A stretch of 64,000 bases of DNA from positions 806,001 through 870,000 of the forward strand of contig NC_010525.1 of NCBI RefSeq assembly GCF_000019805.1, given 5' to 3'. How positions within the stretch are numbered: position 1 is the stretch's first letter; each line of letters begins with the position of its first letter. This document shows, one piece after another, positions 1-64,000 of this stretch. Below the pieces are notes generated by a model. It saw only the letters and a list, made by a program, of their open reading frames with translations, was not told the origin of the DNA and did not search any database. The stretch is from Pyrobaculum neutrophilum V24Sta (lineage in GTDB: Archaea; Thermoproteota; Thermoprotei; Thermoproteales; Thermoproteaceae). The translations under genes and the position numbers were made by a program.

Positions 1-2
1 GA

Positions 3-473
3 GCCAAGGTGGTGGCGGCCGACTTCTCCGCAAAGAGGGTGGCCAGGATGAAACACCTCCTCAAGGCCCTGGGCGCCGGCGACGCCGTAGAGGTCGTACG
101 GGCGGACTCCAGAAGGCTAAAGACGAGGAGGTTCGACAAAGCCCTCCTAGACGCGCCCTGCACCTCAAGCGGCGCCTTCACCAAGGAGCCTGCCGTCAAG
201 ATATACCCCAGGGTAGAGGAGGCCCCTAGATACGGCACACTCCAGAGAGAGCTCCTAGCCAACGCCCTCTCCTTGGCCGAACAGGTGGTATACGCCGTAT
301 GTAGCATAATGCCCCAAGAAGGCGAAGAGGTCGTGGCCAGCGCCCCAGCAAAAGCCGAAAAACCACACCCAGACCTCGCCCCAGCCTACAGAGGCGGCCC
401 AGGAGGAAGAACCTTCCCCCACATACACAAAAGCGAAGCCTTCTACATAGCTCTGGTGCAAAAAAATTTATAA
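3..473 (+). CDS. RNA (cytosine-5) methyltransferase, NOL1/NOP2/Sun family, C-terminal part
   Basis: Only the C-terminal ~157 codons are present; the frame is open through the left edge, so the start lies outside the window. The family transfers a methyl group from SAM to C5 of cytosine in tRNA or rRNA using two cysteines. The sequence shows the SAM-site Asp region (AADFSAKRV), the motif IV cysteine in DAPCTSSGAF, and a second cysteine in VYAVCSIMPQEGEE, which corresponds to motif VI although its usual TC is VC. The stop codon TAA lies inside the promoter of the next gene. Whether the target is tRNA or rRNA cannot be told from this fragment. Confidence 0.85.
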   Translation, partial: AKVVAADFSAKRVARMKHLLKALGAGDAVEVVRADSRRLKTRRFDKALLDAPCTSSGAFTKEPAVKIYPRVEEAPRYGTLQRELLANALSLAEQVVYAVCSIMPQEGEEVVASAPAKAEKPHPDLAPAYRGGPGGRTFPHIHKSEAFYIALVQKNL

Positions 474-474
474 A
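465..474 (+). promoter_or_regulatory. TATA-box promoter of the secreted protein gene at 493
   Basis: The A/T-rich element AATTTATAAA is centred about 24 nt before the ATG at 493 and overlaps the stop codon of the upstream gene. This spacing places the transcription start at or next to the ATG, giving a leaderless mRNA, and argues against the upstream in-frame TTG at 484. Confidence 0.6.
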
Positions 475-492
475 CTGTTTTTTTTGCTTTAT

Positions 493-2019
493 ATGAGGAA
501 GGTCTGGCTCATCGGCGTTCTCGCCGCGGCGTTGGTAGCCACGTTTGTCATATCGTCGACGGTGGGAGATCCGCCCGGCGTGCACATTAGGCTTAAGCTG
601 TACGACGGAGGTAAGCCCGCCGACTACCTTCTCCAGAGGGGCGACGTGTCGGTGGTGGCTCTGGTGTACGGGATCGACCCGCCCAGCCGCAACGAGTCTA
701 GGGTGGTGTTTTTCAATGGCACCGCAAGAGGCGGCTCCATCTACATACCGGCGGCTAAGCTTAGGGAGTGGGCGAGGCGCTGGGCCGAGTGGAGGAGAGG
801 CGACGTGAAGGACTTCAGAACCGCCCTCTTCATCACGGTAGCCGTTGTCAACAAGACCTCCCACAAGCCGATCTACCTGGTGATAGACAACATCGACATA
901 AGTCCAGCTGACGTAGAGATGGTAAACATATACACGATACATATGGAGAGGGGGGTGCGCAACGCGGTTAAGGTGGAGAAAACGCAGAAACCTCCCCCCT
1001 TGATACCTACAGGTACAGTAGCGGCGTATGTGGCAACTCCGGAGCCCACCCTTGAGTATATTTCCGAGGTGTTAATCTACAGAGTCGCTACTGAAGACTT
1101 GGCAAAGCTGTATCCATCCACTTACTTCAAAACAGCGGATGGTAAGCTCTATATGAAGATACCCGCCGTTGTTGCATATAACAAATATACCTACAGCGGC
1201 ACGATCGCGATATCGTTTCGCGCCGTTAGGACAGATGTACAATTCGGCATCTACCCAACGTTTGGATTTGGGGATAACCTCGCAGAGAAGTTGAAGAGCA
1301 ACATCCTGCCAAGCGTAACAATATGGAAGGGTAGCGTATTTAGTTGGGGAGACAGAGCTGTATATAGTGCCAGTCTCGTTTTAGGTCCAGAGAGAAGGGG
1401 GTGGATATGGCTTTGGGGGAGAGTGGTCTCTGAGGGCTATCAAGTGTACTATTGTGCCGCCATTATGGGGTGTGAATATCTCGGCGATAAGATAACAAAC
1501 TACGTCTCGGAGGTGCGGACGTACTATCTAGGGTCATCTAAGTACATCGATGGCGGCTTTGAATATAGTTATCCCTCCGAGATCATGTCGAGGTTTTTCG
1601 ACGGAAATACGCTGGCTCTTGTTGGCACCACAAGCGGGGCTCTCGTGGATACTTTCTTATCTCCGGGCGAGACGGCAGAGTTCGCAGACATATTTAAGAC
1701 ATTTGACACATGTGGGGCAGATTTTGAAGTAGGGTTGCCAGTCGGCGCTATACTATCAGATGCCGCATGCGGGGCTATCACCCGCGGCGCGGCTAGCACA
1801 GCTTGCCGCGTGCTATTAAGCGGCTTCGACGTCTCGTTAAGCGCCAGCGGGCCATCCATCTATATAGACGGCTGGGTAACAAACCACGGAGACCACCCGG
1901 ACGTCTCCAATGATTATAACGTCCGCGAATATGTGTACATAGCCACAAGCAAGTTCAAGTACAGCTCTGGGTTGTGTCAGTATGAGGTTCCAGCCGGTCT
2001 GTATATCGAAACCCACTAG
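493..2019 (+). CDS. Secreted or membrane-anchored protein of unknown function
   Basis: A 508-residue protein starting at ATG 493. It begins with a basic pair and a hydrophobic stretch (MRKVWLIGVLAAALVATFVI), a typical signal peptide or N-terminal anchor. The rest is hydrophilic and rich in Tyr, Ser, Thr and Val, with several cysteines in the second half (for example YYCAAIMGC, TCGADF, DAACGAI, TACRV, LCQYEV) that could form disulfides outside the cell. I recognise no family. From about 1000 to 2000 codon use is less GC-biased than in the neighbours, which fits a fast-evolving surface protein or a transferred one. It converges with the UPF0210 gene, overlapping it by 4 nt. Confidence 0.7.
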   Translation: MRKVWLIGVLAAALVATFVISSTVGDPPGVHIRLKLYDGGKPADYLLQRGDVSVVALVYGIDPPSRNESRVVFFNGTARGGSIYIPAAKLREWARRWAEWRRGDVKDFRTALFITVAVVNKTSHKPIYLVIDNIDISPADVEMVNIYTIHMERGVRNAVKVEKTQKPPPLIPTGTVAAYVATPEPTLEYISEVLIYRVATEDLAKLYPSTYFKTADGKLYMKIPAVVAYNKYTYSGTIAISFRAVRTDVQFGIYPTFGFGDNLAEKLKSNILPSVTIWKGSVFSWGDRAVYSASLVLGPERRGWIWLWGRVVSEGYQVYYCAAIMGCEYLGDKITNYVSEVRTYYLGSSKYIDGGFEYSYPSEIMSRFFDGNTLALVGTTSGALVDTFLSPGETAEFADIFKTFDTCGADFEVGLPVGAILSDAACGAITRGAASTACRVLLSGFDVSLSASGPSIYIDGWVTNHGDHPDVSNDYNVREYVYIATSKFKYSSGLCQYEVPAGLYIETH

Positions 2020-3362
2020 CCTTTTTTGAGCCTTTCTACGGCCGGCGGGGCGGTTCCTCTTCTCCTGGCGAGGGGGATGTCTCCGTATTTCCCCAGGTCC
2101 ATCACCACCACTCTGCCGTAGAGGCCGCCTAGGTCGTAGACGTCTCCCGGCTTCGCGCCGGGGATTGGGACAAGCCTAACTCCAAGCGCCTTGTCTAGGG
2201 CTACCGCCGCGGCCATGACGTCTGCTATCAGGGCCGCCACGGCGTCTGGCGGCGCGTCGCCGGGTATGCCTGCCATGTCTATGCCGGTGTTGCAGACGGC
2301 GAGGGTGGACTTGAGGGTGTCGAAGGTGAGGGCTCCCTCTCTGGCGGCTTCGGCCATGACGGCGTCTTCGCTCACTGGGATAAAGGCCCCGCTGAGGCCG
2401 CCTATGGTGGAGGTGGCCATGGCGCCGCCCTTCTTGACGGCGTCTACGAAGAGGGCGAGGGCGAAGAGGGTCCCAGGCGCGCCCACCCTGGGGAGGCCCA
2501 CCGCCTCCAGTATGGCGGCTACGGAGTCTCCCACCTTGGGGGAGGGGGCCACGCTGAGGTCTACAGAGCCGAAGGGGACCCCCAGCTCTTTGGCCACCTC
2601 CCGCCCCACGAGCTCGCCGAGGCGCGTGATCTTGAAGGCGGCTCTCTTGATGGCGTCGTGTAGCGTTCTCACGTCGGCGTTGGGCATGTTCCGCACCACC
2701 GCCTCTATTACGCCGGGGCCGCTCACAGCTATGTTCACCACTGCGTCTGGGAGGCCGAGGCCGTGGTAGGCGCCGGGCATGAAGGGGACGTCCTCGGGCA
2801 TGTTGGCGGTTGCGGCGAACCGCGCCGCGGCGTGGGGCTCCATCTTGAGGACCGCCTCGGCGGCGGCTCTAACCGCGTCCATGTTCACCCCGGTGGCGGT
2901 GGAGGCCACGTTGAGGAAGCCGGCCAGCCTCCTCGTGGAGTTCAGCGCCTCGGAGAGGGCCTCCATTAGGGCGGCGTCTCCCCTAGAGACGCCTGCGTGT
3001 ACAAAGGCCGAGAAGCCCCCCACCATGTCTACGCCGTGTTTCTCCGCCAGGCCGTCTAGGTGCTTCGCGATCTCCACGGCCGCCTCCGCCTTCCCGATGG
3101 GCTCCAGCATTATGGAGACGGGCGACACGGCGAGCCGCACCGTGACGATCCTCACGCCGAGTCTAGAGGCCACCCGCTCCACCGCGGGCCTAAGCCTCTT
3201 GAGGAGGGGCTCCAGCGCCTCCTCCAGCGCCGCCAGGGTATCCCCCACCGTGGGCCGTATAGCCGGTAGCGTGTTTACGCTGAGCGTGACGGCGCGGATG
3301 TCCAGCTCGCGGAATAGGAGCATCTCGAGGACCTCGCCGATCTCCGAAGGGTCGAACCTCAT
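2016..3362 (-). CDS. UPF0210 (DUF711) family protein
   Basis: A 448-residue protein matching the conserved UPF0210/DUF711 family in length and in its N-terminal region, with repeated Gly/Ala-rich segments such as GGLSGAFIPVSED near the C-terminus. Biochemical function is not established. The start ATG at 3362 overlaps the stop of the upstream ACT-domain gene by 4 nt (ATGA arrangement), so the two are co-transcribed and probably translationally coupled. The same ACT-protein/UPF0210 pairing is common in bacteria and archaea, which suggests that the ACT protein senses a small ligand controlling the UPF0210 protein (inference). Confidence 0.85.
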   Translation of the reverse strand: MRFDPSEIGEVLEMLLFRELDIRAVTLSVNTLPAIRPTVGDTLAALEEALEPLLKRLRPAVERVASRLGVRIVTVRLAVSPVSIMLEPIGKAEAAVEIAKHLDGLAEKHGVDMVGGFSAFVHAGVSRGDAALMEALSEALNSTRRLAGFLNVASTATGVNMDAVRAAAEAVLKMEPHAAARFAATANMPEDVPFMPGAYHGLGLPDAVVNIAVSGPGVIEAVVRNMPNADVRTLHDAIKRAAFKITRLGELVGREVAKELGVPFGSVDLSVAPSPKVGDSVAAILEAVGLPRVGAPGTLFALALFVDAVKKGGAMATSTIGGLSGAFIPVSEDAVMAEAAREGALTFDTLKSTLAVCNTGIDMAGIPGDAPPDAVAALIADVMAAAVALDKALGVRLVPIPGAKPGDVYDLGGLYGRVVVMDLGKYGDIPLARRRGTAPPAVERLKKG

Positions 3363-3631
3363 ATCCTCTGCATGTACCTAAACACGTCGATGTGGTAAAC
3401 CCCCACCATCACCCCCAGCCTCCTCCCCTCCTCCTCGAGCTCCCTCCTGAGCTGGGCTATGTCGACGTCTGCCTTAGACATATCCACCACCATCACCATG
3501 GAGAAGATGTCTCTCACCACCGTCTGGGAGATGTCCACTATGTTGACGTTGTGGCGCGCCAGAACACCGGCGATCCCCGCCACGATGCCCACCCTGTCTG
3601 CGCCCAGCACCGAGACGACGGCTAGCTCCAT
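3359..3631 (-). CDS. ACT domain protein, UPF0237-type
   Basis: A 90-residue protein that is essentially one ACT domain: strand MELAVVSVLGADRVGIVAGIAG, then helix and strand with NVNIVDISQTVV and FSMVMVVDMS. ACT domains bind amino acids or similar ligands and regulate partner proteins. The frame is open further upstream to 3673, but I chose the ATG at 3631: a TATA-like sequence (TTTATAAG on this strand, 3650-3657) lies about 23 nt upstream, and the ACT fold starts directly at this methionine. First gene of a two-gene operon with the UPF0210 gene. Confidence 0.85.
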   Translation of the reverse strand: MELAVVSVLGADRVGIVAGIAGVLARHNVNIVDISQTVVRDIFSMVMVVDMSKADVDIAQLRRELEEEGRRLGVMVGVYHIDVFRYMQRI

Positions 3632-3820
3632 GGGCGGGCCCGGGGGCGGACTTATAAACATGTCCGCCCGCACCGCCGTGTACTGCGTACGTCGAGGCCG
3701 CCGGCTTTAAGGGAATCTATAACGCCAGCCGCGGGGTTTTACTGCATCTTTGCCGCAGCACGCGGGGGCCGCCAGTACTGTGTACAAGATATTGACAAGT
3801 ATGGGCTCCATCAGCGCCTT

Positions 3821-4882
3821 ATGGACTACAAAGAGCCTAGGTACCACCCGGCGGTGGTGGAGTTCGAGAAAATGGTGGCGGACAGGGAGAGGTACAAGAA
3901 GACCGTCGAGGAGTGGCTTCGATATTCCTGGCGGTGGGCTCAGACGGATAAGTACAAGCTGGTCTTCAAGGTGCAGGCGGCTATCGTTAAGGCGATTAGG
4001 GAGTACCTAGACGGGAGGGGCTTCGTGGAGGTTCTCCCCCCCATCGTGGGCCCTGTGACAGACCCCGGCATCCGCGGCGCCAAGCAGGCGTCCATCGACT
4101 TCTACGGACATGAGTACAAGGTCATGTCCTCTGCGATCCTCTACAAGCAGTACATGGCCGCCTCCTTGGGCAAGATATACTTCGTGAGCCCCAACCTGAG
4201 GCTCGAGCCTCCCGACAGCCTCTACACGGGCCGCCACCTGGTGGAGTTCTTCCAGGTGGACATAGAGATGTACGGCGCGGACTACGGACAGGCCATGGAG
4301 GTGGCGGAGGGCCTCGTGACCCACGTGGTGAAGAGGGTTAGGGAGGAGTACGGCAGACAGCTCGAGGACGTCCTGGGCAGGAGCCTGCCCGAGTTCAAGC
4401 CGCCCTTCAAGCGGTACCCCCACAGCGAAGCGATCAAGATAGTCAACTCCTACGGCTGTAGAAACGACCCCAGGTCGGAGCTGACGTGGGAGTGCGAGAA
4501 GCTCATGTCTGGCCTACACGCCCAGCCCTTCTTCGTCTACGACTACCCCAGGGGGAGCAGGGGGTTCTACGACCGGGAGGATCCGCAGAGGCCGGGGGTG
4601 TTGAGGGACTTCGACATGTTGTACCCCGAGGGCTTCGGAGAGGCCATCAGCGGCGCCGAGAGGGAGTACGAGCCGGAGCGCGTCATGGCGAGGATCAGGG
4701 AGGGCGGGGAGGACCCCAGGAAGTACGAGTGGTTCCTCCAGATGCTCAAGGAGCTCTACCCGCTGAAGACGGCGGGCTTCGGAATAGGCGTCGAGAGGCT
4801 GACTAGGTACATATGCGGCCTTAGAGCCCTCTGGGAGGCGAGGCCGTACCCCAAGGTAGCCGGCATAGCCCCAACCCCCTAA
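3821..4882 (+). CDS. Archaeal asparagine synthetase A-like protein (class II aaRS fold, no anticodon domain)
   Basis: A 353-residue protein with the class II aminoacyl-tRNA synthetase core of the Asp/Asn group: motif 2 region VSPNLRLEPPD followed by GRHLVEFFQVDIEMYGADYG, and motif 3 GFGIGVERLTRYICGLRALWEARPYPKVAGI at the C-terminus. The N-terminal OB-fold anticodon-binding domain of AspRS/AsnRS is missing. This matches the archaeal asparagine synthetase-related proteins that make asparagine from aspartate, ammonia and ATP. Function follows from the family and is not proved by sequence alone. ATG 3821 is chosen from domain length; no strong TATA box is seen at the usual spacing. Confidence 0.8.
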   Translation: MDYKEPRYHPAVVEFEKMVADRERYKKTVEEWLRYSWRWAQTDKYKLVFKVQAAIVKAIREYLDGRGFVEVLPPIVGPVTDPGIRGAKQASIDFYGHEYKVMSSAILYKQYMAASLGKIYFVSPNLRLEPPDSLYTGRHLVEFFQVDIEMYGADYGQAMEVAEGLVTHVVKRVREEYGRQLEDVLGRSLPEFKPPFKRYPHSEAIKIVNSYGCRNDPRSELTWECEKLMSGLHAQPFFVYDYPRGSRGFYDREDPQRPGVLRDFDMLYPEGFGEAISGAEREYEPERVMARIREGGEDPRKYEWFLQMLKELYPLKTAGFGIGVERLTRYICGLRALWEARPYPKVAGIAPTP

Positions 4883-4911
4883 TTTTAAAAAACCTGGAGG
4901 TTCACTATGAC

Positions 4912-5685
4912 ATGAAGATAGCGGTTTTGGTAAAGATCGCCCTAGACGCCGGCCAGCTCAGGGCTAGAGACGGCGTGTCCGTCGAGGAGACCCCCCTGAA
5001 GATAAGCGACGTCGATAGAAACGCCGTGGAGGAGGCCGTCAAGCTCAAGGGACAGGGGGGCTCCGCCTACGGGGTTTCCGTGTTGAAGTGGGGGCCTCTC
5101 CCCAGGAGGATACAGGAGGCGGAGAACCTCCTGAGGGAGGCCCTCGCCATGGGTCTCGACGAGGCGTACCTGGTGGCAGACGAGCGGCTTCTCACGCCGA
5201 GCCACCTCGCCACGGCGAAGGCCATCGCCGCTGTTGTGAAGAGGGTGGGGGCGGACCTCGTCCTCGCGGGGGAGGCCTCGGTGGACAACTACACAGGTCA
5301 GATCCCGGCGAGAGTTGCGGCCGAGCTCCGATGGCCCCTCGTCTCCTACGCCAGAGAGATCAAGGTGGAGGGGGGGAGGCTACTGGCCAAGAGGGATCTC
5401 GAAGATAGGCTGGAGGTGGTGGAGGCCCCCCTCCCGGCCGTGGTTTCTGTGACGAGGGAGATAAACCAGCCTAGGATCCCCACCCTCCTCGCCATCAAAG
5501 CCGCCATGAAGAAGCCCCTCCACAAGCTGTCCCTGGGGGACTTGGGGGTGGAGACAGCCCCGAAGGCCTCCGCCGTCTACAAGCCCCTGGCGGCCCAGAG
5601 GAAGAGGATCATCATCAGGGAGGGCACGCCGGCGGAGAAGGCCGATAAGCTCCTGCAGTACCTACGCCAGGAGGGGCTGATATGA
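4912..5685 (+). CDS. etfB: Electron transfer flavoprotein, beta subunit
   Basis: A 257-residue EtfB. It carries the conserved N-terminus MKIAVLVKIALD, the PLKISDVDRNAVEEAVKLK region, the DLVLAGEASVDNYTGQIPARVAAEL segment that forms the nucleotide-binding loop, and the recognition-loop region VVSVTREINQPRIPTL. With EtfA it forms an FAD-containing heterodimer that passes electrons from dehydrogenases to the quinone pool or to bifurcating complexes. A TATA-like AATTTTAAAAAA is centred about 25 nt upstream of ATG 4912. The stop overlaps the etfA start (ATGA), so the subunits are co-translated. No fixC/fixX-like gene is adjacent. Confidence 0.93.
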   Translation: MKIAVLVKIALDAGQLRARDGVSVEETPLKISDVDRNAVEEAVKLKGQGGSAYGVSVLKWGPLPRRIQEAENLLREALAMGLDEAYLVADERLLTPSHLATAKAIAAVVKRVGADLVLAGEASVDNYTGQIPARVAAELRWPLVSYAREIKVEGGRLLAKRDLEDRLEVVEAPLPAVVSVTREINQPRIPTLLAIKAAMKKPLHKLSLGDLGVETAPKASAVYKPLAAQRKRIIIREGTPAEKADKLLQYLRQEGLI

Positions 5686-6572
5686 GGAGCCTAGTTGTGT
5701 TCCCAAGCAGGGAGCTCCTCTACGCCGCCTCTCTCCTGAGCGGCGAGGTGGCGGCCCTAGCCTTCAGCCAAGCCGAGGCTGAAGCCGCGGTGGGGAGGGC
5801 GCATAGGGTGTACATAGCCGAGGTGGACCCCGCGGCCCCCGAGGCAGTAGCCGAGGCTGTGTTGAAGGCCGTGGAGGGGCGGGACGTGGTGCTTCTCCCG
5901 GCTACGAAAAACGCGAGGGCGGTGGGGGGCATCGTGGCGCAGAGGATAGGCGCCGAGTTTATAACCGACGTCACTTCCCTATCTGTGGAAGGCGGCGTTG
6001 TTAAAGCCGAGAGGCCGGCCTTCGGCAACAAGGCGGTGGCCACCATAGAGGCGGGGACGCCTGTTGTTCTCTCCATATCGCCGGGGAGGTTCGCCGGGGA
6101 GGCCCCCCAGGTCCAGAGCGCCGTGGAGAAGCTGGCGGTCCAGGCGGCGCCCGCGGTGAAGGTGGTGTCTGTGCAGGAGAAGCCCAGGGGGTCGCTTAGG
6201 CTGGAGGAGGCGGAGGTGATCGTGGCCGTGGGGAGGGGCTTCAAGAGGAGGGAGGACCTCCAGCTGGCGTTTCAGCTGGCGGAGGCGCTGGGGGGTAAGG
6301 TGGGCTGTTCTCGCCCCATTGCGGCCGACCTCAAGTGGCTTCCCGAGGAGCACTGGGTGGGGCTCTCGGGGAAGAAGGTCAAGCCGAAGCTCTACATCGC
6401 CGTGGGGATCTCCGGCCAGCCTCAACACATCGCCGGCATGATAAACAGCAGGGTGGTTGTCGCCATAAACACAGACCCGTCGGCCCCCATATTTCAATAC
6501 GCGGACTACGGCGTGGTGGAGGACCTCTACAAGATCCTGCCTCTCCTCGTCGAGAGGCTTAAAAAGCGCTAG
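5682..6572 (+). CDS. etfA: Electron transfer flavoprotein, alpha subunit
   Basis: A 296-residue EtfA. The C-terminal FAD-binding signature is clear: [17 protein letters not shown] followed by [20 protein letters not shown]. The N-terminal half has the expected alpha/beta domain with [20 protein letters not shown]. It overlaps etfB by 4 nt at its start and the convergent psmB gene by 4 nt at its end. Partner dehydrogenase and acceptor are not encoded here. Confidence 0.93.
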
Positions 6573-7180
6573 ATAACCACCTGCACCTTTACCTCCTCCT
6601 CCCTGGCGCCGCCGCCGTCTACCACCACCAGGTCTATCCCGCCTCCCGAGACGGGGTCTCTCTCTATCGCCGCCTTCACCGCCTGCACAGCCAGCTTCTT
6701 AGCTTCCTCCACGGTCATGTCGGGGCGGTAGGAGGCGTCTAGGAGCGACACCGCCAGCTTCGCCCCTGTGCCCAAGGCGGCGTAGTTGTCCTCGATTAAG
6801 CTACCGAGGGGGTCCATGACGATGAGGTGGGGGCCCTCCTCGTCTACGCCGCCCACGAGCACCTCGGCGTAGAAGGGCATGAAGCGCCTGCTGAACATCA
6901 CCACAGACAGTAGCTTGGCCATCGCCTTGACAGTGGGCTTCTTTTTCACCTCCAGCTCGTAGGACCTGGCGTTGAGCTTCAGTATCTTGGCCAAGGCCTG
7001 CATGTCGGCTATTATGCCCGCCGAGGCTATAGCCAGCTTGTCGTTTACGATAAACACCTTCTTGCCGGCGGTGCTCAAGGTGTAGAAGCCGTAGGAGACC
7101 CTCTTCTCAGCCGCCAGCACCACGCCGTCTTTCGCCCTAATCCCCACCGCGGTGGCGCCCACCTGAAACTCCTCGCCCAT
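6569..7180 (-). CDS. psmB: 20S proteasome beta subunit, non-catalytic type
   Basis: A 203-residue N-terminal-nucleophile hydrolase-fold subunit with the beta-subunit core ([61 protein letters not shown]). After a very short N-terminus the sequence reads GATAVGI where active subunits read GTTTVGI, so alanine sits at the position of catalytic Thr1. Crenarchaea encode two beta subunits, one of this ATA type, which is thought to be structural. An active partner should lie elsewhere in the genome. ATG 7180 is supported by a TATA-like GTTTATATA at 7200-7208 on this strand. Divergent from rtcA. Confidence 0.9.
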
Positions 7181-7199
7181 GGCGGAGCCATACTTCGCC

Positions 7200-7217
7200 T
7201 ATATAAACGTTATAAAC
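7200..7217. promoter_or_regulatory. Interleaved divergent promoters of psmB and rtcA
   Basis: The 18-bp stretch TATATAAACGTTATAAAC contains two TATA-like elements 8-9 bp apart. The left one is about 24 nt from the psmB ATG (7180, minus) and the right one about 23 nt from the proposed rtcA GTG (7236, plus). Both transcripts would be leaderless, and the two pre-initiation complexes would compete for nearly the same DNA. Confidence 0.6.
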
Positions 7218-7235
7218 GGGGGCGCACCCGCCCCC

Positions 7236-8279
7236 GTGGCGGTTAGGATAGACGGCTCCTATGGAGAGGGAGGCGGCCAGATCCTGAGGACCTCCATCGC
7301 CCTCTCCGCGCTGTTGGGCAAGCCAGTGGAGATAGTCAACATAAGGGCCAAGAGGGCGAACCCCGGCCTACAGCCGCAACACCTCACCGGCGTATCCGCC
7401 GCCGCTCTTTTGACAGACGCCGAGGTCGAGGGCGCCGCCAAGGGCTCCACGAGGCTGTTCTTCAAGCCCAAGGCCCTGAAGTGCGGCACGTTCAACATAG
7501 ACATAGGGACGGCCGGCAGCATCTCCCTCGTGGTGCAGACGCTAGCCCCCATCCTCCTATACGCCCCCTGCCCCACCAAGCTGGTCATCACCGGGGGGAC
7601 AGACGTGGCGTGGGCCCCGCCCATAGACTACATGAGGTTCGTCTTCGCCAGATATCTAACCCGCTTCGGGGCGAGGATAGCCATAGAGCTGGTGAAGAGG
7701 GGCCACTACCCCAGGGGCGGGGGGAAGGCCGTGGTGCAGGCCGAGCCGGCGGGTAGGTTGCGGGCGGTGGACTCGGTGGAGTTCGGCAGACCGGCGAAGA
7801 TAGCCGGCGTCTCCCACGCCGTTAACCTCCCGCCGCATGTGGCCGAGAGACAGGCCAGGGCCGCGAGGGAGGCTCTGGCGAAGTTGGGCTACGCCGCCGA
7901 GGTGGAGGTGGAGGCTAGAAACGACGGGCTGGGGCCCGGCAGCGGCGTGGTGCTCTGGGCTGAGTCAGACGTGGGAAACGTGGTGGGGGGAGACGCCCTG
8001 GGGGAGAGGGGGAAGCCGGCAGAGGAGGTGGGCAGGGAGGCGGCGGAGAAGCTCGCCGCCGTGTTGAAGGCCGGCGCCTCCCTGGACCCCCACATGGCCG
8101 ACATGGTCGTCCTCTACATGGCGCTGGCCCAGGGGAGGAGCAGGCTCTCCACCACCGAAGCCACCATGCATCTGCAGACCAACATCTACATAGTGGAGCA
8201 GTTCCTCCCCGTCAAGTTCAAGCTGGAGAGGGCCGGCCCTAGATACATCATCGAGGTGGAGGGGGTGGGCTACCCCTAG
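7236..8279 (+). CDS. rtcA: RNA 3'-terminal phosphate cyclase
   Basis: A 347-residue enzyme that uses ATP to convert RNA 3'-phosphate ends to 2',3'-cyclic phosphates through a covalent enzyme-AMP. The N-terminal [38 protein letters not shown], the central HYPRGGG and the C-terminal DPHMADMVV are family hallmarks; the late histidine in DPHMAD fits the nucleophile. The frame is open to ATG 7179, but I chose GTG 7236: the TATA element at 7209-7217 gives a leaderless message there, and RtcA proteins start directly before [11 protein letters not shown]. Ends overlapping the convergent GTPase gene by 4 nt. Confidence 0.92.
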
Positions 8280-9313
8280 CTCCTCCTGGCCGCCCTCAGC
8301 CTCTCGAGGGCCGCCGGGACGTAGAACTTCGCGAGGACGTAGTTCACCACCTCCCCCGTCCCTCTGCAGTCGAGGGTGGAGACCTCGCCGATTGGCGAAA
8401 AGAGGTCCCTCGCCCGCTCCAGTTCGGCGGGGCTCGCTATGTCCACCTTGTTCACCACGGCCACAAGCGGCGCCTGGAAGCTCGCCGAGATCTCCCGGTA
8501 GAGGTTAAGTTGCATCTCCAGGGGGAAGCCGCTGTGCGGCGTGGGGTCCACGAGGAAGACTATAGCCCCGGCCAGGTGCCTAAGCGCCAAGACGGCCTGC
8601 CGCTCGATGGCGTTGCGCTCGCTCAAGGGCCTATCCAGGAGGCCGGGGGTGTCCACCACCTGCACCACGTCGCCCCTAATACGGATGTGGCCCACGTGTA
8701 TCTGCTTCGTGGTGAAGGGGTAGTCCGCCACCTCCGGCCTCGCGGAGGAGACGCAACGGACGAAGCTGCTCTTCCCAACGTTGGGCGCCCCCGCCACCAC
8801 GATGGTGAAGAGGTTCGGGTCGACGGCGGGTAGTCTCCGGAGGAACGCCACCACCTCCCGCAGCTTGTCCAGCTCAGGCCGCAGATCGTTGAGGAGATCC
8901 ACCACCCTGCCGCGGTACATCCTACGGGCGGCGTGGATAGCCCCCTTGTCCGGCGCGGTTCTAACAGCCGCGATGGCCTCCTTCGCTATAGCCCTCACGG
9001 CCAGGTGGGCATTCCCCACCTTCGCCACGGCGTGTTTATAGCTCTGCGCCCCGAAGACCACGTCCATGAGGTCTCTGTAGAAGGGGTGAAGCCTGTCGAG
9101 GAAGGGCATGGCAAGCGCCGTCCTCCTCAACACAGAGGCGACGGCGCGGCCAGACGAAACGATCCTCTTGATCTCCAGCCTCTTCTGCTTCACAAAGGCG
9201 GGCTCCGCCACAGACCCCCTCGCCTCCTCTCTCTCATACGCCGCTAGAAACATGGAGATGAGCTCGTCGGCGGTGTAGACGTAGGGGAGCTTCGACTTAT
9301 CCACGACCTCCAC
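8276..9313 (-). CDS. Nog1-like GTPase
   Basis: About 345 residues. An N-terminal helical domain ([22 protein letters not shown], then [13 protein letters not shown] and YKHAVAKVG) precedes an Obg/Nog1-type G domain: G1 [11 protein letters not shown]3 [18 protein letters not shown]4 NKVD. Nog1 proteins act in assembly of the large ribosomal subunit. The open frame runs up to 9478, but residues before about 9313 are Arg-rich translation of a GC-rich spacer. I placed the start at GTG 9313, with a TATA-like TTTTATAC (9334-9341) about 24 nt upstream; GTG 9331 is an alternative. Confidence 0.85.
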
Positions 9314-9636
9314 GGAGGGGGCGGCCCACACGTATAAAAACGTATATAGACTTGGGATGTGCCGTATGCCGCCCAAGCCATTTTCTCCGCGCCCACGCCT
9401 CCGCCGGCGCCCAAGGCGCCTCCGGCACGAGGCCGCGGCCCTAGGCCACCCGGGGCGCCTCGCGCCCCTGTGGCGCACGTATGAAGCCTACGCCGAACGG
9501 CGACGGCGTGGGTAATTACCTGAGTCCAACATCCCTAAAACCCGCCGTGGTTCTGGATTCTCAGCCGCCTAGACGGCCGCCGCTCCTTTGTGCCAATGGG
9601 GCACGAAGTATAAAACTTTACTGGAGATAACGGGGT

Positions 9637-10413
9637 ATGGAACGGCCCCTCATAGCGCTTCTCACAGACTTCGGAAGAGACTACTTCGTGGCGGCGATGA
9701 AGGGGGTTATACTCTCCATAAACCCCCGTGCCCAGATCGTGGACATAACCCACGACGTCCCCCCACAAGACGTCCAGACGGGGGCCTTCGTCCTCAAGGC
9801 GGTCTACCGCTGGTTCCCAAGAGGCACCATCTTCGTAGCGGTTGTCGACCCAGGCGTGGGGACGGAGAGGGCGCCGCTTCTCCTCAAGACCAGGGGGTAC
9901 CTCTTCGTCGGCCCAGACAACGGCCTGCTGGCCCCCGCCGCTGAGGAAGACGGCGTGTTGGAGGCCTACAGAATAGGCGTTGGGCTCCCCCAGCTCTCCA
10001 AGACCTTCCACGGCCGCGACGTCTTCGCCCCAGCCGCCGCCTACCTCTCCCTGGGGGTGGAGCCGCGCCTCCTGGGGACGCCTGTGGCGCAGTGGAGGAG
10101 GCTGGAGATCCCCGAGGCCAGGGTAGAAGACGGCGTTGTATACGGCAGGGTGGTGTACGTGGACAGATTCGGCAACGTCTACACCTCGGCCAGGTCCCTC
10201 CCCGGCGCCGCCTACGGAGACGTGCTGTGTGTAGAAACGCCGAGAGGAGTCTTGAGGGCTAGATACGTGGAGACCTACGGCAGAGCCGCCCCCGGCGACG
10301 CCGTGTTGCTCATAAACAGCGAGGGCTACCTGGAGCTCGCCGTGGTTATGGGCAACGCCGCCTCGGCCTACGGCCTGAAGACCGGGGACGAGGTTAAAAT
10401 ACGGAGGTGTTGA
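9637..10413 (+). CDS. SAM hydroxide adenosyltransferase (DUF62 family)
   Basis: A 258-residue member of the SAM-dependent halogenase/hydroxide adenosyltransferase family, which hydrolyses SAM to adenosine and methionine. Family features seen: IALLTDFGRDYFVAAMKGVI at the N-terminus, DITHDVPPQDVQTGAFVL, VVDPGVGTERAPL and FVGPDNGLLAPAAEE. The Asp, Arg and His of the water-activating triad are plausible in this layout but not proved. AGTATAAAAC at 9606-9615 lies about 26 nt upstream of ATG 9637, so the mRNA should be leaderless. The last codons contain the TATA box of the downstream sRNA. Confidence 0.88.
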   Translation: MERPLIALLTDFGRDYFVAAMKGVILSINPRAQIVDITHDVPPQDVQTGAFVLKAVYRWFPRGTIFVAVVDPGVGTERAPLLLKTRGYLFVGPDNGLLAPAAEEDGVLEAYRIGVGLPQLSKTFHGRDVFAPAAAYLSLGVEPRLLGTPVAQWRRLEIPEARVEDGVVYGRVVYVDRFGNVYTSARSLPGAAYGDVLCVETPRGVLRARYVETYGRAAPGDAVLLINSEGYLELAVVMGNAASAYGLKTGDEVKIRRC

Positions 10414-10420
10414 CACAGGC

Positions 10421-10480
10421 GGCGTGATGAGCTAGCGCCGCCGCACAGAGCTGTGAAGAGGGGATCAAAACTGAAAAGCC
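10421..10480 (+). ncRNA. Candidate box C/D guide sRNA
   Basis: About 60 nt with C box GTGATGA (10424-10430), a C'-like GTGAAGA (10453-10459), a D'-like CAGA near 10445, and D box CTGA (10471-10474). A short closing stem pairs the initial GGC with the final GCC. The TATA-like GTTAAAATAC inside the end of the upstream gene is centred about 25 nt before 10421. Size and layout match archaeal C/D sRNAs guiding 2'-O-methylation. The D guide would be AGGGGATCAAAA. The D' box is imperfect, and the target was not identified. Its 3' end abuts and slightly overlaps, in antisense, the 3' end of the 5S rRNA gene. Confidence 0.55.
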
Positions 10481-10606
10481 CCCTCCCAGCACGGCGGTTT
10501 CCCGGGCCCTCTCGGAGCCCAGTACTCCCGTCCGCGGCGCCGGCCTTAACTTCCGGGTTCTGAAGAGTCCGGGTGTAGCACCGGCGCCTGTGGCCGGGTT
10601 AGGGGC
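10478..10606 (-). rRNA. 5S ribosomal RNA
   Basis: Read on the minus strand, the sequence has the archaeal 5S signature: CCCGGCCACAG near the 5' end, CACCCGGACUC, and GAACCCGGAAGUUAAG, followed by the loop E/helix IV region with GGGAGUACUGGG. The ends GCCCCU and GGGGGC pair as helix I. A TATA-like CTTATAAAT lies 19-27 nt upstream, and a T-rich run (CTTTTCAGTTTTG) follows the 3' end. No 16S or 23S rRNA is nearby, as is usual for Crenarchaeota. End coordinates are approximate by a few nucleotides. Confidence 0.95.
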
Positions 10607-10622
10607 AGGTGGGAGATATTCA

Positions 10623-10662
10623 GACATTTATAAGCTTTTCTCTCCCCCAAAGCTTATATAGG
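10623..10662. promoter_or_regulatory. Back-to-back strong promoters of 5S rRNA (minus) and an unknown plus-strand transcript
   Basis: Two copies of the BRE/TATA-like sequence AAAGCTTATA, one on each strand, sit about 20 bp apart and point outward. The minus copy drives 5S rRNA. The plus copy (AAAGCTTATATAG, 10649-10661) is of equal quality and predicts a start near 10682, where no protein gene begins. Confidence 0.6.
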
Positions 10663-10681
10663 GATCGGCAGCAGATTCCGG

Positions 10682-10732
10682 GGGTAGAGCGGCCCGGTTG
10701 GGCCACGATGAAGGCTCCGCGTACGCCAGTGG
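10682..10732 (+). ncRNA. Possible small RNA downstream of a strong orphan promoter
   Basis: The plus-strand promoter at 10649-10661 predicts a transcript starting near 10682, and only about 50 nt remain before the convergent gene ending at 10733. The sequence contains a hairpin (GGCCCGGTTGGGCC) and a GATGAAG that only weakly resembles a C box. I cannot assign it to tRNA, C/D or H/ACA classes; end points are guesses. Confidence 0.25.
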
Positions 10733-11365
10733 CTAAGGCGCGTTCTCCACCTTCACGCTGGTTATGTACTCCACGGCGATTTCGTAGTTCCACGCCGTGG
10801 AGGGGGCGCCCCGTTGCACCGAAAACTTAGCCGTGGCCGCCAGGTAGCCGCCGCAGTATATAGAAACTATGTAGTCCGTGGCGGGGGCTTGGTACAGTCT
10901 GACAGAGCCGTCGGAGGCCGTGGAGGCGAAGACGTTTACCCACCTACCTCCGCTCGCCGCGTCTACCACCCTCGCGTAGCAGCCGGCGGCCGGCCGCCCC
11001 CCGGCCTCTCTAACCACCACGGTGACTGGGTAGACCCACGTCCTTATCTTGCCGCCCCCCGGCGCCCCCAGCTCGTATACGTCTCTGGCAACGGAGCTGT
11101 CGTATATCCAGATCACGCGGCCGGAGGCGGCTTCAGACGGCGTAGCGATCCCCCACGCCACCCGGAGGACGTAGCCGGGCCGCCACGGGAGCCCGTACAG
11201 AGCCTCTCCTCCGAAGACGTAGGTAAGCCCAACGAGGGAACCCCCCTCGTCGAAAACCGCCGCGGTGCCGTAGACAAGCGGCCTGTCGTTCCAGTCTCTT
11301 ATGCCTAGCGCCGCGGCGGCCGCCGCCAACAGGGCAAGCGCCAGGAGAGGCCTCACGAGGCACAC
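10733..11365 (-). CDS. Secreted or membrane-anchored protein, unknown function
   Basis: About 210 residues with an N-terminal hydrophobic segment (LVRPLLALALLAAAAAALGI) acting as signal peptide or anchor, then an extracellular-looking beta-rich domain. The segment YPVTVVVREAGGRPAAGCYARVVDAASGG...GSVRLYQAP resembles a carboxypeptidase-regulatory or Ig-like beta-sandwich, a common surface-protein module. Start is uncertain: ATG 11392 is possible, but a TATA element shared with the divergent gene (11374-11382) favours GTG 11365 or 11356. No function can be given. Confidence 0.65.
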   Translation of the reverse strand: MCLVRPLLALALLAAAAAALGIRDWNDRPLVYGTAAVFDEGGSLVGLTYVFGGEALYGLPWRPGYVLRVAWGIATPSEAASGRVIWIYDSSVARDVYELGAPGGGKIRTWVYPVTVVVREAGGRPAAGCYARVVDAASGGRWVNVFASTASDGSVRLYQAPATDYIVSIYCGGYLAATAKFSVQRGAPSTAWNYEIAVEYITSVKVENAP

Positions 11366-11373
11366 GGCCCGCC

Positions 11374-11382
11374 TTTTTAAAT
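11374..11382. promoter_or_regulatory. Shared TATA element between divergent genes
   Basis: TTTTTAAAT is centred about 23 nt before ATG 11401 on the plus strand and 13-22 nt before the alternative GTG starts of the minus-strand gene. The near-symmetric element could serve both directions. Confidence 0.45.
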
Positions 11383-11400
11383 CTATTTCCACGTATCGAC

Positions 11401-12303
11401 ATGCGGATCTTGCTCTTCGGCGGCTTGGGCTTCATAGGGGCGAACCTAGCCGAGGCGCTGTCGGAGCACGAGCTGTACGTAGCCCACAGGCCCGGGTCGC
11501 CCCAGGCCAAGCCCCGCCTAGCCCGCTTCGTGGCCCGCTACGCCACCCTCCTGGAGTATAGGGACCCAGCGACGGCTCTGGAGAGGGCTAGCCCCCACGT
11601 CGTGATAAACCTCGTGGGGGAGTACTTCGGCGGGCCCCAAGAGCTGTGGCGGGCAAACGCCGAGTTCCCCCGCCTCCTCTGCGACGCCGCGAGGAGGGCG
11701 GGTTGGCGCGGCAAGGTGGTCCACTTCTCCGCCGCCACCGTCAGAGGGCCCGTGGGGGCGGTAATAGAGGAGGAGGAGCCCCACCTACACGGCGTGGCCC
11801 CGGACAACGACTTCGACAGGTCGAAGGCGGCCGGCGAGGAGGCCGTCGCCCGTTGCTTCGACGACTGGGTGATCATCCGCCCCGTCTTGGTATACGGCAG
11901 GTTCAACACCCACCCCGAGTGGCTGACCCTCACCCGGCTAGTTGAAAGGGGCTTCGCCCCCATGCTGAAGGCGAGGGTGTCCGCGATATCCGCCAGAGAG
12001 CTCGCCAAGGTCGTGAAGGCGTCTCTGGCCTTGACCCGGCAACACCTCTTCGCCACCGAGTGCCACCCCCGGCCCCTCTCGGACTTCGTAAAAGCCATAG
12101 CTAAGGCCCTGGGGAAGCGCCCGCTACCCATCCCCGTCCCCGTAGCCCTACTGCGCCTGGCGGCGCCCCCGGACCTCAGAAGACACCTTCCCTACCTAGA
12201 CAAGGCCTTCAGTTGCGGAAAAATGAGGCGTCTACTCGGCATAGAGCCCAGACCCGACTTCGAGGCCGAGGTGAAGGAGATGGTAGAAAGCATCAAAACT
12301 TAA
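11401..12303 (+). CDS. NAD(P)-dependent epimerase/dehydratase-like (extended SDR) protein
   Basis: A 300-residue Rossmann-fold protein. The N-terminal MRILLFGGLGFIGANLAEAL is the GxxGxxG dinucleotide-binding motif. HVVINLVGEYFGG, VHFSAATVRGPVG and DFDRSKAAGEEAV follow, where a Ser/Asp-x-x-x-Lys pair replaces the usual YxxxK. Complex-I-associated NDUFA9-like SDRs have the same pattern: they bind NADPH without obvious catalysis. Substrate is unknown. Leaderless start at ATG 11401. Confidence 0.75.
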   Translation: MRILLFGGLGFIGANLAEALSEHELYVAHRPGSPQAKPRLARFVARYATLLEYRDPATALERASPHVVINLVGEYFGGPQELWRANAEFPRLLCDAARRAGWRGKVVHFSAATVRGPVGAVIEEEEPHLHGVAPDNDFDRSKAAGEEAVARCFDDWVIIRPVLVYGRFNTHPEWLTLTRLVERGFAPMLKARVSAISARELAKVVKASLALTRQHLFATECHPRPLSDFVKAIAKALGKRPLPIPVPVALLRLAAPPDLRRHLPYLDKAFSCGKMRRLLGIEPRPDFEAEVKEMVESIKT

Positions 12304-12325
12304 AACGAAGTTGGTAGTACATGTC

Positions 12326-12607
12326 ATGGAACATCGCGTGGTCTTCATATTCAGGAAGTGTCCGCCCAGCCACCTCCTCAAGCTTAGGTGGTGGGGATAC
12401 GACGTCGCCTCTCTGGAGGCGTGCCCAGACGTGGAGACGGTCTCCGACCTGGGGCGGTACATAAGGGGTAGGTTCGTGATTGTCGTGGGAGATAGGGAGC
12501 TCGCCGAGGAGTTGGGGGTGGCCTACGCCGCTGTGGAGGAGGTGGAGAGGTTCCTCGCCTGGCTCTCAAGGGAGCTCCCGCCGGCCTTTAAGCCGTATCT
12601 TCAGTAG
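12326..12607 (+). CDS. Small conserved-looking protein, paralogue of those at 23113 and 30439
   Basis: A 93-residue protein starting at ATG 12326, 24 nt after a TATA-like TTAAAAC (12300-12306). It shares with the proteins at 23113-23346 and 30439-30648 a hydrophobic first strand, a central [FV]VVV/IVVGDRELAE strand-turn-helix, a GVAY segment and an E-x-F-x-x-FL-like C-terminal helix. The layout suggests a small alpha/beta domain. I recognise no named family. The W-rich LRWWGYDV in the N-terminal half and the extended C-terminus (PPAFKPYLQ) are specific to this copy. Confidence 0.65.
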   Translation: MEHRVVFIFRKCPPSHLLKLRWWGYDVASLEACPDVETVSDLGRYIRGRFVIVVGDRELAEELGVAYAAVEEVERFLAWLSRELPPAFKPYLQ

Positions 12608-12664
12608 CGCCCAAGCGGCCGACGCGTAGGCCGAACCTTTTTATAGAGGTGGGGCGTAGGAGGC

Positions 12665-13240
12665 GTGAGTTTTGAGAAAAACCTCCTGGAGAGGATCGCC
12701 TCCTATATACCGGGCTACGTGGGGTATAAGGAGAAGGAGGTGAGGAGGGAGACAGACGCCCTTGTTAGACGGCACGTCGCGTCTATACTGTCCGCCGCCG
12801 CGGCGCAGCTGACGCTGAGCCCCACGGAGGCTAGGGCCGTGGCGGCGAACCCAGAGGCGAGGTTCCTCTGGGACTCCGTGAAGGCGGCTCTCGACAAAGT
12901 GGCCCAGAAGATAGACAAGGCGCAACACGGCTACTCCGGCTTCTTCGACCTGGCCAAGGTGGACGAGTCCGTCCTCGAGGAGGTCTACAGACACGACCTA
13001 GCTCTCGTGGAGACGGCGAAGAGGGTGGCCGAGGCCGCCTCCTCCCTAAAGGCTCTGAGGCCGCTCTCCCAGGAGTGGCTCGACGCGCTTAGGCAGATCC
13101 TCGCCCAGCTCCAGAGCCTCGACTCGGCGGTGGACGAGCGCAGTAGGATACTCGACGCCATAAAGACGCCGCCGCAGCCCCAGTGGGAGTCCGGCGGGAG
13201 GAAGAGGGGGCTCCTCGATAGACTTCTCGGCAGGGGCTAA
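12665..13240 (+). CDS. Cytoplasmic alpha-helical protein next to SPFH gene
   Basis: A 191-residue, charged and almost wholly helical protein without membrane segments: EKNLLERIASYIPGYVGYKEKEVRRETDALVRRHV at the start, heptad-like stretches through the middle, a Pro-rich linker (KTPPQPQWES) and a basic tail (RKRGLLDRLLGRG). Start GTG 12665 is 24 nt after CTTTTTATAG. Genes of this kind are often found beside SPFH proteins with C-terminal zinc ribbons. Its place resembles that of the PspA-like gene in ydjFGHI, but I do not claim homology to PspA. Confidence 0.65.
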   Translation: MSFEKNLLERIASYIPGYVGYKEKEVRRETDALVRRHVASILSAAAAQLTLSPTEARAVAANPEARFLWDSVKAALDKVAQKIDKAQHGYSGFFDLAKVDESVLEEVYRHDLALVETAKRVAEAASSLKALRPLSQEWLDALRQILAQLQSLDSAVDERSRILDAIKTPPQPQWESGGRKRGLLDRLLGRG

Positions 13241-13269
13241 GTATATATACAAGCGCGCCGGACGGGGCG

Positions 13270-14241
13270 ATGCCGCAGGTCATACAGTGGGTCAGCCCCA
13301 AGGAGGGGGAGATCATCTGGAGGTACCCCGTGGACAGGATCGAGTGGGGGGCCCAGCTCATCGTCGAGGAGTGGCAGGCGGCTGTCTTCATGCGGGACGG
13401 CAAGGTCTACGACGTGTTTAGGGCCGGGAGACACACCTTGACCACCCTCAACCTGCCCCTCCTCACCCAAGCCCTGAGTAGGATCGCCGGCTTCGACAAA
13501 TCGCCTTTTGTGGCCGTCGTCATATACGTCTCGCTGAAGCAACACCAGCTCCCCTTCGGCGGGCGGGGGCAGACGGCGGAGCTCGCCCCCATACAGTTCT
13601 ACGGCTCCGCGTGGTTCCGCGTCGCCGACCCGGCCCTCTTTGTGACCCAGGTGGTGGGGGGCCAGAACATATACACCACGGAGGACCTCCAGAGGTTCCT
13701 CAGAGGCTACTTCAACGAGCTTCTAATGGCCGAGCTCTCCCGCCAGTCCATATTCACCATATACGGCAACCTCGACCAGGTAAGCTTCATCGCTAAAAAC
13801 GCCATAGACCCCCACTTCAGGAGGCTGGGCCTGGAGCTGGTAGACGTCAGGTTCGAAGGCCTAGACGTGACCGACCAGGTGTGGAGAGACCGCCTCTTCT
13901 TCATCAGAGCCACCGGGGTTAACCCCGCCGAGTATCTGAGGATGGAGACCGTGCAGAAGGCCGCGGCGGAGTTGGGCAAAAGCCCCGGGGCGGCCGCCGG
14001 GACGGGCATAGTCCTCATACCGCCCCTCCTCTGGCCTCAGCAACAAGCCGCGCCGCCGCCCCAGCCGGCGCAGCCCGCCGCTCAGCAGGGCGTGGTCTGC
14101 CCCCAGTGTGGATACGTCAACCCGCCGGGGGCTAAATACTGCATAAACTGCGGCTATATGCTGGGCAAGAGGTGCCCCCAGTGCGGCTTCGTGAACCCGC
14201 CCGACGCCAAGTTCTGCATGAACTGCGGAGCCAAGCTATGA
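13270..14241 (+). CDS. SPFH/Band 7-type protein with two C-terminal zinc ribbons (YdjI-like)
   Basis: A 323-residue protein. Residues about 1-240 resemble the SPFH/virion-core-like domain of bacterial YdjI proteins: VIQWVSPKEGEIIWRYP, VEEWQAAVFMRDGKVYDVFRAGRHTL, and a helical region from FNELLMAELSRQSIF. An Ala/Pro/Gln-rich linker (QQQAAPPPQPAQPAAQQ) leads to two treble-clef-like ribbons, CPQCGYVNPPGAKYCINCG and CPQCGFVNPPDAKFCMNCG, each with four cysteines. SPFH proteins form membrane-associated scaffolds. TATA AGTATATATAC lies 24 nt upstream of ATG 13270. First gene of a tight three-gene operon. Confidence 0.85.
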   Translation: MPQVIQWVSPKEGEIIWRYPVDRIEWGAQLIVEEWQAAVFMRDGKVYDVFRAGRHTLTTLNLPLLTQALSRIAGFDKSPFVAVVIYVSLKQHQLPFGGRGQTAELAPIQFYGSAWFRVADPALFVTQVVGGQNIYTTEDLQRFLRGYFNELLMAELSRQSIFTIYGNLDQVSFIAKNAIDPHFRRLGLELVDVRFEGLDVTDQVWRDRLFFIRATGVNPAEYLRMETVQKAAAELGKSPGAAAGTGIVLIPPLLWPQQQAAPPPQPAQPAAQQGVVCPQCGYVNPPGAKYCINCGYMLGKRCPQCGFVNPPDAKFCMNCGAKL

Positions 14242-14534
14242 CCCCGGGCGAGAGGGCAGCCGCCCTCGCGGCCCTCGCCCTCGGCCTCTACCTAATAGCG
14301 GCGTCGCTCGGCGCCGCCCCCCTTTCGTTAAACGCGGCTGTGGGCATCCCCCTGGCCGTCTTCGGCGCCGCCTACGCAGCGCTTGGGGGAACTAGGGAGG
14401 CTCTGCTGTGGGGCGGCGTGTTGACCATAGCGGGCGTCTCGACAGCGGCGGGAGGCGCGGCGCCTCCCCTGCTGGTGGCCGGCGTCGCCCTGGTCTTCGT
14501 CTCACTCTTCGCCCTGCTGGCGGGCAGAAGATGA
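14238..14534 (+). CDS. Small integral membrane protein, three to four TM segments
   Basis: A 98-residue protein starting at ATG 14238, which overlaps the stop of the SPFH gene (ATGA). After a short MTPGERAA it is almost entirely hydrophobic, with Ala/Leu/Gly-rich helices (ALALGLYLIAASLG, AVGIPLAVFGAAYAAL, ALLWGGVLTIAGVSTAAG, PPLLVAGVALVFVSLFALLAG). It could be the membrane partner of the SPFH protein. Its stop overlaps the start of the next gene. Confidence 0.75.
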   Translation: MTPGERAAALAALALGLYLIAASLGAAPLSLNAAVGIPLAVFGAAYAALGGTREALLWGGVLTIAGVSTAAGGAAPPLLVAGVALVFVSLFALLAGRR

Positions 14535-15469
14535 CCCTCTACCTCGCCATCGGCGGCGGGGGAGACGTGGTGATGGCGGCGGCGCTTGCCGGCGACAACC
14601 CCGTCGGCCAGATACCCTGGGAGAGATACGTGGTTGACCCCACGCCGGGCCCGGTACCCCCCGAGGCGCTGAGAGGCGTGGAGGAGCTGGGCGGCGGGCT
14701 CTACCTGGCCACGGCCGGTAGCTACGTGGAGAGGGGTGGGAGAAGGTTCAAGACACAGGGCATGTGCGCCGCCGAGGTCCTGGGGAAGCCCATATACATC
14801 GTGGACCCCTACAGAAGGCCGTCGGAGCTTGCTAAAGCCCTGGCGCGGTTCGGCGGGGTGGTGGGGGTAGACGTGGGCGGGGACGTGCTGGGAATCGGCT
14901 GCGAGGAGTCGCTGGGGAGCCCGCTGGCCGACGCCTACGGCCTCGCCGTGTTGGCCAAGCTGGCAGAGGGCGGGGCCTACGCGGAGTTGCTCGTCATGTC
15001 TCCCGGCGCAGACGGCGAGTTAGACAGGCGGTACATAATGGAGAGGGCGGCCGAGGTGGCCAAGATGGGCGGCCTCCTCGGGGTGACCGGCATATCGAGG
15101 GGGCAGGCCGAGGTGCTCGCCGGGCTCGTGGAGCGGTGCGTCACGGAGGCCTCCGCCGTGGCTCTAAAGGCGCTCCGGGGGGAACACGGCCCGGCGCCGC
15201 TGAGAGGCGGCTTGAGGAGGGTGGAGGTGGACATCTGCGCCGCCGTGGGGCTCCGGCTTGAGCCGAGGGTCCTCCTCAAGCTGAACAAGGCCGCCTGGAC
15301 GATATACGAGAGGGACCTCCCCATAGACAAGGCGGCGGACGTCCTCCTGGAGGAGGGCATCCCCACGGAGCTACACCTCGAGAGACTTCTGGCGGCCGGC
15401 TATGACCCCAGGAGGGCCGTGGAGGAGCTGAGGAGGCGGAAGAGGTGCCTGCCGGCGGCTAGGCCTTAG
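14531..15469 (+). CDS. DUF1152 family protein
   Basis: A 312-residue protein with the DUF1152 pattern: YLAIGGGGDVVMAAALA at the N-terminus, VVGVDVGGDVLGIGCEESLGSPLADAYGLAVLAKL in the middle, and LLVMSPGADGELDRRYIMERA. Function is unknown; the Gly-rich first loop suggests nucleotide or phosphate binding. ATG 14531 overlaps the preceding stop, so it is the third gene of the SPFH operon. Its end overlaps the convergent gene at 15459 by 11 nt. Confidence 0.8.
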   Translation: MTLYLAIGGGGDVVMAAALAGDNPVGQIPWERYVVDPTPGPVPPEALRGVEELGGGLYLATAGSYVERGGRRFKTQGMCAAEVLGKPIYIVDPYRRPSELAKALARFGGVVGVDVGGDVLGIGCEESLGSPLADAYGLAVLAKLAEGGAYAELLVMSPGADGELDRRYIMERAAEVAKMGGLLGVTGISRGQAEVLAGLVERCVTEASAVALKALRGEHGPAPLRGGLRRVEVDICAAVGLRLEPRVLLKLNKAAWTIYERDLPIDKAADVLLEEGIPTELHLERLLAAGYDPRRAVEELRRRKRCLPAARP

Positions 15470-16259
15470 CCGGCGCGGCGGCCTTGGCCTCCGCCAGCAC
15501 ACGCCTGTATCTCTCCCCGTCAAACGGGCCGGCGGAGACGGCGGCGGATTCCACAGACACCGCCACAGTTAGGCGTTGCCCGTAGACTGTCACGTTTAGA
15601 TAGGCCGTCCCCACGCTCTTGAGCGCCACGCCGTTGACCTCGCACCTCCTCACGGTGTATGTCCCAGTGCCGTTGCCCCCCAAGTCGCCCAACAGCTGGG
15701 CCACCTGCCCCTGGGTGAGGCGGCCGCTCTCCTCCACCTCTACGCCGGTGTACCCCAACGCGGAGCACGGCCCCAGCGACCTGGCGGAGGCCACCTCCCC
15801 CCTCAGGAGGTAGAGAGAGGAGCTGTTCGCCGGCTTCATCTCGCCTTGGCACTGCCCCCCTGCGCAGGTCACGACGTAGGCAGTGCGGCCCTCCGTGGCG
15901 GCCTTGTACTCAACCCTCAGGGGCCCCCGCGGCGGGACGGAGACGTAAAAAACGCCGAAGCTGTAGTTCCCAAGCGGGCCCGCCCCCTCCACAGACCACC
16001 CCCTCATCGACACAGACACGCCGCCGATAGACACCGTCACCGACACGGTGTAGTTCACCTCGTAGTTCCCCCCTCCGAAGGGCAACCGCGGCGTTGTGGC
16101 AGAGGCCCCGGCCGCCGCCGTCGTGGAGACGCCGGCTTCCGCGGCAGGCCCGCCTCCGCCGGGGGCGAGGCTCCGCGCGGCGCTCTGCGCGGTGTATAGG
16201 AAGTAGAGCGCCGCCCCCACTATTAGGACGGCCAACACCAGATACGCGACCTTGCCCAT
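15459..16259 (-). CDS. Secreted or membrane-anchored protein of unknown function
   Basis: A 266-residue protein with an N-terminal membrane anchor (KVAYLVLAVLIVGAALYFLYT), a Gly/Ala/Thr-rich linker (about residues 30-60), and an extracellular beta-rich domain with four cysteines (VVTCAGGQCQGE, LGPCSALG, VRRCEVNG) and N-x-S/T sites. TATA CTTATATATTG on this strand lies about 23 nt upstream of ATG 16259. No family recognised. It sits between the SPFH operon and the two zinc-ribbon genes. Confidence 0.65.
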   Translation of the reverse strand: MGKVAYLVLAVLIVGAALYFLYTAQSAARSLAPGGGGPAAEAGVSTTAAAGASATTPRLPFGGGNYEVNYTVSVTVSIGGVSVSMRGWSVEGAGPLGNYSFGVFYVSVPPRGPLRVEYKAATEGRTAYVVTCAGGQCQGEMKPANSSSLYLLRGEVASARSLGPCSALGYTGVEVEESGRLTQGQVAQLLGDLGGNGTGTYTVRRCEVNGVALKSVGTAYLNVTVYGQRLTVAVSVESAAVSAGPFDGERYRRVLAEAKAAAPAKA

Positions 16260-16309
16260 GGAGCTACCCCAGGCCCAATATATAAGGGTTGCCGCCCGAT
16301 GCGCCGGCG

Positions 16310-17152
16310 CTACAGCCTCGCGCCCCCCTCGTACCTCCCCCTCCTCGCGGCGGCGAAGGCCGTAAGCCTAAGCAGAGCCCCGAGGCCCGCCAACCCCCCG
16401 CCCGCGGCCCCGCTGGAGGGCGGTAGCCCCAGCGCGAAGGCTGCCAGCGCGCCTACCGCCGCCGCCCCCAAAGCCGCGGCTACCCCCAGCGCGAGACCCT
16501 CCGCCCTCCCCCTCCTGGAGAGGGGGTACTCCAGCCTGAGGAGGGAGCCATCCGCGCCGTCTACCAAAGCGCCGTAGCTCCTACCCCCGTACTGGTAGGT
16601 CAAGGCCCAGAAGGGGTAGTACACGATCCCCTCGAAGCTCCACTCAACCTGCACCCTCGTCTTAAACACAGAGGCGTAGGTCCTCGCCTCCTCCACCACC
16701 TCCTCCAGGGATCTAAAAGCCGCCTCGGGCTCTAGATCTGGCTGGTGGAAGACGCCCACCCTCTCGAGGGACGGCTTGAAGGGGGTCCTCCACCTGGCTG
16801 GGAAGGAGTAGCCGCTGGGCAGCTCAAAAGGCGGCTTCGACATGGCGAGGGCTGCTGCGTAGGTCTCCAGCTCCGGGAGAGGCTCAAAGACGACGTGGTA
16901 GAGGTAGAGGGGGAGGAAGTGGAGCTCGGCCCCCGTCGGCGAAGCCGCGGGGAGATCCTCCGGCGCCCCCACGGGCCGGAAGCCCAGCGCGGTGCGGAAG
17001 GCCGCGGTTTTGTCCACAGACGGCTTGAAGATGTAGACCCTCTCGTAGGTCCTCCCCTCGCTCACCACCGTCCCGCAGTAGGGGCAGACGTAGAACCTCC
17101 TCCCCGGGGGGGCCTCGTACCTTGCCCCGCAGTAGGGGCACTGTACAATCAT
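16310..17152 (-). CDS. Zinc-ribbon membrane protein (YdjG/YdjH-like architecture)
   Basis: A 280-residue protein. The N-terminus has a zinc ribbon (CPYCGARYEAPPGRRFYVCPYCG). A soluble middle domain follows with LPLYLYHVVFEP and FEGIVYYPFWALTYQYGGRSYGALVDGADGSLL, then C-terminal transmembrane segments (ALGVAAALGAAAVGALAAFALG and a second around LAGLGALLRLTAFA). ATG 17152 overlaps the stop of the upstream zinc-ribbon gene (ATGA). The order zinc ribbon / soluble domain / membrane tail is that of the ydjG and ydjH products, which lie beside an SPFH gene in Bacillus. Role in membrane stress is inference. Confidence 0.7.
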   Translation of the reverse strand: MIVQCPYCGARYEAPPGRRFYVCPYCGTVVSEGRTYERVYIFKPSVDKTAAFRTALGFRPVGAPEDLPAASPTGAELHFLPLYLYHVVFEPLPELETYAAALAMSKPPFELPSGYSFPARWRTPFKPSLERVGVFHQPDLEPEAAFRSLEEVVEEARTYASVFKTRVQVEWSFEGIVYYPFWALTYQYGGRSYGALVDGADGSLLRLEYPLSRRGRAEGLALGVAAALGAAAVGALAAFALGLPPSSGAAGGGLAGLGALLRLTAFAAARRGRYEGGARL

Positions 17153-18147
17153 TTCTCCACCCTGCGGCTCCTGAGGAGGCCCCCAGCCGCCATGTAGGAG
17201 AGGGCGCCGCCCGCCGCCACCACGGCGGCTCCCACATAGGGGTCAACCCCCAGCGCCGCGTAGCCGAGCCCCCCGGCGAGGCCGCCTGCGGCGGCCGCCG
17301 CCAGCAGGCTCGCCGCCTTGTGCTCGGCGAAGACGGGCTCCTCAGCCAGCACAACCTCGCCGTCCCAACCCGCTATGTAGTAGCGGAAGCTGGAGCCGCG
17401 GTAGAAATACGGCATAACCCACAGCGGGAGGTAGGTCAGGGGGGAGGCCGCAAGCCTCTCCACCTCGTAGTCCACCGTCTTATCCCTTACGCGGGCCGCC
17501 GCCGTGAACACGCCGACGGCCGCCCTGGCCCTCTCCTCGGCGTCTCGGTCGACGGCGGCGAGGAGCCGGGGGATGAGGGCTCTAACCGCCTTGGCCTTAG
17601 CCCGCTCCGCCGTAAACTCGCCGGCCATGAAGGCAGAGGCCTGGCCCCCCGAGGCGACCTCTGCGAGGGGCCTGGGCTCAGGCCCAGTCTTGAAGAAGTG
17701 GCTTGTAAGTCTGTCTATGGAGAGGCCCCAGGCGGCCCTCCTCGCCAAGACGGCCACCACGTCTGCAAGAGCCACCCTGCCCCCAACCCTCACCACCCTA
17801 GTGACGGTCTCAGCCCGCGGCTGCCCCCTCACATACACCGTCTTGGTGTAGGTCACCACCACGGTCGCTTGATAAACCGCGGATAGCCTGGCGTCTACGA
17901 GGTAGAAGGGGAGGTAGTAGAGATCCGGGCTCGCGAAGTTGATCTCTGAGATCCTCCACCTGAGGCTGAGGTCGCGCCGCGTCCTCTCGACGGCCCTCTT
18001 CACCACCTCGGAGGCCGGGAGGGTGGGGACGGCCAGGACGTCCCGGGGCTCCCCGGCGAGGAAGTTGGCCCTCCCGCAGTATCTACACACCACGACGACT
18101 GAGTCGGGGGTTACGTCTAGGGGGGCCCCGCAGTAGCTACACCTCAC
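17149..18147 (-). CDS. Zinc-ribbon membrane protein, paralogue-like partner of the next gene
   Basis: A 332-residue protein starting at GTG 18147: zinc ribbon CSYCGAPLDVTPDSVVVVCRYCG, a domain with LYYLPFYLVDARLSAVYQATVVVTYTKTVYV, a second similar strand set LAASPLTYLPLWVMPYFYRGSSFRYYIAGWDGEVV, and two C-terminal membrane helices (ASLLAAAAAGGLAGGLGYAAL, VGAAVVAAGGALSYMAAGGLL). The open frame extends to 18309, but the TATA element at 18166-18174 lies 23 nt before this GTG, and the ribbon begins right after it. Architecture matches its downstream neighbour, suggesting an old duplication. Confidence 0.75.
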   Translation of the reverse strand: MRCSYCGAPLDVTPDSVVVVCRYCGRANFLAGEPRDVLAVPTLPASEVVKRAVERTRRDLSLRWRISEINFASPDLYYLPFYLVDARLSAVYQATVVVTYTKTVYVRGQPRAETVTRVVRVGGRVALADVVAVLARRAAWGLSIDRLTSHFFKTGPEPRPLAEVASGGQASAFMAGEFTAERAKAKAVRALIPRLLAAVDRDAEERARAAVGVFTAAARVRDKTVDYEVERLAASPLTYLPLWVMPYFYRGSSFRYYIAGWDGEVVLAEEPVFAEHKAASLLAAAAAGGLAGGLGYAALGVDPYVGAAVVAAGGALSYMAAGGLLRSRRVEK

Positions 18148-18165
18148 GCCGTAGCCCAGACGCAA

Positions 18166-18174
18166 CTTAATAAA
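18166..18174. promoter_or_regulatory. Single TATA element centred between two divergent start codons
   Basis: CTTAATAAA is centred at 18170, 23 nt from the minus-strand GTG (18147) and 24 nt from the plus-strand GTG (18194). No second TATA-like sequence is present, so one element probably serves both directions. Confidence 0.55.
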
Positions 18175-18193
18175 TGTACAACGCCGCGCCTCC

Positions 18194-19138
18194 GTGGAGA
18201 TGTTCAAGTGGATTAGGGAGAGGCCCGCGGAGTACGACCTCGCCAGCAGCGGCGTGGCGAAGATAGAGGTCGAGCCGGCGGACGAGCCCCCCGTGGGGGA
18301 GATCCTCACGTCGCTCTACAGGATATCCCCCCGGGAGCTCGCCCTCACGGCGGGCGCCCAGGAGGGTCTCTTCCTCGCCTTCCACGCGGTGAGGCCGAAG
18401 GCCGTGGTCACGGTGGCCCCCGAGTACGAGCCGATATGGAGGCTACCCGGCGCCATGGGGGTGAGGCACGTGGAGGTTAGAGACGTCTGGGAGGCCCCCC
18501 TCGGGCCGGAGACAGCACTCGTCTTCTCAAACCCCAACAACCCCACGGGGAGGTTCCTTGGCCGGGGGGAGCTCCGGGAGCTCGCCGACGAGGCCAGGAG
18601 GCGGGGCGCCGTCCTCATAGTGGACATCATATTCTCCGACTTCGTCACAGACGACCTCGGAGGCCTCCCTCTGGAGAACGCCGTCTACGTCCACAGCACG
18701 GACAAGTTCTACACAAGCGACTACAGACTCGGCTGGGCCTTCGGCGACTCCCGCATCGTGGAGAAGATACGCGCCCTCAAGGACTTGGCAAACCCGGGCC
18801 CCCGCGACCTGGAGAAGAGAGCCGCGGCGGCGCTCCTGTCCAGGAGGGAGGAGGTCAAGAGGAGGAACCTCGCCGTGATAGACAAAAACGCGGCGGCGCT
18901 GCTCTCCGCGTTTCCAAACGCCATCTACAACCCCCACATGCCCATAGCCCTAGTGGAGGTGGGATGCGACGACGTCGCCTTCGCCGAGGGGCTCCTAAAA
19001 CGGGGGGTCAAGGTCATGCCCGGGACCTTCATGAAGGCACCCCGCGCGGTGAGAGTGGGGCTCGGCGTAGAGCCCCCACCCCGCTTCACCCAGGCGCTGG
19101 GGATCCTAGGCGAAGCCGCTGGCAACTGCCGCACATAG
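18194..19138 (+). CDS. PLP-dependent aminotransferase, class I/II fold
   Basis: A 314-residue fold-type I enzyme: TAGAQEGLFLAFHAV for the PLP phosphate loop, FSNPNNPTG (binding the cofactor ring and substrate carboxylate), VDIIFSDF, and VHSTDKFYTSDYRLGW with the likely Schiff-base lysine followed by the conserved Arg of RLGW. Shorter than typical aspartate aminotransferases (about 390-400), mostly at the N-terminus. Substrate cannot be assigned. The start GTG 18194 follows the shared TATA element; ATG 18200 is possible. Confidence 0.8.
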   Translation: MEMFKWIRERPAEYDLASSGVAKIEVEPADEPPVGEILTSLYRISPRELALTAGAQEGLFLAFHAVRPKAVVTVAPEYEPIWRLPGAMGVRHVEVRDVWEAPLGPETALVFSNPNNPTGRFLGRGELRELADEARRRGAVLIVDIIFSDFVTDDLGGLPLENAVYVHSTDKFYTSDYRLGWAFGDSRIVEKIRALKDLANPGPRDLEKRAAAALLSRREEVKRRNLAVIDKNAAALLSAFPNAIYNPHMPIALVEVGCDDVAFAEGLLKRGVKVMPGTFMKAPRAVRVGLGVEPPPRFTQALGILGEAAGNCRT

Positions 19139-19275
19139 CCCGCACGCGGCGCCACGCCGGCGGCCCGCCGGAGCTGGCCAAACGAGGGCCCCTCGGCGCC
19201 CCTCTGGGGCCGAGGCGGCCCCCAGACGCGCCGCCTGCCGACAGCACAGATTAAAAACCTGGAGGGGGCAACTCC

Positions 19276-19905
19276 GTGCGCGACATCAGGCGGTGCCCCG
19301 TGTGTGGAGCCTACGTAGAGGTGGAAGTCCACTGCGGGGCGCCGACGGCGGCTGTCTTAGACGGCGCCACACGCCTCAAGATCTCTAAACTCCTATCCCT
19401 CGCCCTACGCCACAGCCCCCGCGTCCTGGGCATAGAGCTGGACGGGGAGGGCTGGGCGGACCTGAACGCGCTGGCGGAGGGCATGCGGAGAGCCGGACTC
19501 CCCGCGAGCCCACAGGTGCTGAAGGCCGTGGCCCAACTAGACGACAAAGGCCGCTTCGAGATCAGAGGCGGCCGGGTGAGGGCGCGCTACGGCCACACCA
19601 TAAAGGTACACATCAGATACGAGGTCGACTCAGACACGCCGCTCCTCTACCACGGAACCGCAATACACGTCCTGCCCTCCATCCTAAGCCAGGGCATCCT
19701 CCCCATGAGGAGGCTCTACGTCCACCTGGCCGTGGACGTGGAGACGGCTTGTCTCAACGCGAGAAGAAGACAAAACCCGGCGGTGGTGGAGGTCGACGCA
19801 GACTGCGTCCGGAAGAGCGGCAACCCCATCTACAAAGCCGCAGAAAAAATAAGGCTCACCCCCCACGTGCCACCCACCTGCGTGAGGAGGTGGACCACAT
19901 GCTAA
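19276..19905 (+). CDS. kptA: RNA 2'-phosphotransferase (Tpt1/KptA)
   Basis: A 209-residue enzyme that transfers the 2'-phosphate left on RNA to NAD+. An N-terminal segment CPVCGAYVEVEVHC could bind zinc. The KptA core follows: RLKISKLLSLALRHSPRVLGIELDGEGWADLNAL, FEIRGGRVRARYGHTI, LYHGTAIHVLPSILSQGI, and VHLAVDVETA. The Arg-His-x-x-Arg residues of the active site are present. Start GTG 19276 is 24 nt after AGATTAAAAA. In archaea the true substrate is unclear. Confidence 0.9.
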   Translation: MRDIRRCPVCGAYVEVEVHCGAPTAAVLDGATRLKISKLLSLALRHSPRVLGIELDGEGWADLNALAEGMRRAGLPASPQVLKAVAQLDDKGRFEIRGGRVRARYGHTIKVHIRYEVDSDTPLLYHGTAIHVLPSILSQGILPMRRLYVHLAVDVETACLNARRRQNPAVVEVDADCVRKSGNPIYKAAEKIRLTPHVPPTCVRRWTTC

Positions 19906-19973
19906 CTAAGAACCTCCCACGAGCCGCCGGTTCTCCTTGGAAAAAGGAGAAGGAGTTGAAAAAGGCGTTTTGT

Positions 19974-21029
19974 TTATCTGCCTTTCCAGCCTCCGCTACC
20001 CTGTCCGCTTCCAGAGCCTCCGCCGGATCCTTGACCGCCGCTCCAGCCTCCGCTACCCGACCAGCTCCCCTGCCCGCTTCCGCCGCCACTGCCCTGTCCA
20101 CCCATGCCGCCGCTCCAGCTTACCTGACCGCCGCCTCCGCCGGCACCGCTTCCTCTCCCTTCGCCGGAGGCGCCTCCGCCGGCAGCGCCCTTCGCCCGCG
20201 ACATAATGTCATCTATTACCTTGTACCGCTCGGACCACTTGTGGGCCGCGATTGCCCTGACCGCGTCTCCCCTCATTTCGGGGGGTAGCGTCTTCAGTAC
20301 TGTGAGTAGTGAGATGGTTTCGTTGATTAGATGGGCGCGGAGGGCCACGACTTGCGCCAGCTGGGCTAGCTTCAGCTTTTCGAAGTGCTCCTGTAGCTCC
20401 CTCGCCCTAGCCAGGACCCGCTCCAGGTGGTCGATGGCCTCTTCCAGGCCTCTATCTGTGAGGTTAACTCTTCCGGCCACGTATGCCGTGGCGTTGCCGT
20501 ACATATATACCTCGCGGAGTAGCCTCAGCCTTTCGATGTTTCTATCCACCGCCTCCACGGCGGCGCGGGAGGCGTTTACCCGGCCCAGCAACGCCCTAAC
20601 CCGCATCAGAGCCCTGAGGCCCCCCTCCGTGGCGTTTTCTATGTCGGCGGAGGCGTTTATGTTCGCATAGACCCGATCCACGGTTCTGTTCAAGTGCTTG
20701 CCCAGCTCCTTAATCGCGGCTAGCCTGATCTCCCTAATCTGTTGAAACACCGCCTTGGGGTCCGACACATTTAGCATCTTCAGCTCCCCCACGCCGATCA
20801 TGGGAAGCGGCTGCGCAGTAGGCGCCGTAACTACATAAGTCTTGTTCAACTGGGCGAGCAGGGCGTCGCACTGCGGTAGCGTGAAGTTCGCCCCGGTGGT
20901 ATTTATATATAGCTCTATAGCTTTACATTTCAACCATAGGTGGAAGTCCGCGGTTGCGTTTACCGAGGCCGCCTGGGCCAGGGCGGCCAGCGCCGCCAGC
21001 GCTATTACCGGGATAACCTTCCTTTCCAT
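19974..21029 (-). CDS. Secreted coiled-coil protein with Gly/Ser/Trp-rich tail
   Basis: A 351-residue protein with a signal peptide (MERKVIPVIALAALAALAQA), a long helical domain (about 30-295) rich in NAS/NVT-type glycosylation sites and heptad stretches (IEELRE-like, LERVLARARELQEHFEKLKLAQLAQVV), then a low-complexity C-terminal tail of ~55 residues built of GGGSGQGSWSG-like repeats. TATA at 21049-21057 is 24 nt upstream of ATG 21029. Likely extracellular, structural or adhesive. Homologues not recognised. Confidence 0.7.
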   Translation of the reverse strand: MERKVIPVIALAALAALAQAASVNATADFHLWLKCKAIELYINTTGANFTLPQCDALLAQLNKTYVVTAPTAQPLPMIGVGELKMLNVSDPKAVFQQIREIRLAAIKELGKHLNRTVDRVYANINASADIENATEGGLRALMRVRALLGRVNASRAAVEAVDRNIERLRLLREVYMYGNATAYVAGRVNLTDRGLEEAIDHLERVLARARELQEHFEKLKLAQLAQVVALRAHLINETISLLTVLKTLPPEMRGDAVRAIAAHKWSERYKVIDDIMSRAKGAAGGGASGEGRGSGAGGGGGQVSWSGGMGGQGSGGGSGQGSWSGSGGWSGGQGSGGGSGSGQGSGGWKGR

Positions 21030-21112
21030 GGCCCACCTGGAATAGGGGGGATAAATAGTCCCGCCGCGGAACCACGTGCGGAACGTTAAAATAGACAGGC
21101 GGAACAGCCGCC

Positions 21113-21985
21113 GTGTTGGTGATATTGAACCTCACCGCGCCCCCGGTCCTCATACTCCTGCTCCCAGCCGCCATGTTTGGAAACTACACGCTTCCCGCTC
21201 CTCCCGCCTCCGACGTGGCGGCCTTTTCGCCAAGCGGCGCCGTCCTGCCCACCTGGGTAGTCGGCGGCAACCTGTACATACTCCAGGGCGGAGACCCCGC
21301 CGTAGCTATATACGTCCCCAGGTTTGAAAACTCCAGCGGTGTGTATAAAGTAAGCCTAGGCGGAGGCGACGTCGTAATCCAAGCGCCCCCCGGGGTAATG
21401 ATACAAGACATAAACCCGCTACCTAGGCAGACGAAGCTGAACAAGACAGGCCTATACCTCTACCTCACAGGCCCCGCCACAGTCACATACTACTTCTTCA
21501 AGGTAGAGATAAAGCCGCCTCCGACCCAGCCCCCCGCCACGACGCAAACTGCGCCGAAGGCCACGGCGCCTCCCACAGCCACTCCGACGGCTACGCCGAC
21601 AGCCACCCCGGCCACCACGTCCGCGCCTCAGCCGACCCCCACGGCTACTCCCACGCCGCCTTCTGGAGCCGGGGCGCAGACTCAATGGCTAGTCGGCGCG
21701 GCCGTCGCGGCTGTGGCGGCTGTGGCGGTTGCGGCGTATCTGTTGGCTAGGAGGAGGGGCGGCGGCGGGGGCGACTGCGGCGATCTACACGAGACGGATG
21801 TAGCCATCCTCAGGGAGCTTGAGAAGAGGGGCGGTTCCGCGGACAGGGGCGAGCTCCAGGAGGCCCTCGGCCTTCCGAAGACCACCCTCCACAGGCACCT
21901 CCACAAGCTCTCCAAATACGGCTTCGTGAGGCTGGTGCAGGTGGGAGGGTCCCAGAGGGTCGAGCTGGTTAGGGGCTGTAGGTGA
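21113..21985 (+). CDS. Membrane-anchored protein with extracellular domain and cytoplasmic winged-helix domain
   Basis: A 290-residue protein. A hydrophobic N-terminus (ILNLTAPPVLILLLPAAMF) is followed by a beta-rich outer domain, a Pro/Thr/Ala stalk of about 60 residues (TPTATPTATPATTSAP-like), one transmembrane helix (WLVGAAVAAVAAVAVAAYLL), a basic stop-transfer (ARRRGGG) and a C-terminal winged helix (DVAILRELEKRGG, LPKTTLHRHLHKLSKYGFVRL). Leaderless GTG 21113, 25 nt after GTTAAAATAG. The topology suggests a one-component sensor controlling DNA from the membrane; ligand and targets are unknown. Confidence 0.75.
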   Translation: MLVILNLTAPPVLILLLPAAMFGNYTLPAPPASDVAAFSPSGAVLPTWVVGGNLYILQGGDPAVAIYVPRFENSSGVYKVSLGGGDVVIQAPPGVMIQDINPLPRQTKLNKTGLYLYLTGPATVTYYFFKVEIKPPPTQPPATTQTAPKATAPPTATPTATPTATPATTSAPQPTPTATPTPPSGAGAQTQWLVGAAVAAVAAVAVAAYLLARRRGGGGGDCGDLHETDVAILRELEKRGGSADRGELQEALGLPKTTLHRHLHKLSKYGFVRLVQVGGSQRVELVRGCR

Positions 21986-22902
21986 TGGATTTTTCCCCGG
22001 TGGGAGAGGAGTCCCTCGGGGTTAGGTCGATGTGTTTCTACGTCGAGACCCGCGACGTTAGGATACTCTTCGACGCGGGGGTGTCCCTAGCGCCGAGGCG
22101 CTTCGGGCTGCCGCCGCACCCCCGGGAGCTGGAGAGGGCCCGGGCTGTGAGGGCGGAGATACTGCGGCTTGCGGAGGCCGCAGACGTGGTCACAGTCAGC
22201 CACTACCACCGAGACCACTTCACCCCCTGGTACCCCAGCGTCTACATGGCCACAGACGGCGAGATGTACAAGAGGGTGTACGGGGGGAAGAGGGTCCTCC
22301 TGAAGAGCCCCCAGGACCTGAACTGGTCCCAGAGGAGGAGGCACTACGGCCTATCCAAGGCCCTACGGGAGGCGGGGGCGGAGGCGGTTTACGCAGACGG
22401 AGGCGAGTGGGCCTTCGGGGGGACGAGGGTCGCCGCCTCCCCGCCCCTCTGGCACGGCCCCGCCGGGTCGAAGACGGGGCGCGTCCTCGGCTTCGCCGTC
22501 AGCGATGGGGAGGAGAGGCTCGTGTTTCTCCCAGACGTGGAGGGGCCTCTGGAGCCGGAGCCCATCGCCTTCGCCAGGGGGGCGAGGCCCACCGTGGTCG
22601 TCGTCGGGGGACCGCCCACCTACCTCGGCTGGGATCTCGAGAAGGCGGTTAAAAACCTGGCGGAGCTCGTGGAGCTGAGGCCCCACACCCTAGTCCTCGC
22701 CCACCACCTCCTCCGGGACGTTCAGTGGAGGGAGAAGGTGGCGCCCCTTTTTGAGCTGGCCGAGAGGAGGGGGGTGGTGGTGGCCACCTACGCCAGCCTC
22801 GCCGGGAGGCCCGAGGAGCTTCTGGAGGCCAGGAGGAGGGAGCTCTACGCCGAGGAGCCCGCCGCGGTTGCGGAGGCGGGGGAGGGTGAAGAGGAGGACT
22901 AG
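21985..22902 (+). CDS. Metallo-beta-lactamase fold protein, UPF0282 family
   Basis: A 305-residue MBL-fold protein: VTVSHYHRDHFTPW supplies the HxHxDH metal motif, and WHGPAGSKTGRVLGFAVSDGEERLVFLPDVEGPL and LVLAHHLLRDV provide later ligands. The N-terminal DFSPVGEESLGVRSMCFYVET is typical of archaeal UPF0282 proteins, whose substrate is unknown. The acidic tail (EAGEGEEED) is unusual. ATG 21985 overlaps the previous stop; GTG 21982 is an alternative. Confidence 0.82.
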   Translation: MDFSPVGEESLGVRSMCFYVETRDVRILFDAGVSLAPRRFGLPPHPRELERARAVRAEILRLAEAADVVTVSHYHRDHFTPWYPSVYMATDGEMYKRVYGGKRVLLKSPQDLNWSQRRRHYGLSKALREAGAEAVYADGGEWAFGGTRVAASPPLWHGPAGSKTGRVLGFAVSDGEERLVFLPDVEGPLEPEPIAFARGARPTVVVVGGPPTYLGWDLEKAVKNLAELVELRPHTLVLAHHLLRDVQWREKVAPLFELAERRGVVVATYASLAGRPEELLEARRRELYAEEPAAVAEAGEGEEED

Positions 22903-22973
22903 AGTGGGGCGCGGCGGAGGTTGCCGCCGCGGCCTGAAAGGGATTCCGCGGTCTCACATCCCCCGGCGGGGGG

Positions 22974-22982
22974 CATATAAAC
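22974..22982 (+). promoter_or_regulatory. Orphan TATA-like promoter in a 210-nt spacer
   Basis: CATATAAAC predicts transcription from about 23000, but the next gene starts at 23113 with its own TATA box (GCTTAAATA, 23082-23090). The intervening sequence has no open reading frame I would trust and no clear C/D boxes. It may drive a small RNA or a long leader. Confidence 0.3.
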
Positions 22983-23112
22983 CCGTGGAGAAGTTAATTC
23001 TAGAGGATCTGTGACTGGCGAGGGCGAGTCCGACCGGTGGCGACGCCGGTTGTACGCGTTAGCTCTTCCAAAACCGACGTAATGCTTAAATATGCCAAAG
23101 TTTTCGCATGGC

Positions 23113-23346
23113 ATGTCGCTGTTGTTGCTTTTTAAAGGCGATGTGCCGCAGCATTGGAGGAGCCTAAAGGCGGATGGTCTAGAGGTTAGGGGGCTTGGGG
23201 AGGGGTTGCCGCCTCTTGAGGGGAGGTTCGTGGTGGTTGTGGGGGATAGGGAGCTCGCGGAGAGGCTGGGGGTTGCGTATATGGACGAGGCGGAGGCGGA
23301 GGACTTCTACAGGTTCCTCATCCAGAGGCTTTCCTCCTCCTCCTGA
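23113..23346 (+). CDS. Small protein, paralogue of 12326 and 30439
   Basis: A 77-residue protein with MSLLLLFKGDVPQHWRSLK, a central FVVVVGDRELAERLGVAY that is nearly identical to the 12326 protein, and a C-terminal helix ending in FYRFLIQRL. ATG 23113 is 25-27 nt after GCTTAAATA, which is why I prefer it to ATG 23092. The 3' end overlaps the convergent COG1361-type gene by 29 nt. Function unknown. Confidence 0.65.
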   Translation: MSLLLLFKGDVPQHWRSLKADGLEVRGLGEGLPPLEGRFVVVVGDRELAERLGVAYMDEAEAEDFYRFLIQRLSSSS

Positions 23347-25390
23347 GGTAGAGGTATCCGACTGCGGCCGCGGCGGCTAGAGCCGCGGTTGCGATGTAGG
23401 CGGCCGGCGGCGTTGTCTGCCGCTGTGCGCCGGCTTGAGGGGTCCGCCCGGTGGCGTTGGCCACCGCCACGGTGACGGTGTAGGGGGCCGTGTAGAGGTT
23501 GCCGTACTGGTCGGTGTAGCTGACCAGAAGCTGTATTTCGTAGCGGCCGGGGGCCGTGGCGTTGAAGCTGAGGGGTATGGTGGCGGTCTGTTGCGGGTCT
23601 AGCTGGCCGGCGAAGTAGATAGGCGCCGTCACCGGCTTGATGCCGCGCGGCGGCTTAGCCTCGACCTGGAGGTTGGTCACCGGGGTGAAGCCTCTGTTGA
23701 CCACGGTCACAGATATGTAGAAGGTCCTCTTGGCCTCCACCTCCTGGGGGACGACAGCTATGTTGGTGACGTTGACGGCCGGGGTCTGGAGGACCTGGAG
23801 GTAGAAGGTGCCCTGGGCCGCGCCGGCGGTCCCCAGCTCTGTGGTGTACACGATGCCGTAGGTGAAGGCCGCCGCTCCTACGTAGGTGGCCGGCGCTATG
23901 AAGGAGATGGGCAACTGTACGCTCTCCAGGGGGGCGAGCCTCCCGATCTGGAAGGTGTATGTCGGAGCCAGGACGGCCGACGTCGCCGGCGATATCGTCA
24001 CCACGGCCTTCTCCACGGCCACGTCTCCGCTGTTGATGACCGTCACGACCACCGTCCTGTTGCCGCCGGATTTGACGAGGGAGGGGCTCGGAACGACGGT
24101 AAATATGGAGGATGAGGAGACGGGGAGGCTCACGGTGTACTGATCCACGCCCTGGCTGTGGTATATCGTGACGGCGATGGCGACGGGTTGGCTGGAGAGG
24201 GGCGTCACCACTAGGCCGGCCGCCGCCTTGTCCACCCCGCCGAAGGTGTAGGGCATGGGCTTATCCACGGCGGCGTTGGACACGGAGACGGTGGCGTTGA
24301 AGGGCCCCGGCGCCGAGACGAGGAGAGTTAGGTTGTTGGCCACGCCCGCGATTAGGCGGGTCGGCCTCACGTCTAGCCTAGAGGCGCCGCCCGCCGCCTG
24401 TTGCACGGCGGCTGAGGCCGAGACCTGCTCGGTTTTCGATACGCCTGCGATCTGGTACGTCACCTGCGCCGTGAAGGTGACCACGGGGGAGACGGGGTAG
24501 ACGTCCAGCGACGCCGAGCCGCGGCCGCCCCTTATCGGGATAGACACGCTTGACTGAGGCGTCACAGCCCCCGACGCCGCCACCACCGCCGTCCCGTCGG
24601 CCGGGACGGGCAGAACCACGGTCAGGTTGACGCGGTTGTACCTACTGGCGTAGAGGGCGGCAGAGCTTACGTAGAGGAGGGGCGGCGGGGGCGGCGCGGT
24701 GGCCAGCGGCACGGCGTAGGACAGGAGCACGGGGTTCCCCAGCCAGTCCCTTGTCTGTATCGTCGCCTGTAGAAGGGCGCTGGGGCTGTCGGCCACCACG
24801 ACCACCGGCACAGCCGCCCCCCTCCCGCCTACGACCACGGGGCCGGACGGCGAAACCACCCTGGCCCCCTGCCCCTGGAGCGTTAAGATGCCGGTTAGGG
24901 CGTAGGGGCTGGAGACCGTTAGGTTGATCCGGCTTGGGAGGCCCAAGTACGCCACCCCCGCGGCCGTCACGTTGGCCGTAGGGTAGGGCGGTATGTACAC
25001 CTCGGCGTACTCAACCCTGTCTATCCCCGAGGCAAGGCCCGAGCCGGTTGCCCTATATGTGGCGCGTATCTCCACGTTTACGGGACACGTCACGTTGAGC
25101 GCGGAAACCGACGCCTTGAGCGCCACGGACACCACCCCCGGCCCCGCCGACGGGAGCGATGCCGACTCGAGGGGGACGAGGTAGGGGCACCTCGGCGTTA
25201 GAGAGACTGAGACGTCTACGTACTGCGCCGAGAGGTAGAAGGAGACGCTCAACACGCCCACGTCGCCGGGGAACTTCGGTAGTTGCGTCCACTTGGCGCC
25301 GAGCCAGAGGTAGTCCACAGCGGGGCCCGCCGCCGTCTGGCCCTGGGCGATGAGGGCCAGGGCGGCGGCCAGGAGGATCCTCTTGTCCAT
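23318..25390 (-). CDS. Large secreted COG1361-like (S-layer-associated) protein with C-terminal membrane anchor
   Basis: A 690-residue protein: signal peptide (LLAAALALIAQGQTAAG), several Ig/CARDB-like beta-sandwich repeats (for example VTVINSGDVAVEKAVVTISP, VTVVNRGFTPVTNLQVEAKP), and a C-terminal transmembrane helix followed by a basic tail (YLYLRRRRKASG). Such proteins commonly neighbour ABC permeases of the MacB/LolE type in archaea, here divergently encoded at 25471. TATA GTATATATAGG is 25 nt upstream of ATG 25390. Probably acts at the cell surface together with that transporter (inference). Confidence 0.78.
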   Translation of the reverse strand: MDKRILLAAALALIAQGQTAAGPAVDYLWLGAKWTQLPKFPGDVGVLSVSFYLSAQYVDVSVSLTPRCPYLVPLESASLPSAGPGVVSVALKASVSALNVTCPVNVEIRATYRATGSGLASGIDRVEYAEVYIPPYPTANVTAAGVAYLGLPSRINLTVSSPYALTGILTLQGQGARVVSPSGPVVVGGRGAAVPVVVVADSPSALLQATIQTRDWLGNPVLLSYAVPLATAPPPPPLLYVSSAALYASRYNRVNLTVVLPVPADGTAVVAASGAVTPQSSVSIPIRGGRGSASLDVYPVSPVVTFTAQVTYQIAGVSKTEQVSASAAVQQAAGGASRLDVRPTRLIAGVANNLTLLVSAPGPFNATVSVSNAAVDKPMPYTFGGVDKAAAGLVVTPLSSQPVAIAVTIYHSQGVDQYTVSLPVSSSSIFTVVPSPSLVKSGGNRTVVVTVINSGDVAVEKAVVTISPATSAVLAPTYTFQIGRLAPLESVQLPISFIAPATYVGAAAFTYGIVYTTELGTAGAAQGTFYLQVLQTPAVNVTNIAVVPQEVEAKRTFYISVTVVNRGFTPVTNLQVEAKPPRGIKPVTAPIYFAGQLDPQQTATIPLSFNATAPGRYEIQLLVSYTDQYGNLYTAPYTVTVAVANATGRTPQAGAQRQTTPPAAYIATAALAAAAAVGYLYLRRRRKASG

Positions 25391-25470
25391 AGCCGTGGGG
25401 GATACCCCCTATATATACAAAGCTCACGGACTGGTGAGTTAACTTTATTACCTACACTGCTGTGGTGGAA

Positions 25471-26664
25471 GTGCTTCTGGAGATCCTTAGGCTGTCTTGG
25501 CAGGCCCTCTGGGAGAGGAAGGGGAGGACGGTGGGGGCCATCGTCGGCGTCGTCATCGCCTTCTCGGCGCTGAGCTACGCGCTGCTCCTCGGCCAGACCT
25601 TTAAGGACTACACCACGCGCTACTTCACCTCCAACTTCCAGACCAACGTGGCGTACGTCACAGGGGCGCTGTTTACAGACGCAGACGTCGGCACGCTGTC
25701 GACCATCGAGGGCGTGGAGGCGGCTATCCCCATAGCCAGCGCCAGAGGCGTCGTCAGGATCTCGGGCCAGGCCACGCCTATCCCGGTCACTGTATATGGG
25801 GTCGACCCTGCCCTCCTGCGGCTCCTCCTGCCGCCCACCGCCCTCTACGAGGGGGAGATGGTCGTCGGGTCGAGCTTGGTGCTGGCTGGGTACTACGTGG
25901 CCTTCGACAGATCCACGGGGGAGCAGAGGATCTCCGTCGGGTCGCCCCTCTCCCTATCCATAGGCAAGAGGTCGATAAACGCCATCGCCTCGGGGATACT
26001 CGCCACGGGGGCCCTGGGCTACATAGACACGGCGAGGGGGGTGGTGATGGACATCTCGGCCTTCCGCCAGGCCACCGGCGTGACGACGTACAGCGTTGTG
26101 GTGCTCGTCCTCAGAGACCCCTCCCTCGTGGAGCAGGTGGCAAACGACGTGAGAGCCGCCTTCCCCAACGTAGACGTGATATCCCCCCAGGCGGTGCTCC
26201 AGACTATAAACAGCTTCTTGACCTCCTTCCAGCTCTTCCTAGGCCTAATAGCGGGCGTGAGCACCGTCATCACAGCCCTCTGGCTCTACGACACCATGTC
26301 CATAAGCGTGGTCCAGAAGACCAAGGAGATCGGAGTTCTCAGGGCCCTCGGCTACAAGAGGAGACACGTTCTGGCCATGTTCCTCGGGGAGGCCGCCATA
26401 GTCGCCCTCATCGGCGTCGCCATCGGAGCCGCTCTGCTGCTCCCCCTCTCGCAGATGGGGCTGCCCTTCGGCGGCCAGAGCACATCAGCCGCGGCGCCCC
26501 GCACGGCCCCCCACCCCACCTTCAACATCTCACACATCGAGGTTGACCCGGCGATCGTCGCCGCCACAGCCGCCCTGGTGGTGGGCATCAACCTCCTGGG
26601 GGCCTTCCTCCCCGCCTACAGAGCCAGCAGGATAAACATCGTGGCGGCCCTCCGCTACGAGTAA
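25471..26664 (+). CDS. ABC transporter permease, MacB/FtsX family
   Basis: About 397 residues: an N-terminal helix (TVGAIVGVVIAFSALSYALLLG), a large extracellular MacB-like domain (about 45-255), and three C-terminal helices with the FtsX signature MSISVVQKTKEIGVLRALGY. These permeases usually work mechanically with an ATPase rather than as classical importers. No ATPase gene is adjacent. Start: GTG 25471 lies 25 nt after AACTTTATTA; GTG 25462 is in frame and also possible. The stop overlaps the next ATG (TAATG). Confidence 0.82.
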   Translation: MLLEILRLSWQALWERKGRTVGAIVGVVIAFSALSYALLLGQTFKDYTTRYFTSNFQTNVAYVTGALFTDADVGTLSTIEGVEAAIPIASARGVVRISGQATPIPVTVYGVDPALLRLLLPPTALYEGEMVVGSSLVLAGYYVAFDRSTGEQRISVGSPLSLSIGKRSINAIASGILATGALGYIDTARGVVMDISAFRQATGVTTYSVVVLVLRDPSLVEQVANDVRAAFPNVDVISPQAVLQTINSFLTSFQLFLGLIAGVSTVITALWLYDTMSISVVQKTKEIGVLRALGYKRRHVLAMFLGEAAIVALIGVAIGAALLLPLSQMGLPFGGQSTSAAAPRTAPHPTFNISHIEVDPAIVAATAALVVGINLLGAFLPAYRASRINIVAALRYE

Positions 26665-27191
26665 TGCTCTTCCTAGCCGACCTAGCCGCCGCCGCCCTGG
26701 CGCTGTATGTCGGCTTCGAGGTCTACAGGGCGTGGAGGTCGCTACGCGACCGGAGGCTCAGCCTGTACTCCCTCGGCATGGCCCTACTCGCCGCCGCCCT
26801 CGTGCTGGAGGCCCTCCTGGACATATACCTCGGCCTTTCGAGGGGGCCGGCTAGACACGTGGCTAGGGAGGCCGCCCTCCTGAGGGCCGGCGTCGACGTC
26901 CTCCTGCTGGCCGCCTTGGCGTCAATAGCCGCCGCCGTGACCCCAGCCATCTTCTACTCAGCGGCCCTCCTGCTGGGCCCCCTAGACGCCGCCCTCGCCA
27001 TATACATCGCGGCTGTGATGTTTGTAAAAGCGGCTGAGCGGAGGACGCCGCCGTTTACCCCCCTGGCCTTCGTCGCACTAGCCGCATCCATCGTCCTGCC
27101 GCCGCCGGCGGCCCCGCCCCTCAGGCTACTAACCGCCCTCTTCCTCGCGCTGGGGGTATGGCTCGGAAGAGGCGCACAAGGCTTGAGATAA
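26664..27191 (+). CDS. Polytopic membrane protein, unknown
   Basis: A 175-residue, very hydrophobic protein with about five predicted membrane helices, separated by short Arg-rich loops (YRAWRSLRDRRLSLYS, KAAERRTPPF). ATG 26664 overlaps the permease stop, and its end overlaps the winged-helix gene by 34 nt, so all three are one operon. Possibly a membrane partner of the permease or of the regulator. Confidence 0.65.
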   Translation: MLFLADLAAAALALYVGFEVYRAWRSLRDRRLSLYSLGMALLAAALVLEALLDIYLGLSRGPARHVAREAALLRAGVDVLLLAALASIAAAVTPAIFYSAALLLGPLDAALAIYIAAVMFVKAAERRTPPFTPLAFVALAASIVLPPPAAPPLRLLTALFLALGVWLGRGAQGLR

Positions 27192-27415
27192 TCGCCGACA
27201 TACTGGCCGTGCTCTCCACGGGCTGCAGACCGCCTACGCGGCTGGCCACCGAGGCCAACCTGGCCTACGACCGGATGGCGAAGATCATGGAGAGCCTAGT
27301 CGAGAAGGGCCTCGTAAGAGAAGACGCGGGGGTGTACTGCATCACCCAGGAGGGGCACAGGCTGTTGGAGGCCTACCGTCAGTGGAGAAACTTCCTGGAC
27401 GCAGTAGGTATCTAG
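27158..27415 (+). CDS. Winged-helix transcriptional regulator, COG3432/ArnR-like
   Basis: An 85-residue winged-helix protein: MARKRRTRLEIIADILAVLSTG, then PTRLATEANLAYDRMAKIMESLVEKGLV and a short wing VYCITQEGHRLLEAYRQW. The pattern fits archaeal one-domain wHTH regulators. It overlaps the upstream membrane-protein gene by 34 nt. Its last 55 bp are duplicated at 30388-30442 (see repeat entries), where an alternative end LLEAYCQWRNFLDAVGI is kept but the rest of the gene is missing. Confidence 0.75.
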   Translation: MARKRRTRLEIIADILAVLSTGCRPPTRLATEANLAYDRMAKIMESLVEKGLVREDAGVYCITQEGHRLLEAYRQWRNFLDAVGI

Positions 27416-27459
27416 ACGTAGGAAAAGATTTTACGAAGCCATCCAGCTCCTCCTCGGTA
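27361..27459. repeat. Direct repeat, left copy, bracketing an accessory segment
   Basis: A 99-bp sequence starting GCTGTTGGAGGCCTAC that covers the end of the winged-helix gene and, on the minus strand, the last codons of the small gene otherwise intact at 30439. It matches 30388-30490 with about five substitutions and a 4-bp insertion in an A-run. Beyond either edge similarity stops abruptly. Confidence 0.85.
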
Positions 27460-27558
27460 TGGCTCCCCTTTGCGGCTCCCGGTCTCCCCGGGGGAGCACG
27501 GGGCCCGCCCGTGGAGACGCCTAGAGTGGTGGTCGTTGAGATGGAGGAAAAAACGGGT

Positions 27559-27672
27559 TGTTTTGTCCGGAGTAGTTCTGGCGATGTCTAAGACGTCTGG
27601 ATGCTTCTCTACCAACCGCCACGGTTTTTTCATCAGCGTTCTGTATGATTGGCCCATGTGCGTATGTGGCAT
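27559..27672 (-). pseudogene. Relic of a TnpB N-terminus
   Basis: About 38 codons on the minus strand (from MPHTHMGQSYRTL, with KPWRLVEKHPDVLDIARTT) match the start of the TnpB relic at 29341 (RAYRTLKIRIPWRLVEERPDVLDLV). Upstream DNA is also shared: the palindromic AAAGAGACTCTCTTT at 27690-27704 corresponds to AAAGAGTCTCTCTTT near 29371. The reading frame then runs into the left direct repeat, so this is a fragment of a second IS200/IS605-type element. Confidence 0.6.
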
Positions 27673-27712
27673 GGGAAAGAAAACTAGCTAAAGAGACTCT
27701 CTTTCTACTCCC

Positions 27713-28318
27713 TTGACACACTTGCCTCACGTCGTCGCTGTCAGGCAGTGGCGAATGATCCTGGTCAAGACTGCAACGTATGTCTTTGCCGCGTTGGTTG
27801 CTCTATTCAAAAACGAAAGCGGTAGCCACTACCTCGTCTTCATAGACCCAGAGGGGTTAGATATCCACTTCTCCACCATCCAGACCATAGTAGAGGCCAC
27901 AGGCGGCCAATGCGACCTCCTCATCCTCTTCAACACCTCGTCCATAAACAGAACCATCGGAGGCGAGAGAGAGGACTCCCTCACCAAATTCTTCGGAGGA
28001 GAGGAGTGGAGGGGACGCAACGCAGAGGAGCTCCTCGACTTATACAAGGAGAAGCTCAAGCGTCTCTACAGCGACATCCGCGACGCCAAGCCCTATGTAG
28101 AAAGCATAGAAATAGATGACCCAGACATCGGGTGGCGCTACGACATGATCCTCCTCACCCGGGAAGGCGATTACACAGACGTCTGGAAAGACCTCAAAGA
28201 CAGAATAGAAAAACACCGCCCCCAAGACGTAGAAATCGCAAAAAAGACACTAGACGGCCTCCAGACCAGACTCGACAACTGGGCAGGCCCACTACTCCAC
28301 TACCTAGACACTACGTGA
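27713..28318 (+). CDS. Three-Cys-motif partner (TcmP)-like protein, probably N-truncated
   Basis: A 201-residue frame from TTG 27713. From residue 41 it resembles the C-terminal two thirds of TcmP proteins: YLVFIDPEGLDIHFSTIQTIV, CDLLILFNTSSINRTIGG, LTKFFGGEEWRGR, and a C-terminal RLDNWAGPLLHYL. The usual N-terminal part is replaced by LTHLPHVVAVRQWRMILVKTATYVFAAL, which I cannot align. TcmP proteins are often linked to mobile or defence-type loci; function is unknown. No three-Cys-motif partner is seen nearby. Likely a remnant or a re-started gene. Confidence 0.5.
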   Translation: MTHLPHVVAVRQWRMILVKTATYVFAALVALFKNESGSHYLVFIDPEGLDIHFSTIQTIVEATGGQCDLLILFNTSSINRTIGGEREDSLTKFFGGEEWRGRNAEELLDLYKEKLKRLYSDIRDAKPYVESIEIDDPDIGWRYDMILLTREGDYTDVWKDLKDRIEKHRPQDVEIAKKTLDGLQTRLDNWAGPLLHYLDTT

Positions 28319-29341
28319 CAACTACCTGGAGGAGCCAACAGCGCGACAGGCCATGCCCGTCGTAGAGGTGCTTCCCGTCGCCGCTCTCGCCGCTCTGCTT
28401 CCTCGCAATATACGTCTCGTAGTCCATTACGTCCACCACGACGGCGGCCTGGTGCTCTCTCGCCAGCTTTACGATTTCGCTTGCGGTCTGCTCCACAATG
28501 CTCCTTATCTTTCTATAACGCTTGGATTTGAGACGGCGCGCTCTACTCTCGAGAAAACTCCTTCTGGCGGGATCCTCCTCACCTGCGGCTCGCCTTTCAA
28601 GGTCGCCTATCCTCTCGTGGAGCCTCCTCAACTTTTTAACCGCGCGTCCGTCGGGAAGCCTCATCCGCCTTACGATCTTGCCGTCTACCAGGTGACCCAC
28701 CATTGTGCCGTGGTCAAGGCGGTTCACGTCGACGGCGATAATTGCTTTGGGCTCCACAGGCGCCACCTCTCTGGCGAAGACAAGGGCGACATATAGCTTA
28801 CCATAAGTCAGCTCCTTCTTGCCCCTCCGCCTTTCTATGCCTAGGAACGCCAGTTTGAGTTTGGCGCCTTCTTGTAGTCTCTCTCTTATCCAAGCGACGT
28901 TGCTCTTCTTTGACTCGACGGCGAAAGGCGATATGCCCAACTTGCGCGCTCTGACTACGCCGCTCTTTAGATCGACGAAGACCGCTCTGCTCATGTCCTT
29001 CTCGTCTGACGTCCTAAGTTGGGCGTTTAACGGAACCGACCTGTGGAACACTACATCGCGCCAAAACACTTTGGCTTGATCTGCGAAATACTTCCTAAGA
29101 CCGTACTTGGGGAACGCCTCCTCGATAATCCGGCGCGCCAGCTCCCTCTTGTCCGGCGTGAGGAGTCTGTCCAGCTCCTCCGCCGTGAGCCTTCATCTTG
29201 CCCCGTGATTTCCCTTAACAGTCTTTTGACGTATTCCTCTGCGGCTAAGTGCATTCTTGACACAAGGTCAAGGACGTCTGGGCGTTCCTCGACGAGACGC
29301 CATGGGATTCTGATCTTCAGTGTTCGGTAGGCTCGGTCCAT
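28311..29341 (-). pseudogene. tnpB: Broken IS200/IS605-family TnpB
   Basis: The minus strand encodes RAYRTLKIRIPWRLVEERPDVLDL (start 29341), then, after a 1-nt loss near 29190, LTAEELDRLLTPDKRELARRII and FADQAKVFWRDVVFHRSV, continuing to the RuvC-I segment AIIAVDVNRLDHGTMV. It ends prematurely: the RuvC-II region reads VVVDVMDYE, the later RuvC-III motif is missing, and so is the four-cysteine zinc ribbon; the frame stops at 28311. No tnpA is adjacent. Intact TnpB is an RNA-guided nuclease; this copy cannot be active. It lies inside the duplication-bracketed segment. Confidence 0.85.
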
Positions 29342-29714
29342 ATGCGTAAAGGGTGTGGGGAAGAAAAACTAAAGAGTCTCTCTTTCAACTCCAACGTTTC
29401 ATCTGTCCGTCGGCGCCGACGGGAGGTGTGTGGAGGAGTTGAAATTGGCGTCTGGCGAACATGCCCCGGGCTGTCTGTAAAGCCGGCGGACACGCCCAGG
29501 CGCGGCTAGGCCACGCCTGCAACACAGCCGTAGATCAAAGCTGTAAAACTTAAAAAAGGGGATTTCTGGCCTTCATGAGGCTGAGCGTTGGCCATGTCGG
29601 CGGTCGCCGCGTCTGTCTTCGGCCAGGTGAACTACTTCATGAACTCCAGGCCGGCGGCGTTCTCACTATTCGACACGCCGCCGGACTTGCAACATAGATA
29701 CGAACTTATACCCT
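29342..29714. other. Spacer of relics without an intact gene
   Basis: Contains the upstream region of the TnpB relic (palindrome near 29371), GC-rich hairpins (29409-29425), and from 29575 a promoter-led short frame. ACTTAAAAAAG (29548-29558) lies about 22 nt before ATG 29575. The neighbouring frame 29594-29734 encodes 46 residues (AASVFGQVNYFMN, then SLFDTPPDLQHRYELIPYV) that look like the start of a real protein broken by a frameshift. Not identified. Confidence 0.4.
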
Positions 29715-30029
29715 ATGTTACAGGGTTCTGTTAGAAAAAGATATTTTCTAGTGCCTATTATTCTAATTTTATTATTCTATTATATTGGTGATCTTGATAT
29801 GCTCATGTTTCTGCTTCACACAGCCGTTTTCCTAGCGCTGTATTATGCAGTTCTAGCATACTGCGGACCTAACGGCACTCAGTCAGTATACATGGCTTAC
29901 GGTTTTGGGAGTGTTTTTGGTGGTCGCGATATCTTCGGTGTATTGTCCATGTCTATATTTTACCTTCTCTCGCTTGGCGAAATCTACTTTTTCAGGCGCG
30001 ATCTCTGTAGAGCCGCGCGTGAGGTGTAA
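29715..30029 (+). CDS. Small AT-rich membrane protein, doubtful
   Basis: A 104-residue frame with three hydrophobic segments (YFLVPIILILLFYYIG, MLMFLLHTAVFLALYYAVLAYC, IFGVLSMSIFYLLSLG). Its DNA is distinctly richer in A+T than anything around it, pointing to foreign origin. No promoter or ribosome-binding site at sensible spacing was found, and it follows the 46-residue fragment almost directly, so it may be part of one decayed gene. Confidence 0.35.
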   Translation: MLQGSVRKRYFLVPIILILLFYYIGDLDMLMFLLHTAVFLALYYAVLAYCGPNGTQSVYMAYGFGSVFGGRDIFGVLSMSIFYLLSLGEIYFFRRDLCRAAREV

Positions 30030-30055
30030 CGCCGTTGCCGCGGGGCTCAACGGAG

Positions 30056-30359
30056 GCGGCTCCAACGCGGCCTCTTCACAACGGCTCTCCTGACCCACCT
30101 GCCTAACAACGACGCCGTCAGGCAGGTGAACCAAGGGGGCAGAAAGGATGCTTCTGTCTTTTCCCCCTCCGCGCCACGTGTGGACATGGGCCAAACCCAA
30201 TACCTCACGGTAGGACGGTTCATTAAACTGACTGAGACTCTGCGGGAGGAGGGGCTTTCAGATGACTCGCCGACTACGTTTGAGTCTCTGTCTATAGTTG
30301 GCGCGGGCGGCGTGTATACGTACTACGACGAACGCTGTGGGGAAAGTAAAGAGAGTTAA
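30056..30359 (+). pseudogene. Unidentified coding relic
   Basis: One frame reads LFTTALLTHLPNNDAVRQVNQGG and continues to YLTVGRFIKLTETLREEGL, DDSPTTFESLSIVGAGGVYTYYDERC before a stop at 30357-30359. It lacks a convincing start. The segment LTHLPxxxAVRQ recurs at the start of the frame at 27713, with most DNA differences at third codon positions, so the two derive from one coding sequence. Family not recognised. Confidence 0.35.
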
Positions 30360-30387
30360 ATAACCCCCCCCCTTTTCCCACTCTCGC

Positions 30388-30490
30388 GCTGTTGGAGGCC
30401 TACTGCCAGTGGAGAAACTTCCTGGACGCAGTCGGCATCTAGACGTAGGAAAAAAGGAATTTTACGAAGCCATCCAGCTCCTCCTGGGTA
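30388..30490. repeat. Direct repeat, right copy, bracketing an accessory segment
   Basis: A 103-bp counterpart of 27361-27459. Here it carries an isolated copy of the last codons of the winged-helix gene and the intact 3' end of the small minus-strand gene 30439-30648. The join to 30387 is preceded by C- and T-runs (CCCCCCCC, TTTTCCC). Confidence 0.85.
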
Positions 30491-30648
30491 AAACAGGCAT
30501 AGCCGCGTTTGGCCGCCTCCTCGCAGTCGCCGTATATGACCACCACCGCGGACCCCTCCGGTGGGATCCTATCCGAGACCCTGAAGCCGAACCTCTTCAG
30601 AGCCTCCACGTAGCGCCTCGGAATTTTGCCGACAAAAACCACGTCCAC
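30439..30648 (-). CDS. Small protein, paralogue of 12326 and 23113
   Basis: A 69-residue protein from GTG 30648: MDVVFVGKIPRRYVEALKRFGFRV, a central strand AVVVIYGDCEEAAKRGYACF, and the C-terminal helix EELDGFVKFLFSYV. It is the most divergent of the three paralogues (GDRELAE replaced by GDCEEAA). Its last ~45 bp are duplicated at 27415-27459, showing that the gene once lay directly next to the winged-helix gene. Function unknown. Confidence 0.6.
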   Translation of the reverse strand: MDVVFVGKIPRRYVEALKRFGFRVSDRIPPEGSAVVVIYGDCEEAAKRGYACFTQEELDGFVKFLFSYV

Positions 30649-30669
30649 AATCTACATAAAACACTAGTA

Positions 30670-32088
30670 CTAAAGCTTTACTGTATTTTTTATTTTACGT
30701 TTTCTCGATATGTAGAATATAGTTGCCGCAAGCGCCAGCGCAACTGCGGCGGCTACGGCGTAGGGCGCCGGCGTGGGCCTCCGGGGCGGGTTGAGGAGGG
30801 ACTCCAGCTCGGCCTCCGCCCTCCGGTACCTCTCCCTAGCCGCCTCCCTCCACGCCTGGATCAGCTTATCTCTGTAGGCGGGGTCCCTGGCTACCCTGTC
30901 GTTTATCGCCGCTGCCACCTGGTAGGTGAAGGAGGTGGCCTCCCCCGTGGCCGGGTCTGTGTAGTTGAGGGGCGCCGCGATGAGGCGCCACAGCCTCTCG
31001 AACTGTTGTCTAGATATCTTGCCCTCGTGGTAGGCCTCCACTGTCTTGCCCCAGACGGAGGCGAGCTGGTCCTGGAGGTCCACCAGGGTGGCCTCGTAGT
31101 AGTAGATGAAGGAGTGGTAGTACGACGCGCTTTTCTCGGGCGGCACGGCGAGCACCCTGGAGGCCATGAGCTTCTCCAGGTGGCGCTTCAGCAGGGCGGC
31201 CTTCGTCCTGTTCACGTCTGGGGAGTCCAGGAGGGCTAGGTTTCCGGGGAGGATGTACCTATCCACAAGCCTCTTCTCCACCTCCGAGAGGAAGACCCTG
31301 GTTAGGACGGCCGCCGCAGTGGCGTTTGCGCCGCGGGGGACCGCGATGGGGTCGAAAAGCACGTCTGTGCCGTCTCTAGGAATGCAGTAGTCGAGCCCCG
31401 CGAGGAATACGTAATAATCAACCATGGGGCCGAACAGGGCCTCGCCTCTCCTCACGGCGTCTCTCACGGCGCCGCTGGAGTCGACGAACCTCGCGTGGGC
31501 GGCCATAGCCGTGAGGAGCCTCCAGCCCTCGTCCCAGCCGTAGATCTCGGTCACCAGTTGCATCATCGCGGCTGTGGAGGTGGACTTGGTGGGGCGCGCC
31601 AGCGCCACCGGCCTCGACCCGGTCTTGATGAAGTACAGGGTTAAGTTCGGCGAGGCGAGGTCCGCCCAGCTACACGCGGGCTCGACGCCGGCCTTGGCGA
31701 GAGCCTCGCCGCTGTAGCCGATGACGTACCCAAGCAGGGCGTAGACGACGTAGTACACCCTGCCGTCGGGCCCAACCCTCTTGAGGGGGACGCCCCCAGC
31801 CCTCTCGGGCATCTCCCTCAGCTCCGGGACGTCGGGCATAGGCGCTAGGTAGCCCTCCCGCAGCAGGGACTCGTAGAGGAGGGGCGCCCCGGCCCAGAGG
31901 AAGTCCACCCCTCCCCTATCTATGAGCCCCCGCCACTGGGTCGGGTCGGCGGGTATCACCCGGACGTCTGGCAGATGCCGCTGGAGAATGGGAAGGGCGG
32001 CGTCGATGGAGGCCTGGTCAGCCCTCGTCAAAACGGTTGCGGCGTGGGCCAGGGCGACGGCCGCGATGAGGAGGAGGAGCGCCCTCAT
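30670..32088 (-). CDS. ABC transporter solute-binding protein, COG1840-like, with C-terminal membrane anchor
   Basis: A 472-residue protein with a signal peptide (MRALLLLIAAVALAHAA), a periplasmic-binding-protein fold (LPDVRVIPADPTQWRGLI, VDFLWAGAPLLYESLLREGYLAPM, YVIGYSGEALAKAG, TKSTSTAAMMQLVTEIYGWDEGW), a helical C-terminal region, a Pro-rich linker and a terminal membrane helix with basic tail (FYISRKRKIKN). The class binds iron, thiamine-like or other small solutes; ligand not assignable. No permease or ATPase is adjacent. The start is ATG 32088; the open frame upstream to 32472 is antisense to the MetE-like gene. Confidence 0.8.
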   Translation of the reverse strand: MRALLLLIAAVALAHAATVLTRADQASIDAALPILQRHLPDVRVIPADPTQWRGLIDRGGVDFLWAGAPLLYESLLREGYLAPMPDVPELREMPERAGGVPLKRVGPDGRVYYVVYALLGYVIGYSGEALAKAGVEPACSWADLASPNLTLYFIKTGSRPVALARPTKSTSTAAMMQLVTEIYGWDEGWRLLTAMAAHARFVDSSGAVRDAVRRGEALFGPMVDYYVFLAGLDYCIPRDGTDVLFDPIAVPRGANATAAAVLTRVFLSEVEKRLVDRYILPGNLALLDSPDVNRTKAALLKRHLEKLMASRVLAVPPEKSASYYHSFIYYYEATLVDLQDQLASVWGKTVEAYHEGKISRQQFERLWRLIAAPLNYTDPATGEATSFTYQVAAAINDRVARDPAYRDKLIQAWREAARERYRRAEAELESLLNPPRRPTPAPYAVAAAVALALAATIFYISRKRKIKNTVKL

Positions 32089-32108
32089 GGCGACGTTTCT
32101 AATTTCAA

Positions 32109-32118
32109 AATTTAAATA
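32109..32118. promoter_or_regulatory. Shared TATA region of divergent binding-protein and MetE-like genes
   Basis: AATTTAAATA is centred about 25 nt before ATG 32138 (plus) and 25-27 nt before ATG 32088 (minus). Near-palindromic and unaccompanied by another TATA box, it can serve both directions. Confidence 0.5.
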
Positions 32119-32137
32119 CAGACCTTTGAGTTGCGCC

Positions 32138-33292
32138 ATGCCTCTCCCGAGGACGTTTATAACATCGGTGGTGGGCTCCTGGCCCAGGCCCACCTGGCTG
32201 ATAGAGGCCTTCGAGAGGTTCGAGAAGGGCCAGATGGACCAGCAGACCTTCAACCAGTACCTCGACGACGCCGCCAAGCTGGCCATAAAGGACCAGGAGG
32301 AGGCGGGCCTAGACGTGATCACAGACGGGGAGCAGCGGAGGACCTCCTTCGTGGCCTTCGTCGGCCAGAAGATAAGGGGGTTCAAGATCGTGAGGGTGGA
32401 GGAGCTACACCCCAACGCCAAGGAGATAATGAAGAAGTACAAGGCACCCCTCACCCTCTGGAGGCCCGTCATCGCTGGCTACATAGAAGACAGCGTACTC
32501 GCCGTGGACGAGGTGCAGTACGCCAAGAAGGTCACCCAGAAGCCTCTCAAGGTCACTCTCCCCTCCCCCTACCTCATAATGTGGGAGGCGTGGCACGCCA
32601 AGATCTCCGCCCCCTACTACCCCAGGCCGGAGGACGCCGCGGAGGCCTACGTCAAAGTGCTGAGGAACGAGATAGCACGGCTTATAGACGCCGGCGTGGC
32701 CTTCATACAGCTGGACGAGCCCATGCTCGGCGACTTAGTCGAGGCGGAGCAGAACAAGCCGGATAGGTACAAGCAGGTGGCCTCCGAGCTCTACGGCCAG
32801 AGGTACAGAGGCCTAAAAGACGAGATACAGCTGGCGGTCGACCTCGTCAACGAGACAGTAAAGGGCTACACCACCTCCGTGAGGATAGGCATGCACCTAG
32901 ACCGCTGGCCCACCGAGGAGTCCCCAATAGTGGGCTACGAACGCCTGGCCCCCCAGGTCTTCGACGTGAAGGTGAAGCAGTACGTGGTCGAGTACAAACA
33001 CCCGAGGATGGGCAACCCCGAGGAGTTCGCCAAGATACTCCCCTCGGACAAGGAGATAGGGCTGGGCTCCATCGACGTCCGGGACCCCAAGAGGGTGGAG
33101 ACCGTCGACGAGGTGGTGGCCCACGTGGAGAAGGTGGCCAAATACGTCGACCCCACCAGGATATGGCTAAACCCAGACTGCGGCTTCGCCCCCGGCATGT
33201 ACCGCGCCTTCCCGCGCGCCGTCGCCATAGAAAAGCTAAAGGTGATGGTGAAAGCCGCCCAGATCCTACGCCAGCGCTACTGGTGGGCCTAA
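32138..33292 (+). CDS. Cobalamin-independent methionine synthase-like protein (MetE C-terminal domain)
   Basis: A 384-residue protein equal to the catalytic C-terminal half of MetE: N-terminal FITSVVGSWPRP, DVITDGEQRRTSF, FIQLDEPMLGD, IGMHLDRW (in place of the HxCYG-like zinc motif region), IGLGSIDVRD, and WLNPDCGF with the late zinc-site cysteine. Archaeal short MetE proteins methylate homocysteine, using methylcobalamin or other donors rather than long folates. The first zinc ligands are not fully evident (HLD instead of HxC), so activity should be stated with care. Confidence 0.82.
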   Translation: MPLPRTFITSVVGSWPRPTWLIEAFERFEKGQMDQQTFNQYLDDAAKLAIKDQEEAGLDVITDGEQRRTSFVAFVGQKIRGFKIVRVEELHPNAKEIMKKYKAPLTLWRPVIAGYIEDSVLAVDEVQYAKKVTQKPLKVTLPSPYLIMWEAWHAKISAPYYPRPEDAAEAYVKVLRNEIARLIDAGVAFIQLDEPMLGDLVEAEQNKPDRYKQVASELYGQRYRGLKDEIQLAVDLVNETVKGYTTSVRIGMHLDRWPTEESPIVGYERLAPQVFDVKVKQYVVEYKHPRMGNPEEFAKILPSDKEIGLGSIDVRDPKRVETVDEVVAHVEKVAKYVDPTRIWLNPDCGFAPGMYRAFPRAVAIEKLKVMVKAAQILRQRYWWA

Positions 33293-33508
33293 AAACGCCC
33301 TCCCAACTCCCACCGACCGCGCCTCCAACGAGCTCACTGACCCGCCGCCCATCCCCCGGCGCTCCCGTCAGCGCCGCCACCACAACACCGCCCAACGGCG
33401 CCGGGGGGACAAGCGCCTTCTAGGGAGACCCCGCCTTGTCCACCGCCGTGCCGCGGGGCGGTAGCCGCGACGCCGTTTAGGTTTTTATGTCTGGTTTGTT
33501 GAGGCGGC

Positions 33509-34477
33509 GTGTTGGCCCCGCTTTGGAGGTCGTTTTTCCGGTTTCTGGCGGAGAGGGGGGTGGACTCCCTTTGTCTCCCGCCGCATTTTAGGTGCTGGGG
33601 GGATGTGCCCCAGTGCGTGGCCGTGGGGGTGCTCGTGGGGAGATACGCCGTGTGTAGGGGGGAGAGGCGGGGCGGGCGGCTGGGGATGTGGGAGGGGGTG
33701 GAGGTCTTGGGGGGCCGCGGCGCGGGGGTCTGCCGTTGGGTTTTGGCGAGGCGGTGCGCGGGGGGGCGGCTGGAGGTCGATTTCTCGCCGCCGGAGAGGC
33801 CTCGGATCGTGGTCGACCTCTCGCTGTGGGGGGAACACACGCCGGGGGAGAAGCACGAGCTGGTGGAGCAGATCCTCGCCACGTTGGGCGCCGTACGCAG
33901 GGTGCTCTGGGACGGCAACCTCTGGGTGACGAACGCCCCCGGGGAGTTCCTGGAGCTGCTCGGCCTACACGCCAGGGGGCTTGTCCACCGGATGAACATC
34001 TCGGGCGGCCCCCCGCCTCTGGAGAAGCCGGTGGTTCTCGACCCCGAGGGGGACTGCCTCTTCACGGAGGAGGCGGCGCGGTCCCACTGGGAGTTCATCA
34101 TCGGTGGGATCGTGGACAAGGAGAGGACGGCCAAGTCGGGCACCAGGAGGCTGGCGGAGCTACTCGGCGTGGAGAAGAGGTGCAGGATAGAGCTGAGGGG
34201 GTCCCTCGTGGGGGTGCCGGACAGGATAAACAAGATAGCCGAGATCGTGCTTTCGGCCCTAGCCGGCGTCCCCCTTGAAGAGGCCATCCTCAGGGCCCAG
34301 GCCAAGAGAGACAGGGTCTACAGGCTCATGTGGGAGATCCAGAGGAGGGCCCTCCGGCTCCCAGACGGCAGGCTGGCGATCACCAGAGACGCCCTGGCGG
34401 AGGCCAACTGGCTGGGGGCGCCCCCCGGCGAGGTGGAGCTGGCCCTCAGGAAGACCCACGCTGTGGTTCTAGGGTAG
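33509..34477 (+). CDS. tRNA (purine-9) N1-methyltransferase, Trm10 family
   Basis: A 322-residue protein whose C-terminal half is a SPOUT methyltransferase: RIVVDLSLWGEHTPGEKHELVEQIL, KPVVLDPEGDCLFTEEA, FIIGGIVDKERTAKSGT, and LPLEEAI-like helix. FIIGGIVDKE is typical of archaeal Trm10, which methylates N1 of A9 and/or G9 of tRNA. The basic N-terminal region likely binds tRNA. GTG 33509 follows GTTTTTATGT by about 24 nt. Confidence 0.82.
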   Translation: MLAPLWRSFFRFLAERGVDSLCLPPHFRCWGDVPQCVAVGVLVGRYAVCRGERRGGRLGMWEGVEVLGGRGAGVCRWVLARRCAGGRLEVDFSPPERPRIVVDLSLWGEHTPGEKHELVEQILATLGAVRRVLWDGNLWVTNAPGEFLELLGLHARGLVHRMNISGGPPPLEKPVVLDPEGDCLFTEEAARSHWEFIIGGIVDKERTAKSGTRRLAELLGVEKRCRIELRGSLVGVPDRINKIAEIVLSALAGVPLEEAILRAQAKRDRVYRLMWEIQRRALRLPDGRLAITRDALAEANWLGAPPGEVELALRKTHAVVLG

Positions 34478-34923
34478 AACCTCCCTGAGGACCCCCGCGG
34501 CGTTTCGCCACATGACCGCCTCCTCACGTCTGAAGCCGGCCTCTGTCAGCGCCTCAGCCAGGCGGAAGATCTTATCCACCGGCTCCAAGCCCCTGGGCGT
34601 TATAGATATGCCGAGGTAGTCCGTGCCTATGGCTAAAACCTCCACGCCGAATTTATCCTGTACCTCGCGTGTTTCGCCAGATCTCTAGGGGTGGGGTCGC
34701 CGGATGTCGTAGACGGTATGAAGGCGAGGCCTATCACTCCGCCCACGTCGCGTAGCTTTTTGAGCACCCCGTCTCCGGCGTTTCTCCTGTGGCTGTGCAC
34801 AGCGGCGGCGTGGGCGCGGCTCACCACCACCGGCCTCCTCGCCGCCTCTGGGACATCCAAGGAGGTCCTCTCCCCGGCGTGCGCCAGATCCACCAAAGGG
34901 CGGGGGCTGAGGGAGGTGTGAAA
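34469..34923 (-). pseudogene. Remnant of a membrane dipeptidase (peptidase M19)
   Basis: The minus strand encodes LVDLAHAGERTSLDVPEAARRPVVVSRAHAAAV, RRNAGDGVLKKLRDVGGVIGLAFIPS and then, after a frameshift near 34675, KFGVEVLAIGTDYLGI and GFRREEAVMWRNAAGVLREVL. These correspond to the middle and end of M19 zinc dipeptidases. The N-terminal ~130 residues, including the first zinc ligands, are absent. A promoter-like ACTTTTATAG remains at 34943-34952. Overlaps the convergent Trm10 gene at its end. Confidence 0.75.
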
Positions 34924-34952
34924 ATAGTGGGCTGTCCTGTAGACTATAAAAG

Positions 34953-35087
34953 TCACTCCTCTAGCTCCTCGACGATGTTGCGCAGCTCGTCTAAGGCCTC
35001 CTCCGCCAGTCTGCAGTCGCCCTCGTCCACGGCGGACTCCAGGAGGTCCACCACGTCTCTCAGCCTCTTCGCCAGCTCCTTGGACAT
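34953..35087 (-). CDS. Short charged helical protein (44 residues)
   Basis: ATG 35087 to TGA 34953 encodes a single charged helix-turn-helix: MSKELAKRLRDVVDLLESA, then EGDCRLAEEALDELRNIVEEL. A TATA-like AGTAAATAAG is centred about 25 nt upstream, giving a leaderless message. The amphipathic, heptad-like pattern suggests coiled-coil dimerisation. No family recognised. Confidence 0.55.
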   Translation of the reverse strand: MSKELAKRLRDVVDLLESAVDEGDCRLAEEALDELRNIVEELEE

Positions 35088-35111
35088 GCCCCGGCCTCCG
35101 TCCCCCCTTAT

Positions 35112-35762
35112 TTACTTTCCCCTCGCGTTGCCCCAAGCCTCCACGTGTAGCCTCGGCGTGACGCGGAGCCTGTGTTCAACCGCGGCGTCCCAAATCCGGC
35201 GGAGGACCTCGGCGTGTTGCTCCGGCGTCTCCGCAAGCGGCATCAGGAAGACCCTATCGCGGGGTATGCCGTGTCTCTCAACGTAGCGGGCCGCCTCCTC
35301 CACGTCCTCCACGCCCCCCACCACGAACTTGAACCAGGCCTTGGGGCTCCTCGGGTAGTGGGGGTGCAGGGGGGCCTCCACCCCGGCGTTGGAGAGCTTA
35401 GGCGACACGTCGTAGAAGTCGACGCACGCGTCCAGCTGGGGGGTGGGGGGATAGACGCCGCTGGTCTCCACCTCCACTGTGCCCAGCCGCCGGAGGGGGC
35501 AGGCCAGCTCGTGGAGGTTGCGCCAGATCAGCGGCTCCCCGCCGGTGATAACCACGTGGCCCAGCGGGCCGTGCGCCGCCGCCCTCCTTACGACCTCCTC
35601 CGCGTCTAGCTCCTCGCCGCCTAGGGGGTCCCAGCTGTACTTCGTGTCGCAGTAGCGGCACCGTATTGGGCAACCCGCCAGCCTGATGAAGACGGCGGGT
35701 CTGCCGAGGTTCACCCCCTCGCCCTGGAGGGAGGCGAAGATCTCCAGCACCCTGAGCTTCAC
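35112..35762 (-). CDS. queE: 7-carboxy-7-deazaguanine synthase (radical SAM)
   Basis: A 216-residue QueE. It begins MKLRVLEIFASLQGEGVNLG, followed by the radical-SAM cysteines in CPIRCRYCDTKYSW (CxxxCxxC), VITGGEPLIW, and DVSPKLSNAG near the middle. It converts carboxy-tetrahydropterin to CDG in the route to preQ0 and archaeosine of archaeal tRNA. The start overlaps the upstream gene by 4 nt, so it belongs to the suf-containing minus-strand run. Confidence 0.92.
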   Translation of the reverse strand: MKLRVLEIFASLQGEGVNLGRPAVFIRLAGCPIRCRYCDTKYSWDPLGGEELDAEEVVRRAAAHGPLGHVVITGGEPLIWRNLHELACPLRRLGTVEVETSGVYPPTPQLDACVDFYDVSPKLSNAGVEAPLHPHYPRSPKAWFKFVVGGVEDVEEAARYVERHGIPRDRVFLMPLAETPEQHAEVLRRIWDAAVEHRLRVTPRLHVEAWGNARGK

Positions 35763-36187
35763 GGCGCCGCCCTCTCAAGCCTCATCTCGCCGAGGAGCTT
35801 CAGCACCTCGTCTATGTACCGCTCCGCCGAGGCCCTATCTATCGCCCTCTCGGCGTATATGTGGCGTAGCACCTCCTCGTATCTCCCAAACCGCTCGTTC
35901 AACCTCCTCCACGCCACCCCCCTCAGCCTCTCCGCAAGCCCCGGGTCCACGGGGAGCCTCCCCTCGGCCATTAGGCAGGCTATTATGGGGTACCCCACGT
36001 ACCCCCTATACACAGTGCCGTTGTCGTCGCTCCTGGCCCTCCCCCCGGCCACCTCCACGCGGTATACCCTATCCCCCTCGGACGACACCACCTCGCACCT
36101 CCCCGGCCCCAGCACCTTGACTCTCCCATCCGCCACAGCCCCCAGGGCCTCGAGCACCTTTATCCTAGGCGGAGGCCTAAGCCTCAC
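35759..36187 (-). CDS. Hypothetical protein between sufD and queE
   Basis: A 142-residue protein with a beta-rich N-terminal half (VKVLGPGRCEVVSSEGDRVYRVEV, GTVYRGYVGYPIIACLMAEGRLPVD) and a helical C-terminal half (ERYIDEVLKLLGEMRLERA). Both ends overlap neighbours by 4 nt (sufD and queE), so it is translated as part of that operon. No family recognised; a role in Fe-S delivery to QueE would be speculation. Confidence 0.65.
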   Translation of the reverse strand: MRLRPPPRIKVLEALGAVADGRVKVLGPGRCEVVSSEGDRVYRVEVAGGRARSDDNGTVYRGYVGYPIIACLMAEGRLPVDPGLAERLRGVAWRRLNERFGRYEEVLRHIYAERAIDRASAERYIDEVLKLLGEMRLERAAP

Positions 36188-37380
36188 ATCGCCCTCTCCG
36201 CCACCAGTTTTTCAATGTTTTCCACGTACCTCCTCGCCTGCTCCGGCAGATACCGGTGGATGTCCGTCGTCACGAACCCCCTCACGAGGATAGACACGGC
36301 CTCCTCGTAGGTGAAGCCCTTTGCCATGAGGTAGTTGATCTCCTCCTCGGCAAGCCTGCCGATGGAGGCCTCGTGGGTAAGCGCCGCGTCTCTGTGATAC
36401 GCCGCCAACTGCGGAACAGTCACAGCCCTCGCGCCGTCTGAGAGAAGCAGGCCGCTACACTCCACGTGGCCCCTAGACGGCTTGTAGGCCTCCACCAGCG
36501 CCCGCATGACGACGCTGGAGCTGTCCGCCGCCAGAGCCCTCGTGGTCAGCTCAGCCGCGGCCCCGTCGCCCTCCAGCACAGCTGTGGTGCCCACGTCGAT
36601 CTTCGCCCTCCCAAGCCCCAGGAGGACCGAGGTGGCGTGGGCCCTCGCCCCGTCCTTCAACACGATCCTCGGGCTTGTCTGGAGGGAATCCACCTCCTGG
36701 AGGTTGGCGTAGTACTCCACGTACTCCCCGCCCTCCTCCACCAGCACCCCCGTGCGCGGCCTCACGTGGGCCGCCCTAGCCCAGCTGTGCACCATGATGA
36801 AGCGGAGCTTAGCCCCCCTCAACACGTAGAACTCCGACACCGCGGCGTGGAGCCCCACGGCCTCCGGCGCAATAACGCAGCCCGTGTAGACCACCGCCTC
36901 CGCCCCCTCCTCCACCACAACCACGTTGTGCGGAGCCTGGAGGCCGCCGCGGACGATGGAGAGACACGCCAGCACCGGCTCCCTCACCTTAGCCCCGGCC
37001 TTAACCCTAACCACATACCCCCCGACTCCCCTGAGCGCCGCCACGGCCGTGTATTTGTCCAAGTCGGGGGGCACGAGGCGCCAGAGGTACTCCCTGGCGA
37101 GGTCCGGGTGGGCGTCGGCGAACTCCTCCACCCTATACACCTCCACCCCCGGGAGGCGGCTCAGGTACCTAAAGTAGGCGTTGTCCCCCTGTATATAGTA
37201 GGCGGGCGCCCCCGCGGACACGCCCACCCTCCCCGCCGCCTCCGCCACAGCCCCCTCCCCAGCCGGCCCGCCCCCGTCGCCGAACTGCGCCACGTCCACG
37301 TCAGGACCATAAGGGGCGGGGCGGCCAAGCGCCGCCTTAGCCCTCTCCCTAACCTCCTCAAGCCACCCCCGCGAAGCCAT
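36184..37380 (-). CDS. sufD: SufB/SufD-family Fe-S cluster assembly protein
   Basis: A 398-residue SufBD protein with the beta-helix core: VVVVEEGAEAVVYTGC, LHAAVSEFYVLRGAKLRFIMVHSW, and the C-terminal ALTHEASIGRLAEEEINYLMAKGFTYEEAVSILVRGF, typical of this family. It works with the SufC ATPase as scaffold for Fe-S clusters. Only one SufB/D-type gene is present here; whether it counts as B or D is uncertain. The start ATG 37380 lies inside the sufC coding end (23-nt overlap). Confidence 0.85.
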   Translation of the reverse strand: MASRGWLEEVRERAKAALGRPAPYGPDVDVAQFGDGGGPAGEGAVAEAAGRVGVSAGAPAYYIQGDNAYFRYLSRLPGVEVYRVEEFADAHPDLAREYLWRLVPPDLDKYTAVAALRGVGGYVVRVKAGAKVREPVLACLSIVRGGLQAPHNVVVVEEGAEAVVYTGCVIAPEAVGLHAAVSEFYVLRGAKLRFIMVHSWARAAHVRPRTGVLVEEGGEYVEYYANLQEVDSLQTSPRIVLKDGARAHATSVLLGLGRAKIDVGTTAVLEGDGAAAELTTRALAADSSSVVMRALVEAYKPSRGHVECSGLLLSDGARAVTVPQLAAYHRDAALTHEASIGRLAEEEINYLMAKGFTYEEAVSILVRGFVTTDIHRYLPEQARRYVENIEKLVAERAM

Positions 37381-38044
37381 GGGCAAGCACCTCCTCCGCC
37401 AGCTCCCGCCCCCCGCACCTCCTCAGCCCCCCGCCGTAGAGGACGCAGACCTTGTCCGGGGGCAGGTGCCTAGCTATGTGGGCCCCGTGGGTAACCACGA
37501 CGAGCGCCGCCTCCTCCGCCAGCTTCCTCAACGCGCGCGCCACCACCTGGAGGCTGTCCACGTCTACGCCGCTGTCGGGCTCGTCCACAAGCGCCGCCTT
37601 CGGCCTACGGGCCAACACCGTGGCCAGCTCCACCCTCTTCCCCTCGCCGCCGGACAGCCTCCCCACCTCCCGCTCCAGGAGGTGCTCCACCTCCACAGCC
37701 CTAGCCACCTCCCGGACGTCGCACCCCCACTTCCTACATATGTTGCCCAGGAGGGCCCCCACCCTCACCCCCTGTAGCCGCGGCGGGGTCTGGAAGGCCA
37801 GGGCGAGGCCCCTAGCCGCCCTCTCGTGGGGCCTAAGCCTGGACAGATCCTCGCAGTCTAGGAGGACCCTCCCCTCCGGCGCTTCGTAGCCCGGGATCCC
37901 CATCAACGCCTTGAGGAGGCTGGACTTCCCCACGCCGTTGGGGCCGAGGATGTACACGGCCTCCCCCCTCGCCGCGGAGAAAGAAACGCCGCGTAGCAGC
38001 TCCCTCCCCCCAACCCACACGGAGAGGCCCTCCACCACAAGCAC
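37358..38044 (-). CDS. sufC: Fe-S assembly ATPase
   Basis: A 228-residue ABC ATPase of the SufC type: Walker A GPNGVGKSSLL, Q-loop FQTPPRLQGVRVG, signature LSGGEGKRVELATVL, Walker B ALVDEPDSGVDVDSL and H-loop VVVTHGAHIARHL. PDSGVD after Walker B is characteristic of SufC. Its GTG start at 38044 follows GATATATAAAACG by about 28 nt. Upstream lies a PadR regulator transcribed in the same direction. Confidence 0.92.
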   Translation of the reverse strand: MLVVEGLSVWVGGRELLRGVSFSAARGEAVYILGPNGVGKSSLLKALMGIPGYEAPEGRVLLDCEDLSRLRPHERAARGLALAFQTPPRLQGVRVGALLGNICRKWGCDVREVARAVEVEHLLEREVGRLSGGEGKRVELATVLARRPKAALVDEPDSGVDVDSLQVVARALRKLAEEAALVVVTHGAHIARHLPPDKVCVLYGGGLRRCGGRELAEEVLAHGFAGVA

Positions 38045-38088
38045 GTGGGGAAAAAGAGTGCGGCGTTTTATATATCTCGGTGCAGAAT

Positions 38089-38514
38089 TTACACCTTCTG
38101 AAGCACCTCGGCGATCTTCCTAATCCGCTCCCTGTGGGGCGCAACCCTCTCGGGCTCCGTGGCGGCCACGTCGGCTAGATAGAGGGCCCAGCTCTCCAGC
38201 TCCTCCACCACCTCCTCCACGCTCCTCGGCCCGCCCAGCCTCGGCCCCCTAGCCCAGGGGATCAGCTTGGCGGCCCGCCGCCCCGCCTCAGTCAGCTCGT
38301 ACCGCCCGTCCTCCCTCCGCCTCGCCAGCCCCTCCGCCTCCAGTTGCCTCAGCAGGGGGTAGACCGAGCCGGGCGAGGGCCTCCAGAACCCCCACGTCAC
38401 CTCCTCCACAGCCCTAATCAGCTCAGCCCCGTTCATAGGCCGGTCGGACAGCAACCACAGCGCCACCTCCCTCAGCCCCTTCCTAGATATGAACGCCCAC
38501 GGGGGAGGCCCCAT
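38089..38514 (-). CDS. PadR-family transcriptional regulator
   Basis: A 141-residue PadR protein: winged helix GLREVALWLLSDRPMNGAELIRAVEEVTWGFWRPSPGSVYPLLRQLEAEGLARRREDGRYELTEAGRR (in overlapping short motifs) and a C-terminal dimerisation helix. ATG 38514 lies 27 nt after GCTTATAAAGG. A perfect 22-bp palindrome directly upstream of that TATA box is a likely autoregulatory operator. It may also control sufC downstream or the divergent FAH-family gene. Confidence 0.85.
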   Translation of the reverse strand: MGPPPWAFISRKGLREVALWLLSDRPMNGAELIRAVEEVTWGFWRPSPGSVYPLLRQLEAEGLARRREDGRYELTEAGRRAAKLIPWARGPRLGGPRSVEEVVEELESWALYLADVAATEPERVAPHRERIRKIAEVLQKV

Positions 38515-38547
38515 GTATCCACGAAACAGCCGCCTTTATAAGCTTTT

Positions 38548-38569
38548 TCGGATTCGATATCGAATCCGA
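38548..38569. promoter_or_regulatory. Perfect 22-bp palindrome, probable PadR operator
   Basis: Half-site TCGGATTCGAT followed directly by its exact inverse. It sits just upstream of the TATA box of the PadR gene (38537-38546) and about 10 bp before the TATA-like GATTTATACC (38579-38588) of the divergent gene at 38606. Position and symmetry fit a dimeric winged-helix repressor or activator. Confidence 0.65.
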
Positions 38570-38605
38570 TAGTCAACGGATTTATACCCCCCGCCCCCCG
38601 CCGCC

Positions 38606-39508
38606 GTGAGGCTCCTCACCTTCAGAAGAGGAGAGGTCAGGAAGGTCGGCCTCCTAAGAGGCGGAAGGGTGCTGGACCTCCCCGAGGCCTACAAGGCCAC
38701 CTTCGGCACCGAGGAGGCCCCCGACTTCCTCTACGACATGAGGCGCCTCATCGCCCTCGGCGACCCCGCCCTCGACGTCGTGAGGAGGCTGGAGAGGGAG
38801 GCCAAGGGCCCCCTCTACCAACCCGCCGAGGTGAGGTGGGAGCCCCCCGTCCCAAACCCCGAGAAGATACTCTGCGTAGCCGTCAACTACAGGGCACACG
38901 GCGCCGAGACCGGCCTGGAGCCCCCCGACAAGCCCTACTTCTTCCCCAAGTTCCCAAACGCGCTGGTGGGCCACGAGGGCTACGTGCTGAAGCACAGGGT
39001 GGTGCAGAAGCTGGACTGGGAGGTGGAGCTGGTGGTGGTGATGGGGCGCCCCGGCAAATACGTGGATCCCGAGAGGGCCCTCGACCACGTCTTCGGCTAC
39101 ACCGTCGGGCTCGACATGTCCATGCGCGACTGGCAGAACCCAGACGAGAAGACGGCCAGGCAGTACGGCAAGAACTGGATATGGGGCAAGACCATGGACA
39201 CGGCGGCGCCCGTGGGCCCCCACATCGTGACGAAGGACGAGGTGCCGGACCCCAACAAGCTGGCGCTGAGGCTTTGGGTAAACGGCCAGCTGGAGCAGGA
39301 GGGCAACACCTCCCACCTCATCTTCAACGTCCAGCAGCTGATACACTGGGCCTCCCAGGGCATAACCCTACGCCCCGGCGACCTCATCTTCACCGGCACG
39401 CCCCCCGGCGTGGGGTGGGCCAAGGGGAGGTACCTCAAGGGAGGCGACGTGGTGGAGGCCGAGGTGGAGTCCATAGGCCTGCTGAGGGTCTACATCGCGG
39501 AGGAGTAG
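38606..39508 (+). CDS. Fumarylacetoacetate hydrolase (FAH) family protein
   Basis: A 300-residue FAH-fold protein: KILCVAVNYRAHGAETG, KPYFFPKFPNALVGHEGYV, DWEVELVVVMG (metal-binding Glu residues), VFGYTVGLDMSMRDWQ, KTMDTAAPVGPHIV, and the C-terminal GDLIFTGTPPGVGW. Members cleave or dehydrate keto acids, such as fumarylpyruvate, acylpyruvates or 2-keto-3-deoxy sugar acids. Substrate is not decided here. GTG 38606 lies 23 nt after GATTTATACC, next to the PadR palindrome. Confidence 0.88.
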   Translation: MRLLTFRRGEVRKVGLLRGGRVLDLPEAYKATFGTEEAPDFLYDMRRLIALGDPALDVVRRLEREAKGPLYQPAEVRWEPPVPNPEKILCVAVNYRAHGAETGLEPPDKPYFFPKFPNALVGHEGYVLKHRVVQKLDWEVELVVVMGRPGKYVDPERALDHVFGYTVGLDMSMRDWQNPDEKTARQYGKNWIWGKTMDTAAPVGPHIVTKDEVPDPNKLALRLWVNGQLEQEGNTSHLIFNVQQLIHWASQGITLRPGDLIFTGTPPGVGWAKGRYLKGGDVVEAEVESIGLLRVYIAEE

Positions 39509-40243
39509 CTACAGCACCACCAACCTCCTCAGCACCTCCGCCCTATCCACCCTAACCCCCCCGAACCTAGAACCCAACACGAAGACCCTGCCCCCCACCT
39601 CAAGCCCCGACAGATCCAGCCGCCCCCCCGACGACTCCACCACAGCCACGTCCCCCTCCACCCGACCCCCCGACAGGTCCACGTCCCCCCTCACCCGCGA
39701 GAGAGACACGGCGTACGCCCGCGCCCCCGCCGCCACATCACCCCTAAAGCCGTCCACCGCCACCTCACCAGCGGCAGAGGCGCCGGAGAGGTCCAAGGCC
39801 CCAGACGAGTCCACAACGACGACGTGCCCCCCGACCCGCGCCCCCCTAGCCGAGATGCGGCCCTCGACGGAGGCGGCGAAGAAGCTGTAGGCCACGCCGC
39901 CCGAGAAGTAGACGCCCCCCGCCGCCTGGTCGATATATATGTGCCGGAAGCGGGCCCCCTCCAGGTATATATCACCCCTCACGCTGTACACGAAGAGGTC
40001 AACCCCCCGCGCCCCCCTCAGATCCACATCCCCAACCACGAACTCCACCACAAGAGGCCCGTAGATCCTAGCCCCCCTAAGCCTAGGCGCCACCTCCACA
40101 GCCTCGCCCCCAGGCAGGCTACACCCCTCGCAGTCAGCCGTAAAGACAAGCTGCCGGCGGCACGCCGGATCCCTCACACACCCCGGGTCGTGATACGGAC
40201 AGAGGCCTCCCTCCCCAGCCGGCCGGCCACAGAAGCACCTCAC
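39509..40243 (-). CDS. Zinc-binding domain fused to a beta-solenoid (pentapeptide-like) repeat protein
   Basis: A 244-residue protein. The N-terminus is Cys/His-rich (CFCGRPAGEGGLCPYHDPGC, then DCEGC). From about residue 60 it consists of ~20-residue repeats with a strand-turn pattern, such as GDVDLRGARGVDLFVYSV, GALDLSGASAAGEVAVDGF and GDVDLSGGRVEGDVAVVESS. This predicts a right-handed beta-solenoid related to pentapeptide-repeat or bactofilin-like folds. No signal peptide, so likely cytoplasmic. The stop lies one base after the convergent FAH gene. Function unknown. Confidence 0.7.
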   Translation of the reverse strand: MRCFCGRPAGEGGLCPYHDPGCVRDPACRRQLVFTADCEGCSLPGGEAVEVAPRLRGARIYGPLVVEFVVGDVDLRGARGVDLFVYSVRGDIYLEGARFRHIYIDQAAGGVYFSGGVAYSFFAASVEGRISARGARVGGHVVVVDSSGALDLSGASAAGEVAVDGFRGDVAAGARAYAVSLSRVRGDVDLSGGRVEGDVAVVESSGGRLDLSGLEVGGRVFVLGSRFGGVRVDRAEVLRRLVVL

Positions 40244-40420
40244 CCCCGCCCCCCGGAGGCTGAGTTAAAAGCTTGACCCCAGCCGGGGCAGCCCTCTGGA
40301 GAAGAGGCGCATGTGGACAAGCGTGCTCCGGCGGCCGCGCCCGAGGGGCCCGGCGGGTCTGCCGGCGGCTCCGGCTGGGCTGAAGCGCTGACCTTTAAAA
40401 CCCCCGGCCGCCCGCCATAC

Positions 40421-40846
40421 GTGGCGGTCTTCCTCATGTCTATCAAGCCCCAGCTCGGCCGGCAGATCCTCGCCGGCCAGAGGAGGTGCGAGCTGAGGAG
40501 GCTCGCGGGGCCTCTGGTGCAGCCCGGAGACGCGGTCTACCTCTACTTCACCAAGCCCGCCGCCGCCGTGGCAGGCCGCTTCACGGCGGGCCTAGTCTTC
40601 ATAGCCCCACCCCGTAGCCTCCCCCGCCTCCTCCAGCAGCTGGGGGACTGCGGCGTCGGCGAAGAGGACACGAGGCGCGTCCAGGGCGCCCGCTACGCCG
40701 TGTTGATAGAGGCGAGGAGCCCAGCCCCCTGCGCCGCCCCCGTCCCCCCAGCCGCCGCCGGGCTGAGGCCGCCCCCCAGCTACAGGAGGCTGGACCCCCG
40801 CTCCGCCGCCCGCCTAGAGGCCCTCTGCAGAGGCGAAAAGATATAA
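40421..40846 (+). CDS. ASCH/PUA-like domain protein
   Basis: A 141-residue protein: FLMSIKPQLGRQILAGQRRCELRR is the typical start of ASCH domains, followed by GDAVYLYFTKPAAAVAGRFTAG. These domains are predicted to bind RNA or modified nucleic acid. I set the start at GTG 40421, 25 nt after CTTTAAAAC, instead of the in-frame ATG 40313, whose first 36 codons are low-complexity Gly/Ala/Pro. A Pro/Ala-rich tail precedes the short gap to hemB. Confidence 0.72.
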   Translation: MAVFLMSIKPQLGRQILAGQRRCELRRLAGPLVQPGDAVYLYFTKPAAAVAGRFTAGLVFIAPPRSLPRLLQQLGDCGVGEEDTRRVQGARYAVLIEARSPAPCAAPVPPAAAGLRPPPSYRRLDPRSAARLEALCRGEKI

Positions 40847-40866
40847 GGACCCCCGCCGGCGGGGGC

Positions 40867-41877
40867 ATGAGGTACCCCGCCGCCAGGCCCCGCCGCCTAA
40901 GGACAAGCAAAATCGTTAGAGACGCGGTGGCGGAGACAGCCCTGGACCCCGGCGACTTCATCTACCCCATCTTCGTCAAGGAGGGCCCCGGCCCCGAGGC
41001 CATACCCACCATGCCCGGCCAACACCGGTGGCCCGTCGGCGAGGAGCTCGTCAAACACGTGGAGGAGGCCCTCGCCCTGGGAGTCAACAAGTTCATCCTA
41101 TTCGGCGTGGTGCCCGAGGAGCAGAAAGACCCCCACGGCTCCAGGGGCTACGACCCGGAGGGCCCCGTCCCCAAGGCCCTCCGCCTCCTAAAGGAGACCT
41201 TCGGCGACAAGGCGCTCCTCTTCGCAGACGTCTGCCTCTGCGAATACACAGACCACGGACACTGCGGCGTGGTAGAGACCGCCGGCGGCAGGTGGCACGT
41301 CGACAACGACAAGACCATAAAGCTCTACGCCAAGGAGGCCCTCGTGTACGCAGACGCCGGCGCCGACTTCGTCGCCCCAAGCGGCATGATGGACGGCCAG
41401 GTGGCCGAGATCAGAAAAGCCCTAGACGCCCACGGCTTCCACCACGTGGGCATCATGGCATACAGCGCCAAATACGCCTCAGCCTTCTACGGCCCCTTCC
41501 GCACAGCCGCCGCCTCAGCCCCCAAATTCGGCGACAGGAGGACATACCAGATGGACCCCAGAAACGCCCACGAAGCCCTCAAAGAAGTCGCCATGGACCT
41601 GGAGGAGGGCGCAGACATAGTCATGGTAAAGCCAGCCCTCGCATACCTAGACGTAATCCGCCTAGTAAAACAGCACTACCCCTGGGCCCCCCTAGCCGCC
41701 TACAACGTCTCCGGAGAATACGCCATGGTAAAAGCCGCCGCAGCCGCCGGATACATAGACGAGAAGGTCACCACGCTGGAGATCCTAACCGCAATAAAAA
41801 GGGCAGGCGCAGACTTAATCCTCACCTACCACGCCCCAGAAGCCGCAAAATGGCTAAAAGACGGCACCCCCTTCTAG
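40867..41877 (+). CDS. hemB: Delta-aminolevulinic acid dehydratase (porphobilinogen synthase)
   Basis: A 336-residue HemB that condenses two 5-aminolevulinate molecules to porphobilinogen. Seen: zinc-site cysteines in ADVCLCEYTDHGHCG, FVAPSGMMDGQV, the first catalytic lysine in YSAKYASAFYGPFR, DPRNAHEAL, and the Schiff-base lysine in IVMVKPALAYLD. First step of the tetrapyrrole pathway whose later genes lie at 45.9 and 51.9-53.9 kb. A 20-nt gap follows the ASCH gene; no separate TATA box at ideal spacing, so the two may be co-transcribed. Confidence 0.95.
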   Translation: MRYPAARPRRLRTSKIVRDAVAETALDPGDFIYPIFVKEGPGPEAIPTMPGQHRWPVGEELVKHVEEALALGVNKFILFGVVPEEQKDPHGSRGYDPEGPVPKALRLLKETFGDKALLFADVCLCEYTDHGHCGVVETAGGRWHVDNDKTIKLYAKEALVYADAGADFVAPSGMMDGQVAEIRKALDAHGFHHVGIMAYSAKYASAFYGPFRTAAASAPKFGDRRTYQMDPRNAHEALKEVAMDLEEGADIVMVKPALAYLDVIRLVKQHYPWAPLAAYNVSGEYAMVKAAAAAGYIDEKVTTLEILTAIKRAGADLILTYHAPEAAKWLKDGTPF

Positions 41878-42059
41878 TCCCCACCTAAGCCGCGGCCACC
41901 CCCCGCTCCACAAGCCCGAGCGGCACCCCGCGCAGACCCCGAAGCCCACAGGCCGGAGGCCAATGGGGCACAAACCACGCCGGGCCACCGCCGCGGCATG
42001 CCGACGCCGCCACCCGCGGGCCGCCCCGACGCGCCCAACGGCCGCTACCCCACAAAGCC
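41878..42059. other. GC-rich spacer without a recognisable gene
   Basis: Very C- and G-rich sequence with several short inverted repeats. Frames on both strands are Pro/Arg/His-rich and have no promoter. A TATA-like ACAAATAAG at its right end (42065-42073) points into the next gene. Confidence 0.4.
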
Positions 42060-42173
42060 GAAAGACAAATAAGGACGTGGAGCAGATCAGCCGCGAGCCT
42101 TGGCGAGGTTGGAGTAGGCACCATCAAGCTCACCGACGGCGCAGTTATTAAGCTAAAGAACCTGATACTAAAC

Positions 42174-42524
42174 GTGAAGGAGATCGGCTTCTCCCCCTTC
42201 GGCGGTGTAAACTTCGACGTGAGCGTCGTGGGCGGCATATACATTGAGGACTTGCCTGAGGAGCTGAAGAAGGCCGTGGCCGACAAGCCCTTACTCCCAC
42301 CCACGCTTCCAACAGACGGTTGGGAGCTGGTTGACATAGCGGAGCAGGAGCCCGCGGTGGCCGAAACCACGGTTGAGACGTCGAGAGGAAAATTCGACGT
42401 CAGGGTCGTCGCCGAGGTGGTCATGGTTTCACGAAACATAAATTATAAAACTCCACGCAACGAGCCAGTCTACTGGGCGTACTGGGTCAGCAAAGTCTCG
42501 TGGACACAACCCAGGCGCGGGTGA
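42174..42524 (+). CDS. Hypothetical protein with uncertain start
   Basis: From GTG 42174 the frame encodes 116 residues with KEIGFSPFGGVNFDVSVVGGIYIEDLPEEL, TLPTDGWELVDIAEQEPAV and a C-terminal VYWAYWVSKVSW. Upstream the same frame stays open to 42060, and its translation TIKLTDGAVIKLKNLILNV looks like genuine protein, yet no ATG, GTG or TTG occurs in it. The TATA-like sequence at 42065-42073 predicts a transcript from about 42094. Either a non-standard start codon is used or the true 5' end has changed. Overlaps the next gene. Confidence 0.55.
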   Translation: MKEIGFSPFGGVNFDVSVVGGIYIEDLPEELKKAVADKPLLPPTLPTDGWELVDIAEQEPAVAETTVETSRGKFDVRVVAEVVMVSRNINYKTPRNEPVYWAYWVSKVSWTQPRRG

Positions 42525-42877
42525 CCACCATGGCGGCAAACCAGGCGATTTACATCAGAGGAGACGGAAACACGCCCCACAACGAGCCGCGGAAAAAAAT
42601 CTCCACCCCCCTGGGCATGGACCCTGGACCAATACTTGTGGCAATACGGAAGACGTTAAAAATCATCAACGAAAACAAGGAGGTAGAATTAGTCGACGTC
42701 GACATAGCTAAAGAGATCGACGGAAATTGGGAAACAACGGTAATAAAATACGCAATGAGGGGCGACGCCGACGCGCTCCTCAAGGTATGGGACCAACTAT
42801 CAAAGACAATCCACGGCGAACTCAAAAAGCTAGGGATCGACAAGGACGTATTCGTAGTCGTGGAGCCACATGAATGA
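42500..42877 (+). CDS. Hypothetical protein
   Basis: A 125-residue alpha/beta protein from GTG 42500 (GTG 42521 and ATG 42530 are in frame). The C-terminal half has a clear core: GPILVAIRKTLKIINENKEVELVDVDIAKEI, WETTVIKYAMRGDADALLKVWDQLS, and DKDVFVVVEPHE. It overlaps its upstream neighbour by 25 nt and the following small gene by 8 nt, so the three form one operon. No family recognised. Confidence 0.6.
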   Translation: MDTTQARVTTMAANQAIYIRGDGNTPHNEPRKKISTPLGMDPGPILVAIRKTLKIINENKEVELVDVDIAKEIDGNWETTVIKYAMRGDADALLKVWDQLSKTIHGELKKLGIDKDVFVVVEPHE

Positions 42878-43028
42878 CATCCCCCGGGACTTCCTAGAAA
42901 TAGCCAACGCCATCGCCACCTGCACATTAAAAGAGCTAGACCGATGTTTCCTCGAAACCAACGAGGGACTCATGAGGACCGGCATCAGCAGAGCATTCCG
43001 CGTTTCTACTAGCCAGGCGGGCACTTAA
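42870..43028 (+). CDS. Small protein (52 residues), unknown
   Basis: ATG 42870 overlaps the end of the previous gene (ATGAATGA) and the frame ends at TAA 43026. The product is MNDIPRDFLEIANAIATC, then LKELDRCFLETNEGLMRTG and a Ser/Thr tail. Translational coupling and codon pattern support it. It may be the truncated head of a longer gene, since the following 170 nt are a C-rich spacer without features. Confidence 0.45.
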   Translation: MNDIPRDFLEIANAIATCTLKELDRCFLETNEGLMRTGISRAFRVSTSQAGT

Positions 43029-43202
43029 CCTAGACCACCACAAGAGCAGCGACGTCCACCAACACGGACAAAGAAACCAAAGACCACTCGGCCAACCCCC
43101 TTCCACACACCCGGCAACACCCCGGTCCCCCAGAAACGCCATCACAAGCCCCCACCCAGAACACCACAAAGCCAACCACCACACCCCAACCAACACAACC
43201 CC

Positions 43203-43568
43203 CTAGCCGTCGTCTAGTATCTTTTTGGCGGCGCTTGGCCAGTACATCGCCAGCGCAGAGGCGGCGTATTCTATGGCCATTGCCGCCTCCCAGGCGCGTA
43301 TCTTCCAGCGGGGGGAGTCGCGGTAGCGGCTGGCGACGTAGTAGGCCTTTTTGAGGGCGTCGACGAGGGCAGCCACGAGGTGCCTAACGGGGAGGGGCCT
43401 TGGGACGAGCCACCTAACCCTCACAGCCACCCCCAGCAGGTCGTCCACAGAGCCGAGGTAGACGGTATCACGAGGACGCCACCCCACCCTCAGATACAGC
43501 CGACGGCCCAAAAGCCAGAGATAGCCAACGAGAGGGCCAACTCTCACACGGCCAAAGTAGAGATACAT
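43203..43568 (-). CDS. Hypothetical helical protein next to CRISPR array 1
   Basis: A 121-residue protein from ATG 43568, 25 nt after GTTTTAATGC. Begins MYLYFGRVRVGPLVGYLWLLGRR, then a helical C-terminal half LPVRHLVAALVDALKKAYYVASRYRD and KIRAWEAAMAIEYAASALAMYW. The all-helical second half vaguely recalls HEPN-like bundles, but the RxxxxH motif is not seen. Located between the hypothetical operon and the CRISPR leader, transcribed away from the array. Confidence 0.55.
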   Translation of the reverse strand: MYLYFGRVRVGPLVGYLWLLGRRLYLRVGWRPRDTVYLGSVDDLLGVAVRVRWLVPRPLPVRHLVAALVDALKKAYYVASRYRDSPRWKIRAWEAAMAIEYAASALAMYWPSAAKKILDDG

Positions 43569-43785
43569 GCCTACGATATCCCACAAGCATTAAAACATTA
43601 CTCTATATGTCAGTAAAGGATGTAATATACTTTAGACAAGGGTTTAGAAGGCCAAACGCGAAGAATGGCGCTGGGTGGCCGCCTTCTCTAGGGCGCGTGT
43701 ATGATGGTAAAGGCGAAGAATGGCGTACGCCGGAGCTCAGACAGAGGAATATATGAATGTAAAGGGCGGTGGAAAAGCGACCCCC

Positions 43786-43843
43786 GAACCAACAAAAAAC
43801 CACGAAAAAACTTAAAAACCCAAAAGATCTGAAAATACAAGCC
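43786..43843 (+). promoter_or_regulatory. CRISPR array 1 leader
   Basis: A-rich sequence directly before the first repeat, containing AAAAACTTAAAAACC (43806-43820), which is also found before array 2. Its CTTAAAAAC core works as a TATA box, giving transcription from about 43839, just ahead of the first repeat (43844). Confidence 0.65.
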
Positions 43844-45759
43844 CCAGAAATCAAAAGATAGTAGAAACTGAACGGCGTGACTGTTGCTGTGTCGCCACTC
43901 CACTCAAACATCCAGAAATCAAAAGATAGTAGAAACAAAGTCGAGACGCAAGGTGGGGGGTTGGTATGAGGTGCTACGCCAGAAATCAAAAGATAGTAGA
44001 AACTGGACGGTCTCACTACATGGATTTACTGAGCGCCAGACGTCCAGAAATCAAAAGATAGTAGAAACGTGATAAATGTGTTTAACGCATCTGTTTCACA
44101 TTCCGCATCCAGAAATCAAAAGATAGTAGAAACGAATATACTTGATCTGTGTCCTTGTGATCTTCTCGTCGAAGTCAGAAATCAAAAGATAGTAGAAACG
44201 CTCCGCACTGTATACACACGACGCCGTCGGCGACGGTCACGAGCGCCAGAAATCAAAAGATAGTAGAAACCATCTGCATGACCATATACCTCATCAGCCC
44301 CTGCATCATGGTTCCAGAAATCAAAAGATAGTAGAAACGTTACGTGGTGGTATGGCAGGAGTGTTAAGATTATGGTGGCGCCCCAGAAATCAAAAGATAG
44401 TAGAAACATGCTCGGCATACAATCGCTGGCCCCCTCCCCGCCCTAAAGGGCGCTAGAAATCAAAAGATAGTAGAAACATGAACAAGGAAGTCGATGTCGA
44501 GGTGGTGCCTGAGGAACCCAGCCAGAAATCAAAAGATAGTAGAAACCCTAGAACACCAAAAGGCGCAGGCCATGAGCCCCAACACTATGCCAGAAATCAA
44601 AAGATAGTAGAAACAGCTTCTTCCTACGCTCCTCTGCGCTACCCTCAGAAGTCACCAGAAATCAAAAGATAGTAGAAACGCGTAGTTTATGTGGATGAGA
44701 CATATACGTCAGCTACATGTCCACCAGAAATCAAAAGATAGTAGAAACTCTACATCTGTCCAGAACCTGTATGCCTCGTTGGCAACATATCCAGAAATCA
44801 AAAGATAGTAGAAACCCACCTCCAGTTGCCACCTCAACCACGGCACTGCCTATCTTCCGCCCAGAAATCAAAAGATAGTAGAAACACGGTACCAGACGCA
44901 GATATGCCGCTCTGAGATGGCGATATGTTGCCCAGAAATCAAAAGATAGTAGAAACGAAGCCGGCGTCGGGGGCCGCGTCGCCCGGCCCGCGCCAGAAAT
45001 CAAAAGATAGTAGAAACAGCCAACTGGCCCTTGACACGGCCCCCGGGCCGGGGGTTGACAACCAGAAATCAAAAGATAGTAGAAACTTCGAAGTTGCATC
45101 CGCTCGACCCCTCCCTCTCCTTCCGCCCTCCAGAAATCAAAAGATAGTAGAAACCCTCTACAGAGACATCACATGTCAATAAACCCGCGCCTGCCCAGAA
45201 ATCAAAAGATAGTAGAAACGCCCCCGCTGTAGCTGAAACATACTTTGACGCGTTGCTTTCCCCAGAAATCAAAAGATAGTAGAAACATTATGTCTGAAAC
45301 TGGTCTTGCCGTTGGCGTGCTCCAGAAATCAAAAGATAGTAGAAACCAGGAGAGAAGCCGCAGATGGCATAACAAATTCGCCATAATCCCAGAAATCAAA
45401 AGATAGTAGAAACGAACGAGAAAGGCGCCGCGGGGGCGGCGTGGTTGGACGAGCTAGTCCCAGAAATCAAAAGATAGTAGAAACATATGGAGTATCCAGA
45501 AATGAAGCCGCAAGCCATTTCAGTTCTCCAGAAATCAAAAGATAGTAGAAACCCACTTGCCATATCGTTGTAGCCGAGCCGCACCGCGTACGGAGACCCA
45601 GAAATCAAAAGATAGTAGAAACGCTAGTCGGCGTGCCGGTGGCGATTATGACCCTCGCCATGCCGCCCCAGAAATCAAAAGATAGTAGAAACCGCTGTCT
45701 CTACCTCTCTCGTGCGCATGGTCATCGGCAACGTCCAGAAATCAAAAGATAGTAGAAAC
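43844..45759 (+). CRISPR. CRISPR array 1: 29 repeats of 25 nt, 28 spacers
   Basis: The repeat begins CCAGAAATCAAAAG and ends ATAGTAGAAAC; first copy 43844-43868, last 45735-45759. Copies are almost identical; only the first two bases vary (TC at 44175, CT at 44453). Spacers are 35-46 nt, all different. The leader is on the left, so transcription is rightward. Spacer 25 (45485-45527) contains a repeat-like TATCCAGAAATGAAG, and a decayed CCGGAAATCTAAAG lies past the end (about 45807). The absence of cas genes means effector and adaptation proteins are encoded elsewhere. Confidence 0.98.
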
Positions 45760-45886
45760 CCGTATTGCGTATGAGGTGCGCTTCAAGGAGTTTTTCCCTA
45801 AACGCCCGGAAATCTAAAGTGTGGGCTTGTTGGTGTGGTGGGGGTTGGCGGGTTGATGTTTTTATGTGCCAGTGGTTTTTTCTGGT

Positions 45887-46855
45887 ATGGATTCTCGGTT
45901 GGTGGATGTGTTGATGGAGGTTCAGTACGATTTTCCTCTGGTGGAGCGGCCTTTTGCTGTGGTGGGTGAGAGGGTTGGGCTTGGGGAGGGGGAGGTGGTT
46001 GAGGTTCTGCGGGGGGCTGTGAGGGCTGGGGTGCTTAAGAGGATTGGGGCGATTTTGAACTACAGGGCGAGGGGGATGGAGGCGGCTTTGGTGGGGATGG
46101 CTGTGCCGGAGGACGTCGTCGAGGTGGTGGCGGCGGAGGTGAATAGGGACCCGTACGTGAGCCACAACTTCCAGCGGGATTTCAAGCCTTACAACCTGTG
46201 GTTTGTGACTAAGGCGCGTAGTAGGGAGGAGCTGGAGGGGAAGGTGGCGGCTGTGGCTGGGAAGTTCGGCCTGGACTACGTGATCCTCTACTCGCTTAGG
46301 TCCTACAAGGTGGATGTGAGGTTCGACCTGAGGAGGGGGGTGTCGTGGACGAAGGGCGAGGTCATGCCGGAGTCTCCTCCCTCCGTGGAGTCGCTTGGGG
46401 TGCCGCAGGCCTTCTTCTCCAGGGTGAAGTCTCTGCCGCTGGTGCCCGAGCCGTTTAGGGAGGCGGCCGAGGCGCTGGGCACCTCCGTGGGGGAGGCGCT
46501 GGCGAAGATCAGGGAGCTGATCAAGCTGGGGGTGCTCCGGGACCTCCACGGCACCCTGGACGGGGAGGCGGTTGGGTTTAGGGAGAACGCCATGGTGGTG
46601 GTTAGGGAGCCGGTCTGCGAGGCGGCGGCTAGGCTCAACATCACCACCCACGTGGTCCTTAGGAACACGGTGCCGGGGAAGTGGCGGTACCCCTGCTACT
46701 TCATGGTCCACGGCGTGTCTAGGCAGGTCCTCGAGGACTACATCAGAGACGCCGTCCGCAGGCTGGGGGTGTCGGAGTACCGGGTTCTATACAGCGTGAG
46801 GGACTTCCTGGGGGGGCGGGAGATGGGGAGGAGGGTGGAGCGGGTGGCGGACTAG
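45887..46855 (+). CDS. ahbAB: Siroheme decarboxylase, fused AhbA-AhbB (NirD/L/G/H-type) protein
   Basis: A 322-residue protein with two tandem Lrp/AsnC-like halves. Half 1 (1-155): VERPFAVVGERVGLGEGEVVEVLRGAVRAGVLKRIGAILNYR, YVSHNFQRDFKPYNLWFVTKA. Half 2 (160-322): LPLVPEPFREAAEALGTSVGEALAKIRELIKLGVLRDLHGTL, CYFMVHGVSRQVLEDYI. These pairs decarboxylate the C12 and C18 acetates of siroheme in alternative heme or heme d1 synthesis. In many organisms A and B are separate chains. ATG 45887 is 25 nt after GTTTTTATGT. Codon use in the first 200 bp is T-rich, unlike the rest. Confidence 0.87.
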   Translation: MDSRLVDVLMEVQYDFPLVERPFAVVGERVGLGEGEVVEVLRGAVRAGVLKRIGAILNYRARGMEAALVGMAVPEDVVEVVAAEVNRDPYVSHNFQRDFKPYNLWFVTKARSREELEGKVAAVAGKFGLDYVILYSLRSYKVDVRFDLRRGVSWTKGEVMPESPPSVESLGVPQAFFSRVKSLPLVPEPFREAAEALGTSVGEALAKIRELIKLGVLRDLHGTLDGEAVGFRENAMVVVREPVCEAAARLNITTHVVLRNTVPGKWRYPCYFMVHGVSRQVLEDYIRDAVRRLGVSEYRVLYSVRDFLGGREMGRRVERVAD

Positions 46856-47745
46856 GGGCAGACCACCTGCCCCGCGTCTCCCCGGGGGCGGCTGCCGGGG
46901 CCCAGCCTCAGGCCGGCGGCGAAGCGGGAGGCCTCGCCGCAGGCCTCCGGCCTGCAGACGAAGTCGAAGTCCTCCTCCCAGAGCCTCACGAAGTGCAGGC
47001 CGTGCCTCTCGGCGGCGGCCCGCGTCGTCACGGTGTAGTCCGCCTCGCCGGCGGCCACCCTGGCGGCGGCCTCGTCGTGGGTCTGGGCCACGTCGCCGTA
47101 GCCGGGGGCCTCCCGGGGGGAGACGCCCAGCTGGCGGAGTAGGCGGTCTATGTGCGCCCTGGTGCCGGCGCCCGGGGGCCTGTTCACCAGCCTCATGTTC
47201 GCCAGCTGCGTGAGGTCGGCGATGGGGCGCCTCGCGGCCACCCCCACCTCCCTCCTGAAGCCTCTGACTAGGCAGAGGTGGGGAGCGTAGGCGGCGACGG
47301 CCTGGAGGTTGTCGCCCAGGTGGACCCCGCCGAAGTGGGCCAGCCCCCCGGCCACCATGAGGAGGCCCTGTAGCGACCCGACGAAGTAGGCCTCGCCGCC
47401 GCGGAGGGCCTCCTCCACCGCTGGGTCGTGGCTGCCGGCGTATATTAGGGGGGAGAGGCCCAGCACGATGCCCCTCCTGGCCGCCTCGGCCATGTACAGC
47501 CGCAGGGCCCTCCGCCCCGCCTCGGTGAGCCTCGTCCCGCCTCTCCTGGAGGCCTCCACCAGCCTCGCCCCCATGGCCCTCTCGGCGCGCGCCACCAGGT
47601 TCCAGAGGGTGGTGTAGGGCATCCCCAGCGCCTGGGCGGCCCTCTTCATGGAGGCGGTCATGTCTATGGCGAGGAGGGCCTTGAAGACCTCGGCCCCCAG
47701 CTCCGCCCCCCCTACCACGGCCTTGAGCTCGGCCACGAAGCGCAC
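46852..47745 (-). CDS. ModE-like regulator: winged helix plus periplasmic-binding-protein-like ligand domain
   Basis: A 297-residue protein. Residues 15-85 form a LysR/ModE-type winged helix (SMKRAAQALGMPYTTLWNLVARAERAMGARLV). Residues 90-297 resemble a binding-protein domain (FVGSLQGLLMVAGGLAHFGGVHLGD, LVNRPPGAGTRAHIDRLL, HDEAAARVAAGEADYTVTTRAAAERHG). The architecture is that of COG1910-type molybdate/tungstate-responsive regulators. It is divergent from tupABC with interleaved promoters, so it likely senses the oxyanion and controls the transporter. It converges with ahbAB with a 4-nt overlap. Confidence 0.82.
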   Translation of the reverse strand: MRFVAELKAVVGGAELGAEVFKALLAIDMTASMKRAAQALGMPYTTLWNLVARAERAMGARLVEASRRGGTRLTEAGRRALRLYMAEAARRGIVLGLSPLIYAGSHDPAVEEALRGGEAYFVGSLQGLLMVAGGLAHFGGVHLGDNLQAVAAYAPHLCLVRGFRREVGVAARRPIADLTQLANMRLVNRPPGAGTRAHIDRLLRQLGVSPREAPGYGDVAQTHDEAAARVAAGEADYTVTTRAAAERHGLHFVRLWEEDFDFVCRPEACGEASRFAAGLRLGPGSRPRGDAGQVVCP

Positions 47746-47748
47746 AAC

Positions 47749-47775
47749 AGTTATAAAGCCCGGATTTATAGTTTC
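47749..47775. promoter_or_regulatory. Interleaved divergent promoters of the ModE-like regulator and tupABC
   Basis: Two TATA boxes: GTTATAAAGC (about 47750-47759), 24 nt before ATG 47778 on the plus strand, and, on the minus strand, ACTATAAATC (47764-47773), 25 nt before GTG 47745. Each box lies between its own start codon and the other gene's box, so regulator binding here would affect both genes. Confidence 0.6.
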
Positions 47776-47777
47776 TT

Positions 47778-48692
47778 ATGTCCAAAATTGGATATCTGAT
47801 AATTGTAGTGGCGTTGGCGGTTGCGGTTGCGCTCTTCATCGCAAGCCAGCGGCCGCAGACCGCCGCGCCGCAGCAGACGGCGCCTAGGCAACACGCCGTC
47901 CTCTACATGGCCACCACCACCAGCGTCAAGGACACGGGCCTCCTCGACGTCTTGATCCCGGACTTCGAGAGGTGGGCGGCGGAGAGGGGGTACGACGTGG
48001 AGGTTAGGTACTCAGCCGTCGGCACGGGGCAGGCCCTCCTCATGGCGGCTAGGGGGGACGTGGACGTGGTGCTTGTGCACGCCCCCGACCTCGAGAGGAG
48101 GTATCTGGAGAACGGCACCCTCAAGTGCCGAGACGTCATAGCCTACAACTTCTTCATCGTGGTTGGGCCCAGGGGGGACCCGGCCGGCGCCAGGGGGACC
48201 TCCGCGGCGGAGGCCTTCAGGAGGATAGCGGAGGCCAAGGCCCCCTTCGTGTCGAGGGGCGACAGGTCGGGCACCCACATCAAGGAGCTGTCCCTCTGGC
48301 GCGAGGCCATAGGGAGGGAGCCCGACCCCAAGGTGGACACGTGGTACATCTCGGCGGGGGCCGGCATGGGGCAGACCCTGCTGTTGGCCAACGAGAAGAG
48401 GGCCTACGCCCTAACCGACGTGGGGACGTGGCTGAGGTACAGAGATAGGCTGGATCAGCTGGAGGTGGTGGTTCCGGCGGCGCCCGACTTGATAAACATA
48501 TACAGCTTCGAGATCGTCAAGCCCTCCCCCGCCGCCAAGCTCATGGCCCAGTACATGCTGACGAGGGGCCAGGAGGTCATCGGCAACCTGACCGTGGCGG
48601 GTCAGCCCCTCTTCACCCCCATCTCCAGGGCCGACCCTAGGGCCATGGAGTGGATAAAGCCGGCCGTCTTCGGCCCCAGCTGTGTCGGCTGA
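47778..48692 (+). CDS. tupA: Tungstate ABC transporter, substrate-binding protein
   Basis: A 304-residue TupA: N-terminal anchor (YLIIVVALAVAVALFIA), then the oxyanion-site motifs LYMATTTSVKDTGLLDVLIP and APFVSRGDRSGTHIKEL, VRYSAVGTGQALLMAARGDVDVVLVHAP and YALTDVGTWLRYRD. TTTSxxDTGL and SRGDxSGTHxKE are TupA signatures, distinguishing it from ModA/WtpA. Supplies tungstate for tungsto-enzymes such as aldehyde:ferredoxin oxidoreductases. First gene of tupABC. Confidence 0.92.
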   Translation: MSKIGYLIIVVALAVAVALFIASQRPQTAAPQQTAPRQHAVLYMATTTSVKDTGLLDVLIPDFERWAAERGYDVEVRYSAVGTGQALLMAARGDVDVVLVHAPDLERRYLENGTLKCRDVIAYNFFIVVGPRGDPAGARGTSAAEAFRRIAEAKAPFVSRGDRSGTHIKELSLWREAIGREPDPKVDTWYISAGAGMGQTLLLANEKRAYALTDVGTWLRYRDRLDQLEVVVPAAPDLINIYSFEIVKPSPAAKLMAQYMLTRGQEVIGNLTVAGQPLFTPISRADPRAMEWIKPAVFGPSCVG

Positions 48693-49326
48693 GCTGGCGG
48701 GCATAGTGCTCAACTCGGTCTACGTCTCCGCCGTCCCAGCCCTAGTCTCAGCCGCCGTGGGCACCCCAGCCGCCCTGTGGCTACACACGAGGGGCGGCCG
48801 CCTGGCGGAGGCCCTCAAGGCGCTCTTCAACGGCCTCGTGGGGATCCCCACGGTCCTCCTCGGCCTGCTCCTCTACCTCCTCCTGGCCAGGTCGGGGCCT
48901 CTGGGGGGCCTCGGCATCCTCTACACCCTGGAGGCGGTGGTGGTGGGCCACACCCTCCTGGTCCTCCCCCTGTACCTCTCCTACGCCATGACCGCCCTCG
49001 ACGGCGTTGACCCCAGGGTGAGGGAGCTCGCCGAGATGTTCGGCCTCGGGAGAGCAGCCCTCCTGAAGATCTACGTCAGGGAGGCGGCGGGGGGCCTGGC
49101 GGCGGCCGCCGCGGCGGCCTACGGCAGAGCGCTAGGGGAGCTGGGGATAGCCCTCATGCTGGGCGGCGACATTAGATACAGGACGAGGGTCCTCACCACG
49201 GCGGTGGCCCACGAGACCATGCTCGGAAACTGGGACGCGGCCATACAGCTGGGCGCCGTCCTCCTAGCCATGGCGGTGGCGGTGAGCGCCGCCGTGACGG
49301 CGCTGGGCTTCAGATACAGGGGATGA
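48682..49326 (+). CDS. tupB: Tungstate ABC transporter, permease
   Basis: A 214-residue permease with about five membrane helices (VLNSVYVSAVPALVSAAVGTP, LVGIPTVLLGLLLYLLLA, VVGHTLLVLPLYLSYAMTAL) and the EAA-loop region RELAEMFGLGRAALLKIYVREA, ending GELGIALMLGGDI. Begins at GTG 48682 within the end of tupA (11-nt overlap). Confidence 0.9.
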   Translation: MSAELAGIVLNSVYVSAVPALVSAAVGTPAALWLHTRGGRLAEALKALFNGLVGIPTVLLGLLLYLLLARSGPLGGLGILYTLEAVVVGHTLLVLPLYLSYAMTALDGVDPRVRELAEMFGLGRAALLKIYVREAAGGLAAAAAAAYGRALGELGIALMLGGDIRYRTRVLTTAVAHETMLGNWDAAIQLGAVLLAMAVAVSAAVTALGFRYRG

Positions 49327-49931
49327 TAAGGGCCGTCCGGCTGGGGAAGAGATACGGCGGCTCGTGGGTCTTTCGGGGAGTTGACCTGGAGCTCCCAGAC
49401 GCCGGCATGGCCGCCGTCGTCGGTCCAAACGGCTCAGGCAAAACCACCCTCCTGAAGACCCTCGCCGGCCTCCTGAAGCCCGACGAGGGCGAGGTGTACA
49501 TAGACGGGGCCCCCCTCGCCGAGGCACTACGGCGCATGAGAAGGGCGGTGCTCTACGCCCACCAGGAGCCCCTCGTCCTCGCGGGCACAGTAGAGGACAA
49601 CCTCATCTGCCACGACGGCGACGTCCTGGACGCGCTGGGCCTAACCCCCCACCTCCACAGAAAAGCGAGACACCTCTCCGGCGGCTACAAGAAGCTCCTC
49701 ACCATCGCCAGAGTCCTCACATGCCGCCCCAAAGCCGCCCTACTAGACGAGCCCACAGCCTACCTAGACGCAGACAAGAGAAAAACCCTCATGGACTACC
49801 TACGGCAGTACTCAAACAAAGCCCTCGTCCTCCTGACAACACACTACCCAGGAGACATCCCACCAGACACCCCCCACTACGAACTCAGAGACGGCGCCAT
49901 AAAAACCACCAAACCTACATACCCTATATAG
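49323..49931 (+). CDS. tupC: Tungstate ABC transporter, ATPase
   Basis: A 202-residue ABC ATPase: Walker A GPNGSGKTTLLKTL, Q-loop YAHQEPLVLAGTV, signature LSGGYKKLLTIARVL, Walker B AALLDEPTAYLD and H-loop TTHYPGD. No C-terminal regulatory domain. It overlaps tupB by 4 nt. The end is followed by an intergenic region with a poly-T tract (49969-49978) that can act as terminator. Confidence 0.9.
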   Translation: MIRAVRLGKRYGGSWVFRGVDLELPDAGMAAVVGPNGSGKTTLLKTLAGLLKPDEGEVYIDGAPLAEALRRMRRAVLYAHQEPLVLAGTVEDNLICHDGDVLDALGLTPHLHRKARHLSGGYKKLLTIARVLTCRPKAALLDEPTAYLDADKRKTLMDYLRQYSNKALVLLTTHYPGDIPPDTPHYELRDGAIKTTKPTYPI

Positions 49932-50184
49932 ACAGCGGCGTTTATAAATCGTCGTGCAGCAACCCCTTTTTTTTTGTAAAATCGTTCTACTCCTCCGTCG
50001 CTGTGTGTTTGTCAAGCGGAGATCCAGTTTAAAAAACGGCGGGCAGAACAACGGCGGACGGCGCCGCCGACCTCCAGCCACACGCTTTCAACTGCGGGAC
50101 GCACGGGGTCAGCTCTAGAAAAACAAGCAACCCAGAAAGAGCAGTCTCAAGAACACCCCGAAATCAACACAAAACCCCACAGAG
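49932..50184. other. Spacer before CRISPR array 2 with orphan promoter-like elements
   Basis: Contains GTTTATAAATC (49940-49950), followed by a T-tract at 49969-49978, and GTTTAAAAAACG (50028-50039). Neither precedes an acceptable reading frame. Transcripts from the second element would run through GC-rich hairpins near 50050-50070 towards the array. Function not known. Confidence 0.35.
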
Positions 50185-50226
50185 AAAAACTTAAAAACCA
50201 ACAAAAACCAAAACCCAGAAGACCCA
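50185..50226 (+). promoter_or_regulatory. CRISPR array 2 leader
   Basis: Carries the same AAAAACTTAAAAACC (50185-50199) as the array 1 leader, followed by A/C-rich sequence and the first repeat at 50227. The TATA-like core predicts a start near 50218. Confidence 0.65.
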
Positions 50227-51471
50227 GAATCTCAAGTTGAGGATTGAAAGCGATCAGCTTGACGATCGTGGAGTGTATTACCGACTTCTGCTCCTCGGGA
50301 ATCTCAAGTTGAGGATTGAAAGCGTAGTGGTAATCTCTAATCTCTCTAATGATGTCCTCATTCTCCAGAATCTCAAGTTGAGGATTGAAAGCTTCATGAC
50401 CGCATTAAATATATCGGGGTCTTGCATTGCTACGAATCTCAAGTTGAGGATTGAAAGCCTCGAGGAAGGCGTGGGGATCCCTGGCCAGCAGCTCAGCCGA
50501 ATCTCAAGTTGAGGATTGAAAGTTTAACCGCAGAAACTTGTCGATAACTGAAAAAACGGGGTTGGAATCTCAAGTTGAGGATTGAAAGTTGTACTCTTAT
50601 AGAAACGTATTGTGGCCACCTTACGGCGGAGTGGAATCTCAAGTTGAGGATTGAAAGCAGTCTCCGCGGATGCTTGTGCATCGTTCGGCGCCGACAACTC
50701 AGAATCTCAAGTTGAGGATTGAAAGATCTTCACAGCGTAGTACACCTGCGTGTGGCTGAGGGAGAGGAATCTCAAGTTGAGGATTGAAAGCGTCTAGGAC
50801 GAGGGGCACTATCATTATGCGCCTGTCCGAATCTCAAGTTGAGGATTGAAAGCTCAGCTTGTAGACGTTCTCCATGTATTCATCGATATAGTACAGAATC
50901 TCAAGTTGAGGATTGAAAGCTCCACCAACGTCCTTATCTCTTTTAGGCATATTTCCATGTATTGGGAATCTCAAAAAGAGGATTGAAAGCAAATACATGT
51001 AATACGTTGCAGTATTCTTATACAGCCTACTCTTTACGAATCTCAAAAAGAGGATTGAAAGAATTGCCCCACGACTTGGGGGAGAGAAACGGCGGCGTGG
51101 GGGTGAATCTCAAAGAGAGGATTGAAAGAGGAGAGCGGCGTCGACGACGTCCGCCCTTCCGGGGAACTTGGGAGAATCTCAAAAAGAGGATTGAAAGATA
51201 ACATCCATAAGGTTTATTGGTCGTGCGAATGGCACCTCTTCATTGGGCAGAGAATCTCAAAGAGAGGATTGAAAGTCCACCACAGAGCCCGTAATTGTAT
51301 ACCACCGCGAATACCTGAATCTCAAAGAGAGGATTGAAAGATCTGTATATGCGCCAACCTGTCAATAAGCGGGTCTGCGTTTTGAATCTCGAAGAGAGGA
51401 TTGAAAGTGCACCGGAATGCACCGGAAAACCTACACTGTGCCCCTGAGAATCTTAAGTTGAGGATTGAAAG
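50227..51471 (+). CRISPR. CRISPR array 2: 19 repeats of 24 nt, 18 spacers, with repeat drift
   Basis: All repeats begin GAATCT and end GAGGATTGAAAG. Repeats 1-11 have the middle CAAGTT; repeats 12, 13 and 15 have CAAAAA; 14, 16 and 17 CAAAGA; 18 CGAAGA; and repeat 19 TAAGTT. In all but the last, CTC and GAG can pair. First copy 50227-50250, last 51448-51471. Spacers are 35-54 nt, more variable than in array 1. The leader-proximal part is uniform and the distal part mixed. The last spacer holds a tandem TGCACCGGAA. Confidence 0.98.
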
Positions 51472-51501
51472 CCTCGCGGGATTTTAAGGGGGGTTGGTTG
51501 T

Positions 51502-51846
51502 TTAGGTGGGTTTTGTGGTTTTGAGGTGGTTGTGTATGAGGTCGGCTAGTAGTTCGGCGCATTTTATGCAGGTTTGTGCGTCGTTGGAGAAGGCTTCGCG
51601 TTCTAGGCATTGGGCGCATTTTTCTGCGTCTGGTGGGGGGTTTCCGCCGAAGATTTCTCTGACTAGGGCTGGGAGGCGTTTTATGCTTTCCGCCTGGCCG
51701 TAGGGGTGGTACCCCAGGGCGCCTTTGGCCAGCGCCTCGGCTGAGACGTATGCGTTGTAGCAGGCGGCCGTGGCGTCTCCCTCCTCTAGGGCGGCTAGGG
51801 CCTGGTGGAGGTGTCTGAAGTGCCTCTCCAGCCACTTGGGGTGCAT
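51502..51846 (-). CDS. HEPN-domain protein with C-terminal four-cysteine motif
   Basis: A 114-residue protein from ATG 51846 (TATA-like ACATAAACC 18-26 nt upstream). The N-terminal helical part fits HEPN: MHPKWLERHFRHLHQALAALEEGDATAACYNAYVSAEALAKGAL. The C-terminal part carries CAQCLEREAFSNDAQTCIKC, a probable zinc knuckle. HEPN proteins are RNases or antitoxin/tRNA-processing partners, often paired with nucleotidyltransferases; none is nearby. The RxxxxxH motif of active HEPN RNases is not certain. It faces CRISPR array 2 tail to tail. Confidence 0.65.
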   Translation of the reverse strand: MHPKWLERHFRHLHQALAALEEGDATAACYNAYVSAEALAKGALGYHPYGQAESIKRLPALVREIFGGNPPPDAEKCAQCLEREAFSNDAQTCIKCAELLADLIHNHLKTTKPT

Positions 51847-51866
51847 GTGCCTCACCCGTCAGTGGT

Positions 51867-52757
51867 TTATGTCTTTTTCATGGCTTGTGCGACGAGTCTG
51901 GCCGCTCTCCTGCCGACCTCGGTGGGGTCCTCTCCGTAGACCTTTACCAGGTGTTTCCGGCCGCCTTGGGCGTATCCGGCTGTGAACTCTATTCCGGCTG
52001 GGGTCTGCCTTGCTATGCCTCCGACGGCTACGTGGCAGCCGGCGCCTACCTCGGCGAGGAAGGCCCTCTCGGCCGCCGCCTCCGCCGCGGCTTTCCTGTC
52101 GCTGGCTCTCCTCAGCAGGTCGGTTAGCCAGGTGTCCTCCTCTCTGGCTACGGCCGCCACTATGCCCTGGCCGGGGGGCGGGGGGAGGTCCTCCACGGCT
52201 AGGGGGACCGCGGGGATTGGGGGGGCTCCGCCGTAGAGCCTCTGTAGGCCGGCGGCGGCCATGACGGCGGCGTCGTACTGGCCGGAGAGGATCTTGGCGA
52301 CTCTCGTGTCTACGTTTCCCCGGAGGGGCTTGATCTCCAGGTCGGGCCTGGCCGCCTTTAGGAACTCGGCTCTCCTCACGCTGGAGGTGCCCACGACTGC
52401 GCCTCTGGGGAGCGTCTCGAGGGTGTAGCCGCGGGGGCTCACCAGGGCGTCGTTGGGCGGGGCTCTTCTGGAGTAGCCCGCCAGGGCGAGGCCTGGGGTG
52501 AGGTCGGAGGGTAGGTCCTTTAGGCTGTGGACGGCCATGTCCGCCTCGCCTCTCAAGACGGCGAGGTTGACCTCCTTCTCGAAGACGCCCTTGACCCCTA
52601 TCTGGAAGAGGGGCTTGTCCTGTATCAAGTCGCCGGTGGTCTTCACCACCACGATTTCGAAGCGGATGTCGGGCTCCACGGCCTTTATCTGGGCGAGGAG
52701 CTCCTCGGTCTGGATTAGGCTGAGCTTGGAGCCCCTGGTGGCGACGCGGATCTTCAT
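51867..52757 (-). CDS. hemC: Hydroxymethylbilane synthase (porphobilinogen deaminase)
   Basis: A 296-residue HemC that polymerises four porphobilinogens. Seen: [72 protein letters not shown] and the dipyrromethane-cofactor cysteine in [15 protein letters not shown] 52757 overlaps the stop of the upstream radical SAM gene (ATGA). The apparent 678-residue frame upstream to 53903 is an out-of-frame reading of that gene and is not a fusion. Confidence 0.94.
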
Positions 52758-53887
52758 CTGAGGAGGTGGGGGATGGGGCAGAGCGGGTCGTCGCCGTACA
52801 TGTCGCCGGTTAGGTAGTAGGCCCTGGCTCTGTCGCCGCCTTTGCAGTACTGCTTGAATCGGCAGGCGGAGCACCTGGGCCCCCTCAGGTACCTGTCGGT
52901 GTTTATAAACGGCTCCAGCTTGTCGGGGGTGAGGATCTCCCGGAGGGGCTTCTCCCTGACGTTTCCCAGCTTGTAGAAGTCTATGAACTGGCAGGGGTAG
53001 ACGTCGCCGTTTGGGTATATGGATATTATCTTCCTCCCGCAGCCGCCCGTGGACTCCACGAACTTTAGATGTCTCTCGTCCCCCCCGCCCACCGTCTGGG
53101 CGATGTATATGCCGTCGTAGGGGGCTAGGGTGGTCTCTATCTCCAGCCTCCCGGCGTACTGCCTGGCCTTGGAGATGAGGGTCTCTATGAACTCCCTGTA
53201 CTGCTGGGGGGTGTACCACCAGTCGGGGGGGAGCTTCTGGGCTCTGCCGGCGGCGGAGAGGTGGTAGAAGGTTATCCTCTTGACGCCCAGCGACGCGGCG
53301 AAGTCCACGTAGGCCCCCGCCTCCCGTATGTTCTTGGCGGTTACGGTGAAGCGGAGCCCCACGTCGAGGCCGGCGGCGGTGGCGTTTTTTATCCCGGCGA
53401 GCGCGGCGGCGAAGCTGCCCGGGACCCCCCTGAACTGGTCGTGGAAGGCGGGGTCTATGGAGTCTAGGCTGACTCCCACGTAGACCACCCCCACCTCCCT
53501 CAGCCTCCTGGCGACCTCGGGGGTGATCAAGGTCCCGTTTGTGGAGAGGACGAGCTTGATCCCCGCGTCTCTGGCCCTCTCGGCGATTTCGAAGAAGTCC
53601 CGCCGGACGAGGGGCTCGCCCCCGGTGAAGAGGATGAGGGGTACCCCCACCTCGGCCATCTGGTCGACGAGGGCTAGGGCCTCGGCGGTGGTGAGCTCGC
53701 GGGGGTCCTCGGCCCCGGCGTCTATGTAGCAGTGTAGGCACTTCAGGTTGCACCTCCTGGTTATGTTCCAGCTGACGATGGGCCTGAGGGGGGCCGAGAA
53801 GTCGCTTGGCTTGTCGACGCCGAATCTGCCCTTGACCTTGAAGGAGGTGGTCCCCACGCCGGCCACCATCACGCTGATGGGGATCAC
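52754..53887 (-). CDS. Radical SAM/SPASM heme-biosynthesis enzyme (AhbC/NirJ-type)
   Basis: A 377-residue radical SAM protein: [20 protein letters not shown] (CxxxCxxC), [40 protein letters not shown], and a C-terminal SPASM region with cysteines ([35 protein letters not shown]). AhbC removes the C2/C7 acetates of didecarboxysiroheme; AhbD makes heme from coproheme. WNITRRCNL favours AhbC/NirJ, but AhbD cannot be excluded. GTG 53887 is 25 nt after GATATAAAGG. In operon with hemC. Confidence 0.85.
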
Positions 53888-53977
53888 GGCATATGCGGCG
53901 CACCCCTTTATATCATTTCTCAACAGCGGAAGGAGTCATCAGCCCTCAGCCTTTAAAAACTGGCCGCATCTATAAAG

Positions 53978-55321
53978 GTGTTTAGGGCCAGGATCAGGGG
54001 GATATACGCCACGGCGCTGACGAAGCTGGCGCTGGACTGGGGCTTCAAGGTCGTGCAGCCCACCCCGCAGATAGCGGAGAGGTTCGGCCTGCGGCCCGAC
54101 CCCTCCCCGCCGGACGTCACAGTGAAGGACCACGAGTCTAAAACCGGCGTGGTGGCCATCGGCGACTGCCCCGCCGTGGACCACCTCCTGGAGAGGCTTA
54201 GGGAGTACGCCGACCCCGTCGTGGCGAAGGCCTCGGCGGGTCTCCACGACGTGTTTGTGGGGCGGGTCGTGGGGGAGGGGCTGGTGGAGGGGCCCGGGGG
54301 CCTCATGGAGGTGCCCGGCAGGTACGTCCTGCAGCCGGGGGCCGCCTCGGTGTTCACGGTGGTTAAGCCCCCCGTCGGCCCCCTGAGGGGGGTGGCGGTG
54401 CCGGAGATCGTGGTGGATGGGAAGCTCCTGGAGCTCAACACCACGGGGAGGGTGGCCTACAGCAGACACATAGGCGAGGAGGAGAGGCTTAGGCTGAGGA
54501 TACTGGCCGAGACGAGGCTGAAGGCCTACGCCTCCATAGGCCTACGCTTCAAGTCCTCGGCTAAATACGCGGGGGAGGAGGAGCTGGCCAGGGAGGCCGA
54601 GGAGCTCTACAGGGAGCTCCTGAGGCTGTCGCAGGGCGGGCCCCCAGGTGCTCTCCTGAGGAGGGGGAGGTGCCTCGCCGTGGTGCTCTTTGACAAACGC
54701 GCCAAGTTTAAGCTCGACGAGGCCCGGGCGGCCGTCGTGCCGACCGTGAGAGGCCACCACGCCTTGAGGGGGCAGGGCCTGGGGAGGTGCCTAGACCTCC
54801 TCGACCACGTGGGGGCCGACGTCTACGAGAGGGCGGCGGCCTTCCTCGCCAGGGGGAGGGTCGCCATATACCACGTCAAGCCCTGGGGCGAGGTGGTGAA
54901 GATGCGGGGGGAGGTGGTCAAGGCCCTGGAGGACGTCCTCGTGGTGAAGAGGACGCTGAAGCCCGGCGGCGTCCTCGACGGGATCGGCGCCAGGATCGAG
55001 CCGGGGACCTACGCCCTCACCTGCGTGCCCAGGTCCGGGGGGTACGTGGTGCACAGCTACTACAGCGCCTCCGGCGTCTACCTAGGCACCTACGTGAACG
55101 CCAACACCGAGCCCGAGTGGGGCCGCCGCGTTGTATACATCGACCTCCTGGTGGACAAGGCCTACGGCCCCGACGGCGTGGAGAGGGTGCTGGACGAGGA
55201 GGAGCTCCAGCGCTACGCCCACATGCTCCCGGAGAGGCTGCGGAGGCCGGAGGCCCCCGGCGGAAAAATATGCACCCCCGAGGGGCTCACCTCAGCTCCT
55301 CCTCGGTCCTCCTCCGCTTGA
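53978..55321 (+). CDS. Probable ribonuclease FAU-1 (AU-1/RNase E/G-like) family
   Basis: A 447-residue archaeal FAU-1-type protein: an N-terminal S1/OB-like region (RIRGIYATALTKLALDWGFKVVQPTPQIAERFGL, then GLHDVFVGRVV and PGRYVLQPGAASVFTVVKPPVG), and a C-terminal DUF402-like domain (GVYLGTYVNANTEPEW, VVYIDLLVDKAYGPDG). Members bind AU-rich RNA and cut RNA, including 5S rRNA precursors. GTG 53978 follows CTTTAAAAAC by 24 nt. Overlaps the convergent ATP-cone gene by 35 nt. Confidence 0.83.
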   Translation: MFRARIRGIYATALTKLALDWGFKVVQPTPQIAERFGLRPDPSPPDVTVKDHESKTGVVAIGDCPAVDHLLERLREYADPVVAKASAGLHDVFVGRVVGEGLVEGPGGLMEVPGRYVLQPGAASVFTVVKPPVGPLRGVAVPEIVVDGKLLELNTTGRVAYSRHIGEEERLRLRILAETRLKAYASIGLRFKSSAKYAGEEELAREAEELYRELLRLSQGGPPGALLRRGRCLAVVLFDKRAKFKLDEARAAVVPTVRGHHALRGQGLGRCLDLLDHVGADVYERAAAFLARGRVAIYHVKPWGEVVKMRGEVVKALEDVLVVKRTLKPGGVLDGIGARIEPGTYALTCVPRSGGYVVHSYYSASGVYLGTYVNANTEPEWGRRVVYIDLLVDKAYGPDGVERVLDEEELQRYAHMLPERLRRPEAPGGKICTPEGLTSAPPRSSSA

Positions 55322-55562
55322 CTGCCTGGTCGAAGACTATCCAGTTCCTGTACCACTGCTCGTTTGCCTTCTTGAGCTCGGCCAGTATCATCCTCGTCAG
55401 CTCTTGAGCCGTCACGTTCTCCCTCTCCATCACGGCGCACTCCACCTTCCTCGCTATCTTCCTAGCCACGTCCACCGGCGCGCCGGCCTTCAAAACGCTG
55501 ACGACGATCTTCTCGGGGATGAACTCCTCCGTCCTCCCGTCTCTCTTCACCACCTTCACCAT
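55287..55562 (-). CDS. Stand-alone ATP-cone domain protein
   Basis: A 91-residue protein consisting of one ATP-cone: MVKVVKRDGRTEEFIPEKIVVSVLKAGAPVDVARKIARKVE and a helical tail (TAQELTRMILAELKKANEQWY). ATP-cones bind ATP/dATP and regulate ribonucleotide reductases or act in NrdR; here there is no enzyme fused. TATA GATTTATAAC lies 25 nt before ATG 55562, inside the end of the upstream thrB spacer. Confidence 0.82.
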   Translation of the reverse strand: MVKVVKRDGRTEEFIPEKIVVSVLKAGAPVDVARKIARKVECAVMERENVTAQELTRMILAELKKANEQWYRNWIVFDQAVKRRRTEEELR

Positions 55563-55580
55563 GTATCTCCCGGGGAGGGG

Positions 55581-56474
55581 TTATAAATCCTTCAGAGCCC
55601 CCTCCGCCGTCGACGCCACCTTCACCTCCGCCCTCAAGCCCTCCTCCGCGTAGGCCCGCTCCACGGCGGCTCTCACGGCGCCGCTGTCTCTATCCTCCAC
55701 GAGGGCGATCATGGAGGGGCCCGCCCCAGATATGGCCACAGCCAGCGCCCCCGCCTCCAGGGCGTACCGCCTAACTCTGGCGTAGGCGGGCACGTGGGGG
55801 GCCCTAGCGGGCTCCACCACCTCGTCGCTCATCCCCAGCGCCACCAGCCTGGGGTCGGACCTGGCGAAGCCCGCCACCAGCGCGGAGACCCTAGCCAGCT
55901 GCGCCACGTAGGTCCTGAAGGGCACCTCCCTGGGGAGGACGCTCCTCATGACCTTGGTCTTCTCCGGCATCGGCGGGACGTCCGGCACCCCCACCACGAA
56001 GGTCAGCCTGGGGCTGAACTTCACCAACTCCAGAGGCTTAACCGACGCGATCACCACCGCCCCGCCCAGCGCCGCCGCCGCCACGTTGTCGAAGTGGGGG
56101 CTACCCGCCGCCGCGGCCTCCCCCAGGCCCGCCGCCTCCACCACCGCCGCCGGGTCGACCCTGAGGCCCGCCTCCCTTATGAAGGCCGCCAGGGCCGCCA
56201 CCGCCGACGCGCCGCTGCTCCCCAGCCCCCTGGCGATGGGGATACGGTTGTCCACCTCGGCCTCCACCCCCCAGCACCTGCCCAGCCTCTCGAAGAGGTG
56301 CTGGAAGGCCCTCCTCACCGTGTTGTCCCCCCCGGGGTCGAACCCCCGGAACTTTATATCAACGCCGCATCCAGACGTCAGTTTTACATACGCCTCGGCG
56401 AAGTAGGCGTCGTGCGCCACCGCAACTACGTCGAAGCCCGAGCCCAGGTTGGCGCTGGTGGAGGGGGCCCTCAT
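55581..56474 (-). CDS. thrB: Homoserine kinase
   Basis: A 297-residue GHMP kinase: N-terminal [24 protein letters not shown] loop [19 protein letters not shown] and C-terminal [18 protein letters not shown]. The order and length match archaeal ThrB, which phosphorylates homoserine for threonine synthesis. ATG 56474 overlaps the upstream cyclase gene by 4 nt; the two are co-transcribed. Confidence 0.9.
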
Positions 56475-57097
56475 ACCAATGCCACAGCTCTAACCGGCGC
56501 GCCGCTGCCGCCGGCCACCTTCAGAGGCAGAGCCACGAACTGGCCCGTCTTCCCCACCACCGCGCCGAGGTTGGCCAAGTTCTCGAAGATCAGCACCTCC
56601 CTCGCCAGGAGGATCCTGTGCACCTCGAAGGGCGGGTGGTCGGGGCTGGGGGCGTCTGTCCCAACGCCGTAGACCCCAAGCTTGGCCAGGTGCTCGGCGA
56701 GCTCCGGCGAGATGTCTGGGTGGTCGAGCCACCTCTCAACGCCGGCGTGGTAGCCCGTCCTAAACAGGACGAACCAGCCCGGCCCCAGCTCCACGCCCCT
56801 CGGCAGAGCCCGCTCGAACTCCCTAAGCCCCACCTCCCCCCTCGGCGGGAGGCCCGAGAAGTCCAGCGCCACGAATCTGCCGAAGAAGCGGCCGGCCTCT
56901 ATCTGGTCCACAGTCCTGCCGCCGGGGACGAAGTGCGCCGGCGCGTCCACGTGGGTCCCCACGTGCTCGGGCATAAAAAGCACGTTGCTGTAGTAGCCGT
57001 GGACGTCGTATCTGCTCCACTGGAGAACCGCCGGCGCCGGCGAGCCGGGGTAGACGGGCGTCGCCGGTCCAACCTCCATGGTCAAGTCGACGTACAT
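56471..57097 (-). CDS. Cyclase family protein (kynurenine formamidase-like)
   Basis: A 208-residue metal-dependent hydrolase of the cyclase family: [19 protein letters not shown], the metal motif [17 protein letters not shown] (HxGTHxDxPxH), [13 protein letters not shown] and [13 protein letters not shown]. The family includes arylformamidases and some isatin hydrolases; substrate not assigned. ATG 57097 lies 23 nt after CTTATATAGG. First gene of the operon with thrB. Confidence 0.83.
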
Positions 57098-57219
57098 GGC
57101 ACAACGGCGGCGCGCCTATATAAGCTTGGCGCCCCCGGCCCAGCAAAACAAATTTCTATAGAAATATCTCACTTGTAATACAGGAGAACTGTTAAATTTT
57201 TGAAAACCCGTAGGTACAA

Positions 57220-57322
57220 CCCACGGCGGTTGGCCGCCCCGGGGGACCCACCCCCGGAGGCCCACCCTCCGGGGTTTGGGCGGCCGGCGGCGCTGGACGG
57301 GCCTCCCCGCCCGGCGTTGCCG
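57220..57322. other. Cluster of strong GC hairpins after the permease gene
   Basis: Successive inverted repeats: GGCGGTTGGCCGCC (57227-57240), CGGGGGACCCACCCCCG, GGAGGCCCACCCTCC, and a long GCCGGC...GCCGGC stem. It begins just after an AT-rich stretch (57146-57200) with TTAAATTTTTG on the plus strand. Read leftward it may terminate the permease transcript; read rightward it may be a structured RNA. Confidence 0.45.
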
Positions 57323-57324
57323 GC

Positions 57325-58641
57325 CTACTCGGCGCCGACGGCCCGCCGCCGTGGGTCCCTCCTCTTTGTCAGATAGAGCAGCGCCAGCCCTGCCCCAAGC
57401 CACAGGGCGAGCGCCCATAGGTATCTGTACTTCTCCAGAACAGTCAGCCCTATGCCCAGCGGGAGGAGGACGAGAGCGGCGGCGGCGGACAGAGGCACGC
57501 CTGCCACCTTGGGCGTTCTAAAGGCGCTGTATAGGTCGCCGCTTCTCGACAGCTTGGCGAGGGCCGCGGCGACGAGGAGGTAGTTGAGGAGGGACCCCAC
57601 GGCGTATATGGCTAGGATGATCTCTATCTCCCCGGGGGCTATCAGGAGCAGCGATATCGTGTACACCAGGAGGAGGGAGACATGCGGAGTTCTGAACCTC
57701 CTGTGTAGCCTGCCGAGGATGCCGGGGAGGTGGCCCTCCTCCGCCATCATGTAGACAAGCCTGGAGAAGGACACGTAGCCCGCCAGAGCGGCTGTGATCA
57801 TCACTAGGAATAGGTTGAGGGCGACGGCGTACGCCAGCGCCGGGTTCACCTTAGCCGCGAGATACAGCGGCGCCACCGCCGGGTCCGCCAGCTCCTCCGG
57901 CCGTAGCGCCGACATCAGCGCCGCCGTGAGCCCCAGGCCGAAGAAGGCGCCCACCGCCACGACCAGCGCCGTGGCCTTCGGCACCTGGACCAGGGGCTCC
58001 CTGGCCTCGCCGGCCAGCTGCCCAATGGCGTCTACGCCGGTGAAGCCGCGGGAGAGGAGGGAGAGGGCAAACAGGAGGCTCGCCCCCTCGACGCCGGCCC
58101 AGCCGAAGTGGGGCGGCGGGGCTGGGTGGGTCGCCAGGGCCCAGATTATCAACGCCGGCATCACGGCTAGGTCGACCGCGGCCACCGCCTTGGCGAAGTT
58201 GGCGGACTCCCTTATCCCCACCACCGTCAGGGCGAAGAGCGCCGTGGTGAAGGCGGCGGCCAGAGCCGCCTCATGTATCCCAAGACCAAGCGTTTTGTTT
58301 ATGGTCTTGGCGGCGTCTATCGTGCCGTATGCCACCATCACTATCTGGTCGAAGGCTATGAGCCACGCAGATATGTACGCCAGCGTGGGGCCGAAGGCCG
58401 ATTTGATGTAGAGGTAGGAGCCGCCCGTCTCGGGAAACCTGGACCCCATTTCGCCGTATGTCACCGCTATAGCCGCCATCAGCAACACGCCGTATATAGC
58501 CCCAAAGAAGGCGTACTCCCCCGCGTATAGGGCGATGAAGCCGAGCAGGAAGTAGTAGGTGCTCTGGGAGTCGGAGTGCACCAGGGCGTACATGTCAAAG
58601 ACCCCCAGCCTCCGCCTCAGCCAGCTCCTCGCCAGCGCCAC
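57325..58641 (-). CDS. APC-family amino acid permease
   Basis: A 438-residue, roughly 12-helix transporter: VALARSWLRRRLGVFDMYALVHSDSQS at the start, FFGAIYGVLLMAAIAVTYGEMGSRFPETGGSYLYIKSAFG (APC hallmark TM2 region), FDQIVMVAYG, SLLSRGFTGVDAIGQLAGE and AGYVSFSRLVYMMAEEGHLPG. The residues after TM1 (HSDSQST instead of GIGSMIGSG) are unusual for amino-acid permeases. I chose GTG 58641 from the TATA box at 58661-58671; the frame is open to 58701. Confidence 0.83.
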   Translation of the reverse strand: MALARSWLRRRLGVFDMYALVHSDSQSTYYFLLGFIALYAGEYAFFGAIYGVLLMAAIAVTYGEMGSRFPETGGSYLYIKSAFGPTLAYISAWLIAFDQIVMVAYGTIDAAKTINKTLGLGIHEAALAAAFTTALFALTVVGIRESANFAKAVAAVDLAVMPALIIWALATHPAPPPHFGWAGVEGASLLFALSLLSRGFTGVDAIGQLAGEAREPLVQVPKATALVVAVGAFFGLGLTAALMSALRPEELADPAVAPLYLAAKVNPALAYAVALNLFLVMITAALAGYVSFSRLVYMMAEEGHLPGILGRLHRRFRTPHVSLLLVYTISLLLIAPGEIEIILAIYAVGSLLNYLLVAAALAKLSRSGDLYSAFRTPKVAGVPLSAAAALVLLPLGIGLTVLEKYRYLWALALWLGAGLALLYLTKRRDPRRRAVGAE

Positions 58642-58660
58642 GGCGCACGCTACGCGGTGG

Positions 58661-58682
58661 TTTATATACATCTTTATAAACC
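58661..58682. promoter_or_regulatory. Interleaved divergent promoters of permease and glycosyltransferase
   Basis: On the minus strand TATATAAACC (58661-58670) lies 25 nt before GTG 58641; on the plus strand CTTTATAAAC (58672-58681) lies 24 nt before ATG 58700. The two boxes are adjacent. Confidence 0.6.
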
Positions 58683-58699
58683 CGCCCCCGGGCCCGCAC

Positions 58700-59725
58700 A
58701 TGTTCGAGCTGACCTACATCGTCCTCAACGCCGTGGGAGGCATCTACCTTTTCATCCTCGCCCTCGGCGCAGCGAGGCGGCCGGGGGGCCGCCGCGCCGA
58801 GCCCGTGGACAACTACCTCGTCGTTGTGGTGACCGTGGGCGACGGGAGGGTTCTGCCGGCCCTCCGGGAGACCGTGGCCCAGCTGGAGAGGCTGGGGCTG
58901 AGGTACGTCGTGGTCTCGTCCAAGCCGGTGGGCGTGAGGAACGTCCTCGTCGTGCCGCGGGAGGAGGACGGCACCAAGTACAGGGCTATCAGGTGGTTCG
59001 TCCTCAACTACGCCAGGCCCGACACCTGGTACATCTTCCTAGACGACGACTCCTACCCCCTCGACAGGGAGTTCCTCAGAGACATCGCCTACTACGGCGC
59101 CAGGGGGTACGTCGCCGGCAACGGCGTCATCGTGCCCAGGCCCGGCCGCTCCAGGCTGGCCTACGCCCTGGACTGGGTTAGGCACTTCGACGACCTCACC
59201 CGCTACCGCTTCGCCCTAGAGGTGCTGAGGAGGCCCATCTTCGGCATGCACGGCGAGCTCCTCATCGTGAGGGGGGACGTCCTCAGGGAGATATGGCCCG
59301 CCATGGGCGACACGGTGACGGAGGACTTCCGCTTCGCCATGGAGCTCCTCAGGCGGCGCTACAAGACCTTCCAGACCAGGACAAGGGTCTCCATCAAAAG
59401 CCCCAACTCCCTGCTGGACTTCGCCAGGCAGAGGGCCAGGTGGGCCTCAGCCCTCGGCGAAGCCGTGAGATACAGAAACCCAATCCCCCCAGCCTCAGCC
59501 GCCGTCGCCGCCCTCCTCGCCGCCGCCGGCCCCCTAACCGCCCTCTACGGCCCCACCCTCGCCACAGCCGTCGCCGCCCTCTACGCCGCCGTATACATAT
59601 ACGGGAGCCTAAGGGCGAGGAGGTACATAGTAGACGTCCTCCTCGCCTCAACCCTCGAACTCCTAGCCATGGCCGCCGGAGTCATCCACAGACAGAGGCG
59701 CTTCTACGTCATAGACAAGACCTAG
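58700..59725 (+). CDS. Membrane-bound glycosyltransferase, GT2-like
   Basis: A 341-residue protein with an N-terminal membrane helix (LTYIVLNAVGGIYLFILALG), a GT-A catalytic domain (NYLVVVVTVGDGR, WYIFLDDDSYPLDREFL with the DxD motif, FGMHGELLIVRGDVLREI, TVTEDFRFAMEL, and FARQRARWA = QxxRW), and C-terminal membrane helices (ASAAVAALLAAAGPLTALYG, LATAVAALYAAVYIYG). The ED and QxxRW motifs resemble processive GT2 enzymes. Likely makes a surface polysaccharide or glycolipid. Confidence 0.83.
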   Translation: MFELTYIVLNAVGGIYLFILALGAARRPGGRRAEPVDNYLVVVVTVGDGRVLPALRETVAQLERLGLRYVVVSSKPVGVRNVLVVPREEDGTKYRAIRWFVLNYARPDTWYIFLDDDSYPLDREFLRDIAYYGARGYVAGNGVIVPRPGRSRLAYALDWVRHFDDLTRYRFALEVLRRPIFGMHGELLIVRGDVLREIWPAMGDTVTEDFRFAMELLRRRYKTFQTRTRVSIKSPNSLLDFARQRARWASALGEAVRYRNPIPPASAAVAALLAAAGPLTALYGPTLATAVAALYAAVYIYGSLRARRYIVDVLLASTLELLAMAAGVIHRQRRFYVIDKT

Positions 59726-59781
59726 CCACCGCCCACCACCACCCCCCGAGCCACCAACAACGGCCACAGGAAGGATATAGG

Positions 59782-59853
59782 GGCCGCCGCCGGGATTTGA
59801 ACCCGGGTCAGCGGGACCACAACCCGCCATCCTAACCGCTAGACTACGGCGGC
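59782..59853 (-). tRNA. tRNA-His (GTG)
   Basis: A 72-nt cloverleaf: acceptor GCCGCCG/CGGCGGC, D arm GTCT...GGAT, anticodon arm GCGGG-TTGTGGT-CCCGC with anticodon GTG, T arm CCGGG-TTCAAAT-CCCGG, discriminator C. No intron and no encoded CCA. The base before position 1 is A, not the G-1 normally encoded in archaeal tRNA-His. Confidence 0.97.
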
Positions 59854-59884
59854 TTGTCTCACCAACAGCGGGTGTATATAAGCT

Positions 59885-60562
59885 TTAGCGCCCGGCGGCC
59901 TGGTTTTCCGGCTGGAGGAGCCTCCTCACGAGGGGCTCGGCGGGGTCGGTGGGGCTGTTCTCCACGCACCTCCTCAGTCGGCCCTCCTCCATGACGCATA
60001 TGACGTCGCCTATGTAGGCGGCTTCGTAGGGGTCGTGGGTTACGTAGAGGACGGGCTTGCCCAGCCTCCTCACGGCGTCGTCCACAAGCCGCTTGTTGAA
60101 CCAGTCCAGGTGGGAGGTGGGCTCGTCCATGAGGAAGCCGCAGGCCCCCGCCAGGAGGCCCGCCGCGATGTTGACAAGCTGCTTCTGGCCGGTGGAGAGG
60201 CCCCTCCTGTCCAGAAGGTCCCTTATGCCCAGGAGGGCGGCCACCTCCTCCACCTCCCGCTCCCCCCGGCCCCACCTCGCCGCCACCCACCTCAGGAACC
60301 TCCTGGGGCCGCCGGGGGGGTCCACCGGCGTGGACTGTATATATACCAGCCCCCTCTCCTCCGGCGGGAGGCGCGACACCTCTCTCCCACACGCCTCCAC
60401 CGACCCCTCCGCCGGTATGGCTCCGGCTATCGCGTCCAGTAGCGTCGTCTTCCCGCTGCCGTTTCTCCCGAGCACCACCGTGACGGAGTTGACGGAGAGG
60501 CGCTCCACCTCCAGCTGGAACCTCCCCCTCCTGGCCCTAAGCCCCCTCACCTCGACAGCCAT
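59885..60562 (-). CDS. ABC transporter ATPase, molybdate/tungstate-type
   Basis: A 225-residue ATPase: Walker A GRNGSGKTTLLDAI, Q-loop YIQSTPVDPPGG, signature LSTGQKQLVNIAAGLL (LSTGQ variant), Walker B GFLMDEPTSHLD and H-loop YVTHDPYEA. Overlaps the upstream permease gene by 16 nt, forming one operon. Together with the divergent binding protein at 61473 it makes a complete importer. Metal specificity is deduced from that binding protein and from modD. Confidence 0.83.
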   Translation of the reverse strand: MAVEVRGLRARRGRFQLEVERLSVNSVTVVLGRNGSGKTTLLDAIAGAIPAEGSVEACGREVSRLPPEERGLVYIQSTPVDPPGGPRRFLRWVAARWGRGEREVEEVAALLGIRDLLDRRGLSTGQKQLVNIAAGLLAGACGFLMDEPTSHLDWFNKRLVDDAVRRLGKPVLYVTHDPYEAAYIGDVICVMEEGRLRRCVENSPTDPAEPLVRRLLQPENQAAGR

Positions 60563-61248
60563 AGCCTCAGTAGGTATGCCGTGGAGACCCCCAGAGCCGC
60601 GACGGCCATGGAGGCCGCCACCGTCGCGCCCAGCCCCTCCTGGAGGAAGGCCTGGTATATGTAGATGGACATGGTGGGCGGGTAGGAGGCGAAGATGAGG
60701 AGCACCCCAAGCTCCCCGAAGCCCCGGAGGAAGGACAGCAGGAAAGCGGCCGCGGCCGCCCTCCTCAGCGAGAGGAGGAGAGCCGCCAGAAGCCTAAGCC
60801 CCCCAAGCCCCAGCGACCTGAAGTAGAGCTCCGCCCTCACGTCCTTAAGCGCTCCGTCGAAAACCGCGTAGGACACCGGCAGAGCCATGACGAACATCGC
60901 CAGGAGGACCCCCGCCGCCTTGTTCACAAAAAAGCCGTAGAGCCACTCCGGCAGGAGGGGGTTCCTAAAGGCCGCCAGGAGGAGAACCCCCACTGCCGTA
61001 GGCGGCACGACGGCAGGCGCGTAGAGGATCTGCGCCACAGCCGCCCGCCAGCCCCCACGCCCCCAGACGGCCACAGCCAGCCCCGGGAGCAGACCGAGAC
61101 CGGCCGCCGCGCCGCTAAACAGAGCAGTGAGGAGAAACACCTCCGCGAACCCCGGCGGAGGCGCCCCCAGGTAGGCAACCGGCAGTATAAATAGTAGAAG
61201 CGCCACAAACACGACGGCGGCCAATGCCAGAGCCACAAAAGACAACAC
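60547..61248 (-). CDS. ABC transporter permease, ModB/WtpB-like
   Basis: A 233-residue permease with about six membrane helices. EAA-loop region YFRSLGLGGLRLLAALLLSLRRAAAAAFLLSFLRGFGELGVLLIFAS resembles molybdate/tungstate permeases. The start is GTG 61248 or GTG 61236, the latter lying about 25 nt after a TATA-like CCTAAATCC. Divergent from the two-headed binding protein, sharing the AT-rich region 61262-61440. Confidence 0.8.
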   Translation of the reverse strand: MLSFVALALAAVVFVALLLFILPVAYLGAPPPGFAEVFLLTALFSGAAAGLGLLPGLAVAVWGRGGWRAAVAQILYAPAVVPPTAVGVLLLAAFRNPLLPEWLYGFFVNKAAGVLLAMFVMALPVSYAVFDGALKDVRAELYFRSLGLGGLRLLAALLLSLRRAAAAAFLLSFLRGFGELGVLLIFASYPPTMSIYIYQAFLQEGLGATVAASMAVAALGVSTAYLLRLWLSR

Positions 61249-61261
61249 AGCCAGGGATTTA

Positions 61262-61452
61262 GGCTTTACCTACACAAAAAATAAATAATGGAAAACTACA
61301 TAAACTAGTTCAAATAAAAGACAAAAACAAACAATATATACATAAACAAAGTAATAAGACAAAAAATAAAAAGAAGACCATTTATATAGTACAAAAACAT
61401 AAAACTTTAAAAAATTTAAACTTGATATTTCGTATGTAAGTTATCTAGATAA
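61262..61452. other. AT-rich intergenic island between divergent transporter genes
   Basis: Nearly 180 nt of strongly A-biased sequence (A-runs, CATTTATATAG near 61380, ACTTTAAAAAATTTAAAC near 61405), the most AT-rich stretch in the window, ending with the perfect palindrome TTATCTAGATAA (61440-61451), about 26 nt before ATG 61473. It must hold both promoters and probably the regulator site. Confidence 0.55.
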
Positions 61453-61472
61453 GCCACGGCTTTCATACAAAC

Positions 61473-63542
61473 ATGCGGTGGGTGGTCCTAATCGGGGTTG
61501 TAGCTCTAATTGTAACAATAGCATTCTTGTTGCAGATCCAACAGCCACCACAGAAGACACAAGAGACGGCGGCTACAACGGCGACTCCTCCTCTGAAGTC
61601 TCCGGAGACGGCGGCACCCGGTGCTACGGCGACTAAGGCGTGCTCGGGCTCGCCTCTGGGCTATATCCCTCCCGCTCTCGTCAAGGTGATTAAAGACGCG
61701 GCGGCGGCTGCGGGGCTTGGCACAGAGGGGATACAGTCTATGGGGTGTGTAGAAGGCGTCAGGAGGATACAGGGCGGAGCTAAGCCGGACATATTTGCAT
61801 GCGTAGACATAGAGCTGAGGCCAGACGCCGAGAGGGCGGGGGCCCTCCAGACCTACTCGCTGGGGAGGTTCAAGCTGGCCCTCGTCTGCAGAAGCCCCAC
61901 GGCTCTTGAGGAGCTGGCCTCCGCCAAGACGGTCTTCGCAGACCCCAACAAGGCCCCCATCGGCTATAGGGAGCTCGCCGCCGCGTGGATGCTGTCTCGG
62001 GACCTCGGCGTCAACCTCACGGCGAAGTACACCGCCCTGGGGGTGAGGTTTGTATACAACGGCACCCTCTACATCTACATACCCAGCTCCCTCCCCAACA
62101 CCGAGGCGGTAGACGTGGCCCCCAACCTGGACGGCTCCTGGGCTAAGTTCGAGGCGGGGGCGGGCCGTTGCATGTTCGCCTACGTCCCCTTCCTCCTCGG
62201 CAAAGGCCTCCAGCTTAGGCCCGCCGGCGGCGGCACCAGCTACTGGGAGCCGTACACGGCCGAGGCGGGTGGGAGGACCTACTACGTGTACGTCTTCAAG
62301 CCGCCCTACGACTTTGTGGAGGATCCGCCCATCAAAGCCGTGGCCGTCCTCCTCGGCCCGCCGGCCAAAACCATCAGGGTGGGCCACTTCGAGGCCTTCG
62401 TGGCCTCCTACACGGAGCTGGGCAACTGCGTCGTAGAGTCGCTGAAGAAGATGGATTTGTCGAAGTACGGGTTTATAACCACGGCCCGGGCTACGGCCGG
62501 CGTGTCTAAGTCAGCTGTTGTGGAGGTAGTGGATGTGCTTGGGCGGCGGGTGTCTGTGAAGGCGCCTGTGTCTAGAGTTGTGGCTTTGGGGCCGGGGGCG
62601 CTTAGGCTCGTGGTATATCTCAACGCCACAGACAAACTAGCCGGGATAGAAGAGATAGAGAAGAGGCCACCCCAAGGCAGAGACTACGGCTACATCCTCT
62701 GGACAAAAAACCTCACCTCGCTTCCAGTGGTTGGGCGGGGTGGGCCTGGTAGCCCTGTTGACTACGAGAGGATACTATCTGTGAGACCGGACGTGATTAT
62801 CATGTCGCCTTTTGTGGCCGACGCCCCCGACAAGATCCAGGAGAAAACTGGCATACCCGTGGTGGTTGTGTCGGCTTTTATCGACAGCGGCGAGGGCTGG
62901 GTCAACTTCACTAGTTTGTACAAGTCTCTTAGGACCGTCGGCGTTTTGTTGGGTAGAGAGGAGAGGGCTGAGGAGCTGGTTAGATACATGGAGGATTTGA
63001 TCAAGGATCTCAAGAGGCGCACCGCCAACATAACCCAAAGGCCGAAGGTGTACGTAGGCGCAATCTCCGCCAGAGGCGGCCAGCCCTTTGAAGCGACTCA
63101 GTCGTACTTCCCGCCGCTGGTCTTGCTGAACACGCCGGGCGTCGCAGATAAATACGGAATAAAAGGGGTTGCTAAGATCGACTGGGAGGCGCTTCTGAAG
63201 GAGCAACCAGACGTAATCTTCATCGACTTGGGGAACTATATGTTTGTAGCGCAGGACTTTAACAAGAGCCGGGATAAGTACTGCTCTCTTAAGGCCTTTA
63301 GAGAGGGGAGGGTATACGGCATTTTGATGTACAACTGGTATGGAACCAACATCGCTACGCTTTTTGCTGATGCCTACTTTATGGGTAAGGTGCTTTATCC
63401 GGAGGCGTTTAGGGATGTGGATCCTGTGGCTAAGGCTGACGAGATCTATAGGGAGTTCCTCGGCGCGCCCCTCTACACGGCAGTAGCCAAGGATTTCAAA
63501 GGAGGATTTAGACAGCTGACGGAGTTCAAATGCGGGTCCTAA
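61473..63542 (+). CDS. Two-headed binding protein: ModA/WtpA-like domain fused to BtuF/FecB-like domain
   Basis: A 689-residue protein. Membrane anchor (VVLIGVVALIVTIAFLL) and Thr/Pro-rich linker (20-50). Domain 1 (about 55-325) is WtpA/ModA-like: CVEGVRRIQGGAKPDIFACVDIELRP, FADPNKAPIGYRELAAAWMLS, YNGTLYIYIPSS, CMFAYVPFLLGKGL. Domain 2 (about 345-689) is a class III (COG0614) binding protein: VVEVVDVLGRRVSVKAPVSRVVALGPGALRLVVYL, PVDYERILSVRPDVIIMSP, KIQEKTGIPVVVVSA, WEALLKEQPDVIFIDLG. Codon use becomes less GC-rich at the junction (about 62445). A single binding protein normally carries only one of these. Followed by modD. Confidence 0.85.
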   Translation: MRWVVLIGVVALIVTIAFLLQIQQPPQKTQETAATTATPPLKSPETAAPGATATKACSGSPLGYIPPALVKVIKDAAAAAGLGTEGIQSMGCVEGVRRIQGGAKPDIFACVDIELRPDAERAGALQTYSLGRFKLALVCRSPTALEELASAKTVFADPNKAPIGYRELAAAWMLSRDLGVNLTAKYTALGVRFVYNGTLYIYIPSSLPNTEAVDVAPNLDGSWAKFEAGAGRCMFAYVPFLLGKGLQLRPAGGGTSYWEPYTAEAGGRTYYVYVFKPPYDFVEDPPIKAVAVLLGPPAKTIRVGHFEAFVASYTELGNCVVESLKKMDLSKYGFITTARATAGVSKSAVVEVVDVLGRRVSVKAPVSRVVALGPGALRLVVYLNATDKLAGIEEIEKRPPQGRDYGYILWTKNLTSLPVVGRGGPGSPVDYERILSVRPDVIIMSPFVADAPDKIQEKTGIPVVVVSAFIDSGEGWVNFTSLYKSLRTVGVLLGREERAEELVRYMEDLIKDLKRRTANITQRPKVYVGAISARGGQPFEATQSYFPPLVLLNTPGVADKYGIKGVAKIDWEALLKEQPDVIFIDLGNYMFVAQDFNKSRDKYCSLKAFREGRVYGILMYNWYGTNIATLFADAYFMGKVLYPEAFRDVDPVAKADEIYREFLGAPLYTAVAKDFKGGFRQLTEFKCGS

Positions 63543-63561
63543 GCCCACTAGTTTTTCTGGC

Positions 63562-64000
63562 ATGAAGAGCCGGCTGGAGGCTTGGCTTTTGGAGGATCTG
63601 GGGAGCTACGACTTGACTACTGAGGTTCTAGGCATCGGGGGTCTGAGGGGGGTTGCCCAGCTCTTCGCCAGGGAGGAGGCGGTGGTGGCTGGGTCTGAGG
63701 AGGCGGCTGAGGTGTACAAGCTGGCGGGTTGCGGGGAGGTGGAGGTGGTTAAGAGGAGCGGCCAGCTGGCGCGGAGGGGCGACGTCGTGTTGCGGGCGGT
63801 GGGGGAGGCCCGGTGTCTACACGCCGCCTGGAGGACGGCGCAGGAGGTCGTTGCTTGGGCCTCGGGGGTCGCCACGAAGACGAGGAGGCTGGTGGAGCTG
63901 GCGCGGCGGGTCAACCCAAGGGTCGTGGTGGCGGCTACGCGGAAGACGCCGCCCGGCCTAAGGGCCCTGTATCACAAGGCGGTGCTGGCGGGAGGGGGTA
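63562..64000 (+). CDS. modD: ModD-like phosphoribosyltransferase (NadC paralogue), truncated by window edge
   Basis: The first 146 residues: LEAWLLEDLGSYDLTTEVLGIGGLRGVAQLFAREEAVVAGSEEAAEVYKLAG, CLHAAWRTAQEVVAWASGVATKTRRLVELARRVNP, and VVVAATRKTPPGLRALYHKAVLAGGG. The LTTEVLGIG start and YHKAVLAGG are closer to ModD, a NadC paralogue found beside Mo/W transporters, than to NadC itself. Context (20 nt after the Mo/W-type binding protein) supports ModD, but NadC remains possible until the rest is seen. Confidence 0.75.
   Translation, partial: MKSRLEAWLLEDLGSYDLTTEVLGIGGLRGVAQLFAREEAVVAGSEEAAEVYKLAGCGEVEVVKRSGQLARRGDVVLRAVGEARCLHAAWRTAQEVVAWASGVATKTRRLVELARRVNPRVVVAATRKTPPGLRALYHKAVLAGGG

Follow-up and report, generated by a model that had tools for sequence, protein, structure and literature searches.

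An archaeal gene module of a zinc-ribbon SPFH protein and a constant helical neighbour with partial likeness to the bacterial pspA-ydjGHI operon

Introduction

Thermoproteota are mostly devoid of PspA, and a gene cluster of Pyrobaculum neutrophilum V24Sta may bear on the ways in which they keep their membranes protected or organised. The cluster lies within the window, by which we mean the whole stretch of 64,000 nucleotides that was analysed (contig NC_010525.1, positions 806,001 to 870,000). An earlier note, made from the sequence alone, had compared this cluster with ydjFGHI of Bacillus. Is it an archaeal form of that system, or a different one with similar parts? Our results point to a module that resembles a bacterial membrane-stress system minus two core parts and that seems to be undescribed; a literature search did not find it in the papers searched.

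Gene content of the locus

An ORF check of the window recovered all seven open frames, a to g, where the earlier note had placed them:

a, 12665..13240, plus strand: soluble helical protein of 191 aa, with an N-terminal amphipathic helix and a four-helix bundle (AlphaFold2 model)
b, 13270..14241, plus strand: SPFH/Band 7 protein of 323 aa with two C-terminal zinc ribbons and no TM segment
c, 14238..14534, plus strand: small polytopic membrane protein of 98 aa (hydropathy)
d, 14531..15469, plus strand: DUF1152 protein (PF06626) of 312 aa
e, 15459..16259, minus strand: anchored secreted protein of 266 aa with an N-terminal TM (hydropathy segment 1-27)
f, 16310..17152, minus strand: protein of 280 aa in which a zinc ribbon and a soluble domain precede C-terminal membrane helices
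g, 17149..18147, minus strand: protein of 332 aa with a zinc ribbon, a beta-rich soluble domain with a long hairpin and two C-terminal membrane helices

The architecture described for these genes was confirmed by the open frames, Pfam, hydropathy and the model of g. No hydrophobic segment was detected by the hydropathy scan in a, b and d, while c had several, e a single N-terminal one, and f and g C-terminal ones. ATGA overlaps at both the b/c and c/d junctions indicate that b, c and d form one transcription unit. On the opposite strand, the order is g, f, e, with g and f overlapping. A pattern scan of the window for archaeal TATA boxes found none, and a PHROGs search yielded nothing useful.

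Protein b matches PF13421 (Band_7_1; 1.7e-26, 93.6 bits, above the Pfam gathering cut-off of 24 bits) and PF01145 (1.1e-16), and its zinc ribbons occupy residues 277-298 and 300-323 (PF13240/PF12773). The match to PF13421 is common to 40/40 members of the b family (E <= 0.001). When b and g were searched by sequence in the PDB, only ribosomal ribbons and weak RecN matches came up.

Conservation of the gene neighbourhood

Two samples of loci were used, one of 80 named archaeal loci picked by b alone and one of 40 loci picked by a-type hits. Gene a adjoins b in 79 of the 80 b-picked loci and in all 40 a-picked ones, which places the grouping well beyond chance. All 79 pairs lie on the same strand with a median gap of 1 bp, and 78 of them fall within -60 to +100 bp. 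The computation thus shows that a-b adjacency is almost obligatory in archaea. Conservation of the neighbourhood in relatives, which the earlier note had set beforehand as a test, was indeed found, and it reaches far beyond Thermoproteales into archaea of many lineages. One might still suppose that these are separate housekeeping genes that became neighbours in Pyrobaculum by chance. Such an explanation holds for d and e, which occur in Pyrobaculum-type loci only, but for a, b and f/g it is refuted by the adjacency of a and b over very distant archaea and by that of b and f/g in bacteria too, and as an account of the cluster we give it practically no credence.

Genes d (PF06626, 1e-82) and e (without a match in a Pfam search) were present in 6/14 Thermoproteaceae stretches and in none of the 40 a-picked or 80 b-picked loci elsewhere. 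They are neighbours restricted to Pyrobaculum-type genomes and stand outside the conserved module, so that the inclusion of DUF1152 in it, as first proposed, has to be dropped.

The usual companions of the a-b pair, as the same computation shows, are one or two copies of f/g, found in 51 of the 80 named loci (two copies in 30 of those), and a small membrane protein, either c or the related family c' (50/80). In Thermoproteus-type loci (L100, L101 and L103), a compact five-gene operon with the order a-b-c-g-f is seen. Genes a, b and f/g also occur together in Thermococcus (loci L242, L243, L247, L248 and L276), a genus in which T. kodakarensis is amenable to genetics. The remaining 29 named loci have no f/g, and some of them are contig ends; among ribbon-bearing loci that extend for 3.5 kb or more to both sides, 26 likewise lacked f/g (E < 1e-25). 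In a Caldivirga/Vulcanisaeta-type family, a and b are close but rearranged, b has no ribbons and f/g are absent; hence, anchoring must differ there. Overall, f/g accompanied 78/124 b genes with a ribbon versus 0/16 ribbon-less ones (L093, with its ribbon out of frame, is excluded), but these 16 loci are not independent, and the coupling of ribbon and f/g is therefore based on two or three lineages. A SHOCT domain takes the place of the b ribbon in four loci. The module is also dispensable, given that a, b and g are missing in two genomes of the same genus (G033 and G036, 93 and 96% complete) and that the copy in G041 is broken. In L185, the frames of a and b are joined; considering the odd linker and the likely internal start for b, we do not claim a fusion.

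Homologues of f/g also occur in bacterial plasmids, with an SPFH gene just upstream in 11/11 records. Plasmids of Paracoccus, Vibrio, Comamonas and Tsukamurella carry an SPFH gene paired with a "TFIIB-type zinc ribbon-containing protein"; as in the module, the homologues of b and f/g are adjacent and in identical order. Unlike the archaeal module, these pairs have no detected a or c and one f/g copy per record. Since the f/g homologues lie directly 3' of the SPFH gene, the b + f/g pair is pan-prokaryotic. A tblastn search of bacterial plasmids with a gave weak unrelated matches only, and an HMM of a found no match on 8 plasmid stretches. Protein a is the archaeal signature of the module.

The membrane proteins c, f and g

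In the alignment of the c family (20 members), a WG motif is invariant. Protein f has a TFIIB-type ribbon (PF08271, 1.7e-7) and g an N-terminal CxxC...CxxC. The two are copies within a single family and so do not correspond to YdjG plus YdjH. When an HMM was derived from the f/g proteins of Thermoproteaceae alone, its best 70 matches among 3131 ORFs were all module f/g genes. Weak matches to the PepSY/YPEB domain were seen in 5/35 f/g members (in L165 at residues 167-239), the best, at 0.01, being far below the Pfam cut-off.

The AlphaFold2 model of g (pLDDT 93.5, pTM 0.83) has two helices in its C-terminal part, 26 and 23 residues long. Against the PDB, Foldseek reached a best E of 0.42, with a probability of at most 0.09 among the best 50 matches listed, and VIA-align 2 a best Z of 3.6, which does not prove a new fold. 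In BFVD, two predicted giant-virus proteins matched (E 1.8e-7 and 2.3e-7, probability 1.00, TM-score 0.35-0.37), both under the automatic name "DnaJ-like subfamily C member 3".

This name brings in a second view of the locus, in which an SPFH cage together with f/g holds misfolded membrane proteins and presents them to chaperones or proteases, as a quality-control adaptor with no lipid remodelling. It is established that SPFH proteins often work with proteases or chaperones (passages of PMC2636767 also describe this), and arrestin-like zinc-ribbon genes were noted in 15 of the loci retrieved. However, a TM-score of 0.35-0.37 to viral models with an automatic name is low, and no protease or chaperone family is prominent among the conserved neighbours. 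We consider the adaptor unlikely, though worth keeping in mind.

The helical protein a

Proteins of the a family share the motif IPGYxGYKxKExxRE. The model of a (pLDDT 87.9) is a compact four-helix bundle, preceded by an N-terminal helix that exceeds the bundle helices in amphipathicity (moment 1.67 vs 1.36) and in hydrophobicity (0.8 vs -0.5). The NCBIfam family NF047596 (LIMLP_15305, named after a Leptospira locus) shows detectable similarity to residues 70-162 (3.4e-6), but 27 bits are far below the family cut-off of 210 bits. Across 398 Thermoproteota genomes, this profile finds nothing over its cut-off, and 167 genomes at E <= 0.001; the family carries no functional annotation.

The best Foldseek match of the model was IncA (E 0.21). 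Neither Foldseek nor VIA-align 2 had a PspA/ESCRT-III chain among the matches listed, which leaves kinship with these proteins unsupported; helical bundles are poorly discriminated, and absence from such lists excludes nothing. The earlier proposal that a is a helical stand-in for PspA is possible, then, by role only, the predicted fold being a four-helix bundle.

Proposed role of the module

We lean, by a small degree, towards regarding the module as an archaeal SPFH scaffold, tied to the membrane via f/g and c and having a as its constant cytosolic partner. Assembly of b, driven by its SPFH domain, would cover the membrane on its cytosolic side with a ring-shaped or dome-shaped structure. 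Passages of PMC8581546 describe YdjI of Bacillus as soluble and as requiring both YdjG and YdjH for its recruitment to the membrane; on this model, f and g (with c) may serve as the membrane anchors of b, and their zinc ribbons probably meet those of b. Protein a would dock on b, while its N-terminal amphipathic helix may touch the bilayer or b itself. Such a complex could organise or protect the membrane, or membrane proteins, without PspA. More tentatively, and as something possible rather than probable, we suggest an ancient undescribed archaeal membrane-protection complex in which a plays the role of PspA on an SPFH cage, anchored by f/g with a fold so far unseen and common to bacteria; this would amount to a Psp-like response without PspA.

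With its constant a-b pair, and with putative membrane anchors that also occur in bacteria, the module is a concrete candidate for the protection or organisation of membranes in Thermoproteota. As the f/g domain is modelled with confidence but finds no counterpart in the PDB, a single structure would annotate many "TFIIB-type zinc ribbon-containing" proteins.

Comparison with known systems

Passages of PMC10936438 describe Meth_adaptin ESCRT loci that include an SPFH protein with a zinc ribbon, for which vesicle or cargo sorting was proposed. The likeness lies in an SPFH protein that bears a zinc ribbon and belongs to a membrane-remodelling setting in archaea; the partner genes differ. If the SPFH/zinc-ribbon protein of our module likewise sorted vesicles or cargo, as an ESCRT-like component, the arrestin-like ribbon protein that adjoins b in some loci and the helical bundle of a would fit. 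Nevertheless, no ESCRT-III or Vps4 cluster was seen on inspection of the neighbour families, and we judge this reading to be very improbable.

As for the ydjFGHI system itself, no PspA (PF04012) was found among the window proteins. Over its cut-off, PspA was found in 0/45 Thermoproteales (11 weak matches were sub-threshold) and in 8/398 Thermoproteota genomes. We do not argue from these 8 for mutual exclusion of PspA and the module, as an overlap of one genome (G249) against the approximately 3.4 expected (8 x 167/398) involves too few cases. The TPM domain of YdjH (PF04536) was likewise found in 0/45 Thermoproteales, with a positive control in B. subtilis and 7 others. With PspA and the TPM protein missing, orthology to ydjFGHI as a whole is rejected. 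A strongly diverged but true Psp module, with a as a distant form of PspA, f/g as YdjG and c in place of YdjH, would explain the identical SPFH type, the helical gene in front, and the order of ribbon, soluble domain and TM in f/g with its weak PepSY/YPEB matches. It is nonetheless improbable in view of the compact bundle of a, whose best Foldseek match was so weak, the sub-threshold PepSY matches, and PspA and TPM never exceeding their cut-offs in Thermoproteales.

Compared with B. subtilis pspA-ydjGHI, the archaeal module has neither PspA nor a TPM protein; it carries instead two copies of one ribbon-membrane family, an additional small membrane protein and a helical partner with an unrelated-looking fold. 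What stands of the proposed likeness concerns layout. According to passages of PMC11237479, YdjG consists of two ribbons, a YpeB-related domain and TM, and f/g, compared with this description of YdjG only, show the same order of zinc ribbon, soluble domain and TM. Passages of PMC11237479 and PMC8581546 give YdjI as a Band 7 protein with a C-terminal zinc ribbon and no TM, which is the layout of b. Both systems thus combine a YdjI-type SPFH protein with zinc-ribbon membrane protein(s) in the operon and place a helical gene first, at the position of pspA.

Gene content of the locus

The window (G000:C1:806001-870000) belongs to a single-contig genome of 1,769,823 bases. Seven genes, their borders taken from the sequence, are considered here:

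12665-13240, + strand: a, helical protein; no Pfam family
13270-14241, + strand: b, SPFH protein with two C-terminal zinc ribbons (Pfam PF13421/PF01145 plus zinc ribbons)
14238-14534, + strand: c, small membrane protein; no Pfam family
14531-15469, + strand: d, DUF1152 protein (Pfam DUF1152)
15459-16259, - strand: e, anchored secreted protein; no Pfam family
16310-17152, - strand: f, zinc-ribbon/membrane-helix protein (Pfam TFIIB-type ribbon)
17149-18147, - strand: g, relative of f; no Pfam family

ATGA overlaps link b, c and d in a chain, and g overlaps f. Hydropathy agrees with the topology proposed in the earlier note: a, b and d are soluble, c is polytopic, e is anchored N-terminally, and the membrane segments of f and g are C-terminal. 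The genes a, b, c and f/g compose a genuine, old archaeal set with a bacterial cousin, hereafter the module.

The module within Thermoproteales

Of 45 Thermoproteales genomes, 32 had b-like proteins (a few on the zinc ribbon alone), 29 had a and 13 had g, the latter limited to two of eight genera in a single-sequence search. We sampled 14 Thermoproteaceae stretches from 12 genomes. Only six of them also contained d and e, every one from the genus of the window, while three loci of other genera (L100, L101 and L103) showed a single compact run a-b-c-g-f, and L092, from the window's own genus, had a, b, c, f and g without d and e. Such a distribution makes d and e later neighbours of the module, so that their grouping with the other genes in the earlier note does not hold.

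Genus labels within the order are those we presume for these genomes. In the Caldivirga/Vulcanisaeta-type family, 11 loci carried a full b, with a nearby in ten, at the usual spacing in just one; the ribbons of b were lost and f/g occurred in none. In a Thermoproteus-type genome, f and g are paired a second time at another site, accompanied by none of a, b and c (L104 8292-10150; G042:C1:1878291-1880149), meaning that f/g can stand alone or form a paralogous set. A decayed module was seen in L102 7858-9066 (G041:C1:427857-429065), where a is intact, b is cut after ~64 residues, f is reduced to a C-terminal remnant, and c and g are absent. The part of b that encodes the zinc ribbons is out of frame in L093 7723-9060, where b continues into c, owing to either a frameshift or a sequencing error.

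Conservation across distant archaea

Against NCBIfam, a matched the LIMLP_15305 family at 3.4e-6, far under its cut-off. Of 398 Thermoproteota genomes, 167 gave a match to the profile of this family at E <= 0.001, and none scored over its cut-off. Forty of the 167 loci, hand-picked to spread over families, were fetched, and b adjoined a in all 40; in L185 the two share a reading frame, and the b gene of L161 extends past the contig end.

In an independent draw, GTDB contigs were scanned with b alone, and the best 80 of 533 confirmed relatives were used. They included Thermoproteus, Bathyarchaeota, Caldarchaeum, Thermofilum, Desulfurococcales, Thermococcus, Methanoperedenaceae, Jordarchaeum and others. 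Among these best 80, a adjoined b in 79, the sole exception (L214) having b at a contig edge; all 79 pairs were on the same strand, 78 of them at -60 to +100 bp, with a median gap of 1 bp. Thus, the neighbourhood, whose conservation the earlier note had wanted checked, is conserved beyond Thermoproteales. In the same 80 loci, f/g genes longer than 600 bases were absent from 29, single in 21 and present in two or more copies in 30 (a looser count gives 52 loci with f/g); 30 had c, a number that rises to 50 when the related c' family is counted as well, and none had d or e. Iterative searching does not account for the kinship of f/g, because the top 70 matches of a Thermoproteaceae-only profile among 3131 ORFs were all module f/g genes (E 6e-135 to 4e-19).

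The c' family, a second small membrane protein directly downstream of b, comprised 27 loci by clustering (e.g., L274 8979-9323). An arrestin-like protein with a C-terminal zinc ribbon also recurs near b, in 15 loci (e.g., L174 7898-8494, PF00339 1.3e-5).

Zinc ribbons form the C-terminus of most b proteins (Zn_Ribbon_1 match in 34 of 40), and in four loci, L182-L185, a SHOCT domain replaces them. With L093 excluded for its frame-shifted ribbon region, ribbon-less b was accompanied by f/g in 0 of 16 cases (E < 1e-25) and ribbon-bearing b in 78 of 124. This co-occurrence, resting on two or three lineages, would be consistent with a ribbon-mediated link of b to f/g.

Predicted structures of a and g

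The model of a (55 sequences, pLDDT 87.9) predicts a short N-terminal helix followed by a four-helix bundle, with no convincing match in the PDB. A motif around P16-G17, G20-Y21-K22 and E25 was invariant in the 55 sequences, and the 11 residues before it exceed the bundle helices in both amphipathicity and hydrophobicity.

The model of g (44 sequences, pLDDT 93.5, pTM 0.83) predicts a zinc ribbon, a long beta hairpin (75-134), a long helix (180-211), more strands and two C-terminal helices. Its best Foldseek hit in the PDB had E 0.42, and its best VIA-align 2 Z was 3.6, under the range of 7-8 that, according to the tool, is usual for models lacking a match. In the viral library BFVD, the g model (window 17149-18147) hit two proteins of giant viruses, both bearing the name DnaJ-like subfamily C member 3 (E ~2e-7).

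Bacterial counterparts

A tblastn search with a Bathyarchaeal f/g protein returned 11 plasmid records (Paracoccus, Pseudorhodobacter, Vibrio, Comamonas, Tsukamurella). Ten had an SPFH match just upstream of the f/g homologue; in the eleventh, from Tsukamurella, the annotation gives an SPFH protein as the neighbour. Four such regions were inspected in full with annotation (L195, L196, L281, L282), and a fifth, L283, carries none. Neither a nor c was found in the eight plasmid stretches searched. Therefore, the b and f/g pair is pan-prokaryotic and a is so far archaeal, the Leptospira name of its family aside.

The Paracoccus plasmid (L195) has the order TelA-type toxic anion resistance protein, DUF2927, SPFH, f/g homologue; the Vibrio plasmid (L196) has TIR-domain and TRAFs-binding genes on the opposite strand, within a few kb of the pair. 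The same SPFH type occurs within polyamine operons on Gemmatirosa (L192) and Novosphingobium (L194) plasmids, where the genes after b match f/g profiles weakly (~2e-4); in L194, the genes next after SPFH are annotated DUF4178.

Comparison with known systems

The literature searched, with most subscription journals and preprints outside it, yielded no description of the archaeal module, which is apparently undescribed. The nearest archaeal precedent is an SPFH protein with a zinc ribbon in ESCRT loci of Methanobacteriales (PMC10936438); a classification of prokaryotic SPFH families mentions small soluble families for which no members are documented (PMC2636767), and PMC13086221 and PMC7567364 have no bearing on the module.

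In Bacillus, according to PMC8581546, PMC9239133 and PMC11237479, YdjI is a soluble SPFH protein required for PspA foci, and the recruitment of both YdjI and PspA requires two membrane proteins, YdjG (ribbons, a YpeB-related domain and a TM segment) and YdjH (a TPM domain). PepSY/YPEB matches occurred in 5 of 35 f/g members, all weak (best 0.01). We infer the mechanism of the module from its architecture and the Bacillus analogy. The likeness to ydjFGHI suggested earlier stands for the SPFH part, whereas neither PspA nor TPM scored over cut-off in the 45 Thermoproteales genomes, and PspA did so in 8 of 398 Thermoproteota genomes; hence, the archaeal module is not the ydjFGHI system, though by analogy it may work like it.

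Follow-up and report, generated by a model that had tools for sequence, protein, structure and literature searches.

The 64,000-nucleotide window analysed here, a forward-strand stretch of the Pyrobaculum neutrophilum V24Sta chromosome (positions 806,001 to 870,000 of NC_010525.1), carries near its right-hand end a gene encoding a protein of 689 amino acids with an unusual architecture. An N-terminal anchor is followed by a ModA/WtpA-like domain (hereafter D1), a linker, and a class III substrate-binding domain resembling TM0189 (D2). The reading frame is uninterrupted from its ATG at 61473 to its stop codon at 63542, and the gene and its surroundings comprise the following features:

59885..60562, minus strand: ModC/WtpC-like ATPase, with a clear family match lying under the NCBIfam equivalog cut-offs
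60547..61248, minus strand: WtpB/ModB-like permease, divergent from the fusion gene (NCBIfam WtpB 2.7e-15 and modB 1.6e-14, both below the curated cut-offs)
61473..63542, plus strand: fusion gene, 689 aa, delimited by Pfam, PDB and profile matches and, for D1, by AlphaFold2/Foldseek
61473..61538, plus strand: N-terminal membrane anchor or signal helix, residues 2-22 (AlphaFold2 helix 2-22)
61635..62483, plus strand: D1, ModA/WtpA-like oxyanion-binding domain, residues 55-337 (profile, AlphaFold2, Foldseek)
61953..61955, plus strand: Ala161, aligned with the Asp of WtpA that ligates and selects tungstate ('DPCGYR' changed to 'APIGYR'; alignment)
62151..62153, plus strand: Glu227, counterpart of WtpA's second metal-ligating carboxylate and invariant in D1 relatives (alignment)
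62477..63561, plus strand: 1,085-bp segment, linker and D2, absent from the Thermoproteus genome described below, where D1 runs into modD (blastn)
62511..63539, plus strand: D2, class III substrate-binding domain, residues 347-689 (Pfam, PDB, paralogue match)
62700..63359, plus strand: region of blocks diverged from the D2 paralogue, residues ~410-492, 532-568, 585-599 and 612-629 (sequence comparison)
62766..62768, plus strand: Glu432, putative counterpart of the N-lobe Glu through which class III proteins dock on FecCD/BtuC-type permeases (sequence)
63186..63188, plus strand: Glu572, putative counterpart of the C-lobe docking Glu (sequence)
63562..63999, plus strand: modD (quinolinate phosphoribosyltransferase-like; TIGR01334 2.2e-33), running off the window and complete as L047:7563-8381

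The anchor helix of the fusion protein is followed by a Pro/Thr/Ala-rich linker extending to about residue 54. As the initial annotation had proposed, the sole permease/ATPase pair adjoining the gene is of the Mo/W type, its products being WtpB/ModB- and ModC/WtpC-like in NCBIfam searches. D1 is thus accompanied by a neighbouring permease and ATPase of the WtpB/WtpC type, and no FecCD permease/ATPase pair that could be linked to D2 adjoins the fusion gene.

Searched alone against Pfam, D1 produced a sub-threshold match to SBP_bac_11 (E=0.078), and its assignment came from profile and fold comparisons. A profile built from 10 D1 relatives retrieved WtpA/ModA structures first among PDB entries (3cfz, E=2.9e-6; 3cfx, 1.4e-3; also 3k6u and 3cg1), and Foldseek matched the domain's AlphaFold2 model (pLDDT mostly 85-92) to 2onk, 3cfx, 3cij and 3cg1 with E values from 5e-9 to 3e-10 and TMt of ~0.6-0.65, these partners being AfModA in the ModBC complex, MaModA and PfWtpA. 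Both the fold and the sequence profile are therefore those of the ModA/WtpA group, and a chance match is excluded by the two positive comparisons. The metal site differs from that of WtpA: position 161 is occupied by Ala or Gly in all D1 relatives, so that of the Asp and Glu that ligate the metal only the Glu is kept. As the selective Asp is absent, D1 was not filed as a canonical WtpA. In PfWtpA, mutating this Asp abolishes the discrimination between tungstate and molybdate (PMC10221389), and because the same residue is replaced in D1, we infer that the domain should bind Mo/W oxyanions with little W/Mo selectivity. The D1 family corresponds to a published 'ModABC-like' group restricted to seven Pyrobaculum species and T. 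tenax (PMC6147048).

The second half was readily recognised by Pfam, with a Peripla_BP_2 (PF01497) match at residues 369-616 (E=1.3e-26; 94 bits against a cut-off of 27.5), and residues 354-681 matched TM0189 of Thermotoga maritima (PDB 2etv, E=1.4e-80), to which D2 is about 40% identical. From these matches D2 is assigned the class III, TM0189-like fold. Since the alignment underlying the AlphaFold2 model of the whole chain (mean pLDDT 58.5) contained no D2 relatives, the D2 part of that model is unreliable. Glu occurs at both putative docking positions, E432 and E572, whose role we assign by analogy with BtuF; the surroundings of the N-lobe residue read VDYERIL in D2 and VNFEAVM in its paralogue (see below). 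The D2 family also showed remote homology to MolA (3psa, profile match E=2e-12), YiuA-like iron-binding proteins were found among the D2 results, and TM0189 itself, the closest structure, carries an iron(III)-binding annotation; no established ligand was found for the TM0189-type subfamily. Viral contigs searched for D2 relatives contained none, and no plasmid record covered 80% of the fusion, only the D2 part being covered among the matches listed. Searching the halves separately, as had been suggested, thus upheld the view that Mo/W-type and class III binding domains share one polypeptide, as well as the view that the two folds belong to different importer classes, type I and type II. Importers of these two types, the usual partners of the two domains, differ in their folds and mechanisms.

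A missed stop codon or frameshift near position 62450 had been raised as a possible objection. This objection fails: an identical architecture was found in a second genome (G004), which we take to be P. islandicum, a sister species of the window's own organism (G000), where the protein is 688 aa long and 95% identical. A sequencing or assembly artefact, or a pair of split genes, is ruled out by this second genome, and the fusion gene encodes a single real protein, conserved in both species, in which two binding domains are combined. The first suggestion of a genuine historical fusion is borne out by the sister species. The change in GC bias advanced in its favour is real, with 63.8% GC and a skew of 0.007 in D1 and 53.8% and 0.171 in D2, but it does not in itself prove a fusion: the domain of the stand-alone paralogue is biased much like D2 (57.3%, skew 0.134), so the step at the junction marks the source gene and is only consistent with fusion.

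The survey covered 45 genomes of the order, among them P. oguniense TE7 (G005) and Pyrobaculum sp. WP30 (G006). Only the two sister species carried the fusion; in the other relatives whose D1 gene was readable, D1 stood alone in a gene of about 310-360 aa, usually with WtpB/WtpC-like genes as neighbours. A scan of genome contigs with D1 alone returned 4 named loci. Across the phylum, 34 of the 397 genomes contained relatives of D2 above E=1e-40, and only the two fusions had a frame as long as ~697 codons. In G015, probably Thermoproteus tenax Kra1, D1 ends in TTTATAAAATGA and its stop codon overlaps the modD ATG. By blastn, identity between the window and this genome stops at 62476 and resumes at the modD ATG at 63562. 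The inserted D2 has a close paralogue 500 kb away in the same genome, a stand-alone gene (G000:C1:352474-353496) whose product is 86% identical; at the DNA level, positions 62516-63541 are 87% identical to this gene, and the paralogue's own anchor and linker are missing from the fusion. The fusion is the derived state. As D2 corresponds to the paralogue minus its anchor and linker, placed at the junction of D1 and modD, the arrangement is best explained if the domain-coding stretch of a class III gene was copied into the 3' end of a wtpA-like gene in the ancestor of both species.

WtpB, WtpC, ModD, DUF364, FecCD and ATPase proteins of L033 (G015:C1:230000-248000) share ~95-98% identity with those of L034/L047 in G000, a member of a different genus, and both operons lie side by side in G015; this looks like the transfer of a Mo/W uptake island. 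In G015 a frameshift following '...YGIPPGAK' disrupts the D2-type gene itself (L033:11950-13130, minus strand) and may reflect a pseudogene, a programmed shift or a sequencing error.

Comparison of the two fusions gave dN/dS values of 0.18 for D1 and 0.11 for D2, which shows that purifying selection has kept both halves. Two peculiarities of D1 were noted along the way. Residues 55-115 (61635-61817) show a synonymous divergence of ~0.82 between G000 and G004, against 0.11 in residues 116-335, which suggests that this part was replaced via recombination. In addition, C92 (61746-61748) and C110 (61800-61802) are Cys in G000 and G015, whereas G004 and the remaining relatives have Ser; the loss of these two conserved Ser, expected to belong to the oxyanion site, may weaken oxyanion binding in G000.

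D2 and its in-genome paralogue are mosaics, in which near-identical blocks alternate with strongly diverged ones. The longest identical runs between fusion and paralogue reach 131 nt in G000 and 203 nt in G004, lengths attained in 0 of 5000 shuffles of the differences. In a tree of the near-identical blocks the G000 fusion pairs with the G000 paralogue (support 0.945), and eight sites are common to both copies within each genome and differ between G000 and G004, which together indicate that exchange went on after the species split. The tree of the diverged blocks conflicts with this one and places the two fusions together (support 1.0), with a fusion branch about three times as long as that of the paralogue (0.258 vs 0.078). 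In these blocks, whose limits were drawn after inspection, 38% of third positions differ between fusion and paralogue, and the G000 and G004 fusions are 97% identical in protein. They contain SPFVADAP, SAFIDSGEG, ARGGQPFEATQSY, GNYMFVAQ and MYNWYGTN, the last reading FNHYW or FNYYW in unfused Pyrobaculum relatives, and by analogy with other class III proteins they are probably the ligand loops of the cleft. The sequence pattern thus indicates gene conversion between D2 and the gene it came from, certain blocks staying diverged. Long-lasting gene conversion between archaeal duplicates is already on record, at least in the account of the duplicated mtrA genes (PMC4632066), and the process itself is therefore not new.

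The paralogue belongs to an operon encoding an FmdE/DUF364 protein, the binding protein, a FecCD permease (G000:C1:353.5 kb) and an ATPase. Both fusion genomes possess a complete FecCD/ATPase pair, located in G000 at L034:10488-12243, and G000 has three FecCD genes in all. The gene preceding the D2-type paralogue encodes DUF364 in Pyrobaculum and G015, and FmdE in the majority of other Thermoproteota (three members of cluster cl3 were scanned). In G015, an operon of the FmdE/DUF364 type lies directly beside the wtpBC-like genes. CbiM follows the paralogue operon in G000 and G004 and, among the operons surveyed, was otherwise found only near that of G046. More broadly, twenty Thermoproteota loci (L087-L106) displayed a recurrent arrangement of FmdE (with zinc finger), class III binding protein, FecCD and ATPase, a widespread metal importer. 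Variants occur in G009: between DUF364 and the binding protein lies a protein of 324 aa whose second half contains an FmdE domain (L037:6585-7559), and a second D2-type gene (L038:7525-9505) is followed by short ORFs of 76 and 91 aa at the expected permease site, so that this operon has possibly decayed.

Genome context has tied DUF364 genes to the transport of tungstate, molybdate, vanadium and iron (PMC2954201), and most FmdE genes adjoin metal-ion transporters, the name deriving from a molybdenum formylmethanofuran dehydrogenase operon (PMC2954224). MolA is a class III protein that binds molybdate and tungstate and serves the type II importer MolBC, and in H. influenzae a high-affinity Mod and a low-affinity Mol molybdate importer act in parallel (PMC4031551). 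With this precedent, a different class does not imply a different ligand. The initial label of D2 as BtuF/FecB-type holds as regards the class III fold, but a BtuF- or siderophore-type assignment is probably wrong, in view of the FmdE/DUF364 operons and of MolA. Taken with the operon lying beside Wtp-like genes in G015, the MolA precedent suggests that both halves probably serve Mo/W uptake.

We tentatively favour, at somewhat less than an even chance, a membrane-anchored bivalent protein acting in Mo/W uptake, with D1 supplying the neighbouring type I permease and D2 a type II permease encoded elsewhere. D1 would deliver molybdate or tungstate to the WtpBC-like importer, and D2, with its changed pocket, would deliver a related Mo/W species, either the oxyanion at another affinity or a chelate or thio form. 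D2 would dock in trans on a FecCD/ATPase type II importer, most likely that of the paralogue operon, a single anchor holding the Mod-like and Mol-like arms together. The lack of an adjacent FecCD permease, the changed residues around E432, the iron annotation of TM0189 and, in G000, C92 and C110 all count against such a protein. In its strongest form, one protein would couple type I and type II ABC importers by docking on both ModB-type and FecCD-type permeases, a proposal that we regard as rather doubtful. We have similar reservations about its corollary, that the two arms might cover two affinity ranges or chemical forms of Mo/W, with the pocket blocks shielded from conversion with a paralogue serving the same permease.

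Alternatively, D2 might not dock on any permease and might instead capture a metal chelate or Mo/W complex and supply it to D1, all entry then occurring via WtpBC. The exclusively WtpBC-like adjacent genes, the anchor common to both domains, and pocket blocks unlike those of the permease-linked paralogue would fit such a hand-off, which we nevertheless consider unlikely given the Glu kept at both putative docking positions and the complete FecCD/ATPase pair of both fusion genomes; moreover, no case of fused binding domains passing a ligand directly from one to the other is known to us. It seems equally improbable that D2 keeps a substrate other than Mo/W, such as iron, a nickel/cobalt chelate or a corrinoid, so that two unrelated metals share one anchor. 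Membership of the Peripla_BP_2 family, the YiuA-like matches and the CbiM gene beside the paralogue operon of G000 point in that direction, but CbiM is not a general neighbour, and the FmdE/DUF364 linkage, the wtpBC adjacency in G015 and the similarity to MolA favour Mo/W. Finally, D2 is very unlikely to be a recently inserted passenger without a function of its own on a still working D1, for although it is carried by two species only, originated by insertion and could be kept intact by gene conversion in the absence of selection, its dN/dS between them is low and the blocks that conversion did not homogenise are nearly unchanged in protein between the two species.

If both domains of the bivalent protein work, the fusion offers a natural test of whether one protein serves both importer types. 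It also provides a genomic handle, pointing to Mo/W, on the ligand of the widespread FmdE/DUF364-linked FecCD importer, and D2 and its paralogue amount, on a small scale, to a natural experiment on how specificity changes while gene conversion continues. To our knowledge, no other binding protein joins ModA/WtpA-type and class III domains.

Among known systems, the first half is closest to WtpABC and ModABC, including the 'ModABC-like' group (PMC6147048), with which it has in common D1 itself, WtpB- and WtpC-like genes in divergent or co-linear arrangement, the ModA/WtpA fold and Glu227; it departs from them in the missing tungstate-selective Asp and in the extra class III domain. D2 resembles TM0189-type proteins encoded with FecCD and ATPase genes, in its identity to TM0189 and to the in-genome operon member and in having Glu at the putative docking positions; in contrast to them it has neither its own anchor and linker nor an adjacent permease, and its ligand-loop blocks are changed (FNHYW to YNWYG, among others). 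The type II molybdate importer MolBC-A (HI1470/71/72) likewise uses a class III fold for an oxyanion, in an organism that combines Mod-type and Mol-type uptake, but MolA is a separate protein with remote sequence similarity to D2. GlnPQ (PMC8025302) and double Peripla_BP_2 proteins also present two binding domains on one chain with one anchor. Two of the latter, of 723 and 682 aa, are encoded about 10 kb apart in G000 itself (L048:3401-5572 and L048:15073-17121), the first adjoining a FecCD permease and an ATPase. Such tandems repeat one fold for one transporter, whereas the fusion combines domains of two classes, each with its own type of permease. Tandem binding domains are thus already known, and the fusion of two different fold classes is the new aspect.
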